NCBI GenBank assembly: GCA_036504095.1
Contig: DASXVS010000013.1
Location: 1 to 64,000 of the forward strand
Source: Armatimonadota bacterium
GTDB taxonomy: Bacteria; Armatimonadota; DTGP01; JAKQQT01
Direction of reading: 5' to 3'
DNA length: 64,000 nt
This document shows, in pieces, positions 1 to 64,000 of the stretch. Each line of letters begins with the position of its first letter. Positions within the stretch are counted from its first letter, which is position 1. Under the pieces are notes generated by a model. It was given only the letters and a program-made list of their open reading frames with translations, searched no databases and had not been told where the DNA came from. The translations under genes were made by a program, and so were the position numbers.

Positions 1-1
1 C

Positions 2-1120
2 GGCAACCTCCTCAACGCCGCCGAGTTGCGATCCCAGCTCCAGGACGATGGCGTCCATTTCCGCGGAACCAACGATTCCGAGGTCATCGCCCGCCTCATC
101 GCCCACCAGCGCGAGGCCACCATCGAGGAAGCCGTCGCCAAGGCCATGCCCCTCATCGTCGGCGCCTACGCCCTCTCCATCCTCACCCGCCACTGCGTCA
201 TGGGCATCCGCGATGCCCATGGCGTCCGCCCCCTCTGCCTCGGCCGCATCAACAATTCCGGCTGGGTCCTCGCCTCCGAAACGTGCGCCCTCACCGTCGT
301 CGGCGCCACCCTGGAGTGCGAGGTCCAGCCCGGCGAAATCGTCATCATCGACAACGATGGTGTCCGCCACCGCCAGGTATTGGATCAGCCGCGCCCCAGC
401 CTCTGCAGCTTCGAGTTCATCTACCTCGCGCGCCCCGATAGCGTCATGTACGGCCAGAGCCTCCACCTCGCCCGCCGCCGCATGGGCCACGAGCTCGCCC
501 GCGAGCACCCCGTCCCCAACGGCGATATCGTCATCCCCATCCCCGATACCGCCATAGCCGCCGCCATAGGCTACGCCGAGGCCAGCCACATCCCCTACGG
601 CGAAGGCGTCATAAAGTGCCGCTACATCCACCGAACGTTCATCCAGCCCGACCAGCGGATGCGCGAAATGGGTGTCCGCATGAAACTCACCCCACTCCCG
701 GAGGTCCTGAACGGCAAATCGGTAGTCATGGTGGACGACAGCATAGTGAGGGGCACCACCACCGGCAGCATCGTCAAACTCCTGAGAGAAGCCGGCGCCA
801 AAGAAGTCCACGTAAGAATCTCCAGCCCGCCTGTCAGGTACCCCTGCTTCTTCGGAATTGATATGGCCTCGCAATCAGAGTTAATAGCTGCAAATAAGAG
901 TGTCGAGGAGATCAGGCAGCATATCGGTGCGGACAGCCTGGGCTACCTGAGCCCGGACGCTTTGGTTACCGCCTGCGGGGTTGCCGGCGGGCATTTCTGC
1001 CGCGCCTGTTTTACGGGGCGTTACCCGATCCAGATACCCGAGGGAGTGCGCCTGAGCAAGTTCGCCTTTGAGAATGGCGGCGACCAGATCGAGGAGGGTT
1101 CGGACGATAGCCTCGGCTGA
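2..1120 (+). CDS. purF: Amidophosphoribosyltransferase, 5'-truncated by window edge
   Basis: Catalyses the first committed step of purine synthesis: PRPP plus glutamine to phosphoribosylamine. The reading frame is open from base 2, so the N-terminal catalytic Cys and the first part of the glutaminase domain lie outside the window. Visible are the glutaminase remainder (GNLLNAAELR, GTNDSEVI), the PRPP-binding loop VVMVDDSIVRGTTTGS and the conserved C-terminal CRACFTGRYPIQIPEG. The TTG at base 26 is internal, not the start. Codons in roughly the first 600 bases end almost only in C; later codons are more mixed. It lies upstream of purM and purN in the same orientation, but two minus-strand genes intervene. 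Confidence 0.95.
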   Translation, partial: GNLLNAAELRSQLQDDGVHFRGTNDSEVIARLIAHQREATIEEAVAKAMPLIVGAYALSILTRHCVMGIRDAHGVRPLCLGRINNSGWVLASETCALTVVGATLECEVQPGEIVIIDNDGVRHRQVLDQPRPSLCSFEFIYLARPDSVMYGQSLHLARRRMGHELAREHPVPNGDIVIPIPDTAIAAAIGYAEASHIPYGEGVIKCRYIHRTFIQPDQRMREMGVRMKLTPLPEVLNGKSVVMVDDSIVRGTTTGSIVKLLREAGAKEVHVRISSPPVRYPCFFGIDMASQSELIAANKSVEEIRQHIGADSLGYLSPDALVTACGVAGGHFCRACFTGRYPIQIPEGVRLSKFAFENGGDQIEEGSDDSLG

Positions 1121-1144
1121 TCAGCCGGGATGCCGGGCGCAAAT

Positions 1145-1178
1145 ACGCGGGCCTGATGGTCGCCCATCAGGCCCGCGT
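1145..1178. terminator. Bidirectional hairpin terminator between purF and the YceI gene
   Basis: A perfect 15-bp stem (ACGCGGGCCTGATGG and its complement) closes a 4-nt TCGC loop. It is flanked by AAAT on the left and TTT on the right, and lies between two convergent genes, so it can serve both. Confidence 0.8.
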
Positions 1179-1206
1179 TTCCCGTCATTTGGGATTTAGC
1201 CAGCTT

Positions 1207-1872
1207 CTACGAAGTTGCAGCGGGCTTGGCCGGCACAGCCTCGAGGCTGATGTCAACGTCAACTTCCTTGCCGATATCCAGGCTCCCGTTGTCCATCAGT
1301 TTGACGCCGCCAACGCCATAGTCCAGGCGGTTCAGCTTGATCGCGGTCACGAGCCCCGCGCGTGTCCCGCCAAATGTGTCCTTCACAGGGCCAACCGGGC
1401 GGAACGGAAGCGAGACCTCCTTGGTCACCCCGTGAATCGTCAGGTTTCCCACCGCCACGAACTGGCCGCCCTTTCCCTTCTTGACAGCCGTGCTTTCGAA
1501 CGTGATCGTGGGGAACTTGGCGACGTCAAAGTAGTTAGCGCTGCGCAGGTCGTCATCCCGCATTTTCACGTTGGTATCGACACTGGCGGCCTGAATCGTG
1601 AACTTCACCGAGGACTTCTCCGGCTGCTCGGCGTTCGCTACGATGGTACCGGCGAAATCATCGAACCTGCCGTGGACCAGGCTGATCCCAAAGTGGCGTA
1701 TCACGAAGTTGACGCTGGTGTGCATCGGGTCTACCGTCCAGGTTCCCGTTGTTTGCAGGGTGTTCGCTACCGGCGTCTGCGCATAGGTCGTCGCACCGCG
1801 CCAATTGGCGGCAATCCCAAGGCCAATCGCAAGGGCGCCTGTCAATACAGCAAATCGAATTCCGTGTCTCAT
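1207..1872 (-). CDS. YceI family periplasmic lipid-binding-like protein
   Basis: 221-residue secreted protein with an N-terminal signal sequence (RFAVLTGALAIGLGIAANW) followed by a YceI lipocalin-like domain. Typical family features are WTVDPMHTSVNFVIRHFG, VHGRFDDFAGT, the NYFDVAKFPTITFESTAV block and NLTIHGVTKEVSLPF. The family binds polyisoprenoid-like lipids in the periplasm; the ligand here is unknown. The ATG at 1872 is preferred over the upstream in-frame ATG because GAGGAG sits just before it. A DoxX-family gene lies 43 bp upstream on the same strand, so the two are probably co-transcribed. Confidence 0.88.
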   Translation of the reverse strand: MRHGIRFAVLTGALAIGLGIAANWRGATTYAQTPVANTLQTTGTWTVDPMHTSVNFVIRHFGISLVHGRFDDFAGTIVANAEQPEKSSVKFTIQAASVDTNVKMRDDDLRSANYFDVAKFPTITFESTAVKKGKGGQFVAVGNLTIHGVTKEVSLPFRPVGPVKDTFGGTRAGLVTAIKLNRLDYGVGGVKLMDNGSLDIGKEVDVDISLEAVPAKPAATS

Positions 1873-1915
1873 ATCCAATTCTCTCCTCTGTGAATGCAAA
1901 GTCTCAATTCCAGGG

Positions 1916-2374
1916 TTATTCCAGAATGCCGATGGGGCGTTTCGTTTGCCCGATTCGAGGCAATGGCAGCAGCCGGCCGATTGTGAACGCCCCGGGTCCG
2001 GCGATCAGGATGGGGGCCAACAGCCCAATCAGCGCGAGGTTATATTCGTAGCCGGGCTTTGGCCCGAGGAAGAAACCGTTGGGCAAATGGACCTTCACGA
2101 TAGCTCCGATCATGATCACGATCAGGGATGCCGCCGAGAACCGCGACAGGAACCCGACCACCAGCCCCAAGCCCCCGAAGAACTGGCCGATGGCTACCAG
2201 ATAGCCGATAGGCCCCATCATTTTCACGAAACCGGCTAATCCCGGTCCGTTGAACGCTCCGAACATCAACTGCGACCCATGGGCCATGAATATCACGCCG
2301 ACCACGACCCTCGCAACCAGCAAAGCCCAGTCCACCGCGGAGCGATCGACGCTCTCCTCTATCCCTGCGGCCAT
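1916..2374 (-). CDS. DoxX family membrane protein
   Basis: 152-residue integral membrane protein with four predicted hydrophobic segments. The DoxX signature is seen in LLVARVVVGVIFMAHGSQ near the N-terminus and GQFFGGLGLVVGFLSRFSA in the middle. DoxX-like proteins are often linked to redox or thiol stress, but no reaction is established for this subgroup. A GGAGGA ribosome site precedes the ATG by 7 nt. It heads a two-gene unit with the YceI gene and diverges from purM. Confidence 0.85.
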   Translation of the reverse strand: MAAGIEESVDRSAVDWALLVARVVVGVIFMAHGSQLMFGAFNGPGLAGFVKMMGPIGYLVAIGQFFGGLGLVVGFLSRFSAASLIVIMIGAIVKVHLPNGFFLGPKPGYEYNLALIGLLAPILIAGPGAFTIGRLLPLPRIGQTKRPIGILE

Positions 2375-2609
2375 ATGCTTTCCTCCTCAATGGAGACGCC
2401 TGTAAGGCGTCGCCCGACAATCGTTTAATGTCATAGGGTTTAACAATGATTGAACTGGTGAAGTTCCTTGCTCCTATATACCCGCATTTCGCGAGACGGC
2501 GCACGTTCCTTTGCAGCTCAATGACACGCAGATCGGCGATCTCGCATTTGTCACCCCAAATCGGGGCCACGAATGGAGGAGCAGGGCGTCCGGGTGCCAC
2601 AATAGCCAT
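2375..2609. other. Divergent intergenic region between DoxX gene and purM
   Basis: About 235 bp that must hold promoters for both divergent units. A small perfect hairpin (GACGCCT, loop GTA, AGGCGTC; 2395-2411) lies in the DoxX leader just upstream of its ribosome site. A relatively AT-rich stretch at about 2424-2456 is the likeliest promoter zone. No known riboswitch or purine operator could be recognised. Confidence 0.4.
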
Positions 2610-3644
2610 ATGAGCATCACGTACAAAGACTCGGGAGTGAACATCGCGGCCGCAGACGCAGCCAAGAAGCGCATGAAAGCACTGGTGGACCAAACGCGCA
2701 CACCGGGAGTTATCGGTGGCATCGGGGCGTTCGGAGGTTTGTTCAAGGCGGCCTTCCACGAAATGAGCGAACCGGTCCTCGTAGCCAGCGCGGACGGCGT
2801 GGGGACGAAACTCAAAATCGCGTTCGCCGCGGGCCGGCACAACACGGTCGGCATGGACCTTGTCCACCACTGCGCCAACGACATCCTCGTTCAGGGCGCC
2901 CGCTCGCTGTTTTTCCTCGACTACATTGCGCTGGGACACCTGGTTGAAGATACGGTCGTATCGATCGTGGAGGGCCTGTCAAAGGGCTGCCAGGATGCCG
3001 GGTGCGCTCTGCTGGGCGGCGAGACCGCGGAAATGCCGGACTTTTACGCGCGGAGCGAGTACGATCTGGCCGGGTTCATCGTGGGCGTTGTGGACAAGGG
3101 TCGCATCTTGGACGGATCGGCCGTAAAGCCGGGCGACGTCCTGTTAGGGCTGGCATCGGACGGCCTGCATACCAACGGCTATTCCCTCGCTCGAAAGGCG
3201 CTCTTCTCGGCTGCGGGGTATCAGATCGACACGGTTCTGGACGGGGTCGGCGAGACGCTGGCGGATGCGCTTCTGAGACCCCATCGTTGTTACGCTGGAA
3301 GCATCCTGCCGTTGGTCGGTGAAGGCATGATCCATGGAATGGCGCACATCACCGGTGGCGGCCTGGTGGACAATATACCACGCTCCCTGCCCGAAGGCGT
3401 TGGTGTTTCAATAGACCGGCACGCGTGGGAGGTCCCGAGCATTTTCGAGGCGATCCGCTCGGCCGGCGACGTTCCGGACGCGGAAATGTATCGCGCATTC
3501 AACATGGGCGTCGGCATGGTGCTGATGGTCGCTCCGGACGCCGCGGGCCACGTCGCCAGCCAACTGGCTGCGGCCGGAGAGACGGTGTTCACTATCGGCG
3601 ATGCCAAGGAAGGCCCGCGCCACGTGCAAATCGAAGGAGTGTAG
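2610..3644 (+). CDS. purM: Phosphoribosylformylglycinamidine cyclo-ligase (AIR synthetase)
   Basis: Closes the imidazole ring of AIR from FGAM with ATP, step five of purine synthesis. The 344-residue protein has usual family length. Motifs include the N-terminal TYKDSGVNI, the ATP/FGAM-binding VASADGVGTKLKIAF, HHCANDILVQGARSLFF and LGGETAEMPDFY. The ATG at 2610 matches the family start; an in-frame opening 33 codons upstream is not conserved-looking. A purN fusion follows 100 bp downstream, separated by a large palindrome. Confidence 0.95.
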   Translation: MSITYKDSGVNIAAADAAKKRMKALVDQTRTPGVIGGIGAFGGLFKAAFHEMSEPVLVASADGVGTKLKIAFAAGRHNTVGMDLVHHCANDILVQGARSLFFLDYIALGHLVEDTVVSIVEGLSKGCQDAGCALLGGETAEMPDFYARSEYDLAGFIVGVVDKGRILDGSAVKPGDVLLGLASDGLHTNGYSLARKALFSAAGYQIDTVLDGVGETLADALLRPHRCYAGSILPLVGEGMIHGMAHITGGGLVDNIPRSLPEGVGVSIDRHAWEVPSIFEAIRSAGDVPDAEMYRAFNMGVGMVLMVAPDAAGHVASQLAAAGETVFTIGDAKEGPRHVQIEGV

Positions 3645-3650
3645 CGGACA

Positions 3651-3733
3651 AGGGTCCAGGGTTAGGGTTTAGGGACCAGGGTTTGGGGTCTAGACCCTAA
3701 ACCCTGGTCCCTAAACCCTAAGCCCTGGACCCT
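3651..3733. repeat. Near-perfect 83-bp palindrome of AGGGTTTAGGG-like words
   Basis: Two arms of about 41 bp meet at a GGGTCTAGACCC centre, with one mismatch near the outer end. The left arm is built of AGGGTCCAGGG, TTAGGGTTTAGGG and ACCAGGGTTT. It starts 6 bp after the purM stop and ends 11 bp before purN. As RNA it would form a very stable hairpin that could act as terminator or 3'-end stabiliser. It belongs in style to the other post-gene palindromes of this window. Confidence 0.85.
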
Positions 3734-3744
3734 GGACCCTCACC

Positions 3745-4824
3745 ATGAATATTGCCATCCTTGTTTCCGGTCACGGGCGCGGCACAAACGCCGAGGCTAT
3801 CATGCAGGCGGCCGCGAAGGCCGACTGCCCATTCCGCGTGTGCGCTGTCGTAAGCGCCGCGCCGGGACACGGCGCTCTGGAGCGCGCAACGCGGTACGGA
3901 GTGCCGGCAATCGTGGTCGATGCCGCCGGATGCGTGGATCGTTCCGAGTTCGAATCGCGCGTGCTTGCCGTCCTGGATGAACACACGACCGAAGCCATTG
4001 CGCTTGCCGGCTTTATGCGCAAACTGAGCGGCGATTTCACCAGCCGCTACTCCAACCGCATACTGAACGTCCACCCCGGACTTCTGCCATCCTTTGGCGG
4101 CCGAGGGATGTATGGCCGGCACGTACATGAGGCTGTTCTCGCCTATGGAGCCAAGGTGTCGGGCTGCACGGTCCATTTCGCCGATGATCAGTACGACCAC
4201 GGCCCGATCGTGCTCCAGAAGACCGTCGCGGTCCTGGACGACGACGCGCCGGAGACGCTGGCGGCGCGCATTCTGCCGAACGAGCACAAAGCATACGTAG
4301 AGGCTCTGACGCTGCTCGCGTCGGGCCGGCTCGCGGTGATCGGCCGTCGCGTGCGCCAGGTTCCGCCCGGTGTGTTCGTCGTGATGGGCGAGTGGGGACG
4401 GCCCGTGGCGCCGGATGATGCGGGCCTCCTGCAATGCGCCTTCGCCATCCGCAAGGAAGTCTTCTGCGTGGAGCAGCACGTGCCTGAGGACCTGGAACTG
4501 GACGAGTATGACGCCGCGGCGTGGCACTTCCTCGCATTCATGGACGGTGTTCCGGTCGCTACCGCGCGGCTACTGAACAAGGGCGGCGCCGCCAAGATCG
4601 GCCGCGTGGCGGTCCTCAAGGCATACCGCGGGCGCGGGCTGGGCGTGAAGGTGATGGAATGGGCCATGCATATGGCAAAAGATCTGAAACTGCAGCCAAT
4701 GATTCTGGATGCACAGGTGCCCGTCATCCCGTTCTACGAGAGGCTCGGCTTCGTGGCTGAGGGCCCGGTCTTCGATGACGCCGGCATCCCCCATCGGCGG
4801 ATGACGAAGCCAACGGGTTCGTGA
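3745..4824 (+). CDS. purN: Phosphoribosylglycinamide formyltransferase fused to a GNAT acetyltransferase
   Basis: 359 residues with two domains. Residues 1-205 are PurN, which formylates GAR using 10-formyl-THF: catalytic Asn108 and His110 in ILNVHPGLLPSF, and Asp151 in the DHGP motif. The usual SGNGSN-type phosphate loop reads SGHGRGTN, with an altered spacing. Residues about 212-359 are a GNAT acyltransferase of the ElaA/YjcF kind (AFAIRKEVFCVEQHVPEDLE) with an acetyl-CoA loop at residues 295-300 (RGRGLG). The frame is continuous with no stop or start at the junction. The acceptor of the acetyl group is unknown. No clear ribosome site precedes the ATG. Confidence 0.88.
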   Translation: MNIAILVSGHGRGTNAEAIMQAAAKADCPFRVCAVVSAAPGHGALERATRYGVPAIVVDAAGCVDRSEFESRVLAVLDEHTTEAIALAGFMRKLSGDFTSRYSNRILNVHPGLLPSFGGRGMYGRHVHEAVLAYGAKVSGCTVHFADDQYDHGPIVLQKTVAVLDDDAPETLAARILPNEHKAYVEALTLLASGRLAVIGRRVRQVPPGVFVVMGEWGRPVAPDDAGLLQCAFAIRKEVFCVEQHVPEDLELDEYDAAAWHFLAFMDGVPVATARLLNKGGAAKIGRVAVLKAYRGRGLGVKVMEWAMHMAKDLKLQPMILDAQVPVIPFYERLGFVAEGPVFDDAGIPHRRMTKPTGS

Positions 4825-4960
4825 GCGCATACCGAACAAAGCAGGCAGCCATACGCCATAAGGTGCAATTTCCGTGGGGTTTTGCCCCCCGCCCGTGGAA
4901 GGATGATATGCCTGTGCTCCGGGGGTGGCTGCCAACACCTTCGGAGCCGGGTTCCGTCCC

Positions 4961-4985
4961 ACGGGGGAGGCCCGCCCTCCCCCGT
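4961..4985. terminator. Hairpin between convergent purN and cdsA
   Basis: A 10-bp perfect stem (ACGGGGGAGG with CCTCCCCCGT) around a 5-nt loop, located between two convergent genes. A T-run is poor, so termination strength is uncertain. Confidence 0.55.
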
Positions 4986-5006
4986 CCCCTTGTCAAGGCT
5001 TCCGTC

Positions 5007-5921
5007 TCACCGCAAAAAACGCACGACTCCGCCCGGGTAGAGGATGAAGAACGCAACCGGCGCGGCGAAGATAAGACTGTCGAAACGATCCAGCACACCG
5101 CCATGCCCCGGCAGCAGGTCGCCGAAATCCTTGATACCTATCTCGCGTTTGATTGCGCTCTCAACGAGGTCGCCAACCTGGCCGACCGCGCCAACGACGA
5201 GACCGAATAGAAGGCATGTCAGGGGGTTCAACGCCAACGGCCAGGTCATCGCCATGCCAACGATCCAGGAGGCTGCCAGTCCGCCCACTGAGCCTTCCCA
5301 TGTCTTGTTGGGGCTGATGCCTGGCGCCATTTTGTGTCTGCCAATCGCCTTACCGACGAAATAGGCGCCGCTGTCGCCTGCCCAAATGACCAGAAGGACA
5401 GCGAACATCAACCAGGCGCCCTCCTGCGCACCCAACGGCGGCGTCACGGCATCTGGCAGCACCGTATGGTTTGCCGCTGATTGGCCGACTCGGCGAATGT
5501 CAACCAGGAACGGCAGTGTAAGAGCGATCCAACCCATCCCGAGAAAGGTGGCGCCAACATTTTTCAGAGGAGAGCGCCGCTTCCACAAGAGATCGCCCGC
5601 CAACAGGAGCATAACAAATAGGGCCGCGAACTCAGGGAACACGCTGCCCCCGATCACAAACATCAGCGGGCGCTCCAACCCGATTCGCCCTTCCAGGCCC
5701 ATGAGTGCCGGCGCGGCCCTGGTAATCGCCAGCACTCCAAAGAACGCTAACGCTATCCAGTGCACGTATATGCCTTTGGCCCAAAGGGCTTTCGTGAACT
5801 CGTAGATAGCCATCGCCATAACGGCGGCCACGAAGAAGAACCATGGCCAACCGCCCGGCCAGAACAGAAGCACTAGAATCAACGGAACGCCGACCAGCGA
5901 TGTGAGGATGCGCGTCATCAT
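5007..5921 (-). CDS. cdsA: Phosphatidate cytidylyltransferase
   Basis: Makes CDP-diacylglycerol from phosphatidate and CTP for phospholipid synthesis in the inner membrane. The 304-residue polytopic protein carries the CDP-DAG synthase signature near its C-terminus: SPNKTWEGSVGG, GDLVESAIKREIGIKDFG and LLPGHGGVLDRFDS. It ends the long minus-strand unit that begins with the ANTAR regulator; the gap to the upstream phosphoesterase gene is about 50 bp. Two adjacent ATG codons compete as start, with GAGGGA upstream. Confidence 0.94.
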   Translation of the reverse strand: MMTRILTSLVGVPLILVLLFWPGGWPWFFFVAAVMAMAIYEFTKALWAKGIYVHWIALAFFGVLAITRAAPALMGLEGRIGLERPLMFVIGGSVFPEFAALFVMLLLAGDLLWKRRSPLKNVGATFLGMGWIALTLPFLVDIRRVGQSAANHTVLPDAVTPPLGAQEGAWLMFAVLLVIWAGDSGAYFVGKAIGRHKMAPGISPNKTWEGSVGGLAASWIVGMAMTWPLALNPLTCLLFGLVVGAVGQVGDLVESAIKREIGIKDFGDLLPGHGGVLDRFDSLIFAAPVAFFILYPGGVVRFLR

Positions 5922-5936
5922 GGTTGAGTCCCTCGC

Positions 5937-5971
5937 GAGAAGTCAGAATGCAGAACCCGAATCCTGAATGC
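5937..5971. repeat. Intergenic word repeat, TTCTGCATTC family
   Basis: Read on the minus strand, this stretch directly after the phosphoesterase stop contains GATTCGGG, TTCTGCATTC and TGACTTCTC in order. A closely similar series (GGGATTC, ATTCTGCATTC, CGACTTCTGCATTC) occurs at 39707-39747. No strong hairpin forms here. Confidence 0.5.
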
Positions 5972-6850
5972 CTAACCTGTTCCCCGTTTCAATGTCAGCA
6001 GTGCGATTTCCGGCGGGCAGAACGCGCGCAGCGGGAAGGCGGTGACTCCCAGGCCCCGGTTCACGAACAGCTTAGCGCCACGCCACAGGAACATGCCGCT
6101 CGCATAGTCCACACCGAGGCTCGTAGGGCATACCAGCGCCTGCCCACCGGGCAGGCACACCTGTCCTCCGTGCGTGTGACCGCTCAGAACAAGGTCTATG
6201 TCGCCTTGTCCGAAATGCCAGACGATATCAGGCGAATGGGCCAGCATCAGGCGGAACGCGCCCTTCTCCACATCGCGCATTGCCGCCCCGTAGTCCTGTT
6301 TGCTTGTTGATGGGTCGTCTACTCCCACAAGCCTGAGGTGAGATCCGTTCCGGCTCAACGATACCGAACGATTCGACAGCACCGGGATGCCGACGGCTTC
6401 CACCGCCGCGCTTATCCTTGCGGCGTCCGTGTAGTGGTCGTGATTGCCCAGAACCGCATAGCTGCCCAATGGAGCGGGCCAGTGGCGCATCCAGTCGCAC
6501 ATTTCGCCGATGTATCCCGCGCTCACGCTCACAAAATCGCCTGTAAAGAAGGCGATGTCGTGCGGCAAACGTCGCGCGTGATCGAACACACCTCTCATGT
6601 ACAGTGCCGAAACCAGTGGGCCGCGGTGGAAATCGCTGAGGTGCAGCGCGGTAATGCCGTCCCAACCTGGCGGCAGATCGCGCAGCCAGATCGTCCTGCG
6701 AGTAACATGCGCGTGAAAGGTGTATGGCGTGCTGACAGCTCCAGCCACGAGGGCCGCCGCGGCGCCCTGAAGCAACCGGCGACGTGTCACCCGATGCTGC
6801 GAAATGTCGGCGACGGCGGGAGGATTCGAATCGACGGCAGCCCCCTTCAA
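5972..6850 (-). CDS. Tat-exported calcineurin-like metallophosphoesterase
   Basis: 292 residues. A twin-arginine signal (TRRRLLQGAAAALVAG, residues 22-37) indicates folded export. The metallophosphoesterase core follows in order: LHLSDFH, FTGDFVS, LGNHDHY, LAHSPD and SGHTHGGQ, supplying all expected metal ligands. It resembles the YkuE-like group; the substrate (nucleotide, phospholipid or phosphodiester) cannot be told. The start is TTG at 6850, supported by AGAGGA 7 nt upstream; a GTG directly before the RRR is an alternative. It sits 14 bp after the K+ channel gene and before cdsA. Confidence 0.88.
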   Translation of the reverse strand: MKGAAVDSNPPAVADISQHRVTRRRLLQGAAAALVAGAVSTPYTFHAHVTRRTIWLRDLPPGWDGITALHLSDFHRGPLVSALYMRGVFDHARRLPHDIAFFTGDFVSVSAGYIGEMCDWMRHWPAPLGSYAVLGNHDHYTDAARISAAVEAVGIPVLSNRSVSLSRNGSHLRLVGVDDPSTSKQDYGAAMRDVEKGAFRLMLAHSPDIVWHFGQGDIDLVLSGHTHGGQVCLPGGQALVCPTSLGVDYASGMFLWRGAKLFVNRGLGVTAFPLRAFCPPEIALLTLKRGTG

Positions 6851-6864
6851 CTAGTGGTCCTCTC

Positions 6865-7857
6865 TCACAGGTCTCTGAGCGCCTCGACCTGGGCGCTCGG
6901 GCCGATGATCATCAGCACGTCACCCGGCAGCAGGATCACATCGCGATCCGGGGCCATTCCGAAAATTCCGTCGCGCTTCATGGCGACCACGGTCACGCCG
7001 TAGTTCTTCTCGAGTTCCGCTTCGCCCAATGGGCGTCCCGAAAGGGAGGATTCCCTGGCGACCTCCACTCCCGCAAGCTCCATTTCGGAATACTCACTGC
7101 CGGTTAACACTTCCAGGAAATCGACGCTGTGCGGGTGGAGGATGGCGGCGGACATCCGGCGGCCACCCATCACATAGGGCGATACCACGCGGTCGGCGCC
7201 CGCGCGGCGCACCTTGTCCTCGTTTTCGATACGCGTGCTGCGGGCGACGATGAACAGCTTTGGATTGAGGTCGCGCGCGGTCAGCACGATGAAGATGTTG
7301 TCTGCGTCGGTGGGCGCAACGGACACGAGGTTGGCTGCGCGCTCAATGCCGGCCGCCTTCAGAGTGGCCTCGTTGCTGGCATCAAGCGCGATGTAGGGGT
7401 AGCCGGACCCCTTGAGACGTTCGAGAACGTCGGGGTTGGGATCGATGACCACAAACGCTTTTCCCGATCGCGCAAGATCCGCAGCGATCTGCCCGCCCAT
7501 GCGGCCGAAACCACATATAATCGTGTGGTCCACCAGTTTAGCGATGGTCTGTTCCAATTGCCTCTTCCCAAAATACTCGCGGAATTGTACGCTCACCGCC
7601 ATCTCGGCGGCCGCGCGTACAGCCCACGTAATCGTGGCTACGCCCACCACGATCAGGCCGATGGTGAACACCTTCACCTCCGGGCTTGGAGGCCGCAGTT
7701 CGCGGTAACCGACCGTTGTGAGGGTGATGACGGTCATATACAGGCCGTCCAGCAGGCTCACGTTCCACAGTAGAGAGTAGCCAACGGTCCCGACAATGAC
7801 GAGGATCAGCAGGACGACCAGCGCCACGCGGACTTGCCTGAGAGGGGCCCAGTGCAT
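6865..7857 (-). CDS. Two-TM potassium channel subunit with RCK (TrkA-N/TrkA-C) domains
   Basis: 330 residues: TM1 (about 11-30), pore helix and filter (TLTTVGYRE, residues 45-53), TM2 (62-81), then an RCK/TrkA-N domain starting HTIICGFGRMGGQIAADLA with a GxGxxG nucleotide-binding loop, and a TrkA-C domain near 235-330. The architecture is that of ligand-gated K+ channels such as MthK. The filter reads TVGYR instead of the classical TVGYG: Arg52 stands where the last Gly is expected. Only 3 bp separate it from the ABC ATPase gene upstream, so co-transcription is very likely. Confidence 0.88.
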   Translation of the reverse strand: MHWAPLRQVRVALVVLLILVIVGTVGYSLLWNVSLLDGLYMTVITLTTVGYRELRPPSPEVKVFTIGLIVVGVATITWAVRAAAEMAVSVQFREYFGKRQLEQTIAKLVDHTIICGFGRMGGQIAADLARSGKAFVVIDPNPDVLERLKGSGYPYIALDASNEATLKAAGIERAANLVSVAPTDADNIFIVLTARDLNPKLFIVARSTRIENEDKVRRAGADRVVSPYVMGGRRMSAAILHPHSVDFLEVLTGSEYSEMELAGVEVARESSLSGRPLGEAELEKNYGVTVVAMKRDGIFGMAPDRDVILLPGDVLMIIGPSAQVEALRDL

Positions 7858-7860
7858 TCG

Positions 7861-8592
7861 CTATGCCTCGCTCTCACGATACGCCGCCACAACGTCACGC
7901 GCCGCCCCATCCAAAGCCAGTCGCCCGGATTTCATCCAGATCGCGCGCCCGGCGACGCGTTCCACCGCCTCCAGGTCGTGGCTCACGAATACGATCGTCT
8001 TGCCGGCCGCCTGAAACTCCGCGATCCGCTGATAGCATTTGCGCTGAAACGACTCGTCACCGACCGCCAGGACCTCGTCAACCAGCAGGACATCAGGATC
8101 GCAGTGGACCGCAATGCTGAATCCCAGCCGCATCACCATGCCCGCTGAGTAGGTTCGCAAGGGGGTGTCGATGAACGATTCCAGCTCTGAAAACTCCACG
8201 ATGGCCGGCGCCAACTCCGCCATCCGCCGGTTGCTGAGGCCGAGGATGCTGCCGTGAAGCGTGATGTTCTCCATACCGGTCAAGTCTTCGTGGAAACCCG
8301 CGCCTAGTTCCAGTAGCGGCGCGATTCGGCCGCTGACACTCACGGCGCCCTGCGTTGGGCGATAGACGCGGGCCAAGAGGCCAAGGAGCGTGGATTTCCC
8401 GCTTCCGTTGTGGCCAACCACGCCAACAGTCTCGCCGGTCGATATGTCGAAAGAGACATCCCGCAGGGCCCAAAGCGCTTCGGTGTGGCGTCTGCGCCCC
8501 CTCAGAGCCAGCGTCTTCAGACTCCCGGCGCCTTCATGCTGGAGGCGAAACCGTTTGCCGAGGCCCTTCGCTACGATGACGGTGTAACTCAT
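7861..8592 (-). CDS. ABC transporter ATP-binding protein, polysaccharide export (Wzt/TagH-like)
   Basis: 243 residues: Walker A GHNGSGKS (60-67), signature YSAGM instead of LSGGQ as is usual for Wzt/TagH exporters, Walker B VLLVDEVLAVGD, and switch His in VFVSHD. The C-terminal carbohydrate-binding extension of O-antigen Wzt is absent. The ATG at 8592 overlaps the permease stop by one base (TGATG), implying translational coupling. With the permease it should export a lipid-linked glycan across the inner membrane. No glycosyltransferases lie beside it. Confidence 0.9.
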   Translation of the reverse strand: MSYTVIVAKGLGKRFRLQHEGAGSLKTLALRGRRRHTEALWALRDVSFDISTGETVGVVGHNGSGKSTLLGLLARVYRPTQGAVSVSGRIAPLLELGAGFHEDLTGMENITLHGSILGLSNRRMAELAPAIVEFSELESFIDTPLRTYSAGMVMRLGFSIAVHCDPDVLLVDEVLAVGDESFQRKCYQRIAEFQAAGKTIVFVSHDLEAVERVAGRAIWMKSGRLALDGAARDVVAAYRESEA

Positions 8593-9455
8593 CAGAGGTT
8601 CTCCGCAAAGTCCCACTTATACCGGTTGAACACCGCATAGCCCAGAACCGCGATCGCGATCGACATGATCGATGCCACGATGATGACCAGGGGTGACAAA
8701 GGCGCGTAGCCAATGGACACCGGGACCGGCGGGAGCAAAACGCGTCGGTAGGCCGTAATCCACACTGCAAGCGGGTTCAGTTGGTACAACCACAACACCG
8801 TCTCGCGATGCGCGTACAACCAGGGAAACCGGGGGGGTATATTGGCCAATTGTTCCAGAACGTAGATCACCGGCACCATGTAGTACATCAGGTTGAGACC
8901 AACCGTCATTACATATTTGATGTCCTCATAGAAAACGTTCGCGCACGAAACGAGCAGCCCCACTCCGAGCGTGAGGAGGAAATGCATCAGGATGATCGGA
9001 GGGAGCAGCGCCAGTTTCCACGTGAACTCGATGCCGAGAACACCCATATAGACGAAGAGGACGCCCAGGGCCAGCAGAAAATGCACCAGGTTGCTGAGCA
9101 CGATGCTGATTGGGATCGCTTCGCGTGGTATATAAACCTTCTTGAGCAACGCGCCGTGAAGAAGGATGCTCTGCGATGCGTCCAGAACGGCCATCTGAAA
9201 GAATGTCCATGGCAAGAAGCCCGCAAGGACGTACGCGGAATAGTTATTGAATCCGATCCGGATGACGAATTTGAAGACCAGCGTGATGATAAACACCTGG
9301 GCCATCGGATTGATGAGAGACCAGAAGAAGCCGAGCGCCGAGTTCTTGTACCGGACCTTGATGTCCCGTACCATGAGGTTGCGGATGAGTTCGCGATAGC
9401 TCGCCAACTCGCGCAGATTCGCTATGAGGCTCGCGTCTCCGGTCCTCAGTGCCAC
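8592..9455 (-). CDS. ABC-2 type polysaccharide export permease (Wzm/TagG-like)
   Basis: 287 residues with about six membrane segments. The N-terminal amphipathic region (ELIRNLMVRDIKVRYKNS, then LGFFWSLINPMAQV) is characteristic of O-antigen or teichoic acid exporter permeases, as is the LPWTFFQ segment. It starts with GTG, 10 bp inside the end of the histidine kinase gene, and ends in a one-base overlap with the ATPase. The pair probably forms a 2+2 exporter. Confidence 0.9.
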   Translation of the reverse strand: MALRTGDASLIANLRELASYRELIRNLMVRDIKVRYKNSALGFFWSLINPMAQVFIITLVFKFVIRIGFNNYSAYVLAGFLPWTFFQMAVLDASQSILLHGALLKKVYIPREAIPISIVLSNLVHFLLALGVLFVYMGVLGIEFTWKLALLPPIILMHFLLTLGVGLLVSCANVFYEDIKYVMTVGLNLMYYMVPVIYVLEQLANIPPRFPWLYAHRETVLWLYQLNPLAVWITAYRRVLLPPVPVSIGYAPLSPLVIIVASIMSIAIAVLGYAVFNRYKWDFAENL

Positions 9456-10042
9456 GGCATCACCAGAACAGCCCCAGCCTGGTCACCGTCCGGGTGGGAC
9501 GCGTATTGGGCCCCGACCGCTTCGGCGGCGACGGCGAGGCCCAGAGGCGGCCAGTCGGCCGGGGTCGGCCGGGAGACAAACGCGGTCTCGATCCGGGTCA
9601 CGTCGTTATCGCTCGTTGTCGTGACCTTGATAATCGATCCGGGCTCGGATGAAGCCGCGCTGAAGGAGAGCAGATCCGATACGGCGAGAGCGCCGGCCAC
9701 CGCCATCTGAGCCGGCACACACGTTTCGCCAATGAGCTCAAATTCGAATTGTGCGCCAAAATCGCATCGTGACCGCAGCGCGGCCAACAGGTCCCCAATG
9801 GCCACCCTCTCGTCCGATTGCCATAGCGGTAAAGAGTCATAGATAGCCGCAAGCGCATTGAGCCACGATGGGAAGGCCTCCGCGAGTTCGTCGGACGTAG
9901 CGCGACGCCGTGCGATACGCCACAGCGCGCCGATTGTCTGAAGGTCGTTACGGACGCGGTGCTGGGCTGCCCGCCACTCCGGAGATGGGGGGAACTCCCG
10001 GGGCAGGGTGGGGATGCTCTCCGATGTCGATTGTGGTCTGAT
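9446..10042 (-). CDS. HisKA_2-type histidine kinase, apparently starting at a non-standard ATC codon
   Basis: The frame has no ATG, GTG or TTG until 9805, well inside the protein, yet it is open upstream and encodes a clear HisKA_2 phosphoacceptor box, QHRVRNDLQTIGALWR; the His codon is at 9959-9961. I place the start at ATC (10042), which has a strong AGGGAGGG site 8 nt upstream, giving 198 residues. The C-terminal part is a divergent ATPase-like region. No sensor domain is present. It follows the ANTAR response regulator by 23 bp and overlaps the permease gene by 10 bp, so it is its likely cognate kinase. A sequencing error turning ATG into ATC is possible. Confidence 0.72.
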   Translation of the reverse strand: MRPQSTSESIPTLPREFPPSPEWRAAQHRVRNDLQTIGALWRIARRRATSDELAEAFPSWLNALAAIYDSLPLWQSDERVAIGDLLAALRSRCDFGAQFEFELIGETCVPAQMAVAGALAVSDLLSFSAASSEPGSIIKVTTTSDNDVTRIETAFVSRPTPADWPPLGLAVAAEAVGAQYASHPDGDQAGAVLVMPWH

Positions 10043-10050
10043 GGCGCGAT

Positions 10051-10060
10051 CCCTCCCTTT
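10051..10060 (-). promoter_or_regulatory. Strong Shine-Dalgarno before an ATC codon
   Basis: Minus-strand AAAGGGAGGG lies between the response regulator stop and the histidine kinase frame, 8 nt before an in-frame ATC. No standard start codon stands at a suitable distance, so this site decides the proposed start. Confidence 0.6.
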
Positions 10061-10065
10061 GTGCC

Positions 10066-10653
10066 TCAGAAGTCGCCGGACATAACGCGATCAGCGTCTA
10101 TGATGGATTCAGCGACTTCGCGAAGCGTTCGGCGCGAGCTCATGCTTTCCAATTGAATCTGGCGAAAGGCATCGTTCTCCTTCGTGCCATATTTGTCCAT
10201 AAGGATGCCCTTCGCGTGATCGACCGCTTTTCGCGTCAGCACGGATTCCTGGAGGTTGCGGAGTTCGGTTTGGAGCCCGGTGAGGCGGTCGCTGAGGGCC
10301 AGCGTCATCGCGATAGCGGGAGCCAGGTCGCTCTGCCGGAACGGCTTCACGAGATAGCAGAGGCACCCGGCTTCGCGGGATCGGTCCAGGTATTCCTGAT
10401 CGGTGTAAGCGGACAGAATGAGCGTGGGGGCAATGCGCTCAACGGCGAGCGTATGGGCGACTTCCAGCCCATCGAGGCCGGGCATACGGATATCCAGCAT
10501 TGCAATGGATGGATGGGTTTCGCGAGCGAGTTTCAGGGCCGTGTCGCCATCAGCGGCCTCGGCGACGACCTTGTGACCAAGTGACGCCAGCATTTCTCGC
10601 AAGTCCAACCGCGCAATCGGTTCGTCATCCGCGATAAGTATGCGGAGCGCCAT
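10066..10653 (-). CDS. Response regulator with ANTAR RNA-binding domain
   Basis: 195 residues. Receiver domain first (RILIADDEPIARLDLREML; phospho-acceptor Asp in SIAMLDIRMPG; Lys in YLVKPFRQ), then a coiled-coil and a C-terminal ANTAR domain (AVDHAKGILMDKYG, then EAFRQ-like DAFRQIQLESMSSRR). ANTAR regulators bind paired hexaloop RNA hairpins and prevent termination. Start ATG 10653 is supported by GGAAGGG 7 nt upstream; an upstream in-frame start lacks conservation. It heads the unit with the HisKA_2 kinase, matching the EutV/EutW kind of pairing. Confidence 0.93.
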   Translation of the reverse strand: MALRILIADDEPIARLDLREMLASLGHKVVAEAADGDTALKLARETHPSIAMLDIRMPGLDGLEVAHTLAVERIAPTLILSAYTDQEYLDRSREAGCLCYLVKPFRQSDLAPAIAMTLALSDRLTGLQTELRNLQESVLTRKAVDHAKGILMDKYGTKENDAFRQIQLESMSSRRTLREVAESIIDADRVMSGDF

Positions 10654-10736
10654 AAATGATCCCTTCCGAGGCGAAACATCGCACGTCTCAGCGTTCACCC
10701 GCACCAACGGAATGGCTTTCGGTCCGGCATTCGGTC

Positions 10737-10752
10737 AGTAGTATATTATAAC
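10737..10752. promoter_or_regulatory. AT-rich promoter-like stretch between divergent genes
   Basis: AGTAGTATATTATAAC is the only AT-rich stretch between the minus-strand regulator unit and the plus-strand membrane protein. TATATT or TATTAT could serve as a -10 for the plus-strand gene (ATG 40 bp on). No convincing -35 could be fixed. Confidence 0.3.
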
Positions 10753-10791
10753 CGAGACGCTCGCTGCGTCACAAGCAGGAGGACGCACATC

Positions 10792-11709
10792 ATGAACTCC
10801 GCGACAAAGAAGGCTTCGGGCGCCGACGAACCCTTCGAGCGAAAAAGGCGCATTTCGATCGGGCGTCTGATTGTCTGGCCCGCCGCTTATCTGCTCTTGA
10901 GGATGGCCGCCCCATTCATCCGTCTTCCGTTTCCTGCGCTTGCCAATATCGTCGCGACGGTGGTATTTCTGCTCCTGCCCCTGCTCTGGCTGCGCGAGAT
11001 CAGCCGGAACGCGCCGCGAATTCGTGTTGCGCTTCCGGTTTTCCTGATCCTCGCCGTAGTCTGGGCGGAATTGCTGCTCGGGATGCCGTTCGGCGTTCTC
11101 CGACACATTGATTGGCGGCACCACCTCCATGCGGCGCGGTTCATGCTCCTGTTCGACAGGCCGATGGCGGACCTGGCGCTGATCACCGCGGCGGCGCTGA
11201 TGGGAACGCTCGTTGCCAAAGTGATTTCGGACCCGAAGATGCTGCTGCCGGTCGCGCTTGTCGGCGCCCTCGTGGACTACTGGGGCGTCTACCTGGGTAC
11301 CACATCCGCGTTCATTAAGGCCTCGCCGAATCTCGTGCGCGCCGTTTCCGCCGGCATTCCAACCTTTGGGGGAGGGCTGACTCAGCGCGGAGTCCAGCCG
11401 GCGTCATTCGTGGGATTCGGCGATTGGCTCTTCCTCACGATGTTCCTTGCCGTCGCGTTCCGCTATGACCTTCAGCCGCGCCGAACGTTCTGGGCGCTGC
11501 TGGCGTTCCTGGTCCCGGCGATGCTTATCGTCATTTTCGGCGGCCTGGACTATCTGCCGGCAATCGTCCCAATGGCGCTCGCGATCGTTTGCGTAAACGG
11601 CAGGCGGCTGAAGATGAGCCGTTCCGAGACGTTCGCCTCGCTCTACGCCTTGCTGATGGTGCTGGCAATGGCCGGAATTTACACGCTGGTGGTGCGACGG
11701 CTGAGGTGA
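10792..11709 (+). CDS. Putative presenilin/SPP-like GxGD intramembrane aspartyl protease
   Basis: 305-residue polytopic membrane protein, about eight or nine hydrophobic segments. Three features match GxGD aspartyl proteases in the right order: an Asp in a membrane segment (LVDYWGVYLG, Asp162), a GxGD motif 49 residues later (FVGFGDWLFL, Asp211), and a PAL-like site (LPAIVP, 255-260) in a later segment. Presenilin and archaeal homologues use this order. The first motif is DYWGV rather than YD, and the third is PAI rather than PAL, so the call is tentative. A good AGGAGG site lies before the ATG. It stands alone between a regulator unit and a DedA gene. Confidence 0.5.
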   Translation: MNSATKKASGADEPFERKRRISIGRLIVWPAAYLLLRMAAPFIRLPFPALANIVATVVFLLLPLLWLREISRNAPRIRVALPVFLILAVVWAELLLGMPFGVLRHIDWRHHLHAARFMLLFDRPMADLALITAAALMGTLVAKVISDPKMLLPVALVGALVDYWGVYLGTTSAFIKASPNLVRAVSAGIPTFGGGLTQRGVQPASFVGFGDWLFLTMFLAVAFRYDLQPRRTFWALLAFLVPAMLIVIFGGLDYLPAIVPMALAIVCVNGRRLKMSRSETFASLYALLMVLAMAGIYTLVVRRLR

Positions 11710-11727
11710 ACGCGACCGTGGAAGCTC

Positions 11728-12390
11728 CTAGGAGGCCGATTCCTCCGGATCGGGCTTCAGGTGGTGCCAGACGAAGACACCGAACATCGCCAGCAGCACA
11801 ACGCCGATGACGACGTCCGCGCCGTGGAAATAACCCGCAATGCGATCGTGCACAGCGGCGAAATCCTTCGAGTTGCGGCCCAGAACGAGGCCGATCCATG
11901 CGAGGAAATAGCACCACGGCAATGACCCGACAAATGAGTAGATGATGAACTTGCCGAAAGGCATGCGTGAAATGCCGGCGGGAAGCGAGATGAATGTGCG
12001 AACGACCGGCAACAAGCGGCTCCAGAAGATGGCCGCATCCCCGTGGCGGGTAAAGAAGGCATCCGCGCGGTCAAGGTCCCGCATGCGCATCAGGATGTAC
12101 TTTCCGTAGCGCTTGATCATCGGCCGGCCACCGACAGCGCCAACCCAGTAAGCCAGCGCGGAACCCGCCGCGCAGCCCAGCGCTCCGGCCCAGGCGGCCT
12201 GGTGGAAGCCCATCTTCCCCTGCGAGACCAGGTAGCCCGCAAAAGGCATGATCACTTCGCTGGGCAACGGGATGCAGGCGCTCTCAATGGCCATCAGCCC
12301 TACGATGCCCCAGGCGCCGCCGGCGCTGATAACCGCGATGATCCATGCAACCACCGGCCCCAGAATAGCCTTCAAACCGTCGCCCTCCAT
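11728..12390 (-). CDS. DedA family membrane protein
   Basis: 220 residues. DedA signatures are AIESACIPLPSEVIMPFAGY near residues 33-52, and WSRLLPVVRTFISLPAGISR followed by MPFGKFIIYSFVG. DedA proteins act as lipid (undecaprenyl phosphate or phospholipid) transporters or flippases and affect membrane homeostasis. Start at 12390 is chosen because residues upstream of it lack family similarity. It diverges from a MraY-like transferase gene with only 35 bp between. Confidence 0.88.
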   Translation of the reverse strand: MEGDGLKAILGPVVAWIIAVISAGGAWGIVGLMAIESACIPLPSEVIMPFAGYLVSQGKMGFHQAAWAGALGCAAGSALAYWVGAVGGRPMIKRYGKYILMRMRDLDRADAFFTRHGDAAIFWSRLLPVVRTFISLPAGISRMPFGKFIIYSFVGSLPWCYFLAWIGLVLGRNSKDFAAVHDRIAGYFHGADVVIGVVLLAMFGVFVWHHLKPDPEESAS

Positions 12391-12414
12391 GTTCGCTTCA
12401 CTGCCCGCAGGAGT

Positions 12415-12420
12415 ATTATA
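12415..12420 (-). promoter_or_regulatory. Possible -10 element for the DedA gene
   Basis: Minus-strand TATAAT stands 25 bp before the DedA ATG, leaving a leader of about 18 nt. It is embedded in the 35-bp gap to the divergent gene; the matching -35 is not clear. Confidence 0.35.
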
Positions 12421-12425
12421 GACGT

Positions 12426-13250
12426 ATGGACTTAATGATCCCGCTGGTCGCCATCGTTGCCACGTTGCTGGTCTTCTGGCTCGGTAGCGCCGCGCGAGCG
12501 TTTCCGGTGGCGGCAAACTTCGAGGGGAAATCCATCCCGATCGCGGGCATCGCGGTCGCGATCGGCATTCTTTTCGGCCTGCAGTGGGATTTGGCCTCGA
12601 ATGCGGGATTCCGCGGGACCGTTTGGACTGGGAAGCCGGCGGTTGCCGGCATCGCTATCCTCGCTTTCGCCGTGCTGGGATACGTTGACGACCGCTGGGG
12701 CGATCGCACCGTTTCCGGCTTCGGCGGCCATATCCGCTCGGCCCTGCGCGGCCGAATCACCACCGGTTTCATCAAGTTGTTCGGTGGCGGCCTGACGGCG
12801 CTCCTCTGTGGCCGTCTGCTGATGGACTCCGGCTGGGAGGCCGCCGGGACGTTGTGGCTCCTGAAGTCGGCGGTCATCGCTCTCAGCGCCAACGCCCTCA
12901 ATCTGCTGGACACGCGCCCGGCAAGAGCGGCTTGCGCTTTTGTCGGGCTTGTCGCCGCGAGCCTCGTCTGCGATCGTACCCAGGCTCCGATCATCGCGGC
13001 CGGGCTCGGCGCCGCCCTGGCGTGGCTGCCGCTGGACCGGCGCCGTTTGGCGATGCTGGGTGACGCGGGGTCGAACGTGATGGGCGCGTTCCTGGGCGTC
13101 ACTTTCGTCGCGTACGCACGCTGGGAGGCGGTGGCCTCAGCCCTCGTGGCGTTGGTCGTTTTTCACGTTTATGCGGAGAGGCGGTCGCTGAACGCAGACA
13201 TCGCCGCCACGCCAACGCTCCGCAAACTGGACGAATGGATAAGGGGCTGA
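12426..13250 (+). CDS. MraY/WecA-like polyprenyl-phosphate sugar-1-phosphate transferase
   Basis: 274 residues with about nine hydrophobic segments. Family residues are visible: DD motif at 88-89 (LGYVDDRWGD), NxxNxxD at 156-162 (NALNLLD) and LGDAGS around Asp213. This family transfers a sugar phosphate from a nucleotide sugar to undecaprenyl phosphate on the cytosolic face. The basic C-terminal loop (HVYAERRSLN) is short, so the sugar cannot be inferred; it is not the main MraY. The stop is 4 bp before the next gene, suggesting co-translation with the TIGR03790-like protein. Confidence 0.8.
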   Translation: MDLMIPLVAIVATLLVFWLGSAARAFPVAANFEGKSIPIAGIAVAIGILFGLQWDLASNAGFRGTVWTGKPAVAGIAILAFAVLGYVDDRWGDRTVSGFGGHIRSALRGRITTGFIKLFGGGLTALLCGRLLMDSGWEAAGTLWLLKSAVIALSANALNLLDTRPARAACAFVGLVAASLVCDRTQAPIIAAGLGAALAWLPLDRRRLAMLGDAGSNVMGAFLGVTFVAYARWEAVASALVALVVFHVYAERRSLNADIAATPTLRKLDEWIRG

Positions 13251-13254
13251 AGCG

Positions 13255-14760
13255 ATGAGGCTTACACTTGCTCTGCTTGCCCTCGTGCTGGTCGCAGCGA
13301 AGTCCCCGGCGGGCGAAAATCCCGCTACGGTGGTGGTCATCTATAGGACCAATTGCGACGACTATGACAAGGACGGGACCGGCGACTCGGAACAGATCGC
13401 CAGATACTACGCGGCGCGCCGCGGCATCCCGTCGGACCACTTGCTGGGGGTGAAGGTTGAGCTTCCGGGCGGCGCCAACCCGTTCGACAAATATCTCCGC
13501 TGGACGTGGGAGTCCTACCGATCCGCGCTTGTGAAGCCGTTGCGCGCGAAACTGAACGCCCTCGGACGCACCCGCATCCAGTATATCGTCACCACATTTG
13601 GGTTGCCGTTGCGGGTCCAGGTTCCTACCGGCAAGACGGACATGTCCGCGGATGTCGCCCTTGCGCAGCCATTCCGCATTTCGGAAGACGGGCTCCACAG
13701 CGGGCGATATTACGATCTGCAGCCCGATGGAAGGTACGGCGCCCAGCACTTTGAGGCGTTTCGCGCCCGGCACGCCGCATCTGATCCGCCGGACGATATC
13801 GGCTATATCGTCTCGCGCATTGATGGCGTGAGCGTGGCGGCCTGCAAATCGCTGATCGACGGCGCCATCTACGCCGACACGTACAAGCTGGATGGCTTTG
13901 CCTACGTGGACAATCGATACGGGGTTCACTCCGACGCTGAACTCCGGGCATGGCAGTCCGGCGGGCACTATTTCGCCCTTGCCGACATCGATAAGGGCGT
14001 GGAGTCCACGCGGTCCTACTTCCAGGCGGCCAAACTGAAGGTGCGCCAGCAGCCCGACGATGAATCGATCGGCGACAGCAAGGCTGGGCTCAGATACACC
14101 GATGGCTCGCCCGCGGACGTCGCGCCGAGGGCGCTTGCCTACGCGGGCTGGTACAATTACGGACGCTACAACGCGGTGTGGGACTGGCTGCCCGGATCGG
14201 TGGCTATCGACTTCGACTCGGCGAGCCTCTACGCCCACAACCTCTTCATGGGGAGTTTCGACGGGATGGCCCTCTTCAACGGGGCAAGCGGCGCCGTCGG
14301 CTGCTTTGCCGAACCATACGCCAACGGGCACCCGCAACCGGACGTATTCTTCGCGTACTACACCCGCGGCTACACGTTTGGAGAGTCCGCCTGGCTCAGT
14401 ATGCCGCAGCATCCGTTCGTGGACTTCGCCATCGGCGACCCTCTCATGAACCCATATGGCCGGGGCAGGAGTCGCGATAACGCGATCTCGCTGCCATCTG
14501 TCACCGTTAGCACGGGCCACGACGGTTTGCACGTGAGCATCGTGATGACGGGAAAGGCCGAGATTGCGCGTGCCCGAATGGTCGTGGCGGACGCAAGAAA
14601 CGACAAACTGTTAGCGCCGCCCACGTACCATGACGGTCGCTATCAGCGCGAGTTCGGATTGACCGCACCCCGGCCCCGGTCGGATCACGCCTGGATCGGT
14701 GTGGTCGTTACGGATCCGGCCGGCAACACGGCCCGCGTCTGGACGGAGTGGAAGGCTTGA
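13255..14760 (+). CDS. TIGR03790 family secreted protein
   Basis: 501 residues with a signal peptide (about 1-20) and an extended domain beginning ATVVVIYRTNC, then ARYYAARRGIPSDHLLGV, which matches the start of TIGR03790 proteins (a large family of unknown function common in environmental phyla). Aromatic-rich segments such as YAGWYNYGRYN and the GLPLRVQVP block are family-like. A C-terminal Ig-like stretch (VTVSTGHDGLHVSIVMTGKA) is likely. No catalytic residues can be named. Probably co-expressed with the transferase just upstream. Confidence 0.75.
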   Translation: MRLTLALLALVLVAAKSPAGENPATVVVIYRTNCDDYDKDGTGDSEQIARYYAARRGIPSDHLLGVKVELPGGANPFDKYLRWTWESYRSALVKPLRAKLNALGRTRIQYIVTTFGLPLRVQVPTGKTDMSADVALAQPFRISEDGLHSGRYYDLQPDGRYGAQHFEAFRARHAASDPPDDIGYIVSRIDGVSVAACKSLIDGAIYADTYKLDGFAYVDNRYGVHSDAELRAWQSGGHYFALADIDKGVESTRSYFQAAKLKVRQQPDDESIGDSKAGLRYTDGSPADVAPRALAYAGWYNYGRYNAVWDWLPGSVAIDFDSASLYAHNLFMGSFDGMALFNGASGAVGCFAEPYANGHPQPDVFFAYYTRGYTFGESAWLSMPQHPFVDFAIGDPLMNPYGRGRSRDNAISLPSVTVSTGHDGLHVSIVMTGKAEIARARMVVADARNDKLLAPPTYHDGRYQREFGLTAPRPRSDHAWIGVVVTDPAGNTARVWTEWKA

Positions 14761-14930
14761 GGAAAGGCCGGGAATCCGCGTGCGGTATTGCATTCCGCGC
14801 GCTGGTACGGCAGCCGTCAGGGATGTTGCCTTCCGCCGTCTTGAAACGGCACAATTGCCGTAGCGGACATCGGGCGTGCCGAATCAGGTAATCGTTCCGG
14901 CAGCGCCCCCGAACCCACAGGAGGCGTGTT

Positions 14931-15947
14931 ATGAGAGTCCTCGCAGTCGTATCGTCTGTCCTTCTGGCTGGAGCGATGGGGGTGGCGAACTATCCCCCCA
15001 ATACCGTGAAGGCATTTCCTTTCTCGAACGGTCACCTTCCGGCCGTGACGGTTCCCGTCAACAATCCCCAGACCGACGCAAAGATCCGCCTGGGGCGCCA
15101 ACTTTATTTCGATACCCGGCTATCCTCGGACAACAGCATCAGTTGCGCCTCGTGCCACAAGCCGGACCACGGGTGGGCAGACACCGGCCCCGTCTCCGAG
15201 GGCGTTGGCCATGCCAAAGGCGGGCGCAACTCCCCCTCGGTGCTGAATGCGGCGTACAGCGTCCTGCAGTTCTGGGATGGGCGCGCGATCAATCTTGAGA
15301 AGCAGGCCGTCGGCCCCATCCAGAATCCCGTCGAGATGCAGCTGACGATGGATATGGCCCTCGGCCGCCTGAAGGGCATCCCCGGCTACGTGAGTCAGTT
15401 CAAGGACGTCTTCGGAACGGAACCGAACGAAGAGGGCGTGGCTAAGGCGATCGCGGCATTCGAACGGACCATCGTGCAGATGGATACGCCCTACGACCGG
15501 TACCTTGACGGCGACCGCAAGGCCATGTCTGCGGCGGCCGTTCGAGGGATGGCGCTCTTCAACGGCAGAGGACATTGCACCGCATGCCACAGCGGGCCGT
15601 ACTTCTCCGATGGGCGGTTCCATAACCTGGGTATCGGTTTCTCCGGCGGCAAATTCGCCGATGAAGGCCGCATGATCGTCACCAAAGACCGCAAGGATCT
15701 GGGCGCGTTCAAAACCCCTGGGTTGAGAGGGGTAGCCGAGACGGCCCCGTACCTTCACGATGGTTCCGAGGCCACATTGGCGTCGGTGATCGACCTGTAC
15801 GACCGCGGCGGCATCCAGAATCCGAACCTGGACCGCGCGATGTTGCCGCTGAATCTCACCGATCGCGAGAAGCACGAACTGGTGGAGTTCCTCAAAGCGC
15901 TGAGCGGCCCGCCGCTGAGCAGCGACAAACCGGAACTGCCGGAGTAA
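14931..15947 (+). CDS. Di-heme cytochrome c peroxidase (MauG/CcpA family)
   Basis: 338 residues with a signal peptide and two heme c sites: Cys72-Cys75-His76 (CASCH) and Cys216-Cys219-His220 (CTACH). The spacing, the DTRLSSDNSISC start and the closing segment LGAFKTPGLRGVAETAPYLHDG fit the bacterial di-heme peroxidase family, which reduces H2O2 or carries out MauG-like oxidations in the periplasm. AGGAGG precedes the ATG. The next gene, a cytochrome-porin, begins 16 bp after its stop and is surely co-transcribed. Confidence 0.92.
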   Translation: MRVLAVVSSVLLAGAMGVANYPPNTVKAFPFSNGHLPAVTVPVNNPQTDAKIRLGRQLYFDTRLSSDNSISCASCHKPDHGWADTGPVSEGVGHAKGGRNSPSVLNAAYSVLQFWDGRAINLEKQAVGPIQNPVEMQLTMDMALGRLKGIPGYVSQFKDVFGTEPNEEGVAKAIAAFERTIVQMDTPYDRYLDGDRKAMSAAAVRGMALFNGRGHCTACHSGPYFSDGRFHNLGIGFSGGKFADEGRMIVTKDRKDLGAFKTPGLRGVAETAPYLHDGSEATLASVIDLYDRGGIQNPNLDRAMLPLNLTDREKHELVEFLKALSGPPLSSDKPELPE

Positions 15948-15963
15948 ACGAGGAGGCTTGAAG

Positions 15964-17154
15964 ATGCGATTCCATAGAACAACCCTTGTTGCGAGCGCGG
16001 CGCTTTGTCTGGCACCCACCGTGCCGTCTCACGCGATTCCTGTGTTCGCGCGCAAATATGGCTTCAACTGCACGATGTGTCACTCCAATTTCCCGCGCCT
16101 CAATGACTACGGCCAGCGATATCGCATGAACGGTTATAGGCTCATGGGCCGTGAGGACGAGGAGAAGACTGTTTACGAAACCCCCGCCCCGCTGGCGCTG
16201 CGGACAAGCGCGACCTTCAACTCGGACAAATTCACTAACACGCCGGGCTCCAACGACGTGAAGCAGTTCCAGGTGAACAATCTGGACATCCTGTCTGCAG
16301 GCCTTTTGGACCGGAACATCGGCTACATGCTCGTATACCCGCCGAAGATCGAAGCCTCACGAGGCGTCGTTGGTCAGCCTGGCACTCTGGAAATGGCGAG
16401 CGTGGTTCTCTCAAATCCGAAAACGTCGTGGCTCAACGTGAGGGCCGGGCGCTTCGAACCGGGGGCGCTGGCGTTCAGCGTGAAACGGAGTCTTACGTTC
16501 TCTCCTTACGAGATATACAACTTCACATTCCCCGGCGGAACCCCGCTCTCCGACACGCAGACCGGCGTGGAACTGGCCGGGTTTGCCCGCGGCGGCACCG
16601 CTTACACCGCGGGCTGGCTGAACGGCGCTGCAACGAACAACGACAACCAGAGCGCTGACGATTTCTATATCCATGCTACGCACGTGATCGGTCCCGGAGA
16701 GGGGCAAACGGCGGGACAGCGGATCGGCCTGATGGGATATGCGGGCAAGGCCAAGCCGTCGGCTTTCGACGGCCCAACGGACCGCAAGGCAATCAGTCGT
16801 ATCGGCGTGGATGCAAGCCTCAACTTCAAACAGGTGAACCTGGCCCTCCAGTATCTCCACGGCAAAGACGACAAAGCCCTGTGGGGAACGGCGGACGACG
16901 TCAAGTACTCCGGCGGTTTCGCCGAGCTTAGCTTTCTGCCGTCAACCCGCATTGTGGGCTTCGGAAGGTACGACTGGGTGAAGACGCCCCGCTCGGTGAG
17001 CGCGGGCATCAAGCGGTGGACAATCGGTGGCAGGTATTACCTCGCCGACAGCATGGCGATCCACGCGGAGTATTCGGACCGCCGCCAGGCACAGCCCGAT
17101 GACGACAACGCGAAGGAGCGGCTGTTCGTATTCGGACTGGACTTCGGCATCTAG
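15964..17154 (+). CDS. Outer-membrane beta-barrel protein with one N-terminal heme c site
   Basis: 396 residues: signal peptide ending near SHA (22-24), a single heme motif Cys36-Cys39-His40 within FNCTMCHSNFPRLNDYG, then a long stretch of alternating beta strands ending in the F-type C-terminus FVFGLDFGI expected of outer-membrane barrels. Similar CxxCH-headed porins in other phyla lie beside periplasmic cytochromes. ATG 15964 is chosen over TTG 15958 because AGGAGG is 7 nt upstream. Its partner is the di-heme peroxidase gene, suggesting electron or peroxide traffic through the outer membrane; this role is inferred. Confidence 0.8.
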   Translation: MRFHRTTLVASAALCLAPTVPSHAIPVFARKYGFNCTMCHSNFPRLNDYGQRYRMNGYRLMGREDEEKTVYETPAPLALRTSATFNSDKFTNTPGSNDVKQFQVNNLDILSAGLLDRNIGYMLVYPPKIEASRGVVGQPGTLEMASVVLSNPKTSWLNVRAGRFEPGALAFSVKRSLTFSPYEIYNFTFPGGTPLSDTQTGVELAGFARGGTAYTAGWLNGAATNNDNQSADDFYIHATHVIGPGEGQTAGQRIGLMGYAGKAKPSAFDGPTDRKAISRIGVDASLNFKQVNLALQYLHGKDDKALWGTADDVKYSGGFAELSFLPSTRIVGFGRYDWVKTPRSVSAGIKRWTIGGRYYLADSMAIHAEYSDRRQAQPDDDNAKERLFVFGLDFGI

Positions 17155-17160
17155 AAACGC

Positions 17161-17185
17161 TGTCGGGGCCGTCGCGGCCCCGACA
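17161..17185 (+). terminator. Rho-independent terminator after the cytochrome-porin gene
   Basis: Perfect 11-bp stem TGTCGGGGCCG with loop TCG, followed by TGCCTTTTGC. It also separates this unit from the convergent GNAT gene. Confidence 0.85.
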
Positions 17186-17220
17186 TGCCTTTTGCTGATA
17201 GGGCAGCAAGGCGCGCACCT

Positions 17221-17673
17221 TCAGCTTGGAGAGAGAGCCTTCGTCATAAAATAGCGGGTCTCGCCCGGTGGAAAGTCCTCGAGGACCCCGAACACGTGGT
17301 ACCCTTCCCGCTCGTAAAAGGGCTGCGCCTGGAAGCTGAACGTGTCCAGCCACACGTTTGTGCAGCCTCGTCGCCAGCCCTCGGCCTCGACGGCGCGCAG
17401 GAGCCGCGTCCCGATTCCCTGTCCGCGCCATTCCTCCGCGACCGCCAGCGTGGCAACGTGCAGCCAGCCATGCATCGTTTCGGCGTGTACCCCGCCCACG
17501 ACCGCGCCATCTGCATCGCGCGCGATAACGGTAAGCGGCGCCCGGTTCGTCGCCCCGATGCGGGACTCATTGTGCCGGCGCAGAAACTCGTGTACCGCCA
17601 GCGCATCCTCCCGCGCTGGCTGCAAATGCACAGTGATGTTCACGCTGTGTGGAGGTTCTGTCACGGTAACCAC
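17221..17673 (-). CDS. GNAT family N-acetyltransferase
   Basis: 150 residues with a single GNAT fold: acetyl-CoA loop EEWRGQGIGTRLL, upstream strand HVATLAVA, and the C-terminal PFYEREGYHVFG strand-helix typical of the family. Substrate unknown. The start codon is uncertain: GTG at 17673 is very close to GGAG, and a second GTG four codons later is possible. It is the last gene of a minus-strand group with a membrane protein and metH, 21 bp from its neighbour. Confidence 0.85.
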   Translation of the reverse strand: MVTVTEPPHSVNITVHLQPAREDALAVHEFLRRHNESRIGATNRAPLTVIARDADGAVVGGVHAETMHGWLHVATLAVAEEWRGQGIGTRLLRAVEAEGWRRGCTNVWLDTFSFQAQPFYEREGYHVFGVLEDFPPGETRYFMTKALSPS

Positions 17674-17694
17674 ATCTCCGGTGCCATGAAGGTG

Positions 17695-18312
17695 CTACTT
17701 ATCTGTCACTGTCAACGCCGGGTTCCCGGATTGAAGTGCCCGATCGAAGCTCTCAACGTCTCGGACACGCAACTCGAGGCTCCCCACGCCGCCCGACATG
17801 TCGCGGTATTCCAGCAGGCGCCCTCGCTTACGCCAGCCTGTATGAGTAACCGCCGAGATGCTCGCCAAAGGTATGCGGTTCTCCAGCCCGTTCTCACGGC
17901 CGGTCCATATGAGGCGGAACGGCCAGCCCGGCCGGGTCCAGAGCTCGTCGTCCGTAACAGTCACTTCCAAGCAGTTACTCGCACCACCGAACCGAGAGAA
18001 TACCGAACGAAAGGAGCGTCCAGAGGCGGAAGCCTCGCGAAATCGAATCTCGCGAGGTGGTTCGGTCGGGAAGATATCGCCCCTCAGTTGGTTACGAAGG
18101 GCATGCAGTGCGAATAGGGCGATCACCATGAGGAACAGAGCAGCCATATAGATCAGGAAGTCGTTGGGATGGTTGAAGAGCCTGATGCCCAAGCGTGTGC
18201 GCAAAGGCAACCCGAAGAAGATCGCCAGAAAGAGAACTGTGTAGACGACGGACAGGAGCTTTATGAGGCGGTCGATGAGGTCGTACAGCGGTGTTCGTGG
18301 GCGGATCGGCAT
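17695..18312 (-). CDS. Two-TM membrane protein with a PH/GRAM-like cytosolic part
   Basis: 205 residues, not assigned to a named family. Two membrane segments (about 14-36 and 50-70) are followed by a soluble domain with the pattern LEVTVTDDELWTRPGWPFRL and IPLASISAVTH, as in bacterial PH-like (YdbT/PH-associated) domains. The start is followed 38 bp downstream of metH, so it is probably translated from the metH transcript. Function unknown. Confidence 0.6.
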   Translation of the reverse strand: MPIRPRTPLYDLIDRLIKLLSVVYTVLFLAIFFGLPLRTRLGIRLFNHPNDFLIYMAALFLMVIALFALHALRNQLRGDIFPTEPPREIRFREASASGRSFRSVFSRFGGASNCLEVTVTDDELWTRPGWPFRLIWTGRENGLENRIPLASISAVTHTGWRKRGRLLEYRDMSGGVGSLELRVRDVESFDRALQSGNPALTVTDK

Positions 18313-18350
18313 TTGCGAGTCTCTTTTCCTGATTCGGTTGGAGTTGGGTG

Positions 18351-21300
18351 TTACACTGCCCCGAAGTAGATGGCGTCCGGGTGGTGGATCACTAGCGCGG
18401 CGGTGCTCTGGTCCGGGACCAGTTGGCCGGCTTCCGTAACCTCCATGCCTAGTTCCTCACCGGCCGGCAGCAGTGTGAACAGCGTGTGGTGCTGTTCCAG
18501 GTCCGGGCAGGCGGGGTATCCCCAGCTATACCGGTGCCCCTGGTTTCGCGGGATGCCTAACTCGTCCGCAATCCGGCGGTGCATCCACTCGGCGGTGGCT
18601 TCCGCGGTCTCAACGCTGAGCCCATGAAGGAAATACGAGAGGCTGTAATCGCCTGCCTTGTTCAAGGCCTCGCATATCTCAGTAGCGCGCGGGCCAACCG
18701 TCACGACCTGCAGCGGCAGCACATCGGTCCGATCGGCGGACAGGTAATCGGACAGGCACAGGTATGGCGGCCCGGCCTGTCGCGGGAAGTCGAAGCGGGC
18801 GACCTCCTTGTTATGGTCAGCGGGGTCGAATACCACTACGGATTCGCCTTCCCGGCGCGCCGGGAAATAGCCGTAGACCGCCTTTGGCGCCAACCAGCCT
18901 TCGGCCTCACATTGCGCCTTGAGTTCGGCCAGTTTCGGTTCGAAAGTGTCGCGCTTTAGCGCCTCATACTCATCGCCCTTGGCGTTCTTTGCGCCCCATT
19001 GAAGGCGGTAGAGCTCGTTCAGGTCGAGGAGCGGCCAGATCTCGCTGAGCGGAATTCCGGGGACGACCCTGGTGCCCCAGAACGGCGCGGTCGGGATGGG
19101 CGCATCGGCCACTTTGGAGCGTTCCTGCGCCGGCGCGGCGGCGCGGCGAGCTGCCTTGTCGGCGTCCCGTCCGAATGTTCGCGCGGCGTCCAGGAGCGTT
19201 TGCTCGTAGAGAGCCTCCCGGGCATCGCCGTCCGTGAGCCGGTCCATCTTGTCCAGCCCCTCGAAAGCATCTTTGCAGTAATAGATTCCTGCGTTGTACG
19301 CGCGGCCCTCCGCCACATAGAGCGCACGATGTCCGAAGGCGGGGTTGATGGCGGCACCGCCGATGATGACCGGTATGCTCAGCCCGCGTTTGTCTAACTC
19401 CTTCACGCAGAGCGGCATCTGTTTGCTCGTGCTCACGAGAAGGGCGCTCAGGCCGATCGCGTCCGCGCCAACTTCAACGGCTTTCTCGATGATGGTGTTG
19501 ATGGGGACCTGCTTACCGAGATCGTAAACAGTGTAGCCATTGTTCGACAGGATGGTATTCACCAGTGATTTCCCGATATCGTGAACGTCGCCGAAGACGG
19601 TCGCCAGGACGAGCTTGCCCTTTGTGGAGCCTTCCTTCTTCTCCAGGTACTGCTCCAGGTGGGCGACGGAGGCCTTCATTACCTCGGCGCTCTGGAGAAC
19701 GAACGGCAGGATCAGCTCGCCGGCGCCGAATTTGTCACCGACCTCCTTCATCGCCGGCAGCAATACGTTGTTCAGCACATCGATGGCGCCGTCGGCGCGG
19801 CGGGTGCCCGCTGCCTCCCTGTCACTCAGGGCGGTCTCGATATCTTCGGTCACGCCGTCGCGCTTCCGGTGGAGGATCCGGTAGTGGATGCGCTCCTCGA
19901 CGCTCAGGCCTTCCATCGGATCCACTCGTCCGGCGCTGGCGTCTGGAGCGTCCACAGTCTCGAAATAGCCGATGTAGCGGGCGAGGGCGTCCGGGCGGCG
20001 GTTGAGAACCAGGTCATCGGCCAGGTCGCGCTGGTCGGCGTCCACCTCGGAGTAGGGAGTGATGTGCGCCGGGTTGACGATAGCCATGTCCAGGCCGGCC
20101 TTGACGGCGTGGTGCAGGAAGACGCTGTTGAGCACGGCGCGCGCGTGCGGGCTGATGCCGAACGACAGATTGCTCACGCCAAGGATGGTCATCGTGCCGG
20201 GCAGTTCGGCCTTGATGCGTCTCAGGGCGTTCAGATTTTCCACGGCGGAGTTTGCCAGGTCCTCCTGGCCGGTGACGACCGGGAATACCTGCACATCATA
20301 GATCAGCGTGTCCGGCGTCATGCCGTACTCGCCGACCACGATATCGTACAGTTTTCGCGCCACGTTGAACTTCGCCTCGGCGGTCTTCGCCATCCCGTTC
20401 TCGTCGATGGTCATCGCCACGACGGCGGCGCCGTGCTCGCGCAGGATGGGCAGCCATTTGTCCACGCGTTCCGAGCGGTTCTCCAGGTTAATGCTGTTGA
20501 CGATGGCGCGGCCTGGATATATCTTCAGCGCGGCCTCCATCACGTCGGCCTCGGTAGTGTCAATGACCAACGGCGCCTCGATGCCCATCGCGAGGGTCTT
20601 GACCAGTTTCACCATCTGGTCTCGCTCGTCCTGGCGCTCGGTCATGGCCACGCACACATCCAGAACGTGCGCGCCGCCGTCCACCTGCTCGCGGGCAACG
20701 TCGAGGCAGCCATTATAGTCGTCCTTGAGGAGAAGGCGCTTGATCTTGCGGCTGCCCACCGAATTGACCCGCTCACCCACGATGAGCGGCGCCGGTACCT
20801 GCTGCATATCGAACCGCCGCATGCCGGACGACACACCGGGAACGTAATAGGGGCAGTCTTCCGTATCGGCATTCGTAACTTTGGCGCCGTCGAACGCCGA
20901 CCAGAAGCGACGGGGCTTGTCGCGGTACGGCGCGATGGCATCGTTGACCGCCGCCATATGCTCATGCGTGGTCCCGCAACACCCGCCGACGATGTTGACA
21001 CCGAAATCGCGCACGAACTCCGCCATATACGCACTGAACTTATCCGGCGTCTGACGATAAACCGCTTCGCCATCCGGCCCCTGCTCGGGGAGTCCGGCAT
21101 TTGGGAGGCACGACACCGGCAGTGAAGCGTTTTCCGTGAGGTAGCCTATGGGATCGCGGAACATCTCGGGGCCGGCGGAGCAGTTCAGGCCGATGACATG
21201 GATCGGAAGCGCCTGGAGAGTTGTCATCAGCGCGGCGATGTCCGTTCCAAACAGCATTTTGCCGTTCTCCGGTACAAGGAACACCTGGGCCATCACCGGC

Positions 21301-21866
21301 ACGCGGCGCAATCCGTTCCGGAAGGCCCGCTCGAAGCCGGCGATACCGGCCTTCAGTTCCAGAACGTCGAAAGAAGTCTCCAGAAGGAGGACGTCCGCGC
21401 CGCCCTCGACCAGCCCGGTCCCCTGTTCAGCAAAAGTGTCCGCCAGTTCGTCGAAAGTGATCTTCGACAAAACGGGGTCGTTTCCGCTGGGAAGCCGTCC
21501 CGTGGGGCCGCAGCTGCCGACGACGAATCGCGGGTGTTCCGGCGTGGAGAAGCGGTCCGCCACAGTGCGGGCTATCGCGGCGGCAGTGCGGTTAAGTTCG
21601 CGGGTATCCTCTCCGAGGCCGTATTCGGCCAGGCGAAGCCTCGTGCCGTTGAAGGTATCCGTCTCCACCGCGTCGCACCCGGCTTGGAAAAAGCGCGCAT
21701 GAATCTCCTCGATGACGTCCGGCCGCGTTCGAACGAGAATCTCGTTACAGCCATGCAAGCCGCCGAAATCGGCGTCATTCAGCCCGAACGTCTGGATCGA
21801 CGTGCCCATGGCGCCGTCGAACAACAGCACGCGCGTCTTCAATGTGTCTAGAAAGCGGGAATTCAT
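18351..21866 (-). CDS. metH: Cobalamin-dependent methionine synthase
   Basis: Transfers methyl from methyl-THF to homocysteine through cobalamin. The 1171-residue protein has all four modules: homocysteine domain (LLFDGAMGTSIQ; zinc site with GLNCSAG and GGCCGTTHEH), pterin domain (VGERVNSVGSRKIKRLL), B12 domain with the base-off His in VFGDVHDIGKSLV, and a reactivation AdoMet domain (YSWGYPACPDLEQHH). Length is close to that of E. coli MetH. No cobalamin riboswitch is seen; the hemerythrin gene ends only 62 bp upstream. Confidence 0.97.
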   Translation of the reverse strand: MNSRFLDTLKTRVLLFDGAMGTSIQTFGLNDADFGGLHGCNEILVRTRPDVIEEIHARFFQAGCDAVETDTFNGTRLRLAEYGLGEDTRELNRTAAAIARTVADRFSTPEHPRFVVGSCGPTGRLPSGNDPVLSKITFDELADTFAEQGTGLVEGGADVLLLETSFDVLELKAGIAGFERAFRNGLRRVPVMAQVFLVPENGKMLFGTDIAALMTTLQALPIHVIGLNCSAGPEMFRDPIGYLTENASLPVSCLPNAGLPEQGPDGEAVYRQTPDKFSAYMAEFVRDFGVNIVGGCCGTTHEHMAAVNDAIAPYRDKPRRFWSAFDGAKVTNADTEDCPYYVPGVSSGMRRFDMQQVPAPLIVGERVNSVGSRKIKRLLLKDDYNGCLDVAREQVDGGAHVLDVCVAMTERQDERDQMVKLVKTLAMGIEAPLVIDTTEADVMEAALKIYPGRAIVNSINLENRSERVDKWLPILREHGAAVVAMTIDENGMAKTAEAKFNVARKLYDIVVGEYGMTPDTLIYDVQVFPVVTGQEDLANSAVENLNALRRIKAELPGTMTILGVSNLSFGISPHARAVLNSVFLHHAVKAGLDMAIVNPAHITPYSEVDADQRDLADDLVLNRRPDALARYIGYFETVDAPDASAGRVDPMEGLSVEERIHYRILHRKRDGVTEDIETALSDREAAGTRRADGAIDVLNNVLLPAMKEVGDKFGAGELILPFVLQSAEVMKASVAHLEQYLEKKEGSTKGKLVLATVFGDVHDIGKSLVNTILSNNGYTVYDLGKQVPINTIIEKAVEVGADAIGLSALLVSTSKQMPLCVKELDKRGLSIPVIIGGAAINPAFGHRALYVAEGRAYNAGIYYCKDAFEGLDKMDRLTDGDAREALYEQTLLDAARTFGRDADKAARRAAAPAQERSKVADAPIPTAPFWGTRVVPGIPLSEIWPLLDLNELYRLQWGAKNAKGDEYEALKRDTFEPKLAELKAQCEAEGWLAPKAVYGYFPARREGESVVVFDPADHNKEVARFDFPRQAGPPYLCLSDYLSADRTDVLPLQVVTVGPRATEICEALNKAGDYSLSYFLHGLSVETAEATAEWMHRRIADELGIPRNQGHRYSWGYPACPDLEQHHTLFTLLPAGEELGMEVTEAGQLVPDQSTAALVIHHPDAIYFGAV

Positions 21867-21928
21867 AAGGTCATTCTAACACGCAGGACGAATGCCGCGT
21901 GCCGGGAACGTGGAAAGGCAGACGGGGT

Positions 21929-22435
21929 TCACGGCGCCTGCACGGCGGCAAAGGCGACGTCGATGGCTGCCAGTTCGTCGGGAGTCAGCATCTGCTGCGT
22001 GAGACGGAACACGATGTTGTCTTCCTTGTAGATGTGTTTCTGAAAGGCGCGGACCAACTGCTTTCCGGCCAAACGAACGGCTTCAGGCGCGCCCGGGGCG
22101 CCCGCCTCCCAATGATCTACCTCGTCTGCGAAGCGATCGACCAACTTGCGCAGCACGCCATGTTCTTCGGTGAGCACGTACACGGGTCCGCCGACGATGG
22201 GGGCATTCTCGGCGGGGAAGACGCGCGAGATCGCGGGAAATAACGCCTGCTCCTCGCGCTTGAAATGGAACCACACCTCGTGAGTGATGAACTCCAATGC
22301 GTTCCTGAGCGCGATGGCGGTATCGGGATCGGCCGGGTCAGAGACGGAATCAAGGTTCACGAGCAGTTCTTCAAGACGCCGTGACACCTCTTTATGATCC
22401 GCCCGCAGCCGTCCAAGCGCCGTTTCCTGGTCCAT
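21929..22435 (-). CDS. Hemerythrin-like HHE domain protein
   Basis: 168 residues, four-helix HHE cation-binding domain. Expected His/Glu ligands are visible in LRADHKEVSRRL, THEVWFHFKREEQALFP, LTEEHGVLRKLV and FQKHIYKEDNIVF. Such proteins bind a di-iron centre and handle O2, NO or iron stress. The ATG at 22435 follows AAGGAGGG by 7 nt; the open frame upstream is not conserved-looking. It precedes metH in the same direction; oxygen or NO protection of cobalamin chemistry would be a possible but unproved link. Confidence 0.88.
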   Translation of the reverse strand: MDQETALGRLRADHKEVSRRLEELLVNLDSVSDPADPDTAIALRNALEFITHEVWFHFKREEQALFPAISRVFPAENAPIVGGPVYVLTEEHGVLRKLVDRFADEVDHWEAGAPGAPEAVRLAGKQLVRAFQKHIYKEDNIVFRLTQQMLTPDELAAIDVAFAAVQAP

Positions 22436-22591
22436 AGGTTCGCCCTCCTTGCGTTCATCGGAAAGGACGGATCGCGCAGCCCCGTCATTTGACAAACACG
22501 TCACTACGGGGGCTGGTGCCAGGAGAATGGGAGCCTGATGTCTCGCTGGGTTAATGGAGAGCCCGCGGGCCCGCCGGAATTGCCGCGCACT

Positions 22592-22912
22592 TCAGAACGA
22601 GAGAACCCTGTCCGCACGCCCGATCAGATCGTGCAGCGCCTTCATGTCGGACGTCTGGTAAATGTCCGAGGCGCCGAGACCGTGATTCTGGAGGCAGGTG
22701 CCGCATGCGAGAACATCGCCGCCCTCGTGGATGAATGCCCGCGCCTTTCCGGGCAGACCAAACCAGCTGTCATCCGCGCGGCCAATCTCAACGGCCTCGC
22801 CCATCAGGAAGACGGTCACGGCATCACCGGATGCAAGGGAAAACGCGCCGAGACGAAAGGCATTGCTCATCGTCTCGGCGTTAAGTGAATTGAGAATCAG
22901 CGCAAGGTGCAT
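22592..22912 (-). CDS. DsrE/DsrF-like small sulfur-relay family protein
   Basis: 106 residues with the DsrE fold pattern: LALILNSLNAETMSNAFRLG start, DAVTVFLMGEAVE strand and the Cys motif LACGTCLQNHGLG. Family members bind sulfur as persulfide or act as subunits in sulfur relay. GGGGAG lies before the ATG. It starts 12 bp after dapA ends and so is the last gene of the lysine/DAP unit, an unexpected partner. Confidence 0.82.
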   Translation of the reverse strand: MHLALILNSLNAETMSNAFRLGAFSLASGDAVTVFLMGEAVEIGRADDSWFGLPGKARAFIHEGGDVLACGTCLQNHGLGASDIYQTSDMKALHDLIGRADRVLSF

Positions 22913-22924
22913 CGGTTCTCCCCG

Positions 22925-23830
22925 CTACAGCTCAGTTTGCAGGACCTTCTCCAGGACCTTCTTCAGCGTCGCCCGTTCGGCGTCCGTCGCCTCGATGAGC
23001 GGGCGGCGCAGGCCGCCGACCGGGAAGCCAACCATCTCGAGCGCCGCCTTGACCAGGATCGGATTCGGCGCGGCAAAGATGCCTTCGAAGATAGGCATCA
23101 GGTGGTGGTGTAACGCCACCGCCCGGGCCGGAAGGCCATCGAAATGCGCGGTTACCATCTCCTTGATCTGCGGGCCGACGATATGGGAAGCCACGCTGAT
23201 GACACCGCTTCCGCCCAGCGCGAGTATCGCGAGCGTCGCGGAGTCGTCGCCGCTGTACAGAGTGAAATCTGGGGGCGTGACCTCCAGATATCGGCTCACC
23301 TGATCCATGCTTTTCGCCGCTTCCTTGACGCCGATGATGTTCGGCACGTCGGCGGCCAGACGCCCGAGGGTCTCCGGCTCAAGGTTGCGGGGCGAGCGCG
23401 GCGGGATATTGTAAAGGATCACCGGCAGCGATGTCGATTCGGCGACGGTGCGAAAGTGCTGGTAAAGGCCTTCCTGCGGCGGATTGTTGTAGTAGGGTAC
23501 GACCAGCATGATTCCGTCCACGCCCGCCTTCTCGGCATTACGCGTGAGTTTCTGGCTTTCGTTCGTGGAGTTGGTTCCCCCCCCGGCAACAACGGCTACA
23601 CGCTTGCCGACCGCCGCAACGACCACCCGGGCCAGAACAGAGTCCTCTTCGTGGGACAGTGTGGGCGATTCGCCGGTCGTGCCGCTTACCACGATACCGT
23701 CGCTGCCGCTGTCCGCCAGTCGGTTGGCCAGTTCGGCCGCCCGGTCGTAATCAATCGAACCGTCCTCTTTGAACGGTGTCACCATCGCGGTGAGCATGCG
23801 CCCGAACCGCGGTCCTTCTGTGTATAACAT
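22925..23830 (-). CDS. dapA: 4-hydroxy-tetrahydrodipicolinate synthase
   Basis: Condenses pyruvate with aspartate semialdehyde, first committed step to DAP and lysine. 301 residues; TIM-barrel class I aldolase with VVSGTTGESPTLSHEE, active-site Tyr in VILYNIPPRS and Schiff-base Lys in NIIGVKEAAKS. AAGGAAAG 8 nt upstream supports the ATG. It follows asd across a 104-bp gap that contains a GGAAATGGGGAAAC-type palindrome. Confidence 0.96.
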   Translation of the reverse strand: MLYTEGPRFGRMLTAMVTPFKEDGSIDYDRAAELANRLADSGSDGIVVSGTTGESPTLSHEEDSVLARVVVAAVGKRVAVVAGGGTNSTNESQKLTRNAEKAGVDGIMLVVPYYNNPPQEGLYQHFRTVAESTSLPVILYNIPPRSPRNLEPETLGRLAADVPNIIGVKEAAKSMDQVSRYLEVTPPDFTLYSGDDSATLAILALGGSGVISVASHIVGPQIKEMVTAHFDGLPARAVALHHHLMPIFEGIFAAPNPILVKAALEMVGFPVGGLRRPLIEATDAERATLKKVLEKVLQTEL

Positions 23831-23851
23831 TTGGGGCTCTTTCCTTGTGGA

Positions 23852-23923
23852 GGAAATGGGGAAACGGAGAAATGAGGAAATCGCGACAACCGCGTTACCA
23901 CATTTCCTCGTTTCCCCATTTCC
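23852..23923. repeat. Purine-rich imperfect palindrome, GGAAATGGGGAAAC family
   Basis: The left arm GGAAATGGGGAAACG pairs with CGTTTCCCCATTTCC at the right; a 7-nt insertion (GAGAAAT) lies within the left side before GAGGAAAT. It stands after the asd stop and before dapA, so it could attenuate or punctuate the transcript. Confidence 0.8.
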
Positions 23924-23934
23924 GCTCTGCGCTG

Positions 23935-25020
23935 TTATCCGATATAGCCCTGCTCAGCCAGCATCTCCGCGGTGAGCACGCAACCCTTGGCCGCTCCCAT
24001 CTTGGTGTTGTGGCTCACCAGAACGTATTTGATGCCGTTGGGGAGCGCCGCGTCTTCGCGGATGCGGCCTACCACGGTAGTCATTCCGTCTTCCAGAAGG
24101 CGATCCCACTTGGGCTGCGGGCGGAAAGGGTCATCGGTAACGGTGATCATGTTGCACGGGGCGCTCGGAAGGTGCTTTGCCGCTTCGCCATTGAAGGCCA
24201 CCATCGCCGCTTTGACTTCCGCCGGCGTTGCGTGCTTGTCCAGCGCCACGAACACGCTCTCGGTGTGTCCGTCCTGAACGCCGACGCGCGTACAGGTGCA
24301 AGACACGCCGAACGCGCCGTCGTGGATCGCTTCGCCGCTGAAGGCGCCGAGGATCTTTTTCGTCTCGAGCTGGACCTTCTCCTCTTCCTTAGGGATATAG
24401 GGGATCACGTTATCCAGGATATCCAGCCCCAGCACGCCGCCGCTGCGGCCCGCACCGGAAATGGCCTGCATAGACGTCATCAGGACGGTCCTGATGCCGA
24501 ACGCTTCCGCCAATGGCTTCAGCGTGATCGCCAGGCCAACCGTGGTGCAGTTCGGGTTAGGCGTGATGAAGCCCTTCCAGCCGCGCTTCTTCCGTTGAAC
24601 GTCCAGGAGTTTCGAGTGCTCGGGATTTACATTCGGGATCAGCAGAGGCACGTCATCGTCGTATCGGAACGCCGAGGCCGTGCTGATGACCGGTGTGGTG
24701 ACCGCGTATTTGGGTTCCAGTATGCGCGCGGTATCCGCCTCCAGCGCTGTGAAGATCACGTCGTAGTCCGCCGCATCGATCTCGGAGGAGAGCAGGACCG
24801 TCATGTCCTTGATCTCGGGCTTCGGCTTCTCCTCGCAAAACCACTGCGATGCTCCGTTCGCGGCGCGCGTGGCGTCGCCGTACTTCTTGCCGGCGCTGCG
24901 CTCGGATCCGGCGAGCCCGGCGATCTTGATGAACGGATGGTTCTGCAGCGCGACGATAAACTGCTGGCCGACGATCCCCGTCGCCCCAACGATACACGCT
25001 TTCAATATCTTCTTAGCCAT
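23935..25020 (-). CDS. asd: Aspartate-semialdehyde dehydrogenase, archaeal/fungal type
   Basis: Reduces aspartyl phosphate to aspartate semialdehyde, feeding lysine, threonine and methionine. 361 residues; Rossmann start [13 protein letters not shown] and active-site Cys in [18 protein letters not shown]. This active-site context and length match the archaeal/fungal Asd subfamily rather than the common bacterial one. [11 protein letters not shown]-like loop reads [18 protein letters not shown] precedes the ATG. Lies between dapB and dapA. Confidence 0.95.
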
Positions 25021-25113
25021 CTTACTCCTCTAACTCACGCTTGGCGCATAGCCGCCAAACGTCCGACCATATTACCCCACAGGGACTCCCGTTCGTGAGC
25101 GCCCCCGACATCA

Positions 25114-25929
25114 TCACGTCTCCAATAACGCGTCGAGCCCGTACACCAGGCCGGAGCGTCCGCCGATCCGCCGGATCCCCAGCACCACACCGGGCATGAA
25201 CGATGACCGGTCCAGTGTGTCATGCCGAATCGTCAGCGTCTGGCCCTGGCCGCCGAAGATGACCTCCTGGCTGGCCACGAAGCCGGGCATTCGAATACTG
25301 TGGACCTTGATGCCCTCGAAGTCGCCGCCGCGGGCTCCTTCAAGGATCACTTTCTGCGTTGCATCGGGCGATGCGCCGGTCCGGGCCGCCGCCACTATCT
25401 CGGCGGTTTTCATCGCCGTACCGCTGGGCGCATCGAGCTTCTTATTGTGATGCATCTCGATGATCTCGCAGTCCGGCATGTGGCGGGCGGCCGCCTTAAC
25501 GAACTGCATCATCAGCACGGCGCCGATCGCAAAGTTCGGCGCCACCAGGCATCGCGCATCGTTTGTTGAGCACAACTGGCGGATCTCCGTGAGATCGGCG
25601 TCGGTCAGGCCCGTCGTGCCCACAACGGCGTTGACGCCGTCGCCCAGCACCAACCTGAGGTTATCCATCACGGAAGCCGGTTGCGTGAAGTCCACCACAA
25701 CGTCCGGGGTTGTCCGGTATAGAGCGTCGGACAAACCGGGCTGCACGTCCACGCCGAGGCGCCCGACCCCGGCCAGAACGCCGGCATCCGTGTCCGGATT
25801 CGCTGCCGCAAAGGACGGATCAATAGCGGCGACCACTTCCATGTCGGCCTCGGCCGAGATGGCCCGGACCACTTCACGCCCCATTCGCCCCGCTGCGCCG
25901 GTCACCAACACTTTCAACTTGTTTGCCAT
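25114..25929 (-). CDS. dapB: 4-hydroxy-tetrahydrodipicolinate reductase
   Basis: Third step towards DAP. 271 residues with nucleotide loop VTGAAGRMGREV, active-site EMHHNKKLDAPSGTA, and VVGTTGLTDADL. Two ATGs (25947, 25929) are possible; I use the second, where the conserved LKVLVTGAAG begins shortly after. Gaps of 87 and 93 bp to its neighbours fit one operon with asd, dapA and dsrE. Confidence 0.95.
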   Translation of the reverse strand: MANKLKVLVTGAAGRMGREVVRAISAEADMEVVAAIDPSFAAANPDTDAGVLAGVGRLGVDVQPGLSDALYRTTPDVVVDFTQPASVMDNLRLVLGDGVNAVVGTTGLTDADLTEIRQLCSTNDARCLVAPNFAIGAVLMMQFVKAAARHMPDCEIIEMHHNKKLDAPSGTAMKTAEIVAAARTGASPDATQKVILEGARGGDFEGIKVHSIRMPGFVASQEVIFGGQGQTLTIRHDTLDRSSFMPGVVLGIRRIGGRSGLVYGLDALLET

Positions 25930-26016
25930 ATGCGTATGTCCCGTCATGTCCAGTGGTGCATCCGGCGTTCACCCCGCCCGTTTCGTAGCGTCATTCCGGC
26001 TGCCGGTCCGCCGCCG

Positions 26017-27258
26017 TCACGCCTCTGCGCTGCCTTCATGCTCCGGCCCGATCACCGTGAGGCTCCATTCGTCCTCGTTCAACACGCGGTCTGCCACAGC
26101 CTTCACGTCGTCGTGCGTTACGGACATCACCTTCTCGACAACCTCTTCCATCGGGATGACGCGGTCGAAGTACATCTGCGATTTCGCCATTCGGCTCATA
26201 CGGCTGCTCATGCTCTCAAGGCTGAGCACCAGCGCGCCCTTGATCTGGTTCTGCGCGCGCTGGAACTCGTCGGCGTTCAAGCCTTCCTTGCGCACGTGCC
26301 GGGCTTCCTGCCGGCACAGATCGAGCACGTCATCCAGAGTGTCCGGACTGGTGCCGGCGTAGATGGCGTAAAGGCCGGTATCCGCGTAACTGTGCGGGTA
26401 GGAGCCGACGCTGTATGCGAGGCCGCGCTTTTCCCGGATTTCCTGGAAGAGGCGGCTGCTCATTCCGCCGCCCACCGCTGCGTCCATCACCGCGAGGGCG
26501 TATTTTGTGTCGTCATATTGGTCGGGCCCCCTCGTTCCGATGCAGAAATGCACCTGTTCGGTGGTCCGCTCGTAGCGTACGTCCCGATTGGAGCCGTTCA
26601 AGGGCGCCGAAGGAAGGCTCTCCGCAGTGCCGCGCCGGCTGCCCAGCGTATCCTTGAACAGATCCACCACGTCCGCATGCTTCAGATTGCCCGAAGCCAC
26701 CACGTATGTGCGGTTCGGCTGGTACCAGCGGTTCATGTATGTTACGAGGTCATCCCTCTCTAACGCGCTGACCGTTTCCGGCGTTCCGATAACCGGCCGG
26801 CCGATCGGGTGGTCCGGGAACAGGTTCTGCACGAACAGATCGTGCACAAGTTCGTCCGGGGTATCCTGGTATCGCTTGATCTCCTCGAGGACGACGTTGC
26901 GCTCGCGGCCCAGTTCCTCGGGATCGAGCAGCGAGTTCAGGCACATGTCGGCCAACACGTCAGCGGCGACGGGAAGGTGCTCGCTCAGCACACGAGCGTA
27001 ATAGCACGTGTATTCCTTGTCCGTCCCCGCATTCAGCTGCCCGCCTACAAAATCCAGTTCCTGGGCAATCTGCAGCGCGGAACGCTTTTCGGTCCCTTTG
27101 AAGAGCATGTGCTCAATGAAATGGGAGATGCCGTTGTTGCGGGCATCTTCCTCGCGCGACCCCACCTTGAACCACAAGCCCAGACTAACCGACTGGACGT
27201 AGGTGACTTCCTCAGTGACGATGGTGACGCCGTTATCGAGTTTCGTGGTTTCAACCAT
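26017..27258 (-). CDS. M16 family zinc peptidase (processing-peptidase beta-like)
   Basis: 413 residues. Inverted zinc motif His46-x-x-Glu49-His50 in GISHFIEHMLFKGT, followed by ELDFVGGQLNAGTDKEYTCYY and GRERNVVLEEI, as in MPP-beta/YmxG. Bacterial YmxG-like genes often lie near pnp or dap genes, as here near dapB. The ATG 27258 starts the conserved TKLDNGVTIVTE; GGAGGAGG is rather far (14 nt). The 57-codon upstream extension is not convincing. Substrate unknown. Confidence 0.9.
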   Translation of the reverse strand: MVETTKLDNGVTIVTEEVTYVQSVSLGLWFKVGSREEDARNNGISHFIEHMLFKGTEKRSALQIAQELDFVGGQLNAGTDKEYTCYYARVLSEHLPVAADVLADMCLNSLLDPEELGRERNVVLEEIKRYQDTPDELVHDLFVQNLFPDHPIGRPVIGTPETVSALERDDLVTYMNRWYQPNRTYVVASGNLKHADVVDLFKDTLGSRRGTAESLPSAPLNGSNRDVRYERTTEQVHFCIGTRGPDQYDDTKYALAVMDAAVGGGMSSRLFQEIREKRGLAYSVGSYPHSYADTGLYAIYAGTSPDTLDDVLDLCRQEARHVRKEGLNADEFQRAQNQIKGALVLSLESMSSRMSRMAKSQMYFDRVIPMEEVVEKVMSVTHDDVKAVADRVLNEDEWSLTVIGPEHEGSAEA

Positions 27259-27443
27259 AGTGCGTGTTGGCCCCTCCTCCGGGGCGATTCTGTCAATTAC
27301 CGGTTCTTTCAATATATGGGCAGGCTCGCAGTATGGGCAAGGCGCAGACCAGGAGGTCGCTACCTTACGGGGCGTGGCGGGCGCGACCTCCGGGGGCAAT
27401 GTATCGTCTAAGAGTCGATATTCCTGCACGAAAGGGAACAGGC

Positions 27444-28847
27444 ATGAGAACTGAACTGATCCTGGCCGCGGCGCTTATCGCCGGGCTCGCCGCAGCGGCC
27501 GCCAACGCCGCCCCACGTACGGACATACCCATCAAACACTTCGTCTACATCATTCAAGAAAACATTACCTTCGACCATTACTTCGGCACTTACCCCGGCG
27601 CCGACGGTATTCCGAAAGGCGCCAGATTCGCCTACAAACCGGACGGGCCGAAAGAGGTTGCCCCGTTCCACCTGGCGCAGACTTCCATTCCCCGCGACCT
27701 GAACCATTCGTGGCAGGCCGCGCACGTGGCGTACAACGGCGGGAAGATGGACGGGTTCCTGTGGGCGGAATGGCCGCGGGCCCTGGCGTACTATTGGAAA
27801 GGAAAACTCCCGGAGCCTGATCCTGAGGACGTCTTCCCGATTCCCGGGATTCCGCGCCAGCCCGTGCGCCGCCCGGCGGCTGCCGCCAGGGGGGCGGTGG
27901 GTGAAGGCGCGGCCGTCGCGGGCGGTCAGGCGAACGCCGGAGCGTTGGCCCGCAACACGCCACCGCAGGCGCCGACGCCAAAGTGGGTCCTCAATACCCT
28001 TTCGTACTACGACTACCGCGAGATTCCCAACTACTGGGAGTATGCGCGGCGTTTCACTTTGTGCGACGCGTTCTTCTCATCCCTGGCCGGACCCAGCGAG
28101 CCGAACCACCTTTACACCGTTGCCGCCCAGTCCGGCGGGCTTGTGAATAACCCCATGCGGGATGTTGCCGGCCAGGAAGGCGTCTACGATTTCCCGACGA
28201 TGGCCGAGCTGCTCTCCGGTTCCGGCGTGACATGGAAGTATTACGATCAGAAGCCCAACCCGAAGAAGCAATCACTCTGGAACCCACTTCCGGGTTTCAA
28301 GGCGTTCCAGAAAGATCCGAAACTGATGGATCACCTCGTATCGCTGGACGAATTCGCCAGGGATATCCAAACCGGTAATCTTCCGGAAGTGTCGTGGATC
28401 GTACCCATCGGCGCCGACAGCGAGCATCCGCCGGCAGACTCCGCCCGCGGCATGTGGCATGTGACCGGCCTTGTAAACGAGGTCATGAAGAGCAAGTACT
28501 GGGACGATACCGCGATCATCGTGACGTGGGACGATTACGGCGGGTTCTATGACCACGTGAAGCCGCCGACCGTGGACGCGTACGGTTTCGGCCCGCGAGT
28601 GCCGGCCCTGGTGATCTCCGCCTGGTCAAAGCCCGGCCACGTGAACCACACGACGTTCGACTTTACCTCACCGCTGAAACTGATCGAGACGAAATTCGGC
28701 CTGAAGCCCCTCACGGACCGGGATCGAAAGTCGAAAGACATGCTGAACTGCTTCGACTTCAAACAGAAACCGCTGAACCCGGTCGTCATCACCAGCGACA
28801 CCAAACTGGACTTCAGCGACTTCGAATTGATGAAGCAGGAACGATGA
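27444..28847 (+). CDS. Secreted phosphoesterase (phospholipase C / acid phosphatase family)
   Basis: 467 residues with signal peptide (1-23). Family PF04185-like motifs run in order: [36 protein letters not shown] and [15 protein letters not shown], giving the metal ligands and nucleophile region. Residues about 120-180 hold an Ala/Gly-rich insert ([20 protein letters not shown]). It may cleave phospholipids or other phosphodiesters outside the cytoplasm. GAAAGGGA precedes the ATG; the frame is open upstream but those residues are not signal-like. It diverges from the M16 gene. Confidence 0.88.
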
Positions 28848-28879
28848 ACGAGGAATCCCGGACTCGGGATTCATCGTTC
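28839..28879. terminator. Hairpin between convergent phosphoesterase and methyltransferase genes
   Basis: GAACGATGAA plus TCCCG on the left pair with CGGGATTCATCGTTC on the right; a 7-nt bulge (CGAGGAA) interrupts the left arm. It overlaps the stop codon of the plus-strand gene. Confidence 0.65.
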
Positions 28880-29671
28880 TCGCGTGGCTTTGACGGAGAA
28901 CAGCAGCGCGATCTTCCCGTCGTGTTCCTTCAAGCGGTACTGGCCGTCTTCGCATTTCGTCACGAAGGGCGGATGCGGGACGGTTGAGTAGGGAAACTCG
29001 TGCAGGAAGTCGATTCGCAGGCCGGCGCCGATGAGGGCGTTCACCACGTCTGCCAGAGTGTGCGCCCAACCGTGCTCAACGCCCTTGATGGGTTCGTCCG
29101 TGGCGTACGAGCCAACGACTTCCTCCACCCAGGGCTCATCGGTGTGGAAGTACGGGAAAACCATTTCGAGGTCGGGTTCGCTGCCTTCATAGACGCAGCC
29201 CATCGGGTGGAAATCGACGATATGAAACGCGCCGCCGGGTTTGAGGAAATGGGCGATGACCTTCGCCCAGCGGGCAAGGTCCGGCAGCCAATAGATGGCT
29301 CCGTACGACGTGAAGACGATGTCAAATGCGCCGGACAGGTTGTTCGGCAGGTCATAGACGTCCGACAGGACGAAGGTTGCCGGAAGGCCGCAGGTTTCGG
29401 CGATGGAGCGCGCGGCCTCTATGGCCTTGGGAGAGAAATCCGCGCCTGTTGCGATCGCGCCGAGGCGCGCCCAGGAAAGAGTGTCCAGGCCGAAGTGGCA
29501 CTGCAGATGGAGGAGCGACTTGCCGGCTACATCGCCAACCTCGTCCAACTCTACGGAGTGCAGACGATTGCCGCCGGCGATGAAGGCCGGCACGTCGTAA
29601 TGCGGCCCCGAGACGTGCGCCTCCGCCCACTTATCCCACAAATCGCGGTTTGAAGCGATGTAATCGTCCAT
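28871..29671 (-). CDS. Class I SAM-dependent methyltransferase
   Basis: 266 residues. SAM-binding motif I is LLHLQCHFGLDTLSWAR, motif II region ATGADFSPKAIEAA, then DIVFTSYGAIYWLPDL and the FLKPGGAFHIVDFHP post-motif. This group is annotated as class I methyltransferase of unknown substrate. ATG 29671 is used; an upstream in-frame opening runs through the adjacent palindrome and is not credible. Confidence 0.88.
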   Translation of the reverse strand: MDDYIASNRDLWDKWAEAHVSGPHYDVPAFIAGGNRLHSVELDEVGDVAGKSLLHLQCHFGLDTLSWARLGAIATGADFSPKAIEAARSIAETCGLPATFVLSDVYDLPNNLSGAFDIVFTSYGAIYWLPDLARWAKVIAHFLKPGGAFHIVDFHPMGCVYEGSEPDLEMVFPYFHTDEPWVEEVVGSYATDEPIKGVEHGWAHTLADVVNALIGAGLRIDFLHEFPYSTVPHPPFVTKCEDGQYRLKEHDGKIALLFSVKATRER

Positions 29672-29684
29672 ACGGGAATACTGT

Positions 29685-29738
29685 CCACAGGGACACAGAG
29701 GCACAGAGATTGGACTCTGTGCCTCTGTGTCCCTGTGG
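29685..29738. repeat. Perfect 24-bp palindrome, CACAGAGGCACAGAG type
   Basis: A 24-bp arm beginning CCACAGGGACACAG and ending GGCACAGAG is followed by a 6-nt loop ATTGGA and its exact complement. It lies between two tandem minus-strand genes, 12 bp after the upstream gene's stop, and would form a very stable RNA hairpin. Confidence 0.9.
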
Positions 29739-29750
29739 TTGCGACTCTTC

Positions 29751-31190
29751 TTACACCGAATTGCACATGCCGGACTCCAGATACTTGATGGCATCTCTCG
29801 CCGAGTAGGAGTCATTCTCGTCCTTCATCAGGTGAGGGAGGAACGAGTAATCATCGCCCAGAGTGACGAGGGGGCGTTCGAAGTCGCCATCCTTGAATAC
29901 CTGGGGGAGGCCGATATCCGCCATGAGGCCGTTGCAGAGGCATTTGGTCCCTTCCGTCGCCTCCAGCTTTCCGCCCTTCGCGACGTAAACCTCGGTGGGT
30001 TCCGCCGAGCAGCGGTAGCCGATGGTCCCATCTTCCTTCTTGTACAGGGATTGCAGGTAGCCGATATCGCAGATGCGGGTGCGCGCCTCGAAGACCCCCT
30101 GGTCTGCAAGGGATCCCGGCAGCGCCGCGACCTTGAACGGGAAGCCGGACGAAGATGCGCGGGCATCGGTGACGATGTTCAGTTCCTTGCGGTATGCCGC
30201 GCGGCGGAGCTCCTTCCGGATAGCGGGAACCAGACCGGACTCGTCGCACAGCGCGAAGATGCTTCCGGCCTGGATGCCCTGCGCGCCCGTGGCCATCACT
30301 TCCTGCCACCGTTCCGGCTTCGCGTATGAGCCGGCCAGCCAGAAGGGCAGGTCAAGCTCGCGCATTTTGGCAAAGTCCACAAGGTCGCGTTCGCCGTAGA
30401 TGGGTTCGCCGCGTTCGTTGAACTGCGCCTTGCCGCGCGGCGGAGCGTTGTGGCCGCCCGCCGTGGGGCTCTCCACCACGAATCCGTTGACCACCCCTGA
30501 GGATTTGTTCTTGAGCATCAGTCCCAGCGTGGCGGACGAGATGATCGCCAGAAACTGCGGACGCTTGAGCGGCGCCGCACCCAGCGGGAGAATGGTGGAA
30601 GGGTCGAACGTCGAGCGAAAGTCGTCTTCAGGCCCGGCGCCGTCTACGGAAAGGCGATAGGAGGACGGCTGGTGAAGCGCCAGGGTGTCGAGCGCGCCGG
30701 GAATCTGGGTCGGGATGCCGGCGCCCATGAGGACGTAGGCGACGCCCGCCAACATGGCGCCGTACAGCGAAGGCAGGTGCTGCATCTGGATTTTCTCCAG
30801 GAGGTTCATGCCCACCGGGTTGTCGTGTCCCTCTCGCGCCAGCCAGACTTCGGTGAAACTCGCGCAGACGCATAGTTCGGTCAGCTCGCGCGGCGGCTTG
30901 ATGGTGAACTTCGGGAGCTGCCGGAAGCGTTCTTTCGCCGCCCTGCCGGCCTCGACGTAGTACTTCTTGAGCACACGCTGGGCGATCTCGGGCGTCGGAA
31001 AGTGCTCCAGGGCGCGCCGCATGTGTCCACCGATATCGCCGTTCTGCAGATTGCGGGCGAAAACCTGCGTGATGCCGACACCCGAGACGACGCCAAGGTG
31101 GCCAGTCTTGGACACCTCTCTGGCAAGCCTCCAGCCGGAGACGCCGATACCCATCCCTCCCTGTATCAGGCGGGGATTCCTTGACTCCAT
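29751..31190 (-). CDS. Nitronate monooxygenase / PfaD-like FMN enzyme
   Basis: 479 residues. N-terminal IQGGMGIGVSGWRLAREV, VSGVGITQVFARNLQ, GDIGGHMRRALEHFPTP and PVGMNLLEKIQMQHLPSLYG match the long nitronate monooxygenase/PfaD type, a TIM-barrel FMN fold with the phosphate loop in MATGAQGIQAGSIFALC. PfaD members act as trans enoyl reductases in polyunsaturated lipid synthases, but no PKS lies here, so the reaction is open. Cys-rich site near TKCLCNGLMADIGLPQ is conserved in the group. ATG 31190 preferred over TTG 31202. Confidence 0.85.
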   Translation of the reverse strand: MESRNPRLIQGGMGIGVSGWRLAREVSKTGHLGVVSGVGITQVFARNLQNGDIGGHMRRALEHFPTPEIAQRVLKKYYVEAGRAAKERFRQLPKFTIKPPRELTELCVCASFTEVWLAREGHDNPVGMNLLEKIQMQHLPSLYGAMLAGVAYVLMGAGIPTQIPGALDTLALHQPSSYRLSVDGAGPEDDFRSTFDPSTILPLGAAPLKRPQFLAIISSATLGLMLKNKSSGVVNGFVVESPTAGGHNAPPRGKAQFNERGEPIYGERDLVDFAKMRELDLPFWLAGSYAKPERWQEVMATGAQGIQAGSIFALCDESGLVPAIRKELRRAAYRKELNIVTDARASSSGFPFKVAALPGSLADQGVFEARTRICDIGYLQSLYKKEDGTIGYRCSAEPTEVYVAKGGKLEATEGTKCLCNGLMADIGLPQVFKDGDFERPLVTLGDDYSFLPHLMKDENDSYSARDAIKYLESGMCNSV

Positions 31191-31418
31191 ATCTTTATCC
31201 AACCTCGATCGTGTCCTATGTTACAGGGGCCGCACGCGCAACCCAATGGGGGTGCCATCTGAAATGATGCCGCCCACCCCATTATACGGCATAGAGGGGC
31301 TTAAGTACACGGGATTGTGACCGGGGAACTGAGGAAGCCGATGGAGCGTAGGAAAACACGGCCATTCACGAGGCCAAGAGGTCGAACGCCACGGCGGCCG
31401 CCGGATGGGTCTATTGCG

Positions 31419-31459
31419 GAAATGGGGAAACAAACCGGAGCGGTTCGTTTCCCCATTTC
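31419..31459. repeat. GAAATGGGGAAAC palindrome, copy C
   Basis: 19-bp arms with one mismatch (GAAATGGGGAAAC, then AAACCG) close a GAG loop. Nearly identical in sequence and position to the palindromes after the RCC1 gene and after pnp. Confidence 0.88.
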
Positions 31460-31506
31460 TTCATTTGTGGTCCCGTGTCGGGCACGGAGGCCCGACCTAC
31501 CGGGGA

Positions 31507-31548
31507 TTACTCACCCTTTTTGAGGCGGAAGCGGAAGCCCACCGGGCC
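31507..31548 (-). repeat. Copy of the last 14 pnp codons behind the beta-helix gene
   Basis: Directly after the TAG stop of the beta-helix gene, and in the same frame, the sequence reads GPVGFRFRLKKGE and a TAA stop. The true end of pnp reads GPVGFRFRPKKGE and TAA. One residue differs. Confidence 0.9.
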
Positions 31549-32760
31549 CTAAGGATTTGGTTCCAGGCCGGATACCTTGCGGGCGATGCGGACGGCATCC
31601 AGGAGGTCTATGGTTCCGCCGGGCAGAATGTCCAGCCGCGTATTGTCGGCTCCAATGGAAGCGAAGTAACCCGACCAAGTGGCGAGGGCTCGTCGGACAT
31701 CCCCGAGTACAAACGAAGACGGACCGACCACGCCGTACTCGTAGGCGCCCAAGTCCACGTGCGTTCCGATGACCCGTGGCTTGCCGTCCAGATCCAACTG
31801 GCCCAACGTTACCACGCTGTCGTCTCCCGCATCAATGCAAGGTGAGCCCGCGAGTAATCGGTAGCCGCCCGCCGTCCGGTTCACGAACAACGGATCCTGG
31901 CTGATATTCCCCTGTCCGGTAGGCGGTGTGTAGGCCGAATAGTCCCCTGCCGTGTTGCCGTAGACGTCGTTATGCGAGAACGTGGAGACCGTGTTGCCAA
32001 ACACGATCACACCGAAGGTGCCATTGTAGGCCACGATGTTGTTGATGAGATTGGCAGTGCCGCCAGGCACGTGTACACCGTCTCCTGCGTTGGACGCGAT
32101 CGTGTTGTTGGTCAGAGTAGACGTGCCGCGGGTCAGATACACGCCTATGTCTTGATTGCCAATGATAGCGTTGTTGGTGAGAGTGGCCGTGCCGGCGACG
32201 TATACGCCAACGCCGCGGTTGTTGTTGACAGTGTTGTTGGCAAGAGAGGCCGTGCCGAGATCGACAACGATGCCGCGATAACGGATGCCACTGACGGAGT
32301 TGTTTGTGATGGTTGCTGTAGTGCCGTACACATATACGCCGTAACCACAGTTTCGGATGTGGAAACCGTCCAGGGTGATGTTCAAACAGCGGCAGTTGAC
32401 CACTTTACTCACGCTATCTCCGCCTCCGTCGAGCACGGTTTCGTTCGCTCGCCAGTCCCTCTGGCTCCGTTGTGTCTCGGTCCCTGTAAAGCCGCCGTAC
32501 ATGGCCACGCCCGCTTGTGGCGTCAGGTCGGTCTCCGAGTACGTTCCCTGCGAAACCCATACTTCGTCGCCGCTGTTCGTGGCCCCGTCGAGTCCCGCTG
32601 TGACAGTCAGGAAGGCGGTGGACCATGCCGTCCCGTCATGCACAGATCCCGAGGCGTTCTTGTCAACGTAGACAACGGCGGCGGATGCCGGCAGGGCGGC
32701 GACCAGCAGCAATGGCGAGGACTGCACAACCGAAATGAACAGCGAGCGAAGATATCTCAT
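31549..32760 (-). CDS. Secreted right-handed beta-helix protein with dockerin-like C-terminus
   Basis: 403 residues: signal peptide (about 1-25), a choice-of-anchor style start VVYVDKNASGSVHDGTAWST, then many short parallel beta-helix coils rich in NNT and TLTNN steps (residues about 110-300). A DUF1565/PbH1-like fold is expected. The last 55 residues (DVRRALATWSGYF, then GTIDLLDAVRIARKVSGL) form the dockerin-like module shared by five proteins here. GTGAGG precedes the ATG. The stop is followed by a pnp-tail copy. Probably a surface glycan-binding or adhesion protein; no catalytic residues identified. Confidence 0.82.
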   Translation of the reverse strand: MRYLRSLFISVVQSSPLLLVAALPASAAVVYVDKNASGSVHDGTAWSTAFLTVTAGLDGATNSGDEVWVSQGTYSETDLTPQAGVAMYGGFTGTETQRSQRDWRANETVLDGGGDSVSKVVNCRCLNITLDGFHIRNCGYGVYVYGTTATITNNSVSGIRYRGIVVDLGTASLANNTVNNNRGVGVYVAGTATLTNNAIIGNQDIGVYLTRGTSTLTNNTIASNAGDGVHVPGGTANLINNIVAYNGTFGVIVFGNTVSTFSHNDVYGNTAGDYSAYTPPTGQGNISQDPLFVNRTAGGYRLLAGSPCIDAGDDSVVTLGQLDLDGKPRVIGTHVDLGAYEYGVVGPSSFVLGDVRRALATWSGYFASIGADNTRLDILPGGTIDLLDAVRIARKVSGLEPNP

Positions 32761-32946
32761 AGCACACCTCACGTGGGTTGGGGACGACCGCAACCCTTGT
32801 CAGTCGGCAGAGGGCGTCAGTTATCGGCAGCACTGGAGAGGAGTCTCGGAGAGCCACACGCGAGTGTTCGCGAAGTCCACGCTCTCTTGCTGTAAATCAT
32901 ATCACACCCGGTAGCTTTCTACAACTCGCAATTGGAGTAGTAACGC

Positions 32947-32988
32947 GGAAATGGGGAAACGACCACGTTGGTTCGTTTCCCAATTTCC
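32947..32988. repeat. GGAAATGGGGAAAC palindrome, copy B
   Basis: Arms GGAAATGGGGAAACGA and TCGTTTCCCAATTTCC pair with one mismatch. It lies just after the pnp-tail copy behind the RCC1 gene. Confidence 0.85.
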
Positions 32989-32997
32989 CTTCGCGCG

Positions 32998-33039
32998 TTC
33001 CTCGCCCTTTTTGGGGCGGATGCCGAAGCCTACCTGGCC
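32998..33039 (-). repeat. Copy of the last pnp codons behind the RCC1 gene
   Basis: Directly after the RCC1 TAG stop and in frame with it, the sequence reads GQVGFGIRPKKGEE, against GPVGFRFRPKKGE at the true pnp end. The final TAA has changed to GAA. Confidence 0.85.
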
Positions 33040-35661
33040 CTACGGGTTTGCTTCCAGCCCGGTCGCCTTGCGCGCGATGCGGATCGCATCGACGAGGTCG
33101 ATATGGTCAAGGGGTGCCTCCGGGTTACCGTTGGTCGTATCCCACGCGGAGGCTGTGTCCAGTCCTCCGACCAGGTGCAAAGCGTGAACCGTGTCCGTCC
33201 ACGCATACGGAGCGCCCGCGACATCGAACGGCTCGCTGTCTACGGGTGGTAGGCCCGGGAAGACCGCTCGAAGCACGTAGCCACGCCCGCGCTGGCTCAG
33301 GCCAAGCCCCGTGAATGTGGCAACTCCGTTCACGCAGTTCACCGTGGTGGTGCCCGACAGGTATGAGCCGCTCGCGCCGGTTCCCGGCTTCACGAAGATC
33401 GTTACGGGGCCGGGGACGTTCATTGCAGCGCCATCTGTGCCACGGACTTGGATAACGGGCTGCGTGGCCAGTGCGGAGCCGGTGCCGACAGCTGGCTGTA
33501 CCGTGAATAATAGAGCTGCTACCACTGGGTCAGCCGTCACCGCTAGGTTGTGATATGTACCGGCGCTCACATGTCCCACGCCCGTGAGACCCGTTACTCG
33601 CACGGGGACTGTGTGCGAGGAGGTTGTTCCGTCGCCCAGCGCTCCCGAAGCGTTGCTCCCCCACGCCCACAACGTGCCGCCCTTTGTGACGGCCAAGCTG
33701 TGGGAACCGGCCGCGCTGATTGCCTGTGCGTCGATGAGGCCTGTTACCTGCCCGGGAGTGAGGCGCTGTGTTGTTGATCCGTTCCCCAACTGGCCGTCAT
33801 AGTTGTACCCCCACGCCCAGACAGTGCCGTCCAGTTTCAGAGCCAGGCTATGATGCCCTCCGGCGCTGACGTCACTAACATCGGTGAGGCCGGCAACGGT
33901 TACTGGGGATGATCGCGCGGAAGTCGTTCCGTCGCCTAATTGCCCACTAATATTACCACCCCAAGCCCAGACCGTACCGCCCTGGACGACGGCCAGCGTG
34001 TGGTCAAAGCCGGCGCTAATCGCAATGACATTGGTAAGCCCCTGCACAATGGTAGGTTGAGTTCGATTCGTCTTCGTGCCGTCGCCCACCTGGCCGTTTG
34101 CATTGTAACCCCAGGCCAGCACAGTTCCGTCCGACTTGACGGCTACAGAGTGGTTCGCGCCAGCACTCACTGTGACGATATCGGTGAGCCCGGGCACGAC
34201 CATCGGCCTGCCACGATTCGTATTCGTGCCGTCGCCCAACTGGCCGTAATTGTTATTTCCCCAAGCCCAAACTCTGCCGTCACTATCCAGCGCGAGGCAA
34301 TGCTGGCTTCCGGCGCTCACCGTCTGGACGCCTGTGAGCCCGAGTACGGAGACCGGCGCAAGATGGTCGGCGTAAGTGCCGTCGCCTAACTGGCCGTAGT
34401 TATTCCGCCCCCAAGCCCAAACGCCACCTTTGCTATCGACAGCAAAGCTGTTGTAGTCTCCCGCACTCACCCGCGCAGGCTCCGGCACGCCATTTGCCGG
34501 AACCGGTACTTGGCGGACGCAGTTGGTGGCGTCGCCCAGGCCCCCACTGCTGTTATCCCCCCACGCCCAAGAGGCGCCATCGTGCGTAACCGCGACGCTG
34601 TAGGTCGCACCGGCGCTCACGGCAACCACGCCGGTCAGGCCGGTCACGCGCACCGGAGCGTTACGGAAGGCGGTTGTCCCATCACCCAACTCGCCGTCTC
34701 CGTTCCATCCCCACGCCCAGATGGATCCATCTCTCTTCAGCGCCAGCGTGTGATTGTCGCCAGAGCGCACAGCAACGATGTCGGCGAGGCCGGACACTTG
34801 AGTTGGAGTGAGGCGACCACCTCCCCATGTCCATACTCTACCGTCGCGGCCCAGCGCAACACTCCCACTCAGGCCAGCGCTAACAGCAGCGATACTAACG
34901 AGGGCATTTAGTTTCACCGGCGTGAGACGAGTAATAGTCGTTCTGTCTCCGAGTTGCCCGGCGCCGTTGTACCCCCATGCCCAGACTGCGCCATCCTCTC
35001 CAAGTGCCAAACTATGGTACAAGCCGGCGGCCACGGCGACGATGTTAGTTAGCCCGGTCGCTTGAACCGGGGCTTTGCGGTCCGTGGTCGTGCCATCCCC
35101 TAGACCGCCGTTCAAGTTCTGCCCCCAGCTCCAGACAGTGCCGTCATCCTTGACCGCGATGCTATGGTACCACCCCGCACACATCGCTACCGCGCCTGTC
35201 ACGCCGGGGACGCGAACGGGAGTGGCGCGATCCATCGTTGTGCCGTCGCCCAACGCCCCGTAATAGTTATTGCCCCACGCCCAGACGCTCCCATCCTCCG
35301 TAAGTGCCAGGCTGTGGGCCCTGCCCGCGCTCACGAAGACAATGCCGGCAAGGCTGGGCAATTTCATCGGTATAGCCGTCTGGGCGGTTGACGTGCCGAC
35401 ACCCAACTCACCGTTATAGTTGGATCCCCATGCCCAAACGGTGCCATCCTGTTTCACTGCAAGGGTGTGGTGAGATCCGGCGGAGATCTGCCTGGCGTTT
35501 GTGAGAACAGACTGCGCGGGAGACCAGGCAGGCGAGATCGGTCCACCCGCCTGGCCATATTGGTTGCTGCCCCACGCAGCCACCTGCTGGGATCCAAGGC
35601 AGGCGGAAGGGAGCGTAAGGCACCAACCGAGGAAAGCGAGCACGTAGCAGCGAACCATCAT
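33040..35661 (-). CDS. Secreted RCC1-repeat protein with dockerin-like C-terminus
   Basis: 873 residues: signal peptide (1-23) and about 14 RCC1-type repeats of roughly 50 residues (VWAWGxNxxGQLGDGT, then VxVSAGxxHSLAL), enough for two seven-bladed propellers. Residues about 715-800 form an Ig-like domain (LFTVQPAVGTGSALATQPV). The end (VHALHLVGGLD, then HIDLVDAIRIARKATGL) is the shared dockerin-like module. Bacterial RCC1 proteins of this type are surface or extracellular; ligand unknown. Two adjacent ATGs follow AAAGGT. It is inserted between pnp and the beta-helix gene. Confidence 0.88.
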   Translation of the reverse strand: MMVRCYVLAFLGWCLTLPSACLGSQQVAAWGSNQYGQAGGPISPAWSPAQSVLTNARQISAGSHHTLAVKQDGTVWAWGSNYNGELGVGTSTAQTAIPMKLPSLAGIVFVSAGRAHSLALTEDGSVWAWGNNYYGALGDGTTMDRATPVRVPGVTGAVAMCAGWYHSIAVKDDGTVWSWGQNLNGGLGDGTTTDRKAPVQATGLTNIVAVAAGLYHSLALGEDGAVWAWGYNGAGQLGDRTTITRLTPVKLNALVSIAAVSAGLSGSVALGRDGRVWTWGGGRLTPTQVSGLADIVAVRSGDNHTLALKRDGSIWAWGWNGDGELGDGTTAFRNAPVRVTGLTGVVAVSAGATYSVAVTHDGASWAWGDNSSGGLGDATNCVRQVPVPANGVPEPARVSAGDYNSFAVDSKGGVWAWGRNNYGQLGDGTYADHLAPVSVLGLTGVQTVSAGSQHCLALDSDGRVWAWGNNNYGQLGDGTNTNRGRPMVVPGLTDIVTVSAGANHSVAVKSDGTVLAWGYNANGQVGDGTKTNRTQPTIVQGLTNVIAISAGFDHTLAVVQGGTVWAWGGNISGQLGDGTTSARSSPVTVAGLTDVSDVSAGGHHSLALKLDGTVWAWGYNYDGQLGNGSTTQRLTPGQVTGLIDAQAISAAGSHSLAVTKGGTLWAWGSNASGALGDGTTSSHTVPVRVTGLTGVGHVSAGTYHNLAVTADPVVAALLFTVQPAVGTGSALATQPVIQVRGTDGAAMNVPGPVTIFVKPGTGASGSYLSGTTTVNCVNGVATFTGLGLSQRGRGYVLRAVFPGLPPVDSEPFDVAGAPYAWTDTVHALHLVGGLDTASAWDTTNGNPEAPLDHIDLVDAIRIARKATGLEANP

Positions 35662-35792
35662 GGTGACCTTTCTGGAATCAAGTACTTAGCGCTGATGTCG
35701 AATTCGCGCGGCCAGTCTTCATTCGTTACATCAGCGTTGTTTCGCGGCAGGCAACCATCACAATTGTACTCTAACTATCCCCGTCTTGTCGA

Positions 35793-35845
35793 AATGAGGA
35801 AATGGGGAAACAAACCACTCCGGTTCGTTTCCCCATTTCCTCATT
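35793..35845. repeat. AATGAGGAAATGGGGAAAC palindrome, copy A (behind pnp)
   Basis: 24-bp arms with a single mismatch around a 5-nt loop, 20 bp after the pnp stop. Likely transcription end or RNA-stabilising hairpin of the rpsO-pnp unit, and the presumed parent of copies B and C. Confidence 0.88.
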
Positions 35846-35865
35846 GCCTCAATGCCCTGCGCGGT

Positions 35866-38166
35866 TTACTCACCCTTTTTGGGGCGGAAGCGGAAGCCTA
35901 CGGGGCCTTCCGGAGCGTCCGGACTCGGAGTGCGCGGTCCACGATCGCCGCCGGGGCGGCCACCGCGATCACCACCACGTCCGCCGCGATCACCGCCGCG
36001 TCCGCCGCGGTCGCCGCCGCTGCGCTCGCGTCGCGCTTCGGGCTCGCCGCCGCCACCGGCCGCTTTCGCCTTCTCGCCGGCCTCCTCGAAGCCGGCCATT
36101 CCCTTGCGGGTCAGGTTCACGCGTCCCTGGCTGTCGACTTCCTTCACCTTCACCTCAATCACGTCGCCCATTTTTACAACGTCTTCAACGTTGTTCACGC
36201 GGACCGGCGCGAGTTCGGAGATGTGGACAAGGCCGTCCTTGCCGGGCAGGATCTCCACGAAGGCGCCGATGGGCATAATCCGCACCACCGTCCCCATGTA
36301 GGTTTCGCCGGCTTCGATCGTCTTGGTCAGGCCTTCCACGGCTTTGCGAGCGGCTTCGCCACCCTCGCCGTCAACGCAACTGATGTAGACGGTACCGTCC
36401 TGCTCGATGTCGATCTTCGCGCCGGTATCGGCCTGGATCTTCTTGATGACCTTGCCGCCCGGTCCGATGACGGAACCGATCTGCTCCGGGTTGATCTGCA
36501 TCTTAAAGATGCGGGGGGCGTGCATGCTGAGCTCGGTCTTGGGGACCGAGATCGCCGCGTCCATCACATCCAGTATCTGTAGACGGGCGACCTTCGCCTG
36601 ATTGATCGCATCGCGGAAAACCTGCTCCGGGATGCCGCCAAGCTTGGTGTCCATCTGGATGGCTGTGATGCCGTTGCGGGTGCCGGCGACTTTGAAGTCC
36701 ATGTCGCCGCCGAAGTCTTCCATGCCCTGGATGTCCGTGAGCACGGCGAACTTCTCGCCGTCACTCATCAGGCCCATCGCGATTCCGGCCACGTGGGCCT
36801 TAATCGGCACGCCTGCGTCCATCAACGCCAGCGACGTTCCGCATGTGGAAGCCATCGAGGAGGAGCCGTTGGACTCCAGCACGTCGGACACCACGCGAAG
36901 AACGTAGGGGAAATCCTCAAACTTCGGGAGAACGGCTTTCAGCCCGCGCTCGGCGAGCGCTCCGTGCCCCACTTCGCGACGGCCTGTGCCGCGCAGCGGA
37001 CGGGCTTCGCCAACGCTGTACGGGGGGAAGTTGTAATGGTGGGTCCAACGCTTCGTCTGGTCGCCCATCAACTGGTCCAGCATCTGCTCGTCGCCGAGGC
37101 TTCCCAGTGTGGCCACGGAGAGGACCTGCGTCTGGCCGCGGCTGAACAGCGCGCTGCCGTGCGCCCGGGGCAGGATGCCGATTTCAGCGCTCAAAGCGCG
37201 GATTTCGGTGGTCGTCCGTCCGTCCGGTCGCTTGCCCTCTTCAAGGATCAGCGCGCGAACCTGGGATTTGACCAGTTTCTCGACCGCCTCGCCCAGTTCC
37301 TTGGCGCGGCCTTCGAACTCCGGTTTCACCATGAGTTCCGCGACGATCTCCTTCTTCATTTCGGAGATCGCGTTTTCGCGCGTGGCCTTGTCCGGATCCT
37401 GGATGCTTTTGCGAACCTGAGCTGCGTATGTCTTGACGGCGGTGACCACATCTTCGGCCGGATCCATCGAAACGGGGACGATCTTGGTCTTGCCGATCTT
37501 CTTGCGAAGCTCTTCCTGCATGGCGCAGAGTGGTTTTACCTGCTCGTGGCCCCACAGAATGGCAGCCGCCATGTCGTCTTCGGTCACTTCCTCGGCGCCG
37601 GCTTCAATCATCAGCACGCTCTCCGCGGTGCCGCAGACAATGAGGTCCAGGTCACTCTCGGCGAGTTGTTCCAGCGTGGGGTTGGCGATGAACTCACCGT
37701 TCAGCCGGCCGACACGGACGGCGCCGATGGGACCCTGAAACGGGATATCGGAGATGGTGAGCGCAGCGGAAGCGCCGGTGATGGCGATAACGTCCGCCCA
37801 GTTCTCGCCGTCCACGCTCATCACCGTTCCGATGACCTGTACGTCATTGCGGAAGCCTTTGGGGAAGAGCGGCCGGATGGGGCGGTCCATCAAGCGGCAG
37901 GTGAGGATGGCTCGCTCACCGGGACGGCCTTCGCGGCGGTGGAATGAACCCGGTATCTTGCCGGCAGCGTAGAAACGCTCTTCGAGGTCACAGGTGAGGG
38001 GGAAGAAATCCACTCCTTCGCGGGGCGAGTCGCTCATTGCGGCGGTGCAAAGGATCATCGTGTCGCCGAATCGGGCCATGACGGCGCCGTTGGCTTGCTT
38101 GGCAACCTTGCCTGTTTCGAGGCTCAAGGTGGTGCCGTTGAGTTGACACTCAACTTTCTCTATCAT
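35866..38166 (-). CDS. pnp: Polyribonucleotide nucleotidyltransferase with RGG-rich tail
   Basis: 766 residues. Two RNase PH domains (first: GDTMILCTAAMSD; second: RTTTEIRALSAEIGILPRAHGSALFSRGQTQ), a KH domain (IGSVIGPGGKVIKKIQADTG) and an S1 domain (GTVVRIMPIGAFVEILPGKDGLVHISEL). The trimeric phosphorolytic 3' exonuclease of RNA decay. After S1, residues about 705-745 form an unusual RGG-type tail of GGDRGGR repeats, ending GPVGFRFRPKKGE. ATG 38166 has AAGGAG upstream. Follows rpsO, the classic arrangement. Confidence 0.97.
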   Translation of the reverse strand: MIEKVECQLNGTTLSLETGKVAKQANGAVMARFGDTMILCTAAMSDSPREGVDFFPLTCDLEERFYAAGKIPGSFHRREGRPGERAILTCRLMDRPIRPLFPKGFRNDVQVIGTVMSVDGENWADVIAITGASAALTISDIPFQGPIGAVRVGRLNGEFIANPTLEQLAESDLDLIVCGTAESVLMIEAGAEEVTEDDMAAAILWGHEQVKPLCAMQEELRKKIGKTKIVPVSMDPAEDVVTAVKTYAAQVRKSIQDPDKATRENAISEMKKEIVAELMVKPEFEGRAKELGEAVEKLVKSQVRALILEEGKRPDGRTTTEIRALSAEIGILPRAHGSALFSRGQTQVLSVATLGSLGDEQMLDQLMGDQTKRWTHHYNFPPYSVGEARPLRGTGRREVGHGALAERGLKAVLPKFEDFPYVLRVVSDVLESNGSSSMASTCGTSLALMDAGVPIKAHVAGIAMGLMSDGEKFAVLTDIQGMEDFGGDMDFKVAGTRNGITAIQMDTKLGGIPEQVFRDAINQAKVARLQILDVMDAAISVPKTELSMHAPRIFKMQINPEQIGSVIGPGGKVIKKIQADTGAKIDIEQDGTVYISCVDGEGGEAARKAVEGLTKTIEAGETYMGTVVRIMPIGAFVEILPGKDGLVHISELAPVRVNNVEDVVKMGDVIEVKVKEVDSQGRVNLTRKGMAGFEEAGEKAKAAGGGGEPEARRERSGGDRGGRGGDRGGRGGDRGGRPGGDRGPRTPSPDAPEGPVGFRFRPKKGE

Positions 38167-38213
38167 ATTTGTCTCCTTCAAGACTTCAGGCAGTTCACAA
38201 CGCCACGGTGGCT

Positions 38214-38264
38214 CCGGCGCCTTGCCGGATGCCCGCACGGGCGATATGTCCGGCTCCTTGCCGG
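38214..38264 (-). promoter_or_regulatory. Three mini-hairpins in the pnp leader
   Basis: On the minus strand two nearly identical 15-nt hairpins (CCGGCAAGGAGCCGG and CCGGCAAGGCGCCGG) flank a third (GCCCG, loop TG, CGGGC). Each of the pair exposes AAGG in its loop. They lie about 50 to 100 nt before the pnp ATG and could be protein- or RNase-recognised control sites. Confidence 0.45.
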
Positions 38265-38280
38265 TTATTGCTGCCTATTT

Positions 38281-38362
38281 GGAAGGCTGAAGGCTGAAAT
38301 CCAGGTGCGCTCGATCGGGTGGCCGCCCCAATACACACCCGGATTTCAACTTTCAACCTTCC
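38281..38362. repeat. rpsO-pnp intergenic palindrome, GGAAGGCTGAAGGCTG type
   Basis: 22-nt arms (left GGAAGGCTGAAGGCTGAAAT and two more bases) match at 19 of 22 positions across a 38-nt loop. It is in the intergenic region that, in E. coli, carries an RNase III hairpin for pnp autocontrol; a similar role is inference. Confidence 0.65.
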
Positions 38363-38467
38363 CAACGCGATTGAAGGCTGTCTGCAAAACGCCAAAAACC
38401 GGAAAGACCGCATCAGAACAGTCCATTCCGGCTTTGACATTGTTTCATAGCGCCTTCAAGAAAAGAG

Positions 38468-38737
38468 TTAGCGGCGCAGGCCCAAACGCTGTACAACAGA
38501 GCGGTAACGCTCGATGTCTACCTTTGTAAGGTAGTTCAGCAGTCGGCGGCGCTGCCCGACCAACATCAGCAGGCCGCGCCGGCTGTGGTGGTCCTTCTTG
38601 TGAATCTTCAGGTGCTCCGTTAGTTGGAGGATGCGCGCGGAAAGCAGCGCAATCTGCACCTCAGGTGAGCCGGTATCGCCCGGCTTCGTGGCGTACTCCG
38701 TCATAATGACGGACTTCTGCTCCAGTGGGAGCGGCAT
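38468..38737 (-). CDS. rpsO: 30S ribosomal protein S15
   Basis: 89 residues, full length. Signature [20 protein letters not shown] and [20 protein letters not shown], then LLNYL and [13 protein letters not shown]. Binds 16S rRNA and bridges to the 50S subunit. GGAGG 7 nt before the ATG. Heads the rpsO-pnp unit. Confidence 0.98.
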
Positions 38738-39056
38738 GGTTTGTCCTCCGGTTTGGGAGGGTCTGGGGGCTAGGGGTTAGAGGTTATGGTCGGTGATTAA
38801 CCACCGGTCCTGCCTCCTGTCTCCTGTCTCCTGTCTCCTCGCCGTGGCAGTCCGCGTTCGGTGGCGATATTATCAAGCCACCCATGTCGATAAGCCGGTG
38901 CGTCCGCCGCGAACCGCAGGCGCCCGGAACCTCCCATAGCATAGCACAACTTGGGGGATGGGGAATAGGGGTTGAGGGATGGGCTGGGGTCCGGGTGGAG
39001 GCTGGGAACTGGATTCCAACCTCCGACTTCCCACCTCTTCCAGCGTTCCCCAACCT
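38738..39056. other. Gene-free region upstream of rpsO
   Basis: About 319 bp. It holds a CTCCTGT tandem (three perfect heptamers at 38814-38834, a fourth partly matching) and, on the other side, the long imperfect palindrome after the emfourin-like gene. The rpsO promoter must lie here, but no clear box is visible. Confidence 0.5.
38814..38840. repeat. CTCCTGT heptamer tandem repeat
   Basis: CTCCTGT is repeated three times without change and once as CTCCTCG. A heptamer in non-coding DNA upstream of rpsO may vary in number between strains. Confidence 0.7.
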
Positions 39057-39063
39057 CTATTTC
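38962..39063. repeat. Long imperfect palindrome with purine-rich arm after the emfourin-like gene
   Basis: GGAATAGGGGTTG on the left pairs with CAACCTCTATTTC on the right with few mismatches; inner parts TGGAGG, GGGAA and TGGA also find partners. It overlaps the last codons of the minus-strand gene and probably ends its transcript. Confidence 0.6.
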
Positions 39064-39572
39064 ACGATTGAACCGCGAGCCGTCATCGCGTCGTTCGCGG
39101 CCTTCCAGACCGTTTCAAACGCGGCCGGTACCTCGGCCCCATCCGCCACACTCACGGCCTTTGTCTTTCCGAGCATCGTGACGCGGACGGTGCGCGTCAT
39201 TCCATCCGCAATCGGACGGCCCGCGTAACGACTGGAGAGTCGCATGAATCCCGAATCCCGCACGGCCTTCTCCACGCCGCGCATCACCGGCCCGGGAACC
39301 TGTACATCCCGGTTCACGCGGGCTTTGCCGACTTCGCCGGCCTTCACCACCCGTCCCATGAGGCGGAGCACCGTCTGACGGTCCATGCCGGCCACGCCGC
39401 CGCTCTCGCGAAGGACCACCAGCGAATTCGCGACGCCGCGGCTCCCTGCCACGTACGGCGCGCCATATCCCGAGCGCGTCTGTACCGTCTTGCGGCTTGT
39501 GACCGCGTCTTTGGCCTGAGCCGCGCCAGCCATGGCGAGCAGAGCGATCGCAGCGACGAATCTGATTGACAT
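39057..39572 (-). CDS. Secreted emfourin-like protein
   Basis: 171 residues with a clean signal peptide ending AGAAQA (15-20). The mature part begins with a variable segment, then SLVVLRESGGVAGMDRQTVL and, near the end, GMTRTVRVTMLGKTKAVSV with EVPAAFETVWKA. This pattern resembles emfourin, a proteinaceous inhibitor of thermolysin-like metallopeptidases (SGG-AG-R core). No M4 peptidase is next to it; the function is inferred. GGAGG stands before the ATG. Confidence 0.55.
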   Translation of the reverse strand: MSIRFVAAIALLAMAGAAQAKDAVTSRKTVQTRSGYGAPYVAGSRGVANSLVVLRESGGVAGMDRQTVLRLMGRVVKAGEVGKARVNRDVQVPGPVMRGVEKAVRDSGFMRLSSRYAGRPIADGMTRTVRVTMLGKTKAVSVADGAEVPAAFETVWKAANDAMTARGSIVK

Positions 39573-39585
39573 CGATTCCTCCCGT

Positions 39586-39641
39586 GCGCGGCACCTCGCC
39601 GTGCACTGACATCAGTTCGCGCGACACTTCGCCGCGCACTG
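39586..39641. repeat. Pair of 23-bp direct repeats upstream of the emfourin-like gene
   Basis: GCGCGGCACCTCGCCGTGCA and GCGCGACACTTCGCCGCGCA begin the two copies (39586-39608 and 39619-39641), identical at 20 of 23 bases. Their starts are 33 bp apart, about three helix turns, in the region just upstream of the ribosome site; an operator is possible. Confidence 0.5.
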
Positions 39642-39706
39642 CATGCATACCGCAAAGCAGGCGAACCTACACCTCCGCTTGGCTCACACCCCGCATCCCC
39701 CACGTT

Positions 39707-39747
39707 GAATCGGGATTCATCATTCTGCATTCCGACTTCTGCATTCA
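39707..39747. repeat. Intergenic word repeat, TTCTGCATTC family, second copy
   Basis: GAATCGGGATTC, ATTCTGCATTC and CGACTTCTGCATTC follow in order, closely matching the minus strand of 5937-5971. It lies upstream of a small membrane protein gene. Confidence 0.5.
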
Positions 39748-39805
39748 CAATTCCTCGCTCATCGCTTTCCCGGTCGTGGTATCATAAACACAGAGAGTTA
39801 CGAGC

Positions 39806-40177
39806 ATGTCCAAGGCCAAACACGAGCCGGAACCGATCGCCCTGGATGACAAGGATCCATGGCGCGTTGAAGAATACGGCGGAAAGCCGATTATCCCGCG
39901 CGTGGTGGGCGAAGACGAAGATTTCGCGCGCATCAGCCTGCAGAACTTCATCGTTGAACCCGCCGTCTGGCTGTTTGCCGGATTTGTGCTGCACGGGAAC
40001 GCTTGGAAGACGCCGTGGGACCTCATGGGATACTGGATGGTGTTGTTCGTGATGCTGCCGTTGCGGTTGATGGACACGGACAAGAAGCGCGACCGGGCCT
40101 TTCGCATCCAGTACGTCGCGCTTCAAGCGCTGTCTTTAGGGGCCGGCTATCTGGGCTGGCGGCTCGCGGGGGGCTAA
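39806..40177 (+). CDS. Small two-TM membrane protein of unknown function
   Basis: 123 residues: a charged N-terminal part (about 1-48) followed by two or three hydrophobic segments (LQNFIVEPAVWLFAGFVL; MGYWMVLFVMLPLRLM; ALQALSLGAGYLGWRLAGG). No family recognised. A short run upstream of folB in the same direction; 47 bp lie between them. Confidence 0.6.
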   Translation: MSKAKHEPEPIALDDKDPWRVEEYGGKPIIPRVVGEDEDFARISLQNFIVEPAVWLFAGFVLHGNAWKTPWDLMGYWMVLFVMLPLRLMDTDKKRDRAFRIQYVALQALSLGAGYLGWRLAGG

Positions 40178-40200
40178 GCGCCCAAACTTGGGCCACGATA

Positions 40201-40209
40201 TGCTATACT
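40201..40209 (+). promoter_or_regulatory. Extended -10 promoter candidate for folB
   Basis: TGCTATACT fits an extended -10 (TGn plus TATACT), 15 bp before the folB ATG. Since folB has no ribosome site, transcription from here would give a very short leader. Confidence 0.4.
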
Positions 40210-40224
40210 GTAAGTGCGACTAAA

Positions 40225-40608
40225 ATGGTCGGAGACACACGCGCAGACAAGATTATACTCGCCGGTATCCAGTTTCGCGGTCATCATGGTGATTCCGAAG
40301 CGGAGAGGACGGTGGGCGGCCGCTTTGAAGTGGACGTCATCGTAGCGTTCGACACCCGGAAAGCCGGGACCTCCGATTCGCTGGCGGACACTGTCGACTA
40401 CTATGCGATGCACAAGCGCATCCTGGAAATCGGGCAGAAGGAACGCCACCAGTTGCTGGAGCGTTTGGCAGGCAGGATAGCGACGGTTCTGCTGGCCGAA
40501 TTCGGCGTAGCGGAAGTCACGGTGAAGGTCCGGAAGTTGATGCCGCCGTTGGAGGGAATTGTCGCATATTCCGGTGTGGAGATCACCCGGACACGGTCTG
40601 GTGTTTAA
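40225..40608 (+). CDS. folB: Dihydroneopterin aldolase family protein
   Basis: 127 residues. The FolB fold is seen in KIILAGIQFRGHHGDSEAER (active-site region of the family is FRGHHG with Glu downstream), ADTVDYYAMHKRILEIGQK, and LLERLAGRIATVLLAEF, ending PPLEGIVAYSGVEITR. Makes 6-hydroxymethyl-dihydropterin in folate synthesis. The open frame continues far upstream but the ATG 40225 gives the normal length. Confidence 0.9.
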   Translation: MVGDTRADKIILAGIQFRGHHGDSEAERTVGGRFEVDVIVAFDTRKAGTSDSLADTVDYYAMHKRILEIGQKERHQLLERLAGRIATVLLAEFGVAEVTVKVRKLMPPLEGIVAYSGVEITRTRSGV

Positions 40609-40703
40609 ATCGAGAACCCGCCGCTTGAGGCGGGTGTTATATCCCATAGAGAGTTACGCACTATCGGCGAGGCGTTGTCACTTGCCGTGGAAGGAGAATA
40701 CCC

Positions 40704-41102
40704 GTGGTTGATGTTATGGAGCAGGTTGGCTTGACGGTTACGGATCGCGCGGCGCAGGAAGTGAAGGCCGTGCTGGCCGATCAGGGCGAGCCGAACGCGA
40801 TGTTGCGGATTTACGTTGCGGGCGGCGGGTGTTCCGGCTTGCAGTACGGCATGGCGCTGGAGACCGAGCCTATGGAAGGCGATCAGGTCTTCGAGCAAAA
40901 CGGCGTTCGGATCATCATCGACCAGCAGTCGTTCCCGTATCTGAACGGGGCGAACGTGGACTACCTGGAAGGGCTGATGGGCGCGGGTTTCAAGATCGAC
41001 AATCCTAACGCGAAATCCAGTTGCGGTTGCGGGTCTTCCTTCAGCACGGAGGATTCCGGTGGCGCCGCCAGTGGGTGCGGCAGTTGCAGCAGCGCGCACT
41101 AA
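40704..41102 (+). CDS. Iron-sulfur cluster carrier, IscA/ErpA (HesB) family, with Cys-rich tail
   Basis: 132 residues. A-type carrier Cys residues: Cys43 (GGGCSG), Cys107 and Cys109 (SSCGCGSSF). Beyond the family's usual end a tail SFSTEDSGGAASGCGSCSSA adds two more Cys (125, 128). Delivers Fe-S clusters to apoproteins. GTG start at 40704 supported by AAGGAGA 6 nt upstream; an in-frame ATG four codons later is the alternative. Confidence 0.92.
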   Translation: MVDVMEQVGLTVTDRAAQEVKAVLADQGEPNAMLRIYVAGGGCSGLQYGMALETEPMEGDQVFEQNGVRIIIDQQSFPYLNGANVDYLEGLMGAGFKIDNPNAKSSCGCGSSFSTEDSGGAASGCGSCSSAH

Positions 41103-41207
41103 GTGTGGAGAGTGATGGATGATGGGCGCGCGATGCCGATGTACCCGTCGGCGTGGCGTAATCAGAATTCATCGCTCCCACTTCATCACTAAAAAGGGGG
41201 TACTGCC

Positions 41208-41594
41208 ATGACGATCCAGATCGATCCCCATTACCGCCTTGAGATTCTGCCGAACGTTGGCGGGATCGCACGGGATGAGACGCTGGACGTGTACGCCGAG
41301 TTGCGGAACAACACGGACGATACCATCAGTTCCGCGAATATGGTGGTGGTTGCCTATCGCGCAGACGGTACGCTGTGCGGTGTTGAAGAGTGCTTGTCCT
41401 ACCTCACTCTGCGATCGGGCGAGTGCAAGGCCGTGAAGGTACGGCTGGAACTCGACCCGCAGATTGTGGCTTCCCTTCGCCTGTACGGGGAAACGGAGTT
41501 CGATGAGGAAGACCCCAGGGTTACAGATTCGACTCTTGCCGAACCCCCAACGTTCATGAGTGACTATTTCCGGCGCAAACCCGGATCGCCATAG
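41208..41594 (+). CDS. Small FxLYD/Ig-like conserved protein
   Basis: 128 residues without signal peptide. The sequence ETLDVYAELRNNTDDTISSANMVVVAYRADG followed by LRSGECKAVKVRL has the look of an FxLYD-type beta-sandwich, but without export signal. Not assigned further. AAGGGGG precedes the ATG. Followed by a strong terminator. (The quoted run is here to be read as two pieces: ETLDVYAELRNN and TDDTISSANMVVVAYRADG.). Confidence 0.5.
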   Translation: MTIQIDPHYRLEILPNVGGIARDETLDVYAELRNNTDDTISSANMVVVAYRADGTLCGVEECLSYLTLRSGECKAVKVRLELDPQIVASLRLYGETEFDEEDPRVTDSTLAEPPTFMSDYFRRKPGSP

Positions 41595-41612
41595 CGCCGA
41601 TAAGCTGGAATT

Positions 41613-41656
41613 GACGACGCCCCGGTTTCCGGTCAATCGGAAACCGGGGCGTCGTC
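41613..41656. terminator. Strong 19-bp hairpin between convergent genes
   Basis: Perfect 19-bp stem (GACGACGCCCCGGTTTCCG) around a 6-nt loop GTCAAT. It serves the plus-strand small gene and the minus-strand protease gene. Confidence 0.85.
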
Positions 41657-41663
41657 GTCTTGC

Positions 41664-43181
41664 CTAACCTCCAATCCGAACGATGCCCCCTTGGGCCGTA
41701 ATCCGCATCGGGCGGAAAAGCGTCTCGCGCTCCGAATACACTCCCGCGTTAGCGACCACCGTATCACCCGCCTTCACGCAGTACATCCCGGCGAAAACCG
41801 ATGGAAGCGGCTCCGCGCTGGTGCCGCGCTGGCCGCCTCCGCCGCCCGGACTGACGTAGACCGGGCTCGGTACGCTGTTGAGGAACGGCGAGAGGGTATC
41901 ATACGCGAGGTCCAGCCGGCCGTAACCGACCCCCGATGGTGTGCATCCGCCCGGGCCGCCCGTCAGCGGGCCGCGCACGTGGTGCGAGCTGTCAAACAGG
42001 GGCGAACCGGACGATCCCGGTTCAATGGTACCCTGCGAATAGTCCACCAGCCAGACGGAAACACTGATGATCTGGCCGTTATCGTTGTACTGCCGGACGC
42101 CGGAGTCGCTGAAGGTACCGAATGAGATGCGCTTCCACGATCCCCGCGGATGGTGAATACCGGTGACGGCATCTCCTGTCCCCCACGCCACGGTTGTCCA
42201 CCCCTCGTACTGCACGCCGCCCGGCGGATTGGCATACAGCCCGATCAATGAACAGTCGTAGAACCCCTGGTTTTTCAACAGGAGCGAACCCAGCGTGCAG
42301 GGGACGGTATTGGGGTCGGGTGGCGTGCCGTTGCAGGCCGGCGTCTGGTAAAACCACAGAAACTCGACGGTGCTGGCCGCCGCCGCATTGTTGATGCAGT
42401 GGTTTGCCGTGAGAAACAACGGCGAGGAGTCACCGGCGTTTCGATTCAGCATCGATCCACTGCACATGAAGCATCCGCCATTGTCCTGAAAGATTATCTT
42501 GGCGACCCCGCTCGCTTCCCCCGCCCACGCGGGATAGCAGGTGGAATCGAGGTGACAGGCAAGTGTAGCGCCCGGCCCCGTATTGCACCCGTTGTTGCAG
42601 TATGTGTGGACGATGCCCGTAATGACGGGCCCAGCCAGCGGCATCAGCTTTCCGGCCGGAAGGTGCAGTTCCAGGCCAAAGGTATCGCCGAATACCAGCG
42701 GCGACCACCATCCGGCGGGGTCGCCCCCTGAAGCAGGCTGATATGGGCCGAACACGGCGCTGGATCCGGGAGCGTAAGGTCGGACCTCAATGCCGGTGCC
42801 GCCGAGCCCCGCGAGTTGCACGCGGAGCCCGCCAGCATTGGCGGAGGTGAGTTCAACTTTCATGACGGAGCCCCCATCGGGAGCGGGCAGCCAGGCCGCC
42901 GAGTCGAGGAGGTTTGGAGGCGCCGGCTGCACGTAACCGATCTGGAGCCCGTCGGTATCGGAGCCCGTGGCGGCGGGCTGGGGCGCGATAACGGTCGCGG
43001 GCAGGATAATCTTCACGGGCGCCACATCCGGAGCCACCAGGCGCGCGGCGCTGGCCGGTGCGGACTGGTACAGCGCGGCGTCGCAGAAGGGCGACGGCGG
43101 CTGGACCGCCCTGGCGCCTTTCGAACCGGACCACGCTGGTGTGTTTGATGCTAGAAACAAGAGCAGTAGTGTGTATCTCAT
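41664..43181 (-). CDS. Secreted lysyl-endopeptidase-like serine protease
   Basis: 505 residues with signal peptide. Trypsin-fold catalytic triad: His261 (FLTANHCINN), Asp309 (FYDCSLIGL) and Ser391 (IEPGSSGSPLFD). Several Cys (195, 199, 209, 215, 237, 240, 262) agree with a disulfide-rich Achromobacter protease I-like enzyme. A long pro-region (about 30-190) precedes it and the last 55 residues form a separate beta-rich tail (KAGDTVVANAGVYSE). GAGGGAG is before the ATG. Likely an extracellular nutrient protease. Confidence 0.88.
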   Translation of the reverse strand: MRYTLLLLFLASNTPAWSGSKGARAVQPPSPFCDAALYQSAPASAARLVAPDVAPVKIILPATVIAPQPAATGSDTDGLQIGYVQPAPPNLLDSAAWLPAPDGGSVMKVELTSANAGGLRVQLAGLGGTGIEVRPYAPGSSAVFGPYQPASGGDPAGWWSPLVFGDTFGLELHLPAGKLMPLAGPVITGIVHTYCNNGCNTGPGATLACHLDSTCYPAWAGEASGVAKIIFQDNGGCFMCSGSMLNRNAGDSSPLFLTANHCINNAAAASTVEFLWFYQTPACNGTPPDPNTVPCTLGSLLLKNQGFYDCSLIGLYANPPGGVQYEGWTTVAWGTGDAVTGIHHPRGSWKRISFGTFSDSGVRQYNDNGQIISVSVWLVDYSQGTIEPGSSGSPLFDSSHHVRGPLTGGPGGCTPSGVGYGRLDLAYDTLSPFLNSVPSPVYVSPGGGGGQRGTSAEPLPSVFAGMYCVKAGDTVVANAGVYSERETLFRPMRITAQGGIVRIGG

Positions 43182-43200
43182 AGTGCTCCCTCACTTCCCC

Positions 43201-45018
43201 TCAGTGCAGATTCACCAGGGCGAGGACAAGCCCTGTGCCGTGCTCAAGCGGCGACATGGCCTTGCCGATGGTGGCGCCCTCGGAGCGGGAGTAGTCGGTC
43301 ACCTTCATAGCAACTCCCGCTGTATCGGAAGTGGTGAGCATATCGCCGGGATGGATGGGGCCATCGGAATCGTTGCACCTCACCCACACGCGCCCCGCCA
43401 TGGCAACTGGAAGCGCGCCTGCCACGCCTCCGGAATCGGGAAGCACCATCCCGGCGCTGAGGTGATTAGCCCCGCTGATAACGCCGGCGACGGTCCGGTC
43501 ATAGGCCCCAGTGGATAGCCTCAAAGCGCCCGCGTGCTCGGTGTCAATCGAAACGACCGTTCCGGGTTGAGCGGCGCCGGCCACGCTGAATTTCTCCGCG
43601 ACGTCGGACCCGCCGGATATCTCGAGTATCCCGACGTGCGTGAGGCCGGCGAAGTAACCTGCGTATCCTCCGCCATTGCTCTGGCCATAGACGCCGTATC
43701 CGGTGGTCAGGTTGATGCCCGAGACTCCAGCGTGGATCGTGGCGTTGGAGAACCCGATCACCCCGTCGCCGCCGCCACTATTTCCCTGAACGCCGGCGCC
43801 GTTGCCGTCATTCGCCCCCCAGACGCCGATGCTGCCGTTGTTGTGGTTCGTGTATCCGAACACACCGGTCTTCCCATCGGATTCCGTTCGCCCGATCACG
43901 CCGGTCCCGCCAATGCTGTAACCGAAGACGCCAGTGCCACCGGCTTCATTGCGGCCTATCACACCGTTGTCGGCGGCGCTAGACGTTTGCCCGTAAAGCC
44001 CGTTGTGCGCGCCGTGTCCCCAAATGCCGGCAAAACCCTGGGTGCTTTCACCGATGACGCCGTACTGCCCCCTTTCAGAGAGACCGAAGACTCCCGTGCC
44101 GGGACCGGAATCGCCCCATACGCCGGTGTTTCCACCGCTGCCCCACACTCCGTCGCCCGCCGCGTTGTCGTTCTGGCCATAAACCGCCGGCAATCCGGCC
44201 GTATGGCCCACGCCGTTGACCCCCAGGTAAGAACCGCTCTCTCCGTAGATTCCTACCGCGGAGCCGCTGGTGCCCATCACGGCATCCGTGTTCAGCGAGT
44301 CACCCCAGACGCCGCCCGCGGTTGGCGCCATGATTCCGCTGGGGCCACTTTGCTCGCCATAAACGCCCCAGGCTGAGGCGCTCTGACCTTTGACCCCAAT
44401 GCCGTTATCGGTATCGCCCCAAACGCCACCACCAAAGCCTTTCGCGGATGTGAGACCGCTGCCGGCGCCGTTCCTGCCGTAAGCCCCCCACCACCCACTG
44501 CTGAGCCCGGATAGAGCGACCGCGGCGGACGTGCCCGTGATAGCGTTTCCGTTTCCGGTGTTGGTGATGGACATTGCGGTTCCCGGACTGGCGACCGCCG
44601 CGTTGCCGGTGAAAGGCAGGGAAAGGGCGCCACCGCCCGCAGTCAGGGCGTAGGGAACCGCGTCCAAGGCAAGTCTGGGAGTCATCGGCGATGCCTCGCC
44701 GTCCAACTGGATCTCCACCCAGTATCTGGTGTCAAATGCCAGTCCGCCGAAGGAAGTGGGAGCACCGAGTTCGGTGGTGAAAAGCCCGTGGCTGCCGGTT
44801 ACGCTGACCGGCTTCGAGGCTTCTGTCCAAAGTGGCGAGCCGGCTGTCGCCGCGTCGAACAGCCTGAACGTGACGTTATAGGAGCCGGCCGGCTTCGGCA
44901 CTCCCGACGCATTGGCGAGAATTCCCTGGAATGGGATGGTATGAGGAATCGCCGCATGTGAAGCGACGGACCCAACGAAGTGCAGCAGCGCACAGGCTGC
45001 CAGGTATCGAATTTGCAC
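43201..45018 (-). CDS. Large secreted glycine-rich repeat protein with intramolecular-chaperone-like end
   Basis: 605 residues: signal peptide, an N-terminal domain (IPFQGILANASGVPKPAGSY, FRLFDAATAGSPLWTE) seen in many environmental secreted proteins, then a long run of short GVxGxS and GVWGxx repeats (about 160-480), each holding G-V-[WFYIN]-G. A conserved C-terminal domain starts ISGGSDVAEKFSV. It looks like a fibrous beta-solenoid, comparable to tail-fibre-like proteins. GTG start at 45018 because AGGAGGG is 5 nt upstream. Protease gene follows 19 bp downstream. Confidence 0.75.
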   Translation of the reverse strand: MQIRYLAACALLHFVGSVASHAAIPHTIPFQGILANASGVPKPAGSYNVTFRLFDAATAGSPLWTEASKPVSVTGSHGLFTTELGAPTSFGGLAFDTRYWVEIQLDGEASPMTPRLALDAVPYALTAGGGALSLPFTGNAAVASPGTAMSITNTGNGNAITGTSAAVALSGLSSGWWGAYGRNGAGSGLTSAKGFGGGVWGDTDNGIGVKGQSASAWGVYGEQSGPSGIMAPTAGGVWGDSLNTDAVMGTSGSAVGIYGESGSYLGVNGVGHTAGLPAVYGQNDNAAGDGVWGSGGNTGVWGDSGPGTGVFGLSERGQYGVIGESTQGFAGIWGHGAHNGLYGQTSSAADNGVIGRNEAGGTGVFGYSIGGTGVIGRTESDGKTGVFGYTNHNNGSIGVWGANDGNGAGVQGNSGGGDGVIGFSNATIHAGVSGINLTTGYGVYGQSNGGGYAGYFAGLTHVGILEISGGSDVAEKFSVAGAAQPGTVVSIDTEHAGALRLSTGAYDRTVAGVISGANHLSAGMVLPDSGGVAGALPVAMAGRVWVRCNDSDGPIHPGDMLTTSDTAGVAMKVTDYSRSEGATIGKAMSPLEHGTGLVLALVNLH

Positions 45019-45195
45019 AAAACCCTCCTTTACTGATAACAGTGATAAGCTGGCTGAATTATACACGGTGGCGGAATGAGTTTTCCCATTTGTTCAGCTA
45101 ATTAAGCCTTATTTGTTGGCCTTCATCAGGGGTCGCCAACCGCGTGCCGCCTGGTGACACAATGAGAGCGGCTTGGAGAGAGCCGGAAGGTGCGC

Positions 45196-46608
45196 ATGGG
45201 TGTAGATACGCCAATTCGGGACAGGGATGATGACGCCACGGGTGACGGCCAGACTGTGGTGACGCCGGCGGATGGCGGCGAGCCGAGCAATATGCGCCAT
45301 GAAGTCTGGCAGCTTGCCTGGCCCACGATCATCGCCAACGTTCTGATGAACGTGGGTGGCCTGATCAACCTCTATTTCGTACACGGCCTGGGCGTGGGAT
45401 CGATGAACGCTGTTACGTGGGGCGAGCAGATGATCGGCATCGTGTTCGCCGTAGCGGTGGGGGTCAGCATCGGCACAACGGCTCTGGTGGCCCGGTCCAT
45501 CGGCGCGGGAGACGAACGCTCGGCCGCGGACGCGACGCGCCAGAGCCTGATGCTGGGGATCATTCTCGGGGTCTTCACCACCGCCGTCCTGGCCCTGCTG
45601 GAGCGCCCCGTTCTGCTGGCAATGGGCGCGAACCATTCGTCGCTGCCGCTCGGACTGATCTACTACCACTGGCTCCTGTTCGGCATCGTCCCGTTTTTCC
45701 TGATCAACGTATGCGGCGCGGCCTTTCGCGGCGCAGGCGACACCCGCACTCCGTTGTACCTGCTCACGCTGCTGGTCGGCGTGAGCGTGCTAACCGACAG
45801 CACGTTGATCTGGGGGTTCGGCCCCATCCCGAAGATGGGCGTCGCCGGCGCCGGGCTGGGCACCTTCATCATGCGATCCGTTGGGAGCACCGCCTTCCTC
45901 GTCGCGCTTTGGCGATCGCCCCATCGCCTGATAACGGCGTCCGATTCCTGGCGCCTGGATCTGGGTTGGGCGAAGCGGCTCATACGCGTGGGATTTCCGG
46001 CGGGATTGCAAGCCGGTCTGCGTACGATCGCAAGCTCGACCTTCGTGGGCCTCCTGGCAAGGATGCAGCACGGGCCGGCCGTGGTTGCGGCGCTGAGCGT
46101 GGGGTTGCGGTCGGAGGGGATCGCGTTCATGCCGGGGATGGCGTTCAACGTGGCCGCCGCGGCGCTCGTCGGGCAAAGCCTCGGCGCAAGGAACCCCAAC
46201 CGCGCGGCGCGCGCGGCGCGCGCCGCCACGCTGCAGGCCATCTGGATCATGGCGCTGATGGGCGCCACCTTCTTTGTCTTCGCACCGCAGATGGCCAAAG
46301 CGCTGGCAGCGCCGGAAGCCGTTCCGTTCGCCGTAGCCTACCTGCGCATTGCCGCCATCTCCGAACCGTTCCTGGCCGTCGCCATGACGCTGACCGGAGC
46401 GCTGCAGGGTGCCGGCGACACGATGAAGCCGATGTGGGTGGTTATCAATACCATGCTGCTTCGATTGGCGACGACGTGGTATTTTGGGCTGCACCTCGGC
46501 CTGGGCGCCAACGCTGCGTGGTGGGCCATGTCGGGGTCTACGTGCGTACAAGGTCTGCTGATTCTGGCGGCCTGGCGCCGGGGCACGTGGCGCCGCGTGC
46601 GGGTTTGA
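45196..46608 (+). CDS. MATE family multidrug/metabolite exporter
   Basis: 470 residues with 12 hydrophobic segments. Family features: MRHEVWQLAWPTIIANVLMN, ARSIGAGDERSAADATRQS, FRGAGDTRTPLY and, in the second half, VGQSLGARNPNRAARA and GALQGAGDTMKPMW, showing the internal two-fold repeat. Exports cationic compounds using Na+ or H+. Start ATG 45196 (GGAAGG nearby); GTG 45190 is possible. Confidence 0.93.
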   Translation: MGVDTPIRDRDDDATGDGQTVVTPADGGEPSNMRHEVWQLAWPTIIANVLMNVGGLINLYFVHGLGVGSMNAVTWGEQMIGIVFAVAVGVSIGTTALVARSIGAGDERSAADATRQSLMLGIILGVFTTAVLALLERPVLLAMGANHSSLPLGLIYYHWLLFGIVPFFLINVCGAAFRGAGDTRTPLYLLTLLVGVSVLTDSTLIWGFGPIPKMGVAGAGLGTFIMRSVGSTAFLVALWRSPHRLITASDSWRLDLGWAKRLIRVGFPAGLQAGLRTIASSTFVGLLARMQHGPAVVAALSVGLRSEGIAFMPGMAFNVAAAALVGQSLGARNPNRAARAARAATLQAIWIMALMGATFFVFAPQMAKALAAPEAVPFAVAYLRIAAISEPFLAVAMTLTGALQGAGDTMKPMWVVINTMLLRLATTWYFGLHLGLGANAAWWAMSGSTCVQGLLILAAWRRGTWRRVRV

Positions 46609-46648
46609 AACGCTGGCGTCCGGGCTCAGCCGCCGGCCATCGCTGCCA

Positions 46649-48112
46649 TCACCTCGCCGCCTTGATCTGGTCCACGACCTTACGGACATCCTTCGCGTCT
46701 GAGGCTTTGGGGCTCAGGGCCAGGTAGCGTTCCAGGTGTTGAAGCGCTTTCGCGCTTTCGCGCTTCTCCAGCAACAGCGCACCCAGGTTGAAGTGCGCTT
46801 CGGGCCAGTTTGGCTGGCGCTCCAGGGCACGCTCATACATCGCGATGGCGGTGTCCGGATCCGACTCCTTCTCCGCAATCTGCCCCAGCGTGAACCAGGC
46901 CGGGGCGAAATCGGGACGCAGTTGGGCGGCTGTCAACAGATGCCCATGCGCCGACTTTGAGTCCCCGGCCATAATCAGGGCTGCGCCGAGTTCGAATTCG
47001 GCCAGGCCATCTTTCGGCTCCAGCACCACGGCCTTCCGGAGGCTTTCCACGGCCTTCTGCGGGTCTCTCAGCGCCAGGCACGCGCTGCCGTAAGCGCGCC
47101 AACCGGGCTCGTACTCCGGGTGATTAGCTGTTATCCACGTCAGGCGGTCCAGCGCTTCGTCCGCATTACCGCTCACCATCCGGCACATCGCGGCGTAATA
47201 GCGCGCCTGCCAGCGGGGCTTGTCCGGCCCCTTATAGAGGTCTTCCAGGCGTTTGTAGGGGTCGAGGCGCGCCGGCTGGAGGTCTGCAACCTTCTCCCAC
47301 ATGCGGATGGCGTCATCGGTGCGGTCCGTTCGGGTGTAAGCGACGGCGGCCATCTGGTAGAGGGAGTCGTCGGTTTTGAGGGCGGCGGCGGCCTTTTCGC
47401 ATGCCGGTCCTGCCGCCTCGAAATCCGAGACGACGTACAGGGCGTAGGCCCTGCCGTGCAAAGCCGATGGCGAGACGGGATCAATGGCCAGCGCCCTGTC
47501 GAACGCCAGTAGCGACTGCCGCACGGGCTCCTGGAACGTCTCCCGATCTTTCGCGGTCATCGCAGTACCCGGCCGGCTCAGTGCGCCCATGTAATATCCG
47601 CGGGGATCGTAGTGGGAGTCGCGGGCCTCGATGTCGCGATGTGTTAGGGAGGAAGCGCTGTCGGATTCGCCCCAGCCCGTACCTCCCCCGGGGAGATACC
47701 GGAATAACCCTCCGGCCATGGCGCCGGAAATGACCGGTGTGAGCGATCTCGTCGTACGCTCCTCGGGGTGCGCCCGTCTCCACTTGTCCAGCCCCTGCGT
47801 GAAGATCGCCAGTTGGGCCTCGCCGATGTGGACAAGGATGGTGGCATTGGAAGGCTCTATCCCGGAGGCGGTGGACAGTTCGCCAATCGCTTCGGACGGG
47901 CGCCCGATGCTTGTGAGGACCTGGCCGAGGAGGTCGTGCGTCGCGGCGCTGCCGGCATCCGCAACCACGGCGTGGCGCGCGAGAGGGAGGGCGTCTGCGC
48001 CGCGTCCGGCATCCAGCAAGGTGCGGATCGCGTCCATATCCTCCGAGGGCGCTTCGGCAAGTGCCGCCGCGCCCAGGCTCAGAGTGACCGCCAACACCGA
48101 TAAGTGCTTCAT
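46649..48112 (-). CDS. Secreted TPR protein, paralogue 1
   Basis: 487 residues with signal peptide and about eight TPR-like helices pairs (YQMAAVAYTRTDRTDDAIRM, DGLAEFELGAALIMAGDS, WPEAHFNLGALLLEKRES). Mid-region AMAGGLFRYLPGGGTGW is unusual. It aligns along its whole length with the next gene on the same strand (shared THDLLGQ, PNWPEA, LERYLAL blocks). Role unknown; probably scaffolding in the periplasm. Confidence 0.82.
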   Translation of the reverse strand: MKHLSVLAVTLSLGAAALAEAPSEDMDAIRTLLDAGRGADALPLARHAVVADAGSAATHDLLGQVLTSIGRPSEAIGELSTASGIEPSNATILVHIGEAQLAIFTQGLDKWRRAHPEERTTRSLTPVISGAMAGGLFRYLPGGGTGWGESDSASSLTHRDIEARDSHYDPRGYYMGALSRPGTAMTAKDRETFQEPVRQSLLAFDRALAIDPVSPSALHGRAYALYVVSDFEAAGPACEKAAAALKTDDSLYQMAAVAYTRTDRTDDAIRMWEKVADLQPARLDPYKRLEDLYKGPDKPRWQARYYAAMCRMVSGNADEALDRLTWITANHPEYEPGWRAYGSACLALRDPQKAVESLRKAVVLEPKDGLAEFELGAALIMAGDSKSAHGHLLTAAQLRPDFAPAWFTLGQIAEKESDPDTAIAMYERALERQPNWPEAHFNLGALLLEKRESAKALQHLERYLALSPKASDAKDVRKVVDQIKAAR

Positions 48113-48202
48113 TACGATGCCTCTTTCCGCTCCACCCGTTGGTGGCAGGCGTTCAGAGTCAGCGCTGCAAATGATTGCTGGATTGAAGCGTTGCCGCCTG
48201 CC

Positions 48203-49639
48203 CTATTTGTTCTGCTTGGCCAGGATTTCCTTCACCTGCTCGATGGCCTTTTTCACATCCTTGACGTTTTTCGCGTCCGGCACGAGTTCCACATATCGCT
48301 GGAGGTGCGGAAGGGCTTCGGCGCCCTTTCGGCGGTCCAGCAGGATGCTGCCGAGGCTGAACCGGGCATCGGGCCAGTTCGGGGCCAGTTCCACGGCGCG
48401 CTGGTAATACATCTCAGCGCCATCCAGATCCTCGTTCTTTTCGGCCGCCGCGCCCAGCGCATTCCAGGCGGTGGCATCCTCGGGCCGATATTTCGCGGCT
48501 TTGGCGAGGCTGGCCTGCGCGGCCTGCGCATTTCCACCCGCCAATTGGCCGACGCCCAACATCAGGAAGCTGTACCCGTCGGTCGGATCCGCGGCAACCG
48601 CTTTCGCGAAGGCCTCCGCCGCCCCCTTCTTATCCTTCAGCACCAGCAGTGTCATACCGGTTCCGCGCCAGGCGGGCGCGTACTCCGGGTGCTTGTCCGT
48701 GACGTCCTTCAGACCCTTGAGGGCATCCTTCGGCGACGGTTTCTGTGCATCGCTTTCGTTGCTTATCTGGTTGGCGAAAAGCATCCGCATCGCATCGTAA
48801 TAGCCGTATTTCCAGTCGGAATGCCGGAACTCGTCGTAGAGCGCGCGCAGGTTCCAATAGGCCCAGGGGTTGGCAGGCTGCGCTTGCGAGACCATCTCCC
48901 AGATGTCAATGGACTCCGGCCCCTTGCCATGCGCATCGGTGACGTTTCGGGCGATATCCCATAGGAAGGAATCGAAGGCCGGGACACCGCCGGCTTTCCA
49001 CGCGGAAACGGTATCTTTCCACTCTCCGAGCATCAACGACGCGAGGCCCTTCCCGTGCAGGGCGGGCTTGTTAGCCTGGTCCACCGCCAGGGCGGCATTG
49101 TACGCCTTCAAAGCCGACTTGACACCGGATTCGAGGCGGGCCCAATCCGCCGGCTGCATTTGCGCGGATGACCTCACCATATCCGTCTGCTGGGAGAACA
49201 GGTCCGGGTTCATCCGGCCCATACCGAAGGTGCCTCCCGCCAACGTCCCGGGAACGCTGGACGTGATGGATCCGACCATGTCGCCGGGATGGTCTTTCAC
49301 CCAGTCCCGAAGCCCGATGATGAACCTCGCCATATACGCGTCGCCGAGGTCAGACTGGTATGAGGCTGTCTGGGGATCCAGCGTTACTGCCTGCGTCAGT
49401 TCCTTCACAGCCGCATCTGCGTCCGGCTTCTCGGTCCGCCACAAGCACTGCCCCAGAAGGTCGTGTGCCGCGGCGGATGTGGCATCGGCGGCCACGAGAG
49501 CCTGTGCGGCGGGCCGGGCATCGGCGTAGCGCTGGTCTGTGACAAGCGCGCGCGTTGAATTCAGCGTCGCGGGGGCAGTCTGCGCAAAAGACGGCGTGGA
49601 CAACGCGATGATACTGATGGTCGCTAGAAGTATTTTCAC
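48203..49639 (-). CDS. Secreted TPR protein, paralogue 2
   Basis: 478 residues with signal peptide ending SFAQT. TPR helices throughout; block order and spacing copy those of paralogue 1 (AAHDLLGQ, GTLAGGTFGMGRM, ALHGKGLASLMLGEW, PNWPDARFSLGSILLDRRKG). GTG start at 49639 is supported by GGAG 9 nt upstream; the frame upstream of it is not signal-like. The gap between the paralogues is about 90 bp. Confidence 0.82.
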   Translation of the reverse strand: MKILLATISIIALSTPSFAQTAPATLNSTRALVTDQRYADARPAAQALVAADATSAAAHDLLGQCLWRTEKPDADAAVKELTQAVTLDPQTASYQSDLGDAYMARFIIGLRDWVKDHPGDMVGSITSSVPGTLAGGTFGMGRMNPDLFSQQTDMVRSSAQMQPADWARLESGVKSALKAYNAALAVDQANKPALHGKGLASLMLGEWKDTVSAWKAGGVPAFDSFLWDIARNVTDAHGKGPESIDIWEMVSQAQPANPWAYWNLRALYDEFRHSDWKYGYYDAMRMLFANQISNESDAQKPSPKDALKGLKDVTDKHPEYAPAWRGTGMTLLVLKDKKGAAEAFAKAVAADPTDGYSFLMLGVGQLAGGNAQAAQASLAKAAKYRPEDATAWNALGAAAEKNEDLDGAEMYYQRAVELAPNWPDARFSLGSILLDRRKGAEALPHLQRYVELVPDAKNVKDVKKAIEQVKEILAKQNK

Positions 49640-49730
49640 AGTTGTTTGCTCCGAGTGCACGATCTGGGGCGGGCCTATGACGGCAAACGGCGGGCAGACG
49701 TGCCCGTCGTGCACGATCCGCCCGCCTGTC

Positions 49731-49824
49731 TGGCGGAGTGGCCGGGATTTGAACCCGGGGTAGAAGTTTATGCCCCTACAATCGCTTAGCAGGCGATCAC
49801 CTTAAGCCGCTCGGTCACCACTCC
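49731..49824 (-). tRNA. tRNA-Ser (GCT)
   Basis: 94-nt class II tRNA read on the minus strand, with encoded CCA. Acceptor GGAGTGG pairs with CCACTCC; anticodon stem-loop ATCGC-CTGCTAA-GCGAT gives anticodon GCT (49788-49790), decoding AGC and AGU. A long variable arm (GTAG/CTAC stem) and T-arm CCGGG-TTCAAAT-CCCGG complete it. Confidence 0.95.
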
Positions 49825-49963
49825 ACGCCATGGACAGTTTACCACATCCTGCGCCCGGCGGCAAATGGCTGTGTCCGGAATTGCCCGATGACGAGCGCAC
49901 GGTGCTAATGTGCAGGCATGACTGCGTAAGACGACCCGGTTTGATTGTTCAAGAGGAAGACCT

Positions 49964-51463
49964 ATGTTCAGAGCTCTTGCCAAGATCGTCACCGTGCTGG
50001 CCCTCATCGGCGCCTGGAATGTACACGCGCAGACTCGTATAGATGCGGGCGACGTGCTCAGTGGGGCCATTTCATCCCCTCTGCAGACAAACGCATACAC
50101 ATTGTCTGCGCAGGCGGGAGATGTAATCACCGTTCGAGTGTGTCGCACCAGCGGAGAGATGTGGCCCAGGTTGGTTGTTCGCGACCCCGCCAGCACCACC
50201 GCATACGATGTTACGCAGATCCCCACAGTTGACCTGCAGTGTACCACGCCGATCTCCGGCCTCATCCGTATCAATGTGTCCGACGGCTTCAGCGGAACCG
50301 CCACGGGCGAATACGCGATATACGCGCAGGTGAACAACCGTCCGGGGAAATCTACCGCCATCAGCGCGGGGCAGACACTGGCCGCGCAGGCAATTGCGCC
50401 CGGCGCTTTCGCTGCGTTCAGCATCCCGGCACAGGCGGGCGACGTTCTGGTCTGTCGCGCCACCCAATCGACAGGCAACGTCTGGCCGCTGATCCGCCTC
50501 CATGATCCGACGGGCTGTCTGGTTGACTCGGCCTCCGGCACTGTGACTGCAGAGGTTTCGCGTACCCTGTCCAACACGGGTATGTACACGGTCCTGGTCG
50601 GCGACGGCTTCAACGGCACTTTTCCCGGCACTGTGAGTCTCTTTGTTCAACAGACCAATCGCCCGGGAGCGGTTTCGGCAGCCGCTCCGGGACTGACCGG
50701 CTTCGGCAGCATCGACGGACCGGCGGTGATGCGGACATTCAGCATTGAGGCGGAACGCGGTGAAGTCATCTTTGCCCGCATGGCGCGGTCTTCCGGGAAC
50801 GTCTGGCCGCTGATTCGCCTTTACGATCCAAACGGGGTGTTCCTGCAGCAGGAAGGATCCTCGCTCACAACCGAGTTGACCCGCGCGGTTGGCACGACGG
50901 GAAGCTACACACTGTTGGTGGGCGACGCGTTCAACGGCACATACACCGGGCAGTACAACCTGTTCACCCAGACGCTTACACACCCGGCAAACGCGGGCGA
51001 ACTGGGTGTGGGCGCCCGCATTTCGGACAACATCGGCGCGCCGGGAGTCATGAGGACCTACACACTGACGATGCCACCCTCTGGCCCAACCACCCTGGCG
51101 CTGCGGATGACGCGAACGGGTGGTAGCCTGTGGCCGATGATCCGCCTCTACGACGCCTACGGCAACAAATGGGCGGAGGCTATCAGCACCAACAGCGCCA
51201 TGCTGACCGCCGTTGCACAACCGTCGCGCGCATACACGGTGCTTGTGGGCGATGGGTTCAACGGTACCTGTACCGGGGACTACGATCTCACCTGGAACTT
51301 CACGGTGCCGGATATCGTCATCGCGCTCCGCGCTGCGGGCGGCCTCTCCAAAACAACAACCGATGACCTCACCCGCTTGAATCGAGTCACAGATGCACCG
51401 TCCACATCCAGGATTGACTATCAGGATGTCGTCTTCCTGGCGCGAGCCGCCTGGGGGCTGTGA
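49964..51463 (+). CDS. Secreted protein with four PPC-like repeats and dockerin-like C-terminus
   Basis: 499 residues. After the signal peptide (1-22) come four repeats of about 105 residues, each with SGNVWPLIRLYDPxG-like and TVLVGDGFNGTxTGxY-like blocks, a pattern like bacterial pre-peptidase C-terminal beta-sandwiches. The end (VIALRAAGGLS, then SRIDYQDVVFLARAAWGL) is the shared dockerin-like module. AAGAGGAAG precedes the ATG. Extracellular role inferred. Confidence 0.75.
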   Translation: MFRALAKIVTVLALIGAWNVHAQTRIDAGDVLSGAISSPLQTNAYTLSAQAGDVITVRVCRTSGEMWPRLVVRDPASTTAYDVTQIPTVDLQCTTPISGLIRINVSDGFSGTATGEYAIYAQVNNRPGKSTAISAGQTLAAQAIAPGAFAAFSIPAQAGDVLVCRATQSTGNVWPLIRLHDPTGCLVDSASGTVTAEVSRTLSNTGMYTVLVGDGFNGTFPGTVSLFVQQTNRPGAVSAAAPGLTGFGSIDGPAVMRTFSIEAERGEVIFARMARSSGNVWPLIRLYDPNGVFLQQEGSSLTTELTRAVGTTGSYTLLVGDAFNGTYTGQYNLFTQTLTHPANAGELGVGARISDNIGAPGVMRTYTLTMPPSGPTTLALRMTRTGGSLWPMIRLYDAYGNKWAEAISTNSAMLTAVAQPSRAYTVLVGDGFNGTCTGDYDLTWNFTVPDIVIALRAAGGLSKTTTDDLTRLNRVTDAPSTSRIDYQDVVFLARAAWGL

Positions 51464-51597
51464 CGGAAACGCCGCGGAGCCTCTCCGGGCCAAAGCCGCC
51501 AGCGATGGGTGAGTGTGCCGATATGACACAATGGTTGTATCATTCGATGTATTCGGTTACGTTGCGCAGAGATGCATGACCGGTTCATCGCCTAGCT

Positions 51598-53232
51598 ATG
51601 TTGAAATTGCATCCAAGGAGTTTTCGGACCCGTCTCGTTGGGTTAGTGCTTTGTGCACTGACGCCATCCACGGCATTGATGTTCTACAACGCCGCTGAGC
51701 GTCGTGCCGACCGGGAACGGCAGGTACATCAGGATGCCATCCGGCTCATTGAGCGGACCTCCGGCGAGTGCCAGCGCATCATCGACGGCTCGCGAGACCT
51801 CCTGATGGTCGTTTCGGAAACGTCTGACGTGCGGATCAATGACCCGCAAGCGTGTACCGAATTGTTTCGGCGCATTCTGCCGCGCAATCCGCAGTACAGG
51901 AATTTCGGAATGACCGATGCGCACGGCAGATTGATCTGCAGCGCGGTGCCGGCCCGGCCTCACACGTTCCTCGGCGACAGGGGGTACATCCAGCGCGCCA
52001 TCAGGAACGGTACGTTCGCCGTGGGCGAGTATCAAATCGGCAGGGTAACCGGGCGCCCGTCGGTCAACGTGGCTTATCCGGTCCGCAGTTCAAGCGGCAG
52101 CGTGGTGGGGGTGGTGTACGCCGCACTCGATCTCCAGTTCCTCGGACGGCTGACCGCCAGCCTCGATCTGCCGCCGGCCGCTGAATTCGTCATCGCCGAC
52201 CGTAAGGGGACAATCATTGTTGTCGAACCGCCGAACCCCGCGCTGATCGGCCGCCCCTTCCGCTCCATGCCACAGGGATCGACCGTTTTCCGCATGCGCT
52301 CGGGAGTTGCGGAACTGCGTGACGCCCATGGGAAGATGCGCCTCTATGTATTCGCGCCGCTCACCGAATCCGCGGCCGGCCTGGAGGCAACCGTGTGCGT
52401 CGGCGTTCCAAGGTCGGTTGCTTTTGCTGAAGTAGACCGGGTTCGGGTACGCAACGCCGTGATTCTGCTCTGCGTCGTCGCATTGACGGCGGTTGCGGCA
52501 TACGTTAGCGCCGATGTCTTCGTGTTGAAGCGCATCCGCGTGCTGGTGGAAACGACCCGCCGACTGAGCTCGGGCGACCTGACAGCCCGGACCGGTATGG
52601 GAGCTCATCGGGACGAACTCGGCTTACTCGCTCGATCGTTTGACGACATGAGCATGTCTCTGGAAACCGCCCAGCAGAAACTGCTGGACGCCGAGCGCGA
52701 TCGGCAACGCGTTTACACCGAGGTCATTCGCGCCGTAACGCACGGCAAATTCAACCTGGTGGCGCCGGGTGCGATCCCGGAACCACCATCGGTGCAAGCG
52801 GACATTGAGGTGAGGGGTGAAGACGACTACACCTTTGTCCGGCGAAAGATCGTCGAGATCGCCAGAGGCCTGGGCATGGACCACAGCAACACCACCGCTC
52901 TTGTTCAGGCTGCGGGCGAAGCTGTCACCAACGCCTTGAAGCATACAACAAGCGGACGCTGCCAGATCTTCGCGGAGAGTGACCGCCTCATCGTTCGCGT
53001 ATCCGACGCGGGCCCCGGCATTAGAGCCGAGGACCTGGCTGCGACAATCCTCCTGCCCGGCTTCTCCACCAAGGTCTCTCTCGGCATGGGCTTCACCCTG
53101 ATGCTGGCATTGTCGGACCGGGTCTGGCTTGCCACCGGTCCGGGGGGGACGACCGTTCAGTTGGAAAAGCAGCTTGCTCCACCCCCGGAACTGGATCCGG
53201 CCATCGAAGCCGCCATGGCGCGGATGACCTGA
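51598..53232 (+). CDS. Membrane sensor with Cache, HAMP and RsbW-like ATPase domains
   Basis: 544 residues: TM1 (about 12-30), periplasmic double Cache-like sensor (30-280; FGMTDAHGRLICS, FLGDRGYIQRAI, VAYPVRSSSGSVVGVVYAALD), TM2 (284-308), HAMP (310-365, SGDLTARTG), short coiled linker, and a C-terminal ATPase with AAGEAVTNALKHT, VSDAGPGI and STKVSLGMGFTLMLAL. The last resembles anti-sigma kinases RsbW/RsbT rather than classical His kinases; no His-box is seen. It may phosphorylate an anti-sigma antagonist located elsewhere. No clear ribosome site at the ATG. Confidence 0.82.
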   Translation: MLKLHPRSFRTRLVGLVLCALTPSTALMFYNAAERRADRERQVHQDAIRLIERTSGECQRIIDGSRDLLMVVSETSDVRINDPQACTELFRRILPRNPQYRNFGMTDAHGRLICSAVPARPHTFLGDRGYIQRAIRNGTFAVGEYQIGRVTGRPSVNVAYPVRSSSGSVVGVVYAALDLQFLGRLTASLDLPPAAEFVIADRKGTIIVVEPPNPALIGRPFRSMPQGSTVFRMRSGVAELRDAHGKMRLYVFAPLTESAAGLEATVCVGVPRSVAFAEVDRVRVRNAVILLCVVALTAVAAYVSADVFVLKRIRVLVETTRRLSSGDLTARTGMGAHRDELGLLARSFDDMSMSLETAQQKLLDAERDRQRVYTEVIRAVTHGKFNLVAPGAIPEPPSVQADIEVRGEDDYTFVRRKIVEIARGLGMDHSNTTALVQAAGEAVTNALKHTTSGRCQIFAESDRLIVRVSDAGPGIRAEDLAATILLPGFSTKVSLGMGFTLMLALSDRVWLATGPGGTTVQLEKQLAPPPELDPAIEAAMARMT

Positions 53233-53297
53233 CACCGTGTCTGAGCATGCTATTCTGACGATAATCACAACGCCCAACCGACCGTACGGAGTCCGCC

Positions 53298-53729
53298 ATG
53301 TCACCGCAATCGCCTCGCCATCTGGAGTTGATTCGCCCGATCCGCGTTCAAGGATACGACATCGATTTCGCCGGCGTCGTCAGCAACATCGTGTACGTTC
53401 GCTGGCTGGAAGACATGCGGTTGGCGATGCTGGACGAGTACTGTCCGTTGGACGGTCTCATCGCAGAGGGATTGTCGCCGATTCTCGCGCACACCCAGGT
53501 GGACTACAGGCGCCCGATCCGCTTGCTCGATCAGGTTACCTGCCGCATGTGGATGACCGGCGTGGGCAGGGTGAAATGGAGCCTCGCCGCCGAGTTTCTT
53601 GTAAACGGTGAAATCGCCGCGGAGGCATCCCAAAGCGGCGGCTTCGTGCGACTCTCAGACAGCCGGCCCGTTCCCATGCCGGAGTTGTTGGCATCCGCAT
53701 GGCGGGAAGCAACCGCGAGCATTGGTTGA
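53298..53729 (+). CDS. 4-hydroxybenzoyl-CoA thioesterase-fold (YbgC/FadM-like) protein
   Basis: 143 residues. Hot-dog fold with active-site Asp region VQGYDIDFAGVVSNIVYVRW, then HTQVDYRRPIRLLDQVT and FLVNGEIAAEAS. Hydrolyses acyl-CoA thioesters; chain length unknown. GGAG lies 6 nt before the ATG. Ends before a terminator convergent with fadL-like gene. Confidence 0.88.
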   Translation: MSPQSPRHLELIRPIRVQGYDIDFAGVVSNIVYVRWLEDMRLAMLDEYCPLDGLIAEGLSPILAHTQVDYRRPIRLLDQVTCRMWMTGVGRVKWSLAAEFLVNGEIAAEASQSGGFVRLSDSRPVPMPELLASAWREATASIG

Positions 53730-53741
53730 CGTTCAATCGTT

Positions 53742-53780
53742 GAAACGGGGAAGTGTTCAGTGCCTACACTTCCCCGTTTC
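53742..53780. terminator. GAAACGGGGAAG palindrome between convergent genes
   Basis: Perfect 14-bp stem (GAAACGGGGAAGTG and complement) around an 11-nt loop. It belongs to the purine-rich arm family but here ends two convergent units. Confidence 0.75.
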
Positions 53781-53798
53781 CTCATTTCCCGTCGGCCC

Positions 53799-55094
53799 CT
53801 ACAGTTTGCGTCCGTACGCAACCTCGAGACCGACTTCTCCTTGCCTGAGTTGAATGGTCTGCTGTCCCGGGGCCTCGAGCGGATTGTATCCGGTCACCTT
53901 CCGCGTGGGGGCGAACATGGCGGAGAAGGATACTTCGCCGCCCTTCTTCAGGGTCTTCGTGGCGCCAACCGTGTAATGCATTTCATTGACGCCGGGCGCG
54001 ATCAGATTGAAGAACACCTCTGAGGCGCGGATAGGCTCTTTGCCGTAGCTGATGCCTGCGCGCCATGTCATGTCCTCGCTGGTTTTCGCCTGGTAGCCCA
54101 GTTTGAACACGGTTACGTCCTTCCAGCCAAGGCCGATGCCGTTCTCGCCGCCGAGGCCTTTCGTCGGATCGCCCGCCTCAAAGCCGTAGACATTGGCGAA
54201 CGGGTTCGCAAGGCTGGGAACCTTGCTGTACCAGATCTTCTGGATGTCGAAGGCCACCACGGACGCGGGCGCGCACTTGTACGCCAGGCCGATGGTGCCC
54301 GTGGCAGGCACGTCCACTTTTCCGCGCTGTGCCATCAGGTCTTCGTAGTCCTTGTAGCGCTTCATGCTGATCTTGCTCTGGTAGGACGCCGCCAGAGTAA
54401 GGCCTTCGGCCGCTTCCCCTTGCACGCCCACCTTGAAGCCCATGCCCGTGGAGGCTTTGGTGCCCATGTTGGTGAGATGGTTAGCGACGCCATCGGCGAC
54501 GAACGGGGCGAAGGAGCCAAGGCCATCCGCGCCGAACCATTGGATGGCGAAGGGCAGTCCGAGGCCGAACGAGGCCTTCTCGCCAATCATCCTGGAGTAT
54601 GAGGGCTGGATGAACAACTGCTTCAGTTTCACGCCGGTCGGTCCGGCGTAGAACGATCCTCTTCCGCCTCCGGCGCTCGCGGGATACTTGGTGTTGGCGC
54701 CGCCGTTGGTGTAGATGGACACGCCCACGGAGCCCCGCGGGTCAATCATGTGGTTCCAGCCGGCGTTGGGTGCGAGGATGAAATCGCGCTTGCCGCTTAC
54801 CGATTCCGGAACGAGCGGGAAGGTGTGCGCGGCGCCGGACGGGTTGCCGGTCACCTTGTACTGCGGGCGGATGCTGAACAGGCCCGCACCCACGTCGAAA
54901 CGGTTGCCGAGGTAGACCATACCGGCGGGATTGACGGCGGCCTGGACCGAGTCAAGGGGCAGAGCCACGCCGGCGCCACCCATGCCCTTCGCCTGTGTGC
55001 CGTAGCCATAGGCGAAATAGCCGTGCGTTGCATGCACGCAAGTGGGGAAAGCCAGAACGGCGGCGGCCGCGAGGGCCACGCGGAGATGCTTCAT
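53799..55094 (-). CDS. FadL/OmpP1 family outer-membrane transporter
   Basis: 431 residues. Signal peptide, then FadL N-terminal hatch motif (GTQAKGMGGAGVALPLDS, VNPAGMVYLG) followed by about 14 beta strands. Carries long-chain fatty acids or other hydrophobics across the outer membrane. ATG 55094 chosen by the signal peptide and GGAGG upstream. Its presence supports a diderm envelope. Confidence 0.9.
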   Translation of the reverse strand: MKHLRVALAAAAVLAFPTCVHATHGYFAYGYGTQAKGMGGAGVALPLDSVQAAVNPAGMVYLGNRFDVGAGLFSIRPQYKVTGNPSGAAHTFPLVPESVSGKRDFILAPNAGWNHMIDPRGSVGVSIYTNGGANTKYPASAGGGRGSFYAGPTGVKLKQLFIQPSYSRMIGEKASFGLGLPFAIQWFGADGLGSFAPFVADGVANHLTNMGTKASTGMGFKVGVQGEAAEGLTLAASYQSKISMKRYKDYEDLMAQRGKVDVPATGTIGLAYKCAPASVVAFDIQKIWYSKVPSLANPFANVYGFEAGDPTKGLGGENGIGLGWKDVTVFKLGYQAKTSEDMTWRAGISYGKEPIRASEVFFNLIAPGVNEMHYTVGATKTLKKGGEVSFSAMFAPTRKVTGYNPLEAPGQQTIQLRQGEVGLEVAYGRKL

Positions 55095-55262
55095 GATAAA
55101 CGATCCTCCAATCGAAGGAAGGGGCGGCAAATCTGCCGCGGAATATATATGGGCCGCCGCAACACGGATGACGGTCCATACGCGATGATTATAGACGTAA
55201 ACATGCCGGTAGCATGCGAGCGGGCATCTGGGAAACGGGAAGGCCTCAGATCCGGCACGAAA

Positions 55263-55321
55263 AAGGGCTGGGGGCTGAGACAGGATACCCCGTCTCAGCC
55301 CCCAGCCCACGTCCCTCAGCC
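55263..55321. repeat. 59-bp palindromic repeat, GGGCTGGGGGCTGAGAC type, copy 1
   Basis: 17-bp perfect stem (GGGCTGGGGGCTGAGAC) with 10-nt loop AGGATACCCC, plus a CACGTCCCTCAGCC flank. All 59 bases are identical to the copy at 58592-58650. It sits 2 bp after the stop of the pseudopilin-like gene. Confidence 0.95.
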
Positions 55322-55323
55322 TC

Positions 55324-56070
55324 TTACTTGTACTCGTCCAGCATCCCGGCGAGTTTTCCTGTGTACGCGTCGGCAGGCTGCCATGCGTTCCACATCTGCG
55401 GGACGGCGATCGTCTGCGGCAGTGTCACCGCGGACGCCCGGCCGTCAACCATCACCACGTTCATGTACTTGTCGTGGTGGTGAAATACGCCCTTCCCGGT
55501 TGAGGGAAGCTGGTTCCAATACCGTACATCAGGGTTACTCCACGAGCCATCTGGCGTGGCGTTGCCGTCGATCATCCACGGTCCCAGGTCAGGCGCAGCG
55601 TTTCGCGTTTCGAGGAGGAGCATGTAACGCCCTGGAGTCTTGACGTCCGTGATGCGGACGGTATCCGTGGCGCCGGCCGTTAGAACGTACTTCCCGTACA
55701 TCAAGCCGGCATTGTATGCGTAACTGCGGGGCCAACGTTGGCTCTCGTCGCCTCCGGAGTCAAAGGCGGCGAAGTTGGTGGGACAGGTGAACAGGGTCTG
55801 CGCGCGGGCCGTATCCAGCGCCAGGTATGGGAAGACGACGTCCCTCCACACCTGGCGCGGGCTGCTCAACCGGTTCGGCGGGAAAGTCCCGTCATAGTCG
55901 TCGGCGTAGAGCCGGAGTGCGACACCGATTTGGCGTTCGTTGTTTGAGCAGACCGCGGCGTCTCCCGTGAGCCGGCCCGCGACGATCGGCGAGACGATCG
56001 ACATCAGAAATCCGGCGATAGCGGTGATGAACACGACCTCGCCAACCGACGTTGCAGGTTGTTTCTTCAT
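55324..56070 (-). CDS. Divergent H-X9-DG pseudopilin-like (DUF1559-like) protein
   Basis: 248 residues. N-terminal hydrophobic helix VVFITAIAGFLMSIVSPIV preceded by short KKQPATSVGE; then CSNNERQIGVALRLYADDYDGTFP, which matches DUF1559 proteins (CxxNLKQIGLAxxMYAxDY), and C-terminal VVMVDGRAS, the DG motif. The prepilin peptidase site is poor: Glu5 of the mature helix is not present. Probably an envelope protein derived from the pseudopilin family. ATG 56070 is 17 bp after the beta-helix gene stop. Confidence 0.75.
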   Translation of the reverse strand: MKKQPATSVGEVVFITAIAGFLMSIVSPIVAGRLTGDAAVCSNNERQIGVALRLYADDYDGTFPPNRLSSPRQVWRDVVFPYLALDTARAQTLFTCPTNFAAFDSGGDESQRWPRSYAYNAGLMYGKYVLTAGATDTVRITDVKTPGRYMLLLETRNAAPDLGPWMIDGNATPDGSWSNPDVRYWNQLPSTGKGVFHHHDKYMNVVMVDGRASAVTLPQTIAVPQMWNAWQPADAYTGKLAGMLDEYK

Positions 56071-56087
56071 CCGTAGCTCTCCCCTTT

Positions 56088-58472
56088 TCATTGGGCCGGG
56101 TCCAGCCCGAAGGCGTTGCGAAGGATGCGCAGTGAATCGCGAAGATCGATCTTGCCGGCGGATGCGCCGGTCGTCTCGATATCGAGCTTCACCAGATTGG
56201 CCACGGTGCTTTGCGCCAATCCGGCGGCGATCCGCAGGGAGGCGACAGCGTCCGCGACGACGAACTGGGAGGCGGTGTACTCATAGGCGCCGATATCGAC
56301 GTGCGCGCCCAAAATGCGCTGCTTGCCATCCAGGTCGGTTGACCCGGGGAGGATATCTGCATCGTTTCCGGTATCGATGCACGGGGATCCGACGGCAAGA
56401 CGGTGGTTACCGTGGGCTGCGTCCCGGAACTTCGGGTTCACAGAGATATTGCCGTTGGCGCCAGTCTGAGTGGGCAGACCGGAGTAGAGCCCCATTCCGC
56501 CAAAGACGTCGTTGTTCCGGATGGATGGGGTCGCGGAAGATGAACTGCGTTGGATCCCCCACTTTACGCTGTTGATGATGTTATTGGCGATAAGCGGCTC
56601 GACCCGGCCGTACAGAATTCCATAGGCCGTGCCATACAGCGTGTTGTTCAGGATGCTCGCAGCGGAGTTGACCAGGTTGATGCCGATGTCACGAGTGGTA
56701 ATGAGGTTGCCGGCAATCAGCCCTGCACCACCGCTAAGTCTGATCGCCGAGTCGATGCCGTACGCAGTCGAAGGTCCACCGGAGAATACGTTGAACAAGA
56801 TTTCAGGCTGAGAGGACTCCGCGCGGATGGCGCTCCAGTCCACGTTGAACTGATTGCGGCGAAAGCTCGCTGCATCGTTCGTTTCAGAGATGAAGCCTCG
56901 TTTGGCGAACGTGTTGTTGACGAAGCTCGTCGACGTGCCGATCAGAGAGGCGCAGTAGAAAGCGTCTCTTGCGGTCAGCCCATCCATCAGCGTGAAGGAG
57001 TGGCCACCGCGGACCTTGACCGCCGTTGGGAGCGTCCCGGCTGAAACGACCGTTCCGCCCAACTGGCGGCGGTTGGGCTCGCGCGCCACTTCATTGCCCG
57101 TGAATCCGCCGTAGAGGTAAGCAAAGGGGCGCAGCGTGATAGACTCCGGGTAGGTCCCGACCGCAGCCCAGACCTCGCCGCCCGACAGCATCGCTGTGTC
57201 CATGGCCGCCTGGATCGTCTTTTTGGCCTTGCTCCAGTCGGACCCGTCATTCGCGTCGTCGCCGCTGTCGGCGATCACCCGCACGATGGACGGGGTGACC
57301 GTCCAGAGCGTGCCGTCCGATTCGTCCGCGCCGATGTCCACCGTGCCTTGCAGCCGGGGCTGACCATCGATGTCGGTGTCTCCGCCGGCAACGGCGGAAT
57401 CGTCCCCAACATCACGCATCGGGGAATCGGGCTGCAGATGGAAGTTGCCGTACGTCGCGGACGCGAGCTTTGGATCCGCGGTGATGTTACCGTCCGTTCC
57501 CGTTGGGTCGGAGATGCCGTCGAAGGGCATACGCGCGCCGTAGAACCCGTTGGACTTAAGCGAGACCCCGGTTGTGCCCGCGATCACGGTGACGCCGGCG
57601 AAATGGTAGGCCACAAGGTTGTTCCTCAGGACCGCGGCCGCGCCGTCCAGGGTGACGCCGGTCTGGCAGGCGATGATGGTGTTGTTGGTTACGGTCGGGG
57701 CGCCCCCGACAAAGTAGAGACCGCTTTCGCCGCTCCCCAACACCGCATTATCCCGGAGTACGGCCGCGCTGTCCCAGCACGTGATGCCGTTGCGCGTCTG
57801 ACCCAGGAAGGTATTGGCGTGAATGATCGGCGCGCCGCCGTCGAACCGCATCCCGTCAAAATTCGCATAGCCGCGGTTCGAGGTCACTGCGGGTGAGGAC
57901 TCGATCGCGTCGATGGCTTCGCGGTTCGCCGTGAAGACGTTACCGGAGATGACCGGAGCGCCTCCCTCCAACGAAATGCCGAAAAGGCCACCCCGCAAGG
58001 TGAATCCATCGAGCCCGCCCGTGGACGGCATATCCACGAACCGTACAATCGGGCCCGTACCATCGCCCTGCAAAACCGTCAAGTGGATCAGGGGCTCGCG
58101 CGCGCCGAAGTCGGTTTCGGTTCCAGCGAAGCCGCCGTAAAGGCGGACCGCCTTGGCGGTCTGAATGCTCTCGGCGTAGATTCCTTGAGCGACCCAGATC
58201 TCATCATTGTCGGAAGCGGCATCGATCGCTGGCTTCAGAGTCTTAAAAGCGGTGTCCCAGGTCTGGCCGTTGGGATCGGGACCGGATGCTGCCGCGTTGA
58301 CGTGGAGAATTGTGGCGCGGGCGCTGAACAGGAATGAGACTGTCAGAATGAGTCCGGCAGTCGCGACGAACCGTGGCGCGGCGCGGGCTCGTCTGGGAGA
58401 CTGGGAGGTGATGACCCGCGATGGGTCGACATCGCGCCGGAGCGCGGCACTACCGTAGCGTGCGCTAAACAT
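56088..58472 (-). CDS. Secreted double beta-helix protein with dockerin-like C-terminus
   Basis: 794 residues. Long signal peptide region, then two homologous beta-helix domains: first opens [20 protein letters not shown] (about 50-395), second [20 protein letters not shown] (about 400-730). Each has an EVW/EIWVAxGxYxES element and LYGGF[AT]G[TN]E. The last 60 residues ([12 protein letters not shown], then [18 protein letters not shown]) are the shared dockerin-like module. It is related to the beta-helix protein near 32 kb. AGGAGAG precedes the ATG at 58472. Confidence 0.82.
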
Positions 58473-58591
58473 CGGGCTTCTCTCCTGTGACGTGGAGTCT
58501 CGGTTGTGCCCGTCCGCCCGGTTTCCGAACCAGCGGATCGGACCAGGTCTTTGGACGGTATCGTTCAATGAATTGTTCCCGATCCATTAGC

Positions 58592-58650
58592 AAGGGCTGG
58601 GGGCTGAGACAGGATACCCCGTCTCAGCCCCCAGCCCACGTCCCTCAGCC
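58592..58650. repeat. 59-bp palindromic repeat, GGGCTGGGGGCTGAGAC type, copy 2
   Basis: Identical over 59 bp to the copy at 55263-55321, in the same orientation, starting 8 bp after the bcp stop. The flank continues CTGAATTCTCAGCCCTC here, where the other copy does not. Confidence 0.95.
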
Positions 58651-58658
58651 CTGAATTC

Positions 58659-59123
58659 TCAGCCCTCGATAGCTGCCAGCACCGCTTCCACGTGTCCCTC
58701 AACCTTCACCTTCGGCCAGACGCGCCGGATGACGCCGTCGCCGTCGATCAGGAAGGTGGTTCGTTCGAAGCCCATGTACGTCTTCCCGTAGTTGACCTTC
58801 TCCTTCCAGACTCCGTAGGCTTCACAGACGGAGTGGTCTTCATCGGCGAGGAGGGGGAATGGCAGGGTGTACTTGCCGATGAAGCGGGAGTGTTTCGACG
58901 CGGTGTCCGGGGAGATTCCCAATATGGCCACGCCATGCGCCTCGAACTCCGCGCCGAGGTCGCGAAAGCTGCACGCTTCCCTGGTGCAGCCTGGGGTATC
59001 GTCCTTGGGGTAGAAGTAGAGAACGAGCGGCCGGCCGCGGAAATCGGCGAGGGTCACCTCCCGCTCGCCATCCGCGTCCACCGCGGTGAGCCGGAAATCC
59101 GGCGCTATCTGTCCTGGTTCCAT
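58659..59123 (-). CDS. bcp: Thioredoxin-dependent peroxiredoxin, Bcp/PrxQ type
   Basis: 154 residues. Peroxidatic Cys46 and resolving Cys51 in DDTPGCTREACSF; FYPKDDTPGC and LPFPLLADEDHSVCEAYGVW are family typical. Reduces peroxides using thioredoxin. GGAGG precedes the ATG. Only the 154-residue part of a longer open frame is real. Pairs with the small unknown gene 50 bp upstream. Confidence 0.95.
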   Translation of the reverse strand: MEPGQIAPDFRLTAVDADGEREVTLADFRGRPLVLYFYPKDDTPGCTREACSFRDLGAEFEAHGVAILGISPDTASKHSRFIGKYTLPFPLLADEDHSVCEAYGVWKEKVNYGKTYMGFERTTFLIDGDGVIRRVWPKVKVEGHVEAVLAAIEG

Positions 59124-59173
59124 CGGGGTCCTCCAAAGTGGTTTGCTGGAGGGGAAACCCAAAGGACGGCGGG

Positions 59174-59497
59174 CTAGTTCAGGCCGTCGTTTTCGCCATC
59201 CAGATCGTTCTGCGCGTCGGTGTAGGTGGAGATCTCTTCGCCGCGGTAGACTGTCACCAGGAAATCCTCGCGGTCGAACGATGGGCGATAAGACGAAACC
59301 ACATCCTGGTCTATCTGGGTGAGGAGTTCCTCTTCCTGGGTTGTGGTGATCTCCATCTCCAGGATGAGCGTTCCGTGGATGATATCGCCGGCGTAGTGAA
59401 GGTCCAATTGCCCGACGCGATTTTCGCCTTCCCAAACGATGTAGATCTCGCTGTCGCCGGTGCGGACGAGCCGCACGAACCGGTATTGTCCGTCCAT
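59174..59497 (-). CDS. Small hypothetical protein
   Basis: 107 residues, acidic C-terminus (QNDLDGENDGLN), predicted mixed alpha/beta, no signal peptide. No family recognised. AGGTGA 5 nt before the ATG 59497; a GTG at 59506 that overlaps the upstream stop by 4 bp is an alternative. Lies between a gluzincin-like gene and bcp. Confidence 0.55.
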   Translation of the reverse strand: MDGQYRFVRLVRTGDSEIYIVWEGENRVGQLDLHYAGDIIHGTLILEMEITTTQEEELLTQIDQDVVSSYRPSFDREDFLVTVYRGEEISTYTDAQNDLDGENDGLN

Positions 59498-59502
59498 GGT
59501 GG

Positions 59503-60867
59503 TCACCTGCCCCTTCGAGATGATTGCGCGCCCCTAACTTCTGCCCGTCGAACGGTAAGGACACCGTCCCATTCGATCATCGTCCAACCCGCACTCAGCG
59601 TGATGGGTGACTTTACGGCCCGTCCGAGCTGCCGTACAGCGCGTCCATCCAGAATATACCTGCCCGAGCGTGGGATGCAAATGGGGAGCGGTCCCACGGC
59701 GCCACCCCGACGAATTTCCACGGCGGTCCTGACGGCGAGCACGCGAGAGAGCGACGTCAGGAAATCCCGGGCGGAACCGCCCCCCGCTCCGTCCAGCGCT
59801 TCCAACAGAATTCGGCGTCCATACGCCCCGTCCACATAAAGGGCCGCCCCCAGGAAGTGCTCATATCCCTTTCGCCCTTTGTCTGCGAGAAGCCGCGGGT
59901 CGGGCCCGGAGCGGGAAAACGCCGTGACCAGAGGCACGAAGTACCGCGCCGCGTAGGGCGCCGCCTCTACGCCTGGCGCCCAGGCGGAGAGGCGCCCTGA
60001 CTTGTCCATCAGGGGCAGGAAAAGGCGCTCACCCAGGTCCCCATTCGCCCATGCCTCCGGTTGGGTGAATCCGTCGATGCCAGGGAGGGCGGCGTGCCCC
60101 CACTCGTGCGTCAGCTCCCGCACCCACTCAATGTCGGACCGCGGCGTGTTCGCGGCCTCAATATGGATCGCTCCGCGCCATTGCCTCGCTCCGGCGGCTC
60201 CTTCCGCGCTAATCCAGACCGGCACCGGGTAAACGGCACGGATTTCGGCTCCCAGGACAGGATCGGTCAGGTCGCTCAGCGCGACAAGGAACCGGCCGAC
60301 CTGGCGAGCCCGGGCTGGATCGACCCGGTCGGCGCAATGCACGGTGAATCGCAGGGCCAACGTGCCGGCCTTCAGGACGTAGGCGGAGACGAGAAGAGGG
60401 TACGGCATCCCGCTCGTGGGCTCGATGGGAGGTGTGTAGTTCACGAACGGCTTTGGGGAGATCGTAACGATCGTGGCTCCCCCAACTGTGGTTGTCTCGG
60501 CATCGATGGGGTAACCGGGGAGATCTTCCATCAGAAGCCCATCCAGAGAGGGATTCGCCGCCCAGAGGGATTCCAGGTTCGCTCGCGGGCGCATGGCATC
60601 GGGATCCAGCCTCCGCATGGCCGCAAGCAGGTGAGCCGCCGCAGAGGGGCGTTGCTCAGTCAGCGCCTGCACGAGGTTCTGAAGCGCGGAGAGGTTGCCC
60701 CGGTCCAGGGCCGCGGCATCCGGGATCGCCGCCACGGCCTCGTCCATAGAACCGTCCCTGGCGAGGGTCAGCGCGTGCCGCAGCCGATCGGACGTTTCAT
60801 CGGCGCGCATCGGGGCGGCCGCCAGTATTGCGACCAGCGATGCGATCAGCAGGTAGCTTTGCCTCAT
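59503..60867 (-). CDS. Secreted putative gluzincin-type metallopeptidase
   Basis: 454 residues: signal peptide (1-22), a helical region (25-110), and a domain containing His254-Glu255-Trp-Gly-His258 (ELTHEWGHAALPG) with Glu271 and Glu280 downstream (PEAWANGDLGE) as candidate third ligands, the pattern of HExxH metallopeptidases. The rest is of unknown fold. Family not named; activity is inferred from the motif alone. Confidence 0.55.
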   Translation of the reverse strand: MRQSYLLIASLVAILAAAPMRADETSDRLRHALTLARDGSMDEAVAAIPDAAALDRGNLSALQNLVQALTEQRPSAAAHLLAAMRRLDPDAMRPRANLESLWAANPSLDGLLMEDLPGYPIDAETTTVGGATIVTISPKPFVNYTPPIEPTSGMPYPLLVSAYVLKAGTLALRFTVHCADRVDPARARQVGRFLVALSDLTDPVLGAEIRAVYPVPVWISAEGAAGARQWRGAIHIEAANTPRSDIEWVRELTHEWGHAALPGIDGFTQPEAWANGDLGERLFLPLMDKSGRLSAWAPGVEAAPYAARYFVPLVTAFSRSGPDPRLLADKGRKGYEHFLGAALYVDGAYGRRILLEALDGAGGGSARDFLTSLSRVLAVRTAVEIRRGGAVGPLPICIPRSGRYILDGRAVRQLGRAVKSPITLSAGWTMIEWDGVLTVRRAEVRGAQSSRRGR

Positions 60868-60969
60868 TCTGAACTCTTAAGTGAGACTGCCCAACGCGCG
60901 GCGCGTGACAACTGGCGGGCTGTTTCGATGACCAAGAGAGGAGGAGCATACGCCGCGCCGTGAGGGGTG

Positions 60970-61329
60970 TCACCCCACCAATTCGTCCTCTGCCCGCCAC
61001 GCCGGATCGACGATACACAGAAACTCGAGTTCCTCCGCACCCGTCGCCTGAATGAACTGCCGCGCCCCGGGCGGTATGTACACCATGTCGTTCGGGGCCA
61101 CGCTGCGGGATTCGCCGTCGATATGCATCTGCCCGGCGCCACTGAGGATGTAGTACACCTCACTGGTGCGCAGGCGATGCGGGGTTGATGCGGCGCCGGC
61201 GGTAAGCCGTGCATGCGCCAGGCTGTAGCGCAAATCGACGGGGTGTTTGTCCGCATGGAGCAACTCACGCAGGGTCGTACTGTCGCCGGCCTTGAACTCG
61301 GGACAGTCCAATAGGGAAGTAACCAACAT
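60970..61329 (-). CDS. Cupin-domain protein
   Basis: 119 residues, single cupin beta barrel: metal-binding STPHRLRTSEVYYILSGAGQ and the second motif PNDMVYIPPGARQFI. The usual two-His, Glu, His set has only one His in the first motif. Substrate unknown. AGGCGGA before the ATG. Followed 100 bp later by the gluzincin-like gene on the same strand. Confidence 0.8.
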   Translation of the reverse strand: MLVTSLLDCPEFKAGDSTTLRELLHADKHPVDLRYSLAHARLTAGAASTPHRLRTSEVYYILSGAGQMHIDGESRSVAPNDMVYIPPGARQFIQATGAEELEFLCIVDPAWRAEDELVG

Positions 61330-61349
61330 CTGTTCCGCCTGAAAAAACC

Positions 61350-61379
61350 GGCCGGAGCGAGGCAGGCCTCGCTCCGGCC
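61350..61379 (-). terminator. Intrinsic terminator of the PQQ-propeller gene
   Basis: On the minus strand a 13-bp GGCCGGAGCGAGG stem with 4-nt loop is followed by GGTTTTTTC, a text-book GC stem plus T-run directly after the gene's stop. Confidence 0.9.
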
Positions 61380-61386
61380 ACAGTGA

Positions 61387-63054
61387 CTAGCGGCCCGGCA
61401 TCCCAGGAACACCGAAGCCGGCGTTCCCTGGGGCAGCCGGTGGCGCCGTGCCCGTACCGGCCGGCGTGTTCACCACGCTGGGCGCAAGCGTGTTGTCCAC
61501 CGTGAACGACCAGTTTTCGGTGGCGACGTTCCCCTTCCAGTCGGAAACCGAGAGGACAATCGTATGGCGCCCATCCTGCATGGGCTCAATGGGCTGAGTG
61601 ACGACGGTTTTGTAATACACCCAGCCGGAGTTGGGCTGGTAGGTGAAGTCAACCGGCTTGTCGTCGAGGGACAACTTGATGCTGTGTGCGTCGATTCCGG
61701 ACCCCTCGTCGCTCACAATGGCTCCGAAAAGGATAGGCGGTGTGCCGTTCATTTCCGTGGCGCGCACCGGTGTGACGTTCGCAATCTCGGGCTTCTCAAC
61801 GTCCAGGGACTCCGGTGTGAAGCAATGGAGGGCTCCGTCATCGCTCAGTACATACAGCCGGCCATTGGCGACCACCGGCGAAGACGTGATATTCGTATAC
61901 GCGCCCGCCGGAAGATTGGAGAACACGCCGTACTCCCACTTCACGTGTCCCGTCTCCGCATCGATTGCGTACAGGAATCCCCGGTTGGTGCCTACCAGGA
62001 TGTTGCCGCCGCTCAATGTGGGCGATGAGTACAGGGCGCCGGCCAATTGAATGAACGGGTCCTTGCTCAGGGACTGCTTTTTGGGTTTGTCGGTAAACCG
62101 CATCGCGCGATCGGCATTGTCCGTGATCGTCCATTTCTCACGGCCTTTTAGGTCCAGCGCATAGAGCCTGCCGGCTTTGTCACCAAAGTAAACAGCGTCG
62201 GCGGTGACGAGCGGAGTATCCGAGATAGGATTGTGGGCCTCGTAGAACCATCGCGTGGCGCCGCTCCGGGTCATCGCATAAATCACGTTTCCGCCAACCG
62301 TGTAGATGTAGCGATCCGTTGCCACGGGCGTCGCGTAAACATTGGTGTTGGTGGTACGGTTTGAGTACTTCACTTTTCCGGAGGAGGCATTGACAGCGTA
62401 GAAATTCAGGTCGGCGGAAGTAAAGTAGAGCATCCCGTCGGCATACGTGGGTGAGCCGATGATGTTGTTGCCGGTGACGACCGGCGTCATGGCCTCCTTG
62501 CCGGTCTTGGCGTCCACTCCGTAGACCTTGTAGTCGTCGGAGCCGAAGTACACAATGCCATCAACTACGATGGGTGAGAATCGGATATGCCCACCGGTGT
62601 GGAACTGCCACTTCAGTGATCCAGTGTCCACATCGAGCGCGTACATGACCCCGTCCGAAGCGCCCACAAAGAGCAGGCCCCCATCCACGGCGGGAGTGGC
62701 TTTGATGGTGGCGGCCGAAGGCGTTCCGATAGGCCCTTCGGCGGGATAGACCCATTTCTGCTCGCCTGTTTCGGCGTCGAGGGCGTATACGTTGGATTGG
62801 GCGGCCAGGTAGACCGTTTTGCCCACAACGACCGGAGAAACCGGGTTGTTGGGATACCGGACGGTGTTGAACTTCCATTCCAGCGCCATGGGGACGGAAA
62901 GCGTCTCCGTGCTGATCGCTGTATGGCTCGGGTTGCCGAGGAACATGGGCCAATCCGCGGCGCGGGCGATCCGCGGCGCGACCGATATCGACAAGCCCAC
63001 TACGAGCGTGGTCAGCGCCCGGACATTGCGCCGGCGGGCGATAGGCTGCGGCAT
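61387..63054 (-). CDS. Secreted PQQ-type beta-propeller protein
   Basis: 555 residues: signal peptide (about 1-32), then seven or eight PQQ-type blades (VYALDAETGEQKW, MYALDVDTGSLKW, YAIDAETGHVKWEY) to about residue 420, an Ig-like domain (PPILFGAIVSDEGSG, VLSVSDWKGN) and a Gly/Pro-rich tail (GTAPPAAPGNAGFGVPGMPG). The propeller resembles BamB-like or PQQ-dehydrogenase-like scaffolds without catalytic Asp; cofactor binding unknown. AGGAGG before the ATG. Confidence 0.88.
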   Translation of the reverse strand: MPQPIARRRNVRALTTLVVGLSISVAPRIARAADWPMFLGNPSHTAISTETLSVPMALEWKFNTVRYPNNPVSPVVVGKTVYLAAQSNVYALDAETGEQKWVYPAEGPIGTPSAATIKATPAVDGGLLFVGASDGVMYALDVDTGSLKWQFHTGGHIRFSPIVVDGIVYFGSDDYKVYGVDAKTGKEAMTPVVTGNNIIGSPTYADGMLYFTSADLNFYAVNASSGKVKYSNRTTNTNVYATPVATDRYIYTVGGNVIYAMTRSGATRWFYEAHNPISDTPLVTADAVYFGDKAGRLYALDLKGREKWTITDNADRAMRFTDKPKKQSLSKDPFIQLAGALYSSPTLSGGNILVGTNRGFLYAIDAETGHVKWEYGVFSNLPAGAYTNITSSPVVANGRLYVLSDDGALHCFTPESLDVEKPEIANVTPVRATEMNGTPPILFGAIVSDEGSGIDAHSIKLSLDDKPVDFTYQPNSGWVYYKTVVTQPIEPMQDGRHTIVLSVSDWKGNVATENWSFTVDNTLAPSVVNTPAGTGTAPPAAPGNAGFGVPGMPGR

Positions 63055-63239
63055 GGAATCCTCCTGGAATGGTGGCGAGTGGCCTGGACGCCAAACGCGT
63101 CAATTGCTGGGCCTCACCCCAACTGTATCATATCGCCCAACGTCGGGCGCAGGGCAATCAAAGCACAGAAGAGGGAAATGGGAGCTTGTGCGTGGCGGTT
63201 CCGCTTATGGCACAGAGCTCCCACCTCCAGCGACCTGTT

Positions 63240-64000
63240 TTACGGCGTACCAAGGATGTACGGATTCGTTTCCGTGCCGGCTGCCGCCCGGATGACGCCG
63301 ACGGCGTCCTGAAGGGAAATGCGGCCAGGGTAGGTGCTCAGCCCGTAGCGATGAACCCTCACCACGTTCGCCTCGGACGCAGTCAGCATGCCGGCGTAGT
63401 CCTTGAGCGCGGTCTTGGCCTCAGTCATGGTGTATGGCTGAAAACTCCAGCCGATGTCTTCGAATATCCCTGAAACGATCGGGCCAGGGTAGTGCATCAC
63501 GCCGGGTCCCAGGTACGGCGTCATCAGTTCGTTGATGCTCGCGTGCAGGGTCGTGCCTGAATACGACGCCTCGTTGAGATGGGCCGTGCTGGAACCTTTC
63601 TGATAGGTGGCGGGGGCGTAGATCTGCGGATTGGTATTCGCCGCGGCCGCCCTGGCATTCGGGCCCTCAAAGTACAGCGCATTGCTGGTGATCGCCGCGG
63701 CGCGCTGGGCGTCGGTCAGCGACGTCAGCAACGGCGCATTCGCCGCGGGCCCTGTGGCGAGAAAGGTGTCGTAGATCAGTGGAAGACCGTAGGCATACGT
63801 CCCGATCGTCGTCTGGCTGAATCCGGAGGTGAAACCCAGGCCATGGCCCAGCTCGTGGAAGCAGGTGTGGTAAAAGTCGAAGTTACTGCCGGGCCGCCCG
63901 TCCGTGCCGTAGTAGAAGCTCAGATTGCCGAGGACGGTTGAGTTGTCGACATCGCTGTTGTACGTGATATTGATATCGTCCGGAGTAGAGCCGGCAGGCA
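63240..64000 (-). CDS. Secreted metzincin-like zinc peptidase with dockerin-like C-terminus, 5'-truncated by window edge
   Basis: At least 253 residues, open to the window end, so its N-terminus is missing. Zinc motif HELGHGLGF (preceded by YHTCF) with the metzincin Gly, then HLNEASYSG and a Met-turn-like LMTPYLGPG. The final residues (ALKDYAGMLTASEANVV, then GRISLQDAVGVIRAAAGTE) are the shared dockerin-like module. The TTG at 63731 is internal. Extracellular peptidase inferred. Confidence 0.78.
   Translation of the reverse strand, partial: PAGSTPDDINITYNSDVDNSTVLGNLSFYYGTDGRPGSNFDFYHTCFHELGHGLGFTSGFSQTTIGTYAYGLPLIYDTFLATGPAANAPLLTSLTDAQRAAAITSNALYFEGPNARAAAANTNPQIYAPATYQKGSSTAHLNEASYSGTTLHASINELMTPYLGPGVMHYPGPIVSGIFEDIGWSFQPYTMTEAKTALKDYAGMLTASEANVVRVHRYGLSTYPGRISLQDAVGVIRAAAGTETNPYILGTP

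Follow-up and report, generated by a model that had tools for sequence, protein, structure and literature searches.

The locus and its features

Within the window (the whole stretch of DNA analysed, 64,000 nucleotides from an Armatimonadota bacterium), an open frame at 10792..11709 on the forward strand starts with ATG and encodes a 305-aa candidate intramembrane aspartyl protease of the GxGD type, with homologues in Armatimonadota. A strong Shine-Dalgarno sequence, AGGAGG (10777..10782, +), ends 9 nt 5' of the ATG. The functional assignments within the gene, all on the same strand, are predictions. The codon for Asp162, the predicted first catalytic Asp (11275..11277), lies in a helix of residues 148-167 that is taken as the equivalent of presenilin/SPP TM6, given its alignment with presenilin-2 and with the Pfam models for presenilin (PF01080) and SPP (PF04258). 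There follows a loop, residues 168-207 (11293..11412), which was delimited from AlphaFold secondary structure and, being low in K+R, is predicted to be periplasmic. The GFGD sequence of residues 208-211 (11413..11424) aligns with the GLGD of presenilin-1 and -2 and would place the second catalytic residue, Asp211, at the start of a helix of residues 209-224, the TM7 equivalent; PAI, residues 256-258 (11557..11565), aligns with the PAL motif of the same two proteins. Finally, Glu279 (11626..11628), a feature of this family, is found in a predicted cytoplasmic loop that precedes an extra C-terminal helix.

The divergent neighbour on the reverse strand (10066..10707) encodes a response regulator that carries, according to Pfam, an ANTAR domain of the RNA-binding antiterminator type; it is given here as context only. 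On the forward strand, 12426-13250 encodes a membrane protein with motifs like those of MraY/WecA-type glycosyl-phosphate transferases, and 13255-14760 encodes a 501-aa protein; neither has a Pfam match at E 0.01, and the latter product is perhaps reminiscent of the TIGR03790 family. A plasmid search returned none.

When searched alone, the 305-aa protein matches no Pfam family (the best match, to an unrelated model, has an E of 0.27) and no A22 model, and single-sequence searches of NCBIfam and PDB were likewise without a match. A scan of the genome contigs with this single protein gave zero relatives. Its orthologue in a sister genus is 53% identical. Because short hydrophobic motifs are common and the protein alone matches no named family, it could be argued that the motifs have arisen by chance in an unrelated transporter or another polytopic protein of the membrane. 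The evidence that bears on this argument comes from the family as a whole.

Conservation of the putative catalytic motifs

The original prediction assigned the motifs to VDYWGV (with D162), GFGD (208-211), and LPAIVP (255-260), in hydrophobic segments and in the order of presenilin and SPP. These positions are right, with each motif in or at the end of a predicted helix, and the order, D followed by GxGD and then a PAL-like motif, is that of presenilin/SPP. In an alignment of 89 diverse members, which are 19-52% identical to the 305-aa protein, no columns other than D162, G208, and D211 are invariant. Since these are the sole invariant positions at identities down to ~20%, the motifs are not attributable to chance. 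E279 joins these columns when only the 82 members from Armatimonadota are compared, and the next-best conserved residues are G138, L258, F214, G169, P256, P153, V166, and P190; P256 is kept in 78 of the 82 and L258 in 80. The motif residues show the strongest conservation within the family.

It had also been proposed that both the YD and the PAL motifs are altered, and here only the first half of the claim stands. The residue before the first Asp gives VD in 34, ID in 17, AD in 15, and YD in just 2 of the 82 Armatimonadota members. The Tyr of YD is a signature residue and is not catalytic; because it is not conserved, the family is termed A22-like rather than a strict member of A22. The third motif, on the other hand, is mostly the canonical PAL (43 members, with PGL in 22, PLL in 8, PVL in 3, and AAL or AGL in 4), and P-x-L is present in 76 of 82. 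The idea of a PAL motif that is degenerate across the family was therefore rejected, as PAI is restricted to 2 of the 82, the 305-aa protein and its sister.

Position 210 is G in 55 of the Armatimonadota members and A, giving GxAD, in the remaining 27 of 82; the switch between the two forms requires at least 4 changes on the family tree. Non-proteolytic roles have been proposed for presenilin, and this family might likewise have the A22 fold in the membrane but no protease activity, for example as a pseudoprotease, chaperone, or leak channel whose Asp pair serves in another role. The frequency of GxAD and the lack of any assay are compatible with such a reading. However, a catalytic Asp is usually free to vary once catalysis has been lost, whereas both Asp residues are invariant over two phyla while the rest of the protein drifts to ~20% identity, and the PAL turn and a strand-forming loop (see below) are also kept. 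A non-proteolytic role is consequently judged improbable, and protease activity remains likely, in the absence of assay data. The equivalent G-to-A change slows the archaeal enzyme MCMJR1 (G219A) and presenilin (G384A) (PMC2947513), and since GxAD occurs naturally in about a third of members, questions of mechanism at this position can be tested within the family.

Relationship to the A22 proteases

HMM comparison with A22 and the archaeal families had been suggested as a check on the original prediction, and it supports homology in both directions. When a profile built from 89 members was compared with all PDB sequences, presenilin-1 (E 1.2e-4) and presenilin-2 (E 3.9e-4) were retrieved, and the next match was at E 0.1. 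The alignments pair the GxGD and PAL motifs with those of both presenilins, and they pair the region of the first-Asp helix with that of presenilin-2. With a smaller family profile, presenilin-1 was the sole match (E 0.089).

In the reverse direction, Pfam models were run over 291 whole Armatimonadota genomes. PF04258 exceeds its curated cut-off (23.3 bits) at one place only, which is the family member of genome G269, in register, with 24.7 bits in the genome scan and 24.9 bits by hmmscan. This member and five other family loci make up 6 of the 18 matches to PF04258 at E<=1, with the register also kept in others of the family, and 2 of 12 weak matches to the same model in Myxococcota are also family loci. 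PF01080 gave 66 weak matches, at least 16 of which are family loci, with all members under the cut-off; these family matches are in register, covering either model positions 334-392 (the family GxGD) or ~179-209 (the family D162). Chance does not account for them, as the family gene is one among several thousand per genome. The archaeal model PF06550 finds one family locus in register (in G011) and no member over the cut-off in 291 genomes; across the phylum it matched mostly other genes. (A PF06550 match in the family gene of G008 was left out of the count because its register is wrong.) It weighs against an A22 assignment that only one member passes any A22 Pfam cut-off and that the other Pfam matches are weak.

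A match to an unrelated transporter family would have refuted the prediction, and none recurs among the 25 of 43 families listed in a Pfam scan of the 89 members. Other weak matches (CyanoTRADDas_TM, NnrS, EccD, PMT_2, and others) involve 1-2 members each and were set aside as non-recurrent. Blind searches of PDB and whole-genome searches with Pfam instead both lead to A22, with the register correct, so that motifs arising by chance in an unrelated polytopic protein deserve next to no credence.

A similarly slim case can be made for kinship with the prepilin peptidases (A24), which also rely on a GxGD motif and form the other group of such proteases in bacteria, where they are widespread. A24 enzymes are not known to have a PAL motif, which counts against this idea. 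No match to A24 (PF01478) appears among the same 25 of 43 families, and two separate canonical A24 prepilin peptidase genes lie elsewhere in the source genome. In A24 enzymes, moreover, the catalytic Asp residues are in soluble regions with several membrane helices between them (PMC2947513). An A24 origin is thus, with no match among the families listed, scarcely tenable, and the homology of the family to A22, as judged from profile comparisons, is well supported.

Predicted structure

AlphaFold models were made, with 11 sequences, for the 305-aa protein (pLDDT 84.8, pTM 0.82) and for a second member, L040, that is 28% identical to it (pLDDT 85.7, pTM 0.82). In both models the first-Asp helix is followed by short helices, two short strands, and then the helix that starts with GxGD; in the 305-aa protein, the strands are residues 186-189 and 205-208 within loop 168-207. 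In gamma-secretase, two such strands of the enzyme are extended by a third that the substrate contributes (PMC10290658).

Structure prediction was the second check that had been proposed, and its outcome is favorable as far as the ranking of matches goes. In Foldseek searches of 350,542 chains, ranks 1-16 for the 305-aa protein are held by presenilin (gamma-secretase), SPPL2a, and archaeal PSH, and ranks 1-10 for L040 by presenilin and SPPL2a, without competition from any transporter family. The best matches have E values of 0.007-0.06 (0.007-0.01 at the top), TM-scores of 0.22-0.41, and rmsd of 13-22 A, and the distance between D162 and D211, on which the check was to turn, was not measured. 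Because the TM-scores are low and the rmsd large, the same overall packing, that of the N-terminal half included, has not been shown. The reading of the protein as an A22 relative therefore has the support of its sequence and, in a more reserved way, of the predicted structures.

Distribution and descent of the family

A whole-genome protein search finds the family in 55 of 61 genomes, the source genome included. With a profile built from 28 members it is detected in 269 of the 291 genomes of Armatimonadota, among them 186 of the 194 of good quality, and in 152 of 156 genera, and these genomes mostly carry one copy. The family tree broadly tracks taxonomic families, a pattern that points to mostly vertical descent. 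In Myxococcota, where the first lead was locus L043 from a Myxococcaceae record, the family is patchy (11 of 189 genomes). A binning error was considered as the source of the Myxococcota copy and rejected, given that 11 genomes carry a copy and that all but one long-branched row cluster.

Several individual loci depart from the usual arrangement. The family gene is absent from three ~97%-complete genomes of genus g16 in family f15 (G015, G028, and G041), a possible natural loss. L107:5938-7818 (G074) contains a tandem pair of family genes with both Asp residues in each, AAL in one, and PAL in the other. At L141:4341-6806 (G029), the family member is part of an 822-aa frame whose long C-terminal part has no Pfam match and resembles, by eye, a serine hydrolase; this may be an artefact of the frame or a natural gene fusion. 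Lastly, the member at L134:5993-7243 (G040) is extended at its C-terminus by a PDZ-like segment, which scores 24.9 bits with Pfam PDZ_6, under the cut-off of 27; the segment is periplasmic by predicted topology and reminiscent of PDZ-bearing site-2 proteases.

Membrane topology

The content of K+R per residue, computed for 82 members, is 0.162, 0.215, 0.297, and 0.255 in the loops assigned to the inside and 0.068, 0.096, 0.066, and 0.043 in those assigned to the outside. This alternation of charge predicts nine helices with the N-terminus in and the C-terminus out, a first-Asp helix that runs outward, and a loop 168-207 that is outside. Four helices are predicted before the first-Asp helix. 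In SPP, five helices precede the catalytic pair. The N-terminus of SPP is outside, and its catalytic orientation, opposite to that of presenilin, is the same as that predicted here; SPP substrates have a cytosolic N-terminus (PMC7366577). From the helix counts and the N-in arrangement it appears that, relative to SPP, one N-terminal helix has been lost and a C-terminal one gained. Consequently, the strict definition of SPP (A22B) as N-out with five preceding helices is not met, although the orientation of the core is still SPP-like.

Gene neighbourhood and other peptidases

Among ~80 loci, 31 have downstream, on the same strand, a gene for what we take to be leucyl-tRNA synthetase, a name given from the sequence as read and without a profile. 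At 22 of ~80, the 10792-11709 locus among them, the ANTAR response regulator lies upstream in divergent orientation; at 20 loci one more gene is present beyond the regulator, and it encodes a GAF-GAF-histidine kinase in the example examined. Both leuS and the regulator are present at 6 loci. The position of the gene looks old and conserved, which fits a housekeeping role and names no substrate.

This neighbourhood bears on another possible reading, in which the protein is a presenilin-oriented protease whose substrates in regulated intramembrane proteolysis are type I segments, perhaps with a tie to the sensor kinase and ANTAR regulator. The top PDB profile matches are indeed presenilins rather than SPP, and a GAF sensor kinase and an ANTAR regulator adjoin the gene in many genomes. 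However, the loop charges favour an N-in protein with the catalytic loop outside, the one Pfam match over the cut-off is to SPP and not to presenilin, and the link between regulator and protease is positional only. This reading is unlikely.

SppA is the usual bacterial signal peptide peptidase. An SppA (S49) gene is present in the source genome, and S49 exceeds its cut-off in 34 of 61 genomes. Clearance of signal peptides is therefore not exclusive to the family. A general replacement of SppA was also considered, but a test of co-occurrence was unsupportive; both kinds of enzyme coexist.

A probable bacterial A22-like protease

Taken together, these analyses argue that the gene probably encodes a bacterial diaspartyl intramembrane protease of the GxGD type, homologous to presenilin/SPP (clan AD, A22-like), with its activity inferred. 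Homology, motif conservation, topology, and phylum-wide distribution are computed results; catalysis, cleavage within the membrane, and a housekeeping role are inferences made without enzymatic data. In the proposed mechanism, D162 and D211, on neighbouring helices, would jointly activate a water molecule, in an active site that would owe its shape to the PAL-like turn ahead of the next helix. The loop that links the two catalytic helices, with its predicted strands, would take up the unwound substrate as one more strand. An N-in protein in which the first Asp follows four helices would present an SPP-oriented catalytic pair with a periplasmic inter-helix loop, and from this orientation the substrates would be transmembrane segments with a cytoplasmic N-terminus, namely signal peptides left after secretion and type II or tail-anchored proteins. 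This substrate class is inferred from orientation and remains tentative, somewhat short of an even chance. The role in Armatimonadota would be housekeeping clearance of the membrane, possibly with regulated intramembrane proteolysis as well.

Comparison with known intramembrane proteases

Presenilin, familiar from Alzheimer's disease, and SPP are membrane-embedded proteases. They cleave the Alzheimer's precursor, as well as signalling proteins, within the membrane, and their archaeal homologues serve as a simple model. To our knowledge, proteases of this type have so far been described mainly from eukaryotes and archaea; Raut et al., in 2021, reportedly dealt with the archaeal roots of SPP and presenilin. 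Archaeal members were shown biochemically in 2010, and until then presenilin-like enzymes outside eukaryotes were undemonstrated (PMC2947513). Literature searches for bacterial presenilins, confined to open-access papers, found no such family, and no open-access paper pairs 'presenilin' with 'Armatimonad' (UniProt, InterPro, and MEROPS were outside the scope); one review mentions a 'bacterial presenilin homologue' in passing. It is somewhat more probable than not that the family forms a third, bacterial branch of presenilin/SPP, a core gene of Armatimonadota that also occurs in Myxococcota and has its own architecture. Such a branch would place this class of protease in bacteria besides archaea and eukaryotes. 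A near-universal, mostly single-copy bacterial family would widen the range of these enzymes, bear on the age of intramembrane aspartyl proteolysis, and offer many natural variants for study, as well as a candidate for signal-peptide and membrane-protein turnover in a little-studied phylum.

Of the systems already known, prepilin peptidase (PF01478, A24) is alike in being a bacterial GxGD aspartyl protease but differs in the order of its motifs. Archaeal PSH (PF06550; MCMJR1, PDB 4hyg) is also a prokaryotic GxGD protease and has the same D/GxGD/PAL layout, with the one in-register locus noted above; it differs in sequence and helix number, and 4hyg ranks only 12th in the Foldseek search with the 305-aa protein. 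Presenilin (PF01080, A22A), the catalytic subunit of gamma-secretase, provides the best PDB sequence match, with alignment of GxGDF...PAL and of the stretch after the first Asp, and it shares two strands before GxGD, which are predicted in the family and seen in substrate-bound presenilin. In contrast to presenilin, the family is predicted to have the opposite membrane orientation, no partner subunits were noticed nearby, and its inter-helix loop of ~40 residues is without the long cleavable loop of presenilin.

SPP and the SPP-like proteins (PF04258, A22B) share with the family the succession of a D helix, a GxGD helix, and, ahead of the helix after that, a PAL-like motif, together with an inter-helix loop predicted to be non-cytoplasmic, and it is their Pfam cut-off that one family member passes. 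Unlike SPP, the family is bacterial, has four rather than five helices before the first-Asp helix and an extra C-terminal helix preceded by a conserved Glu, lacks a conserved YD Tyr, carries GxAD in a third of its members, and is ~14-15% identical to SPPL2a in Foldseek alignments. The family, new within the open-access literature searched, is thus best described as a bacterial variant of the A22 presenilin/SPP kind.
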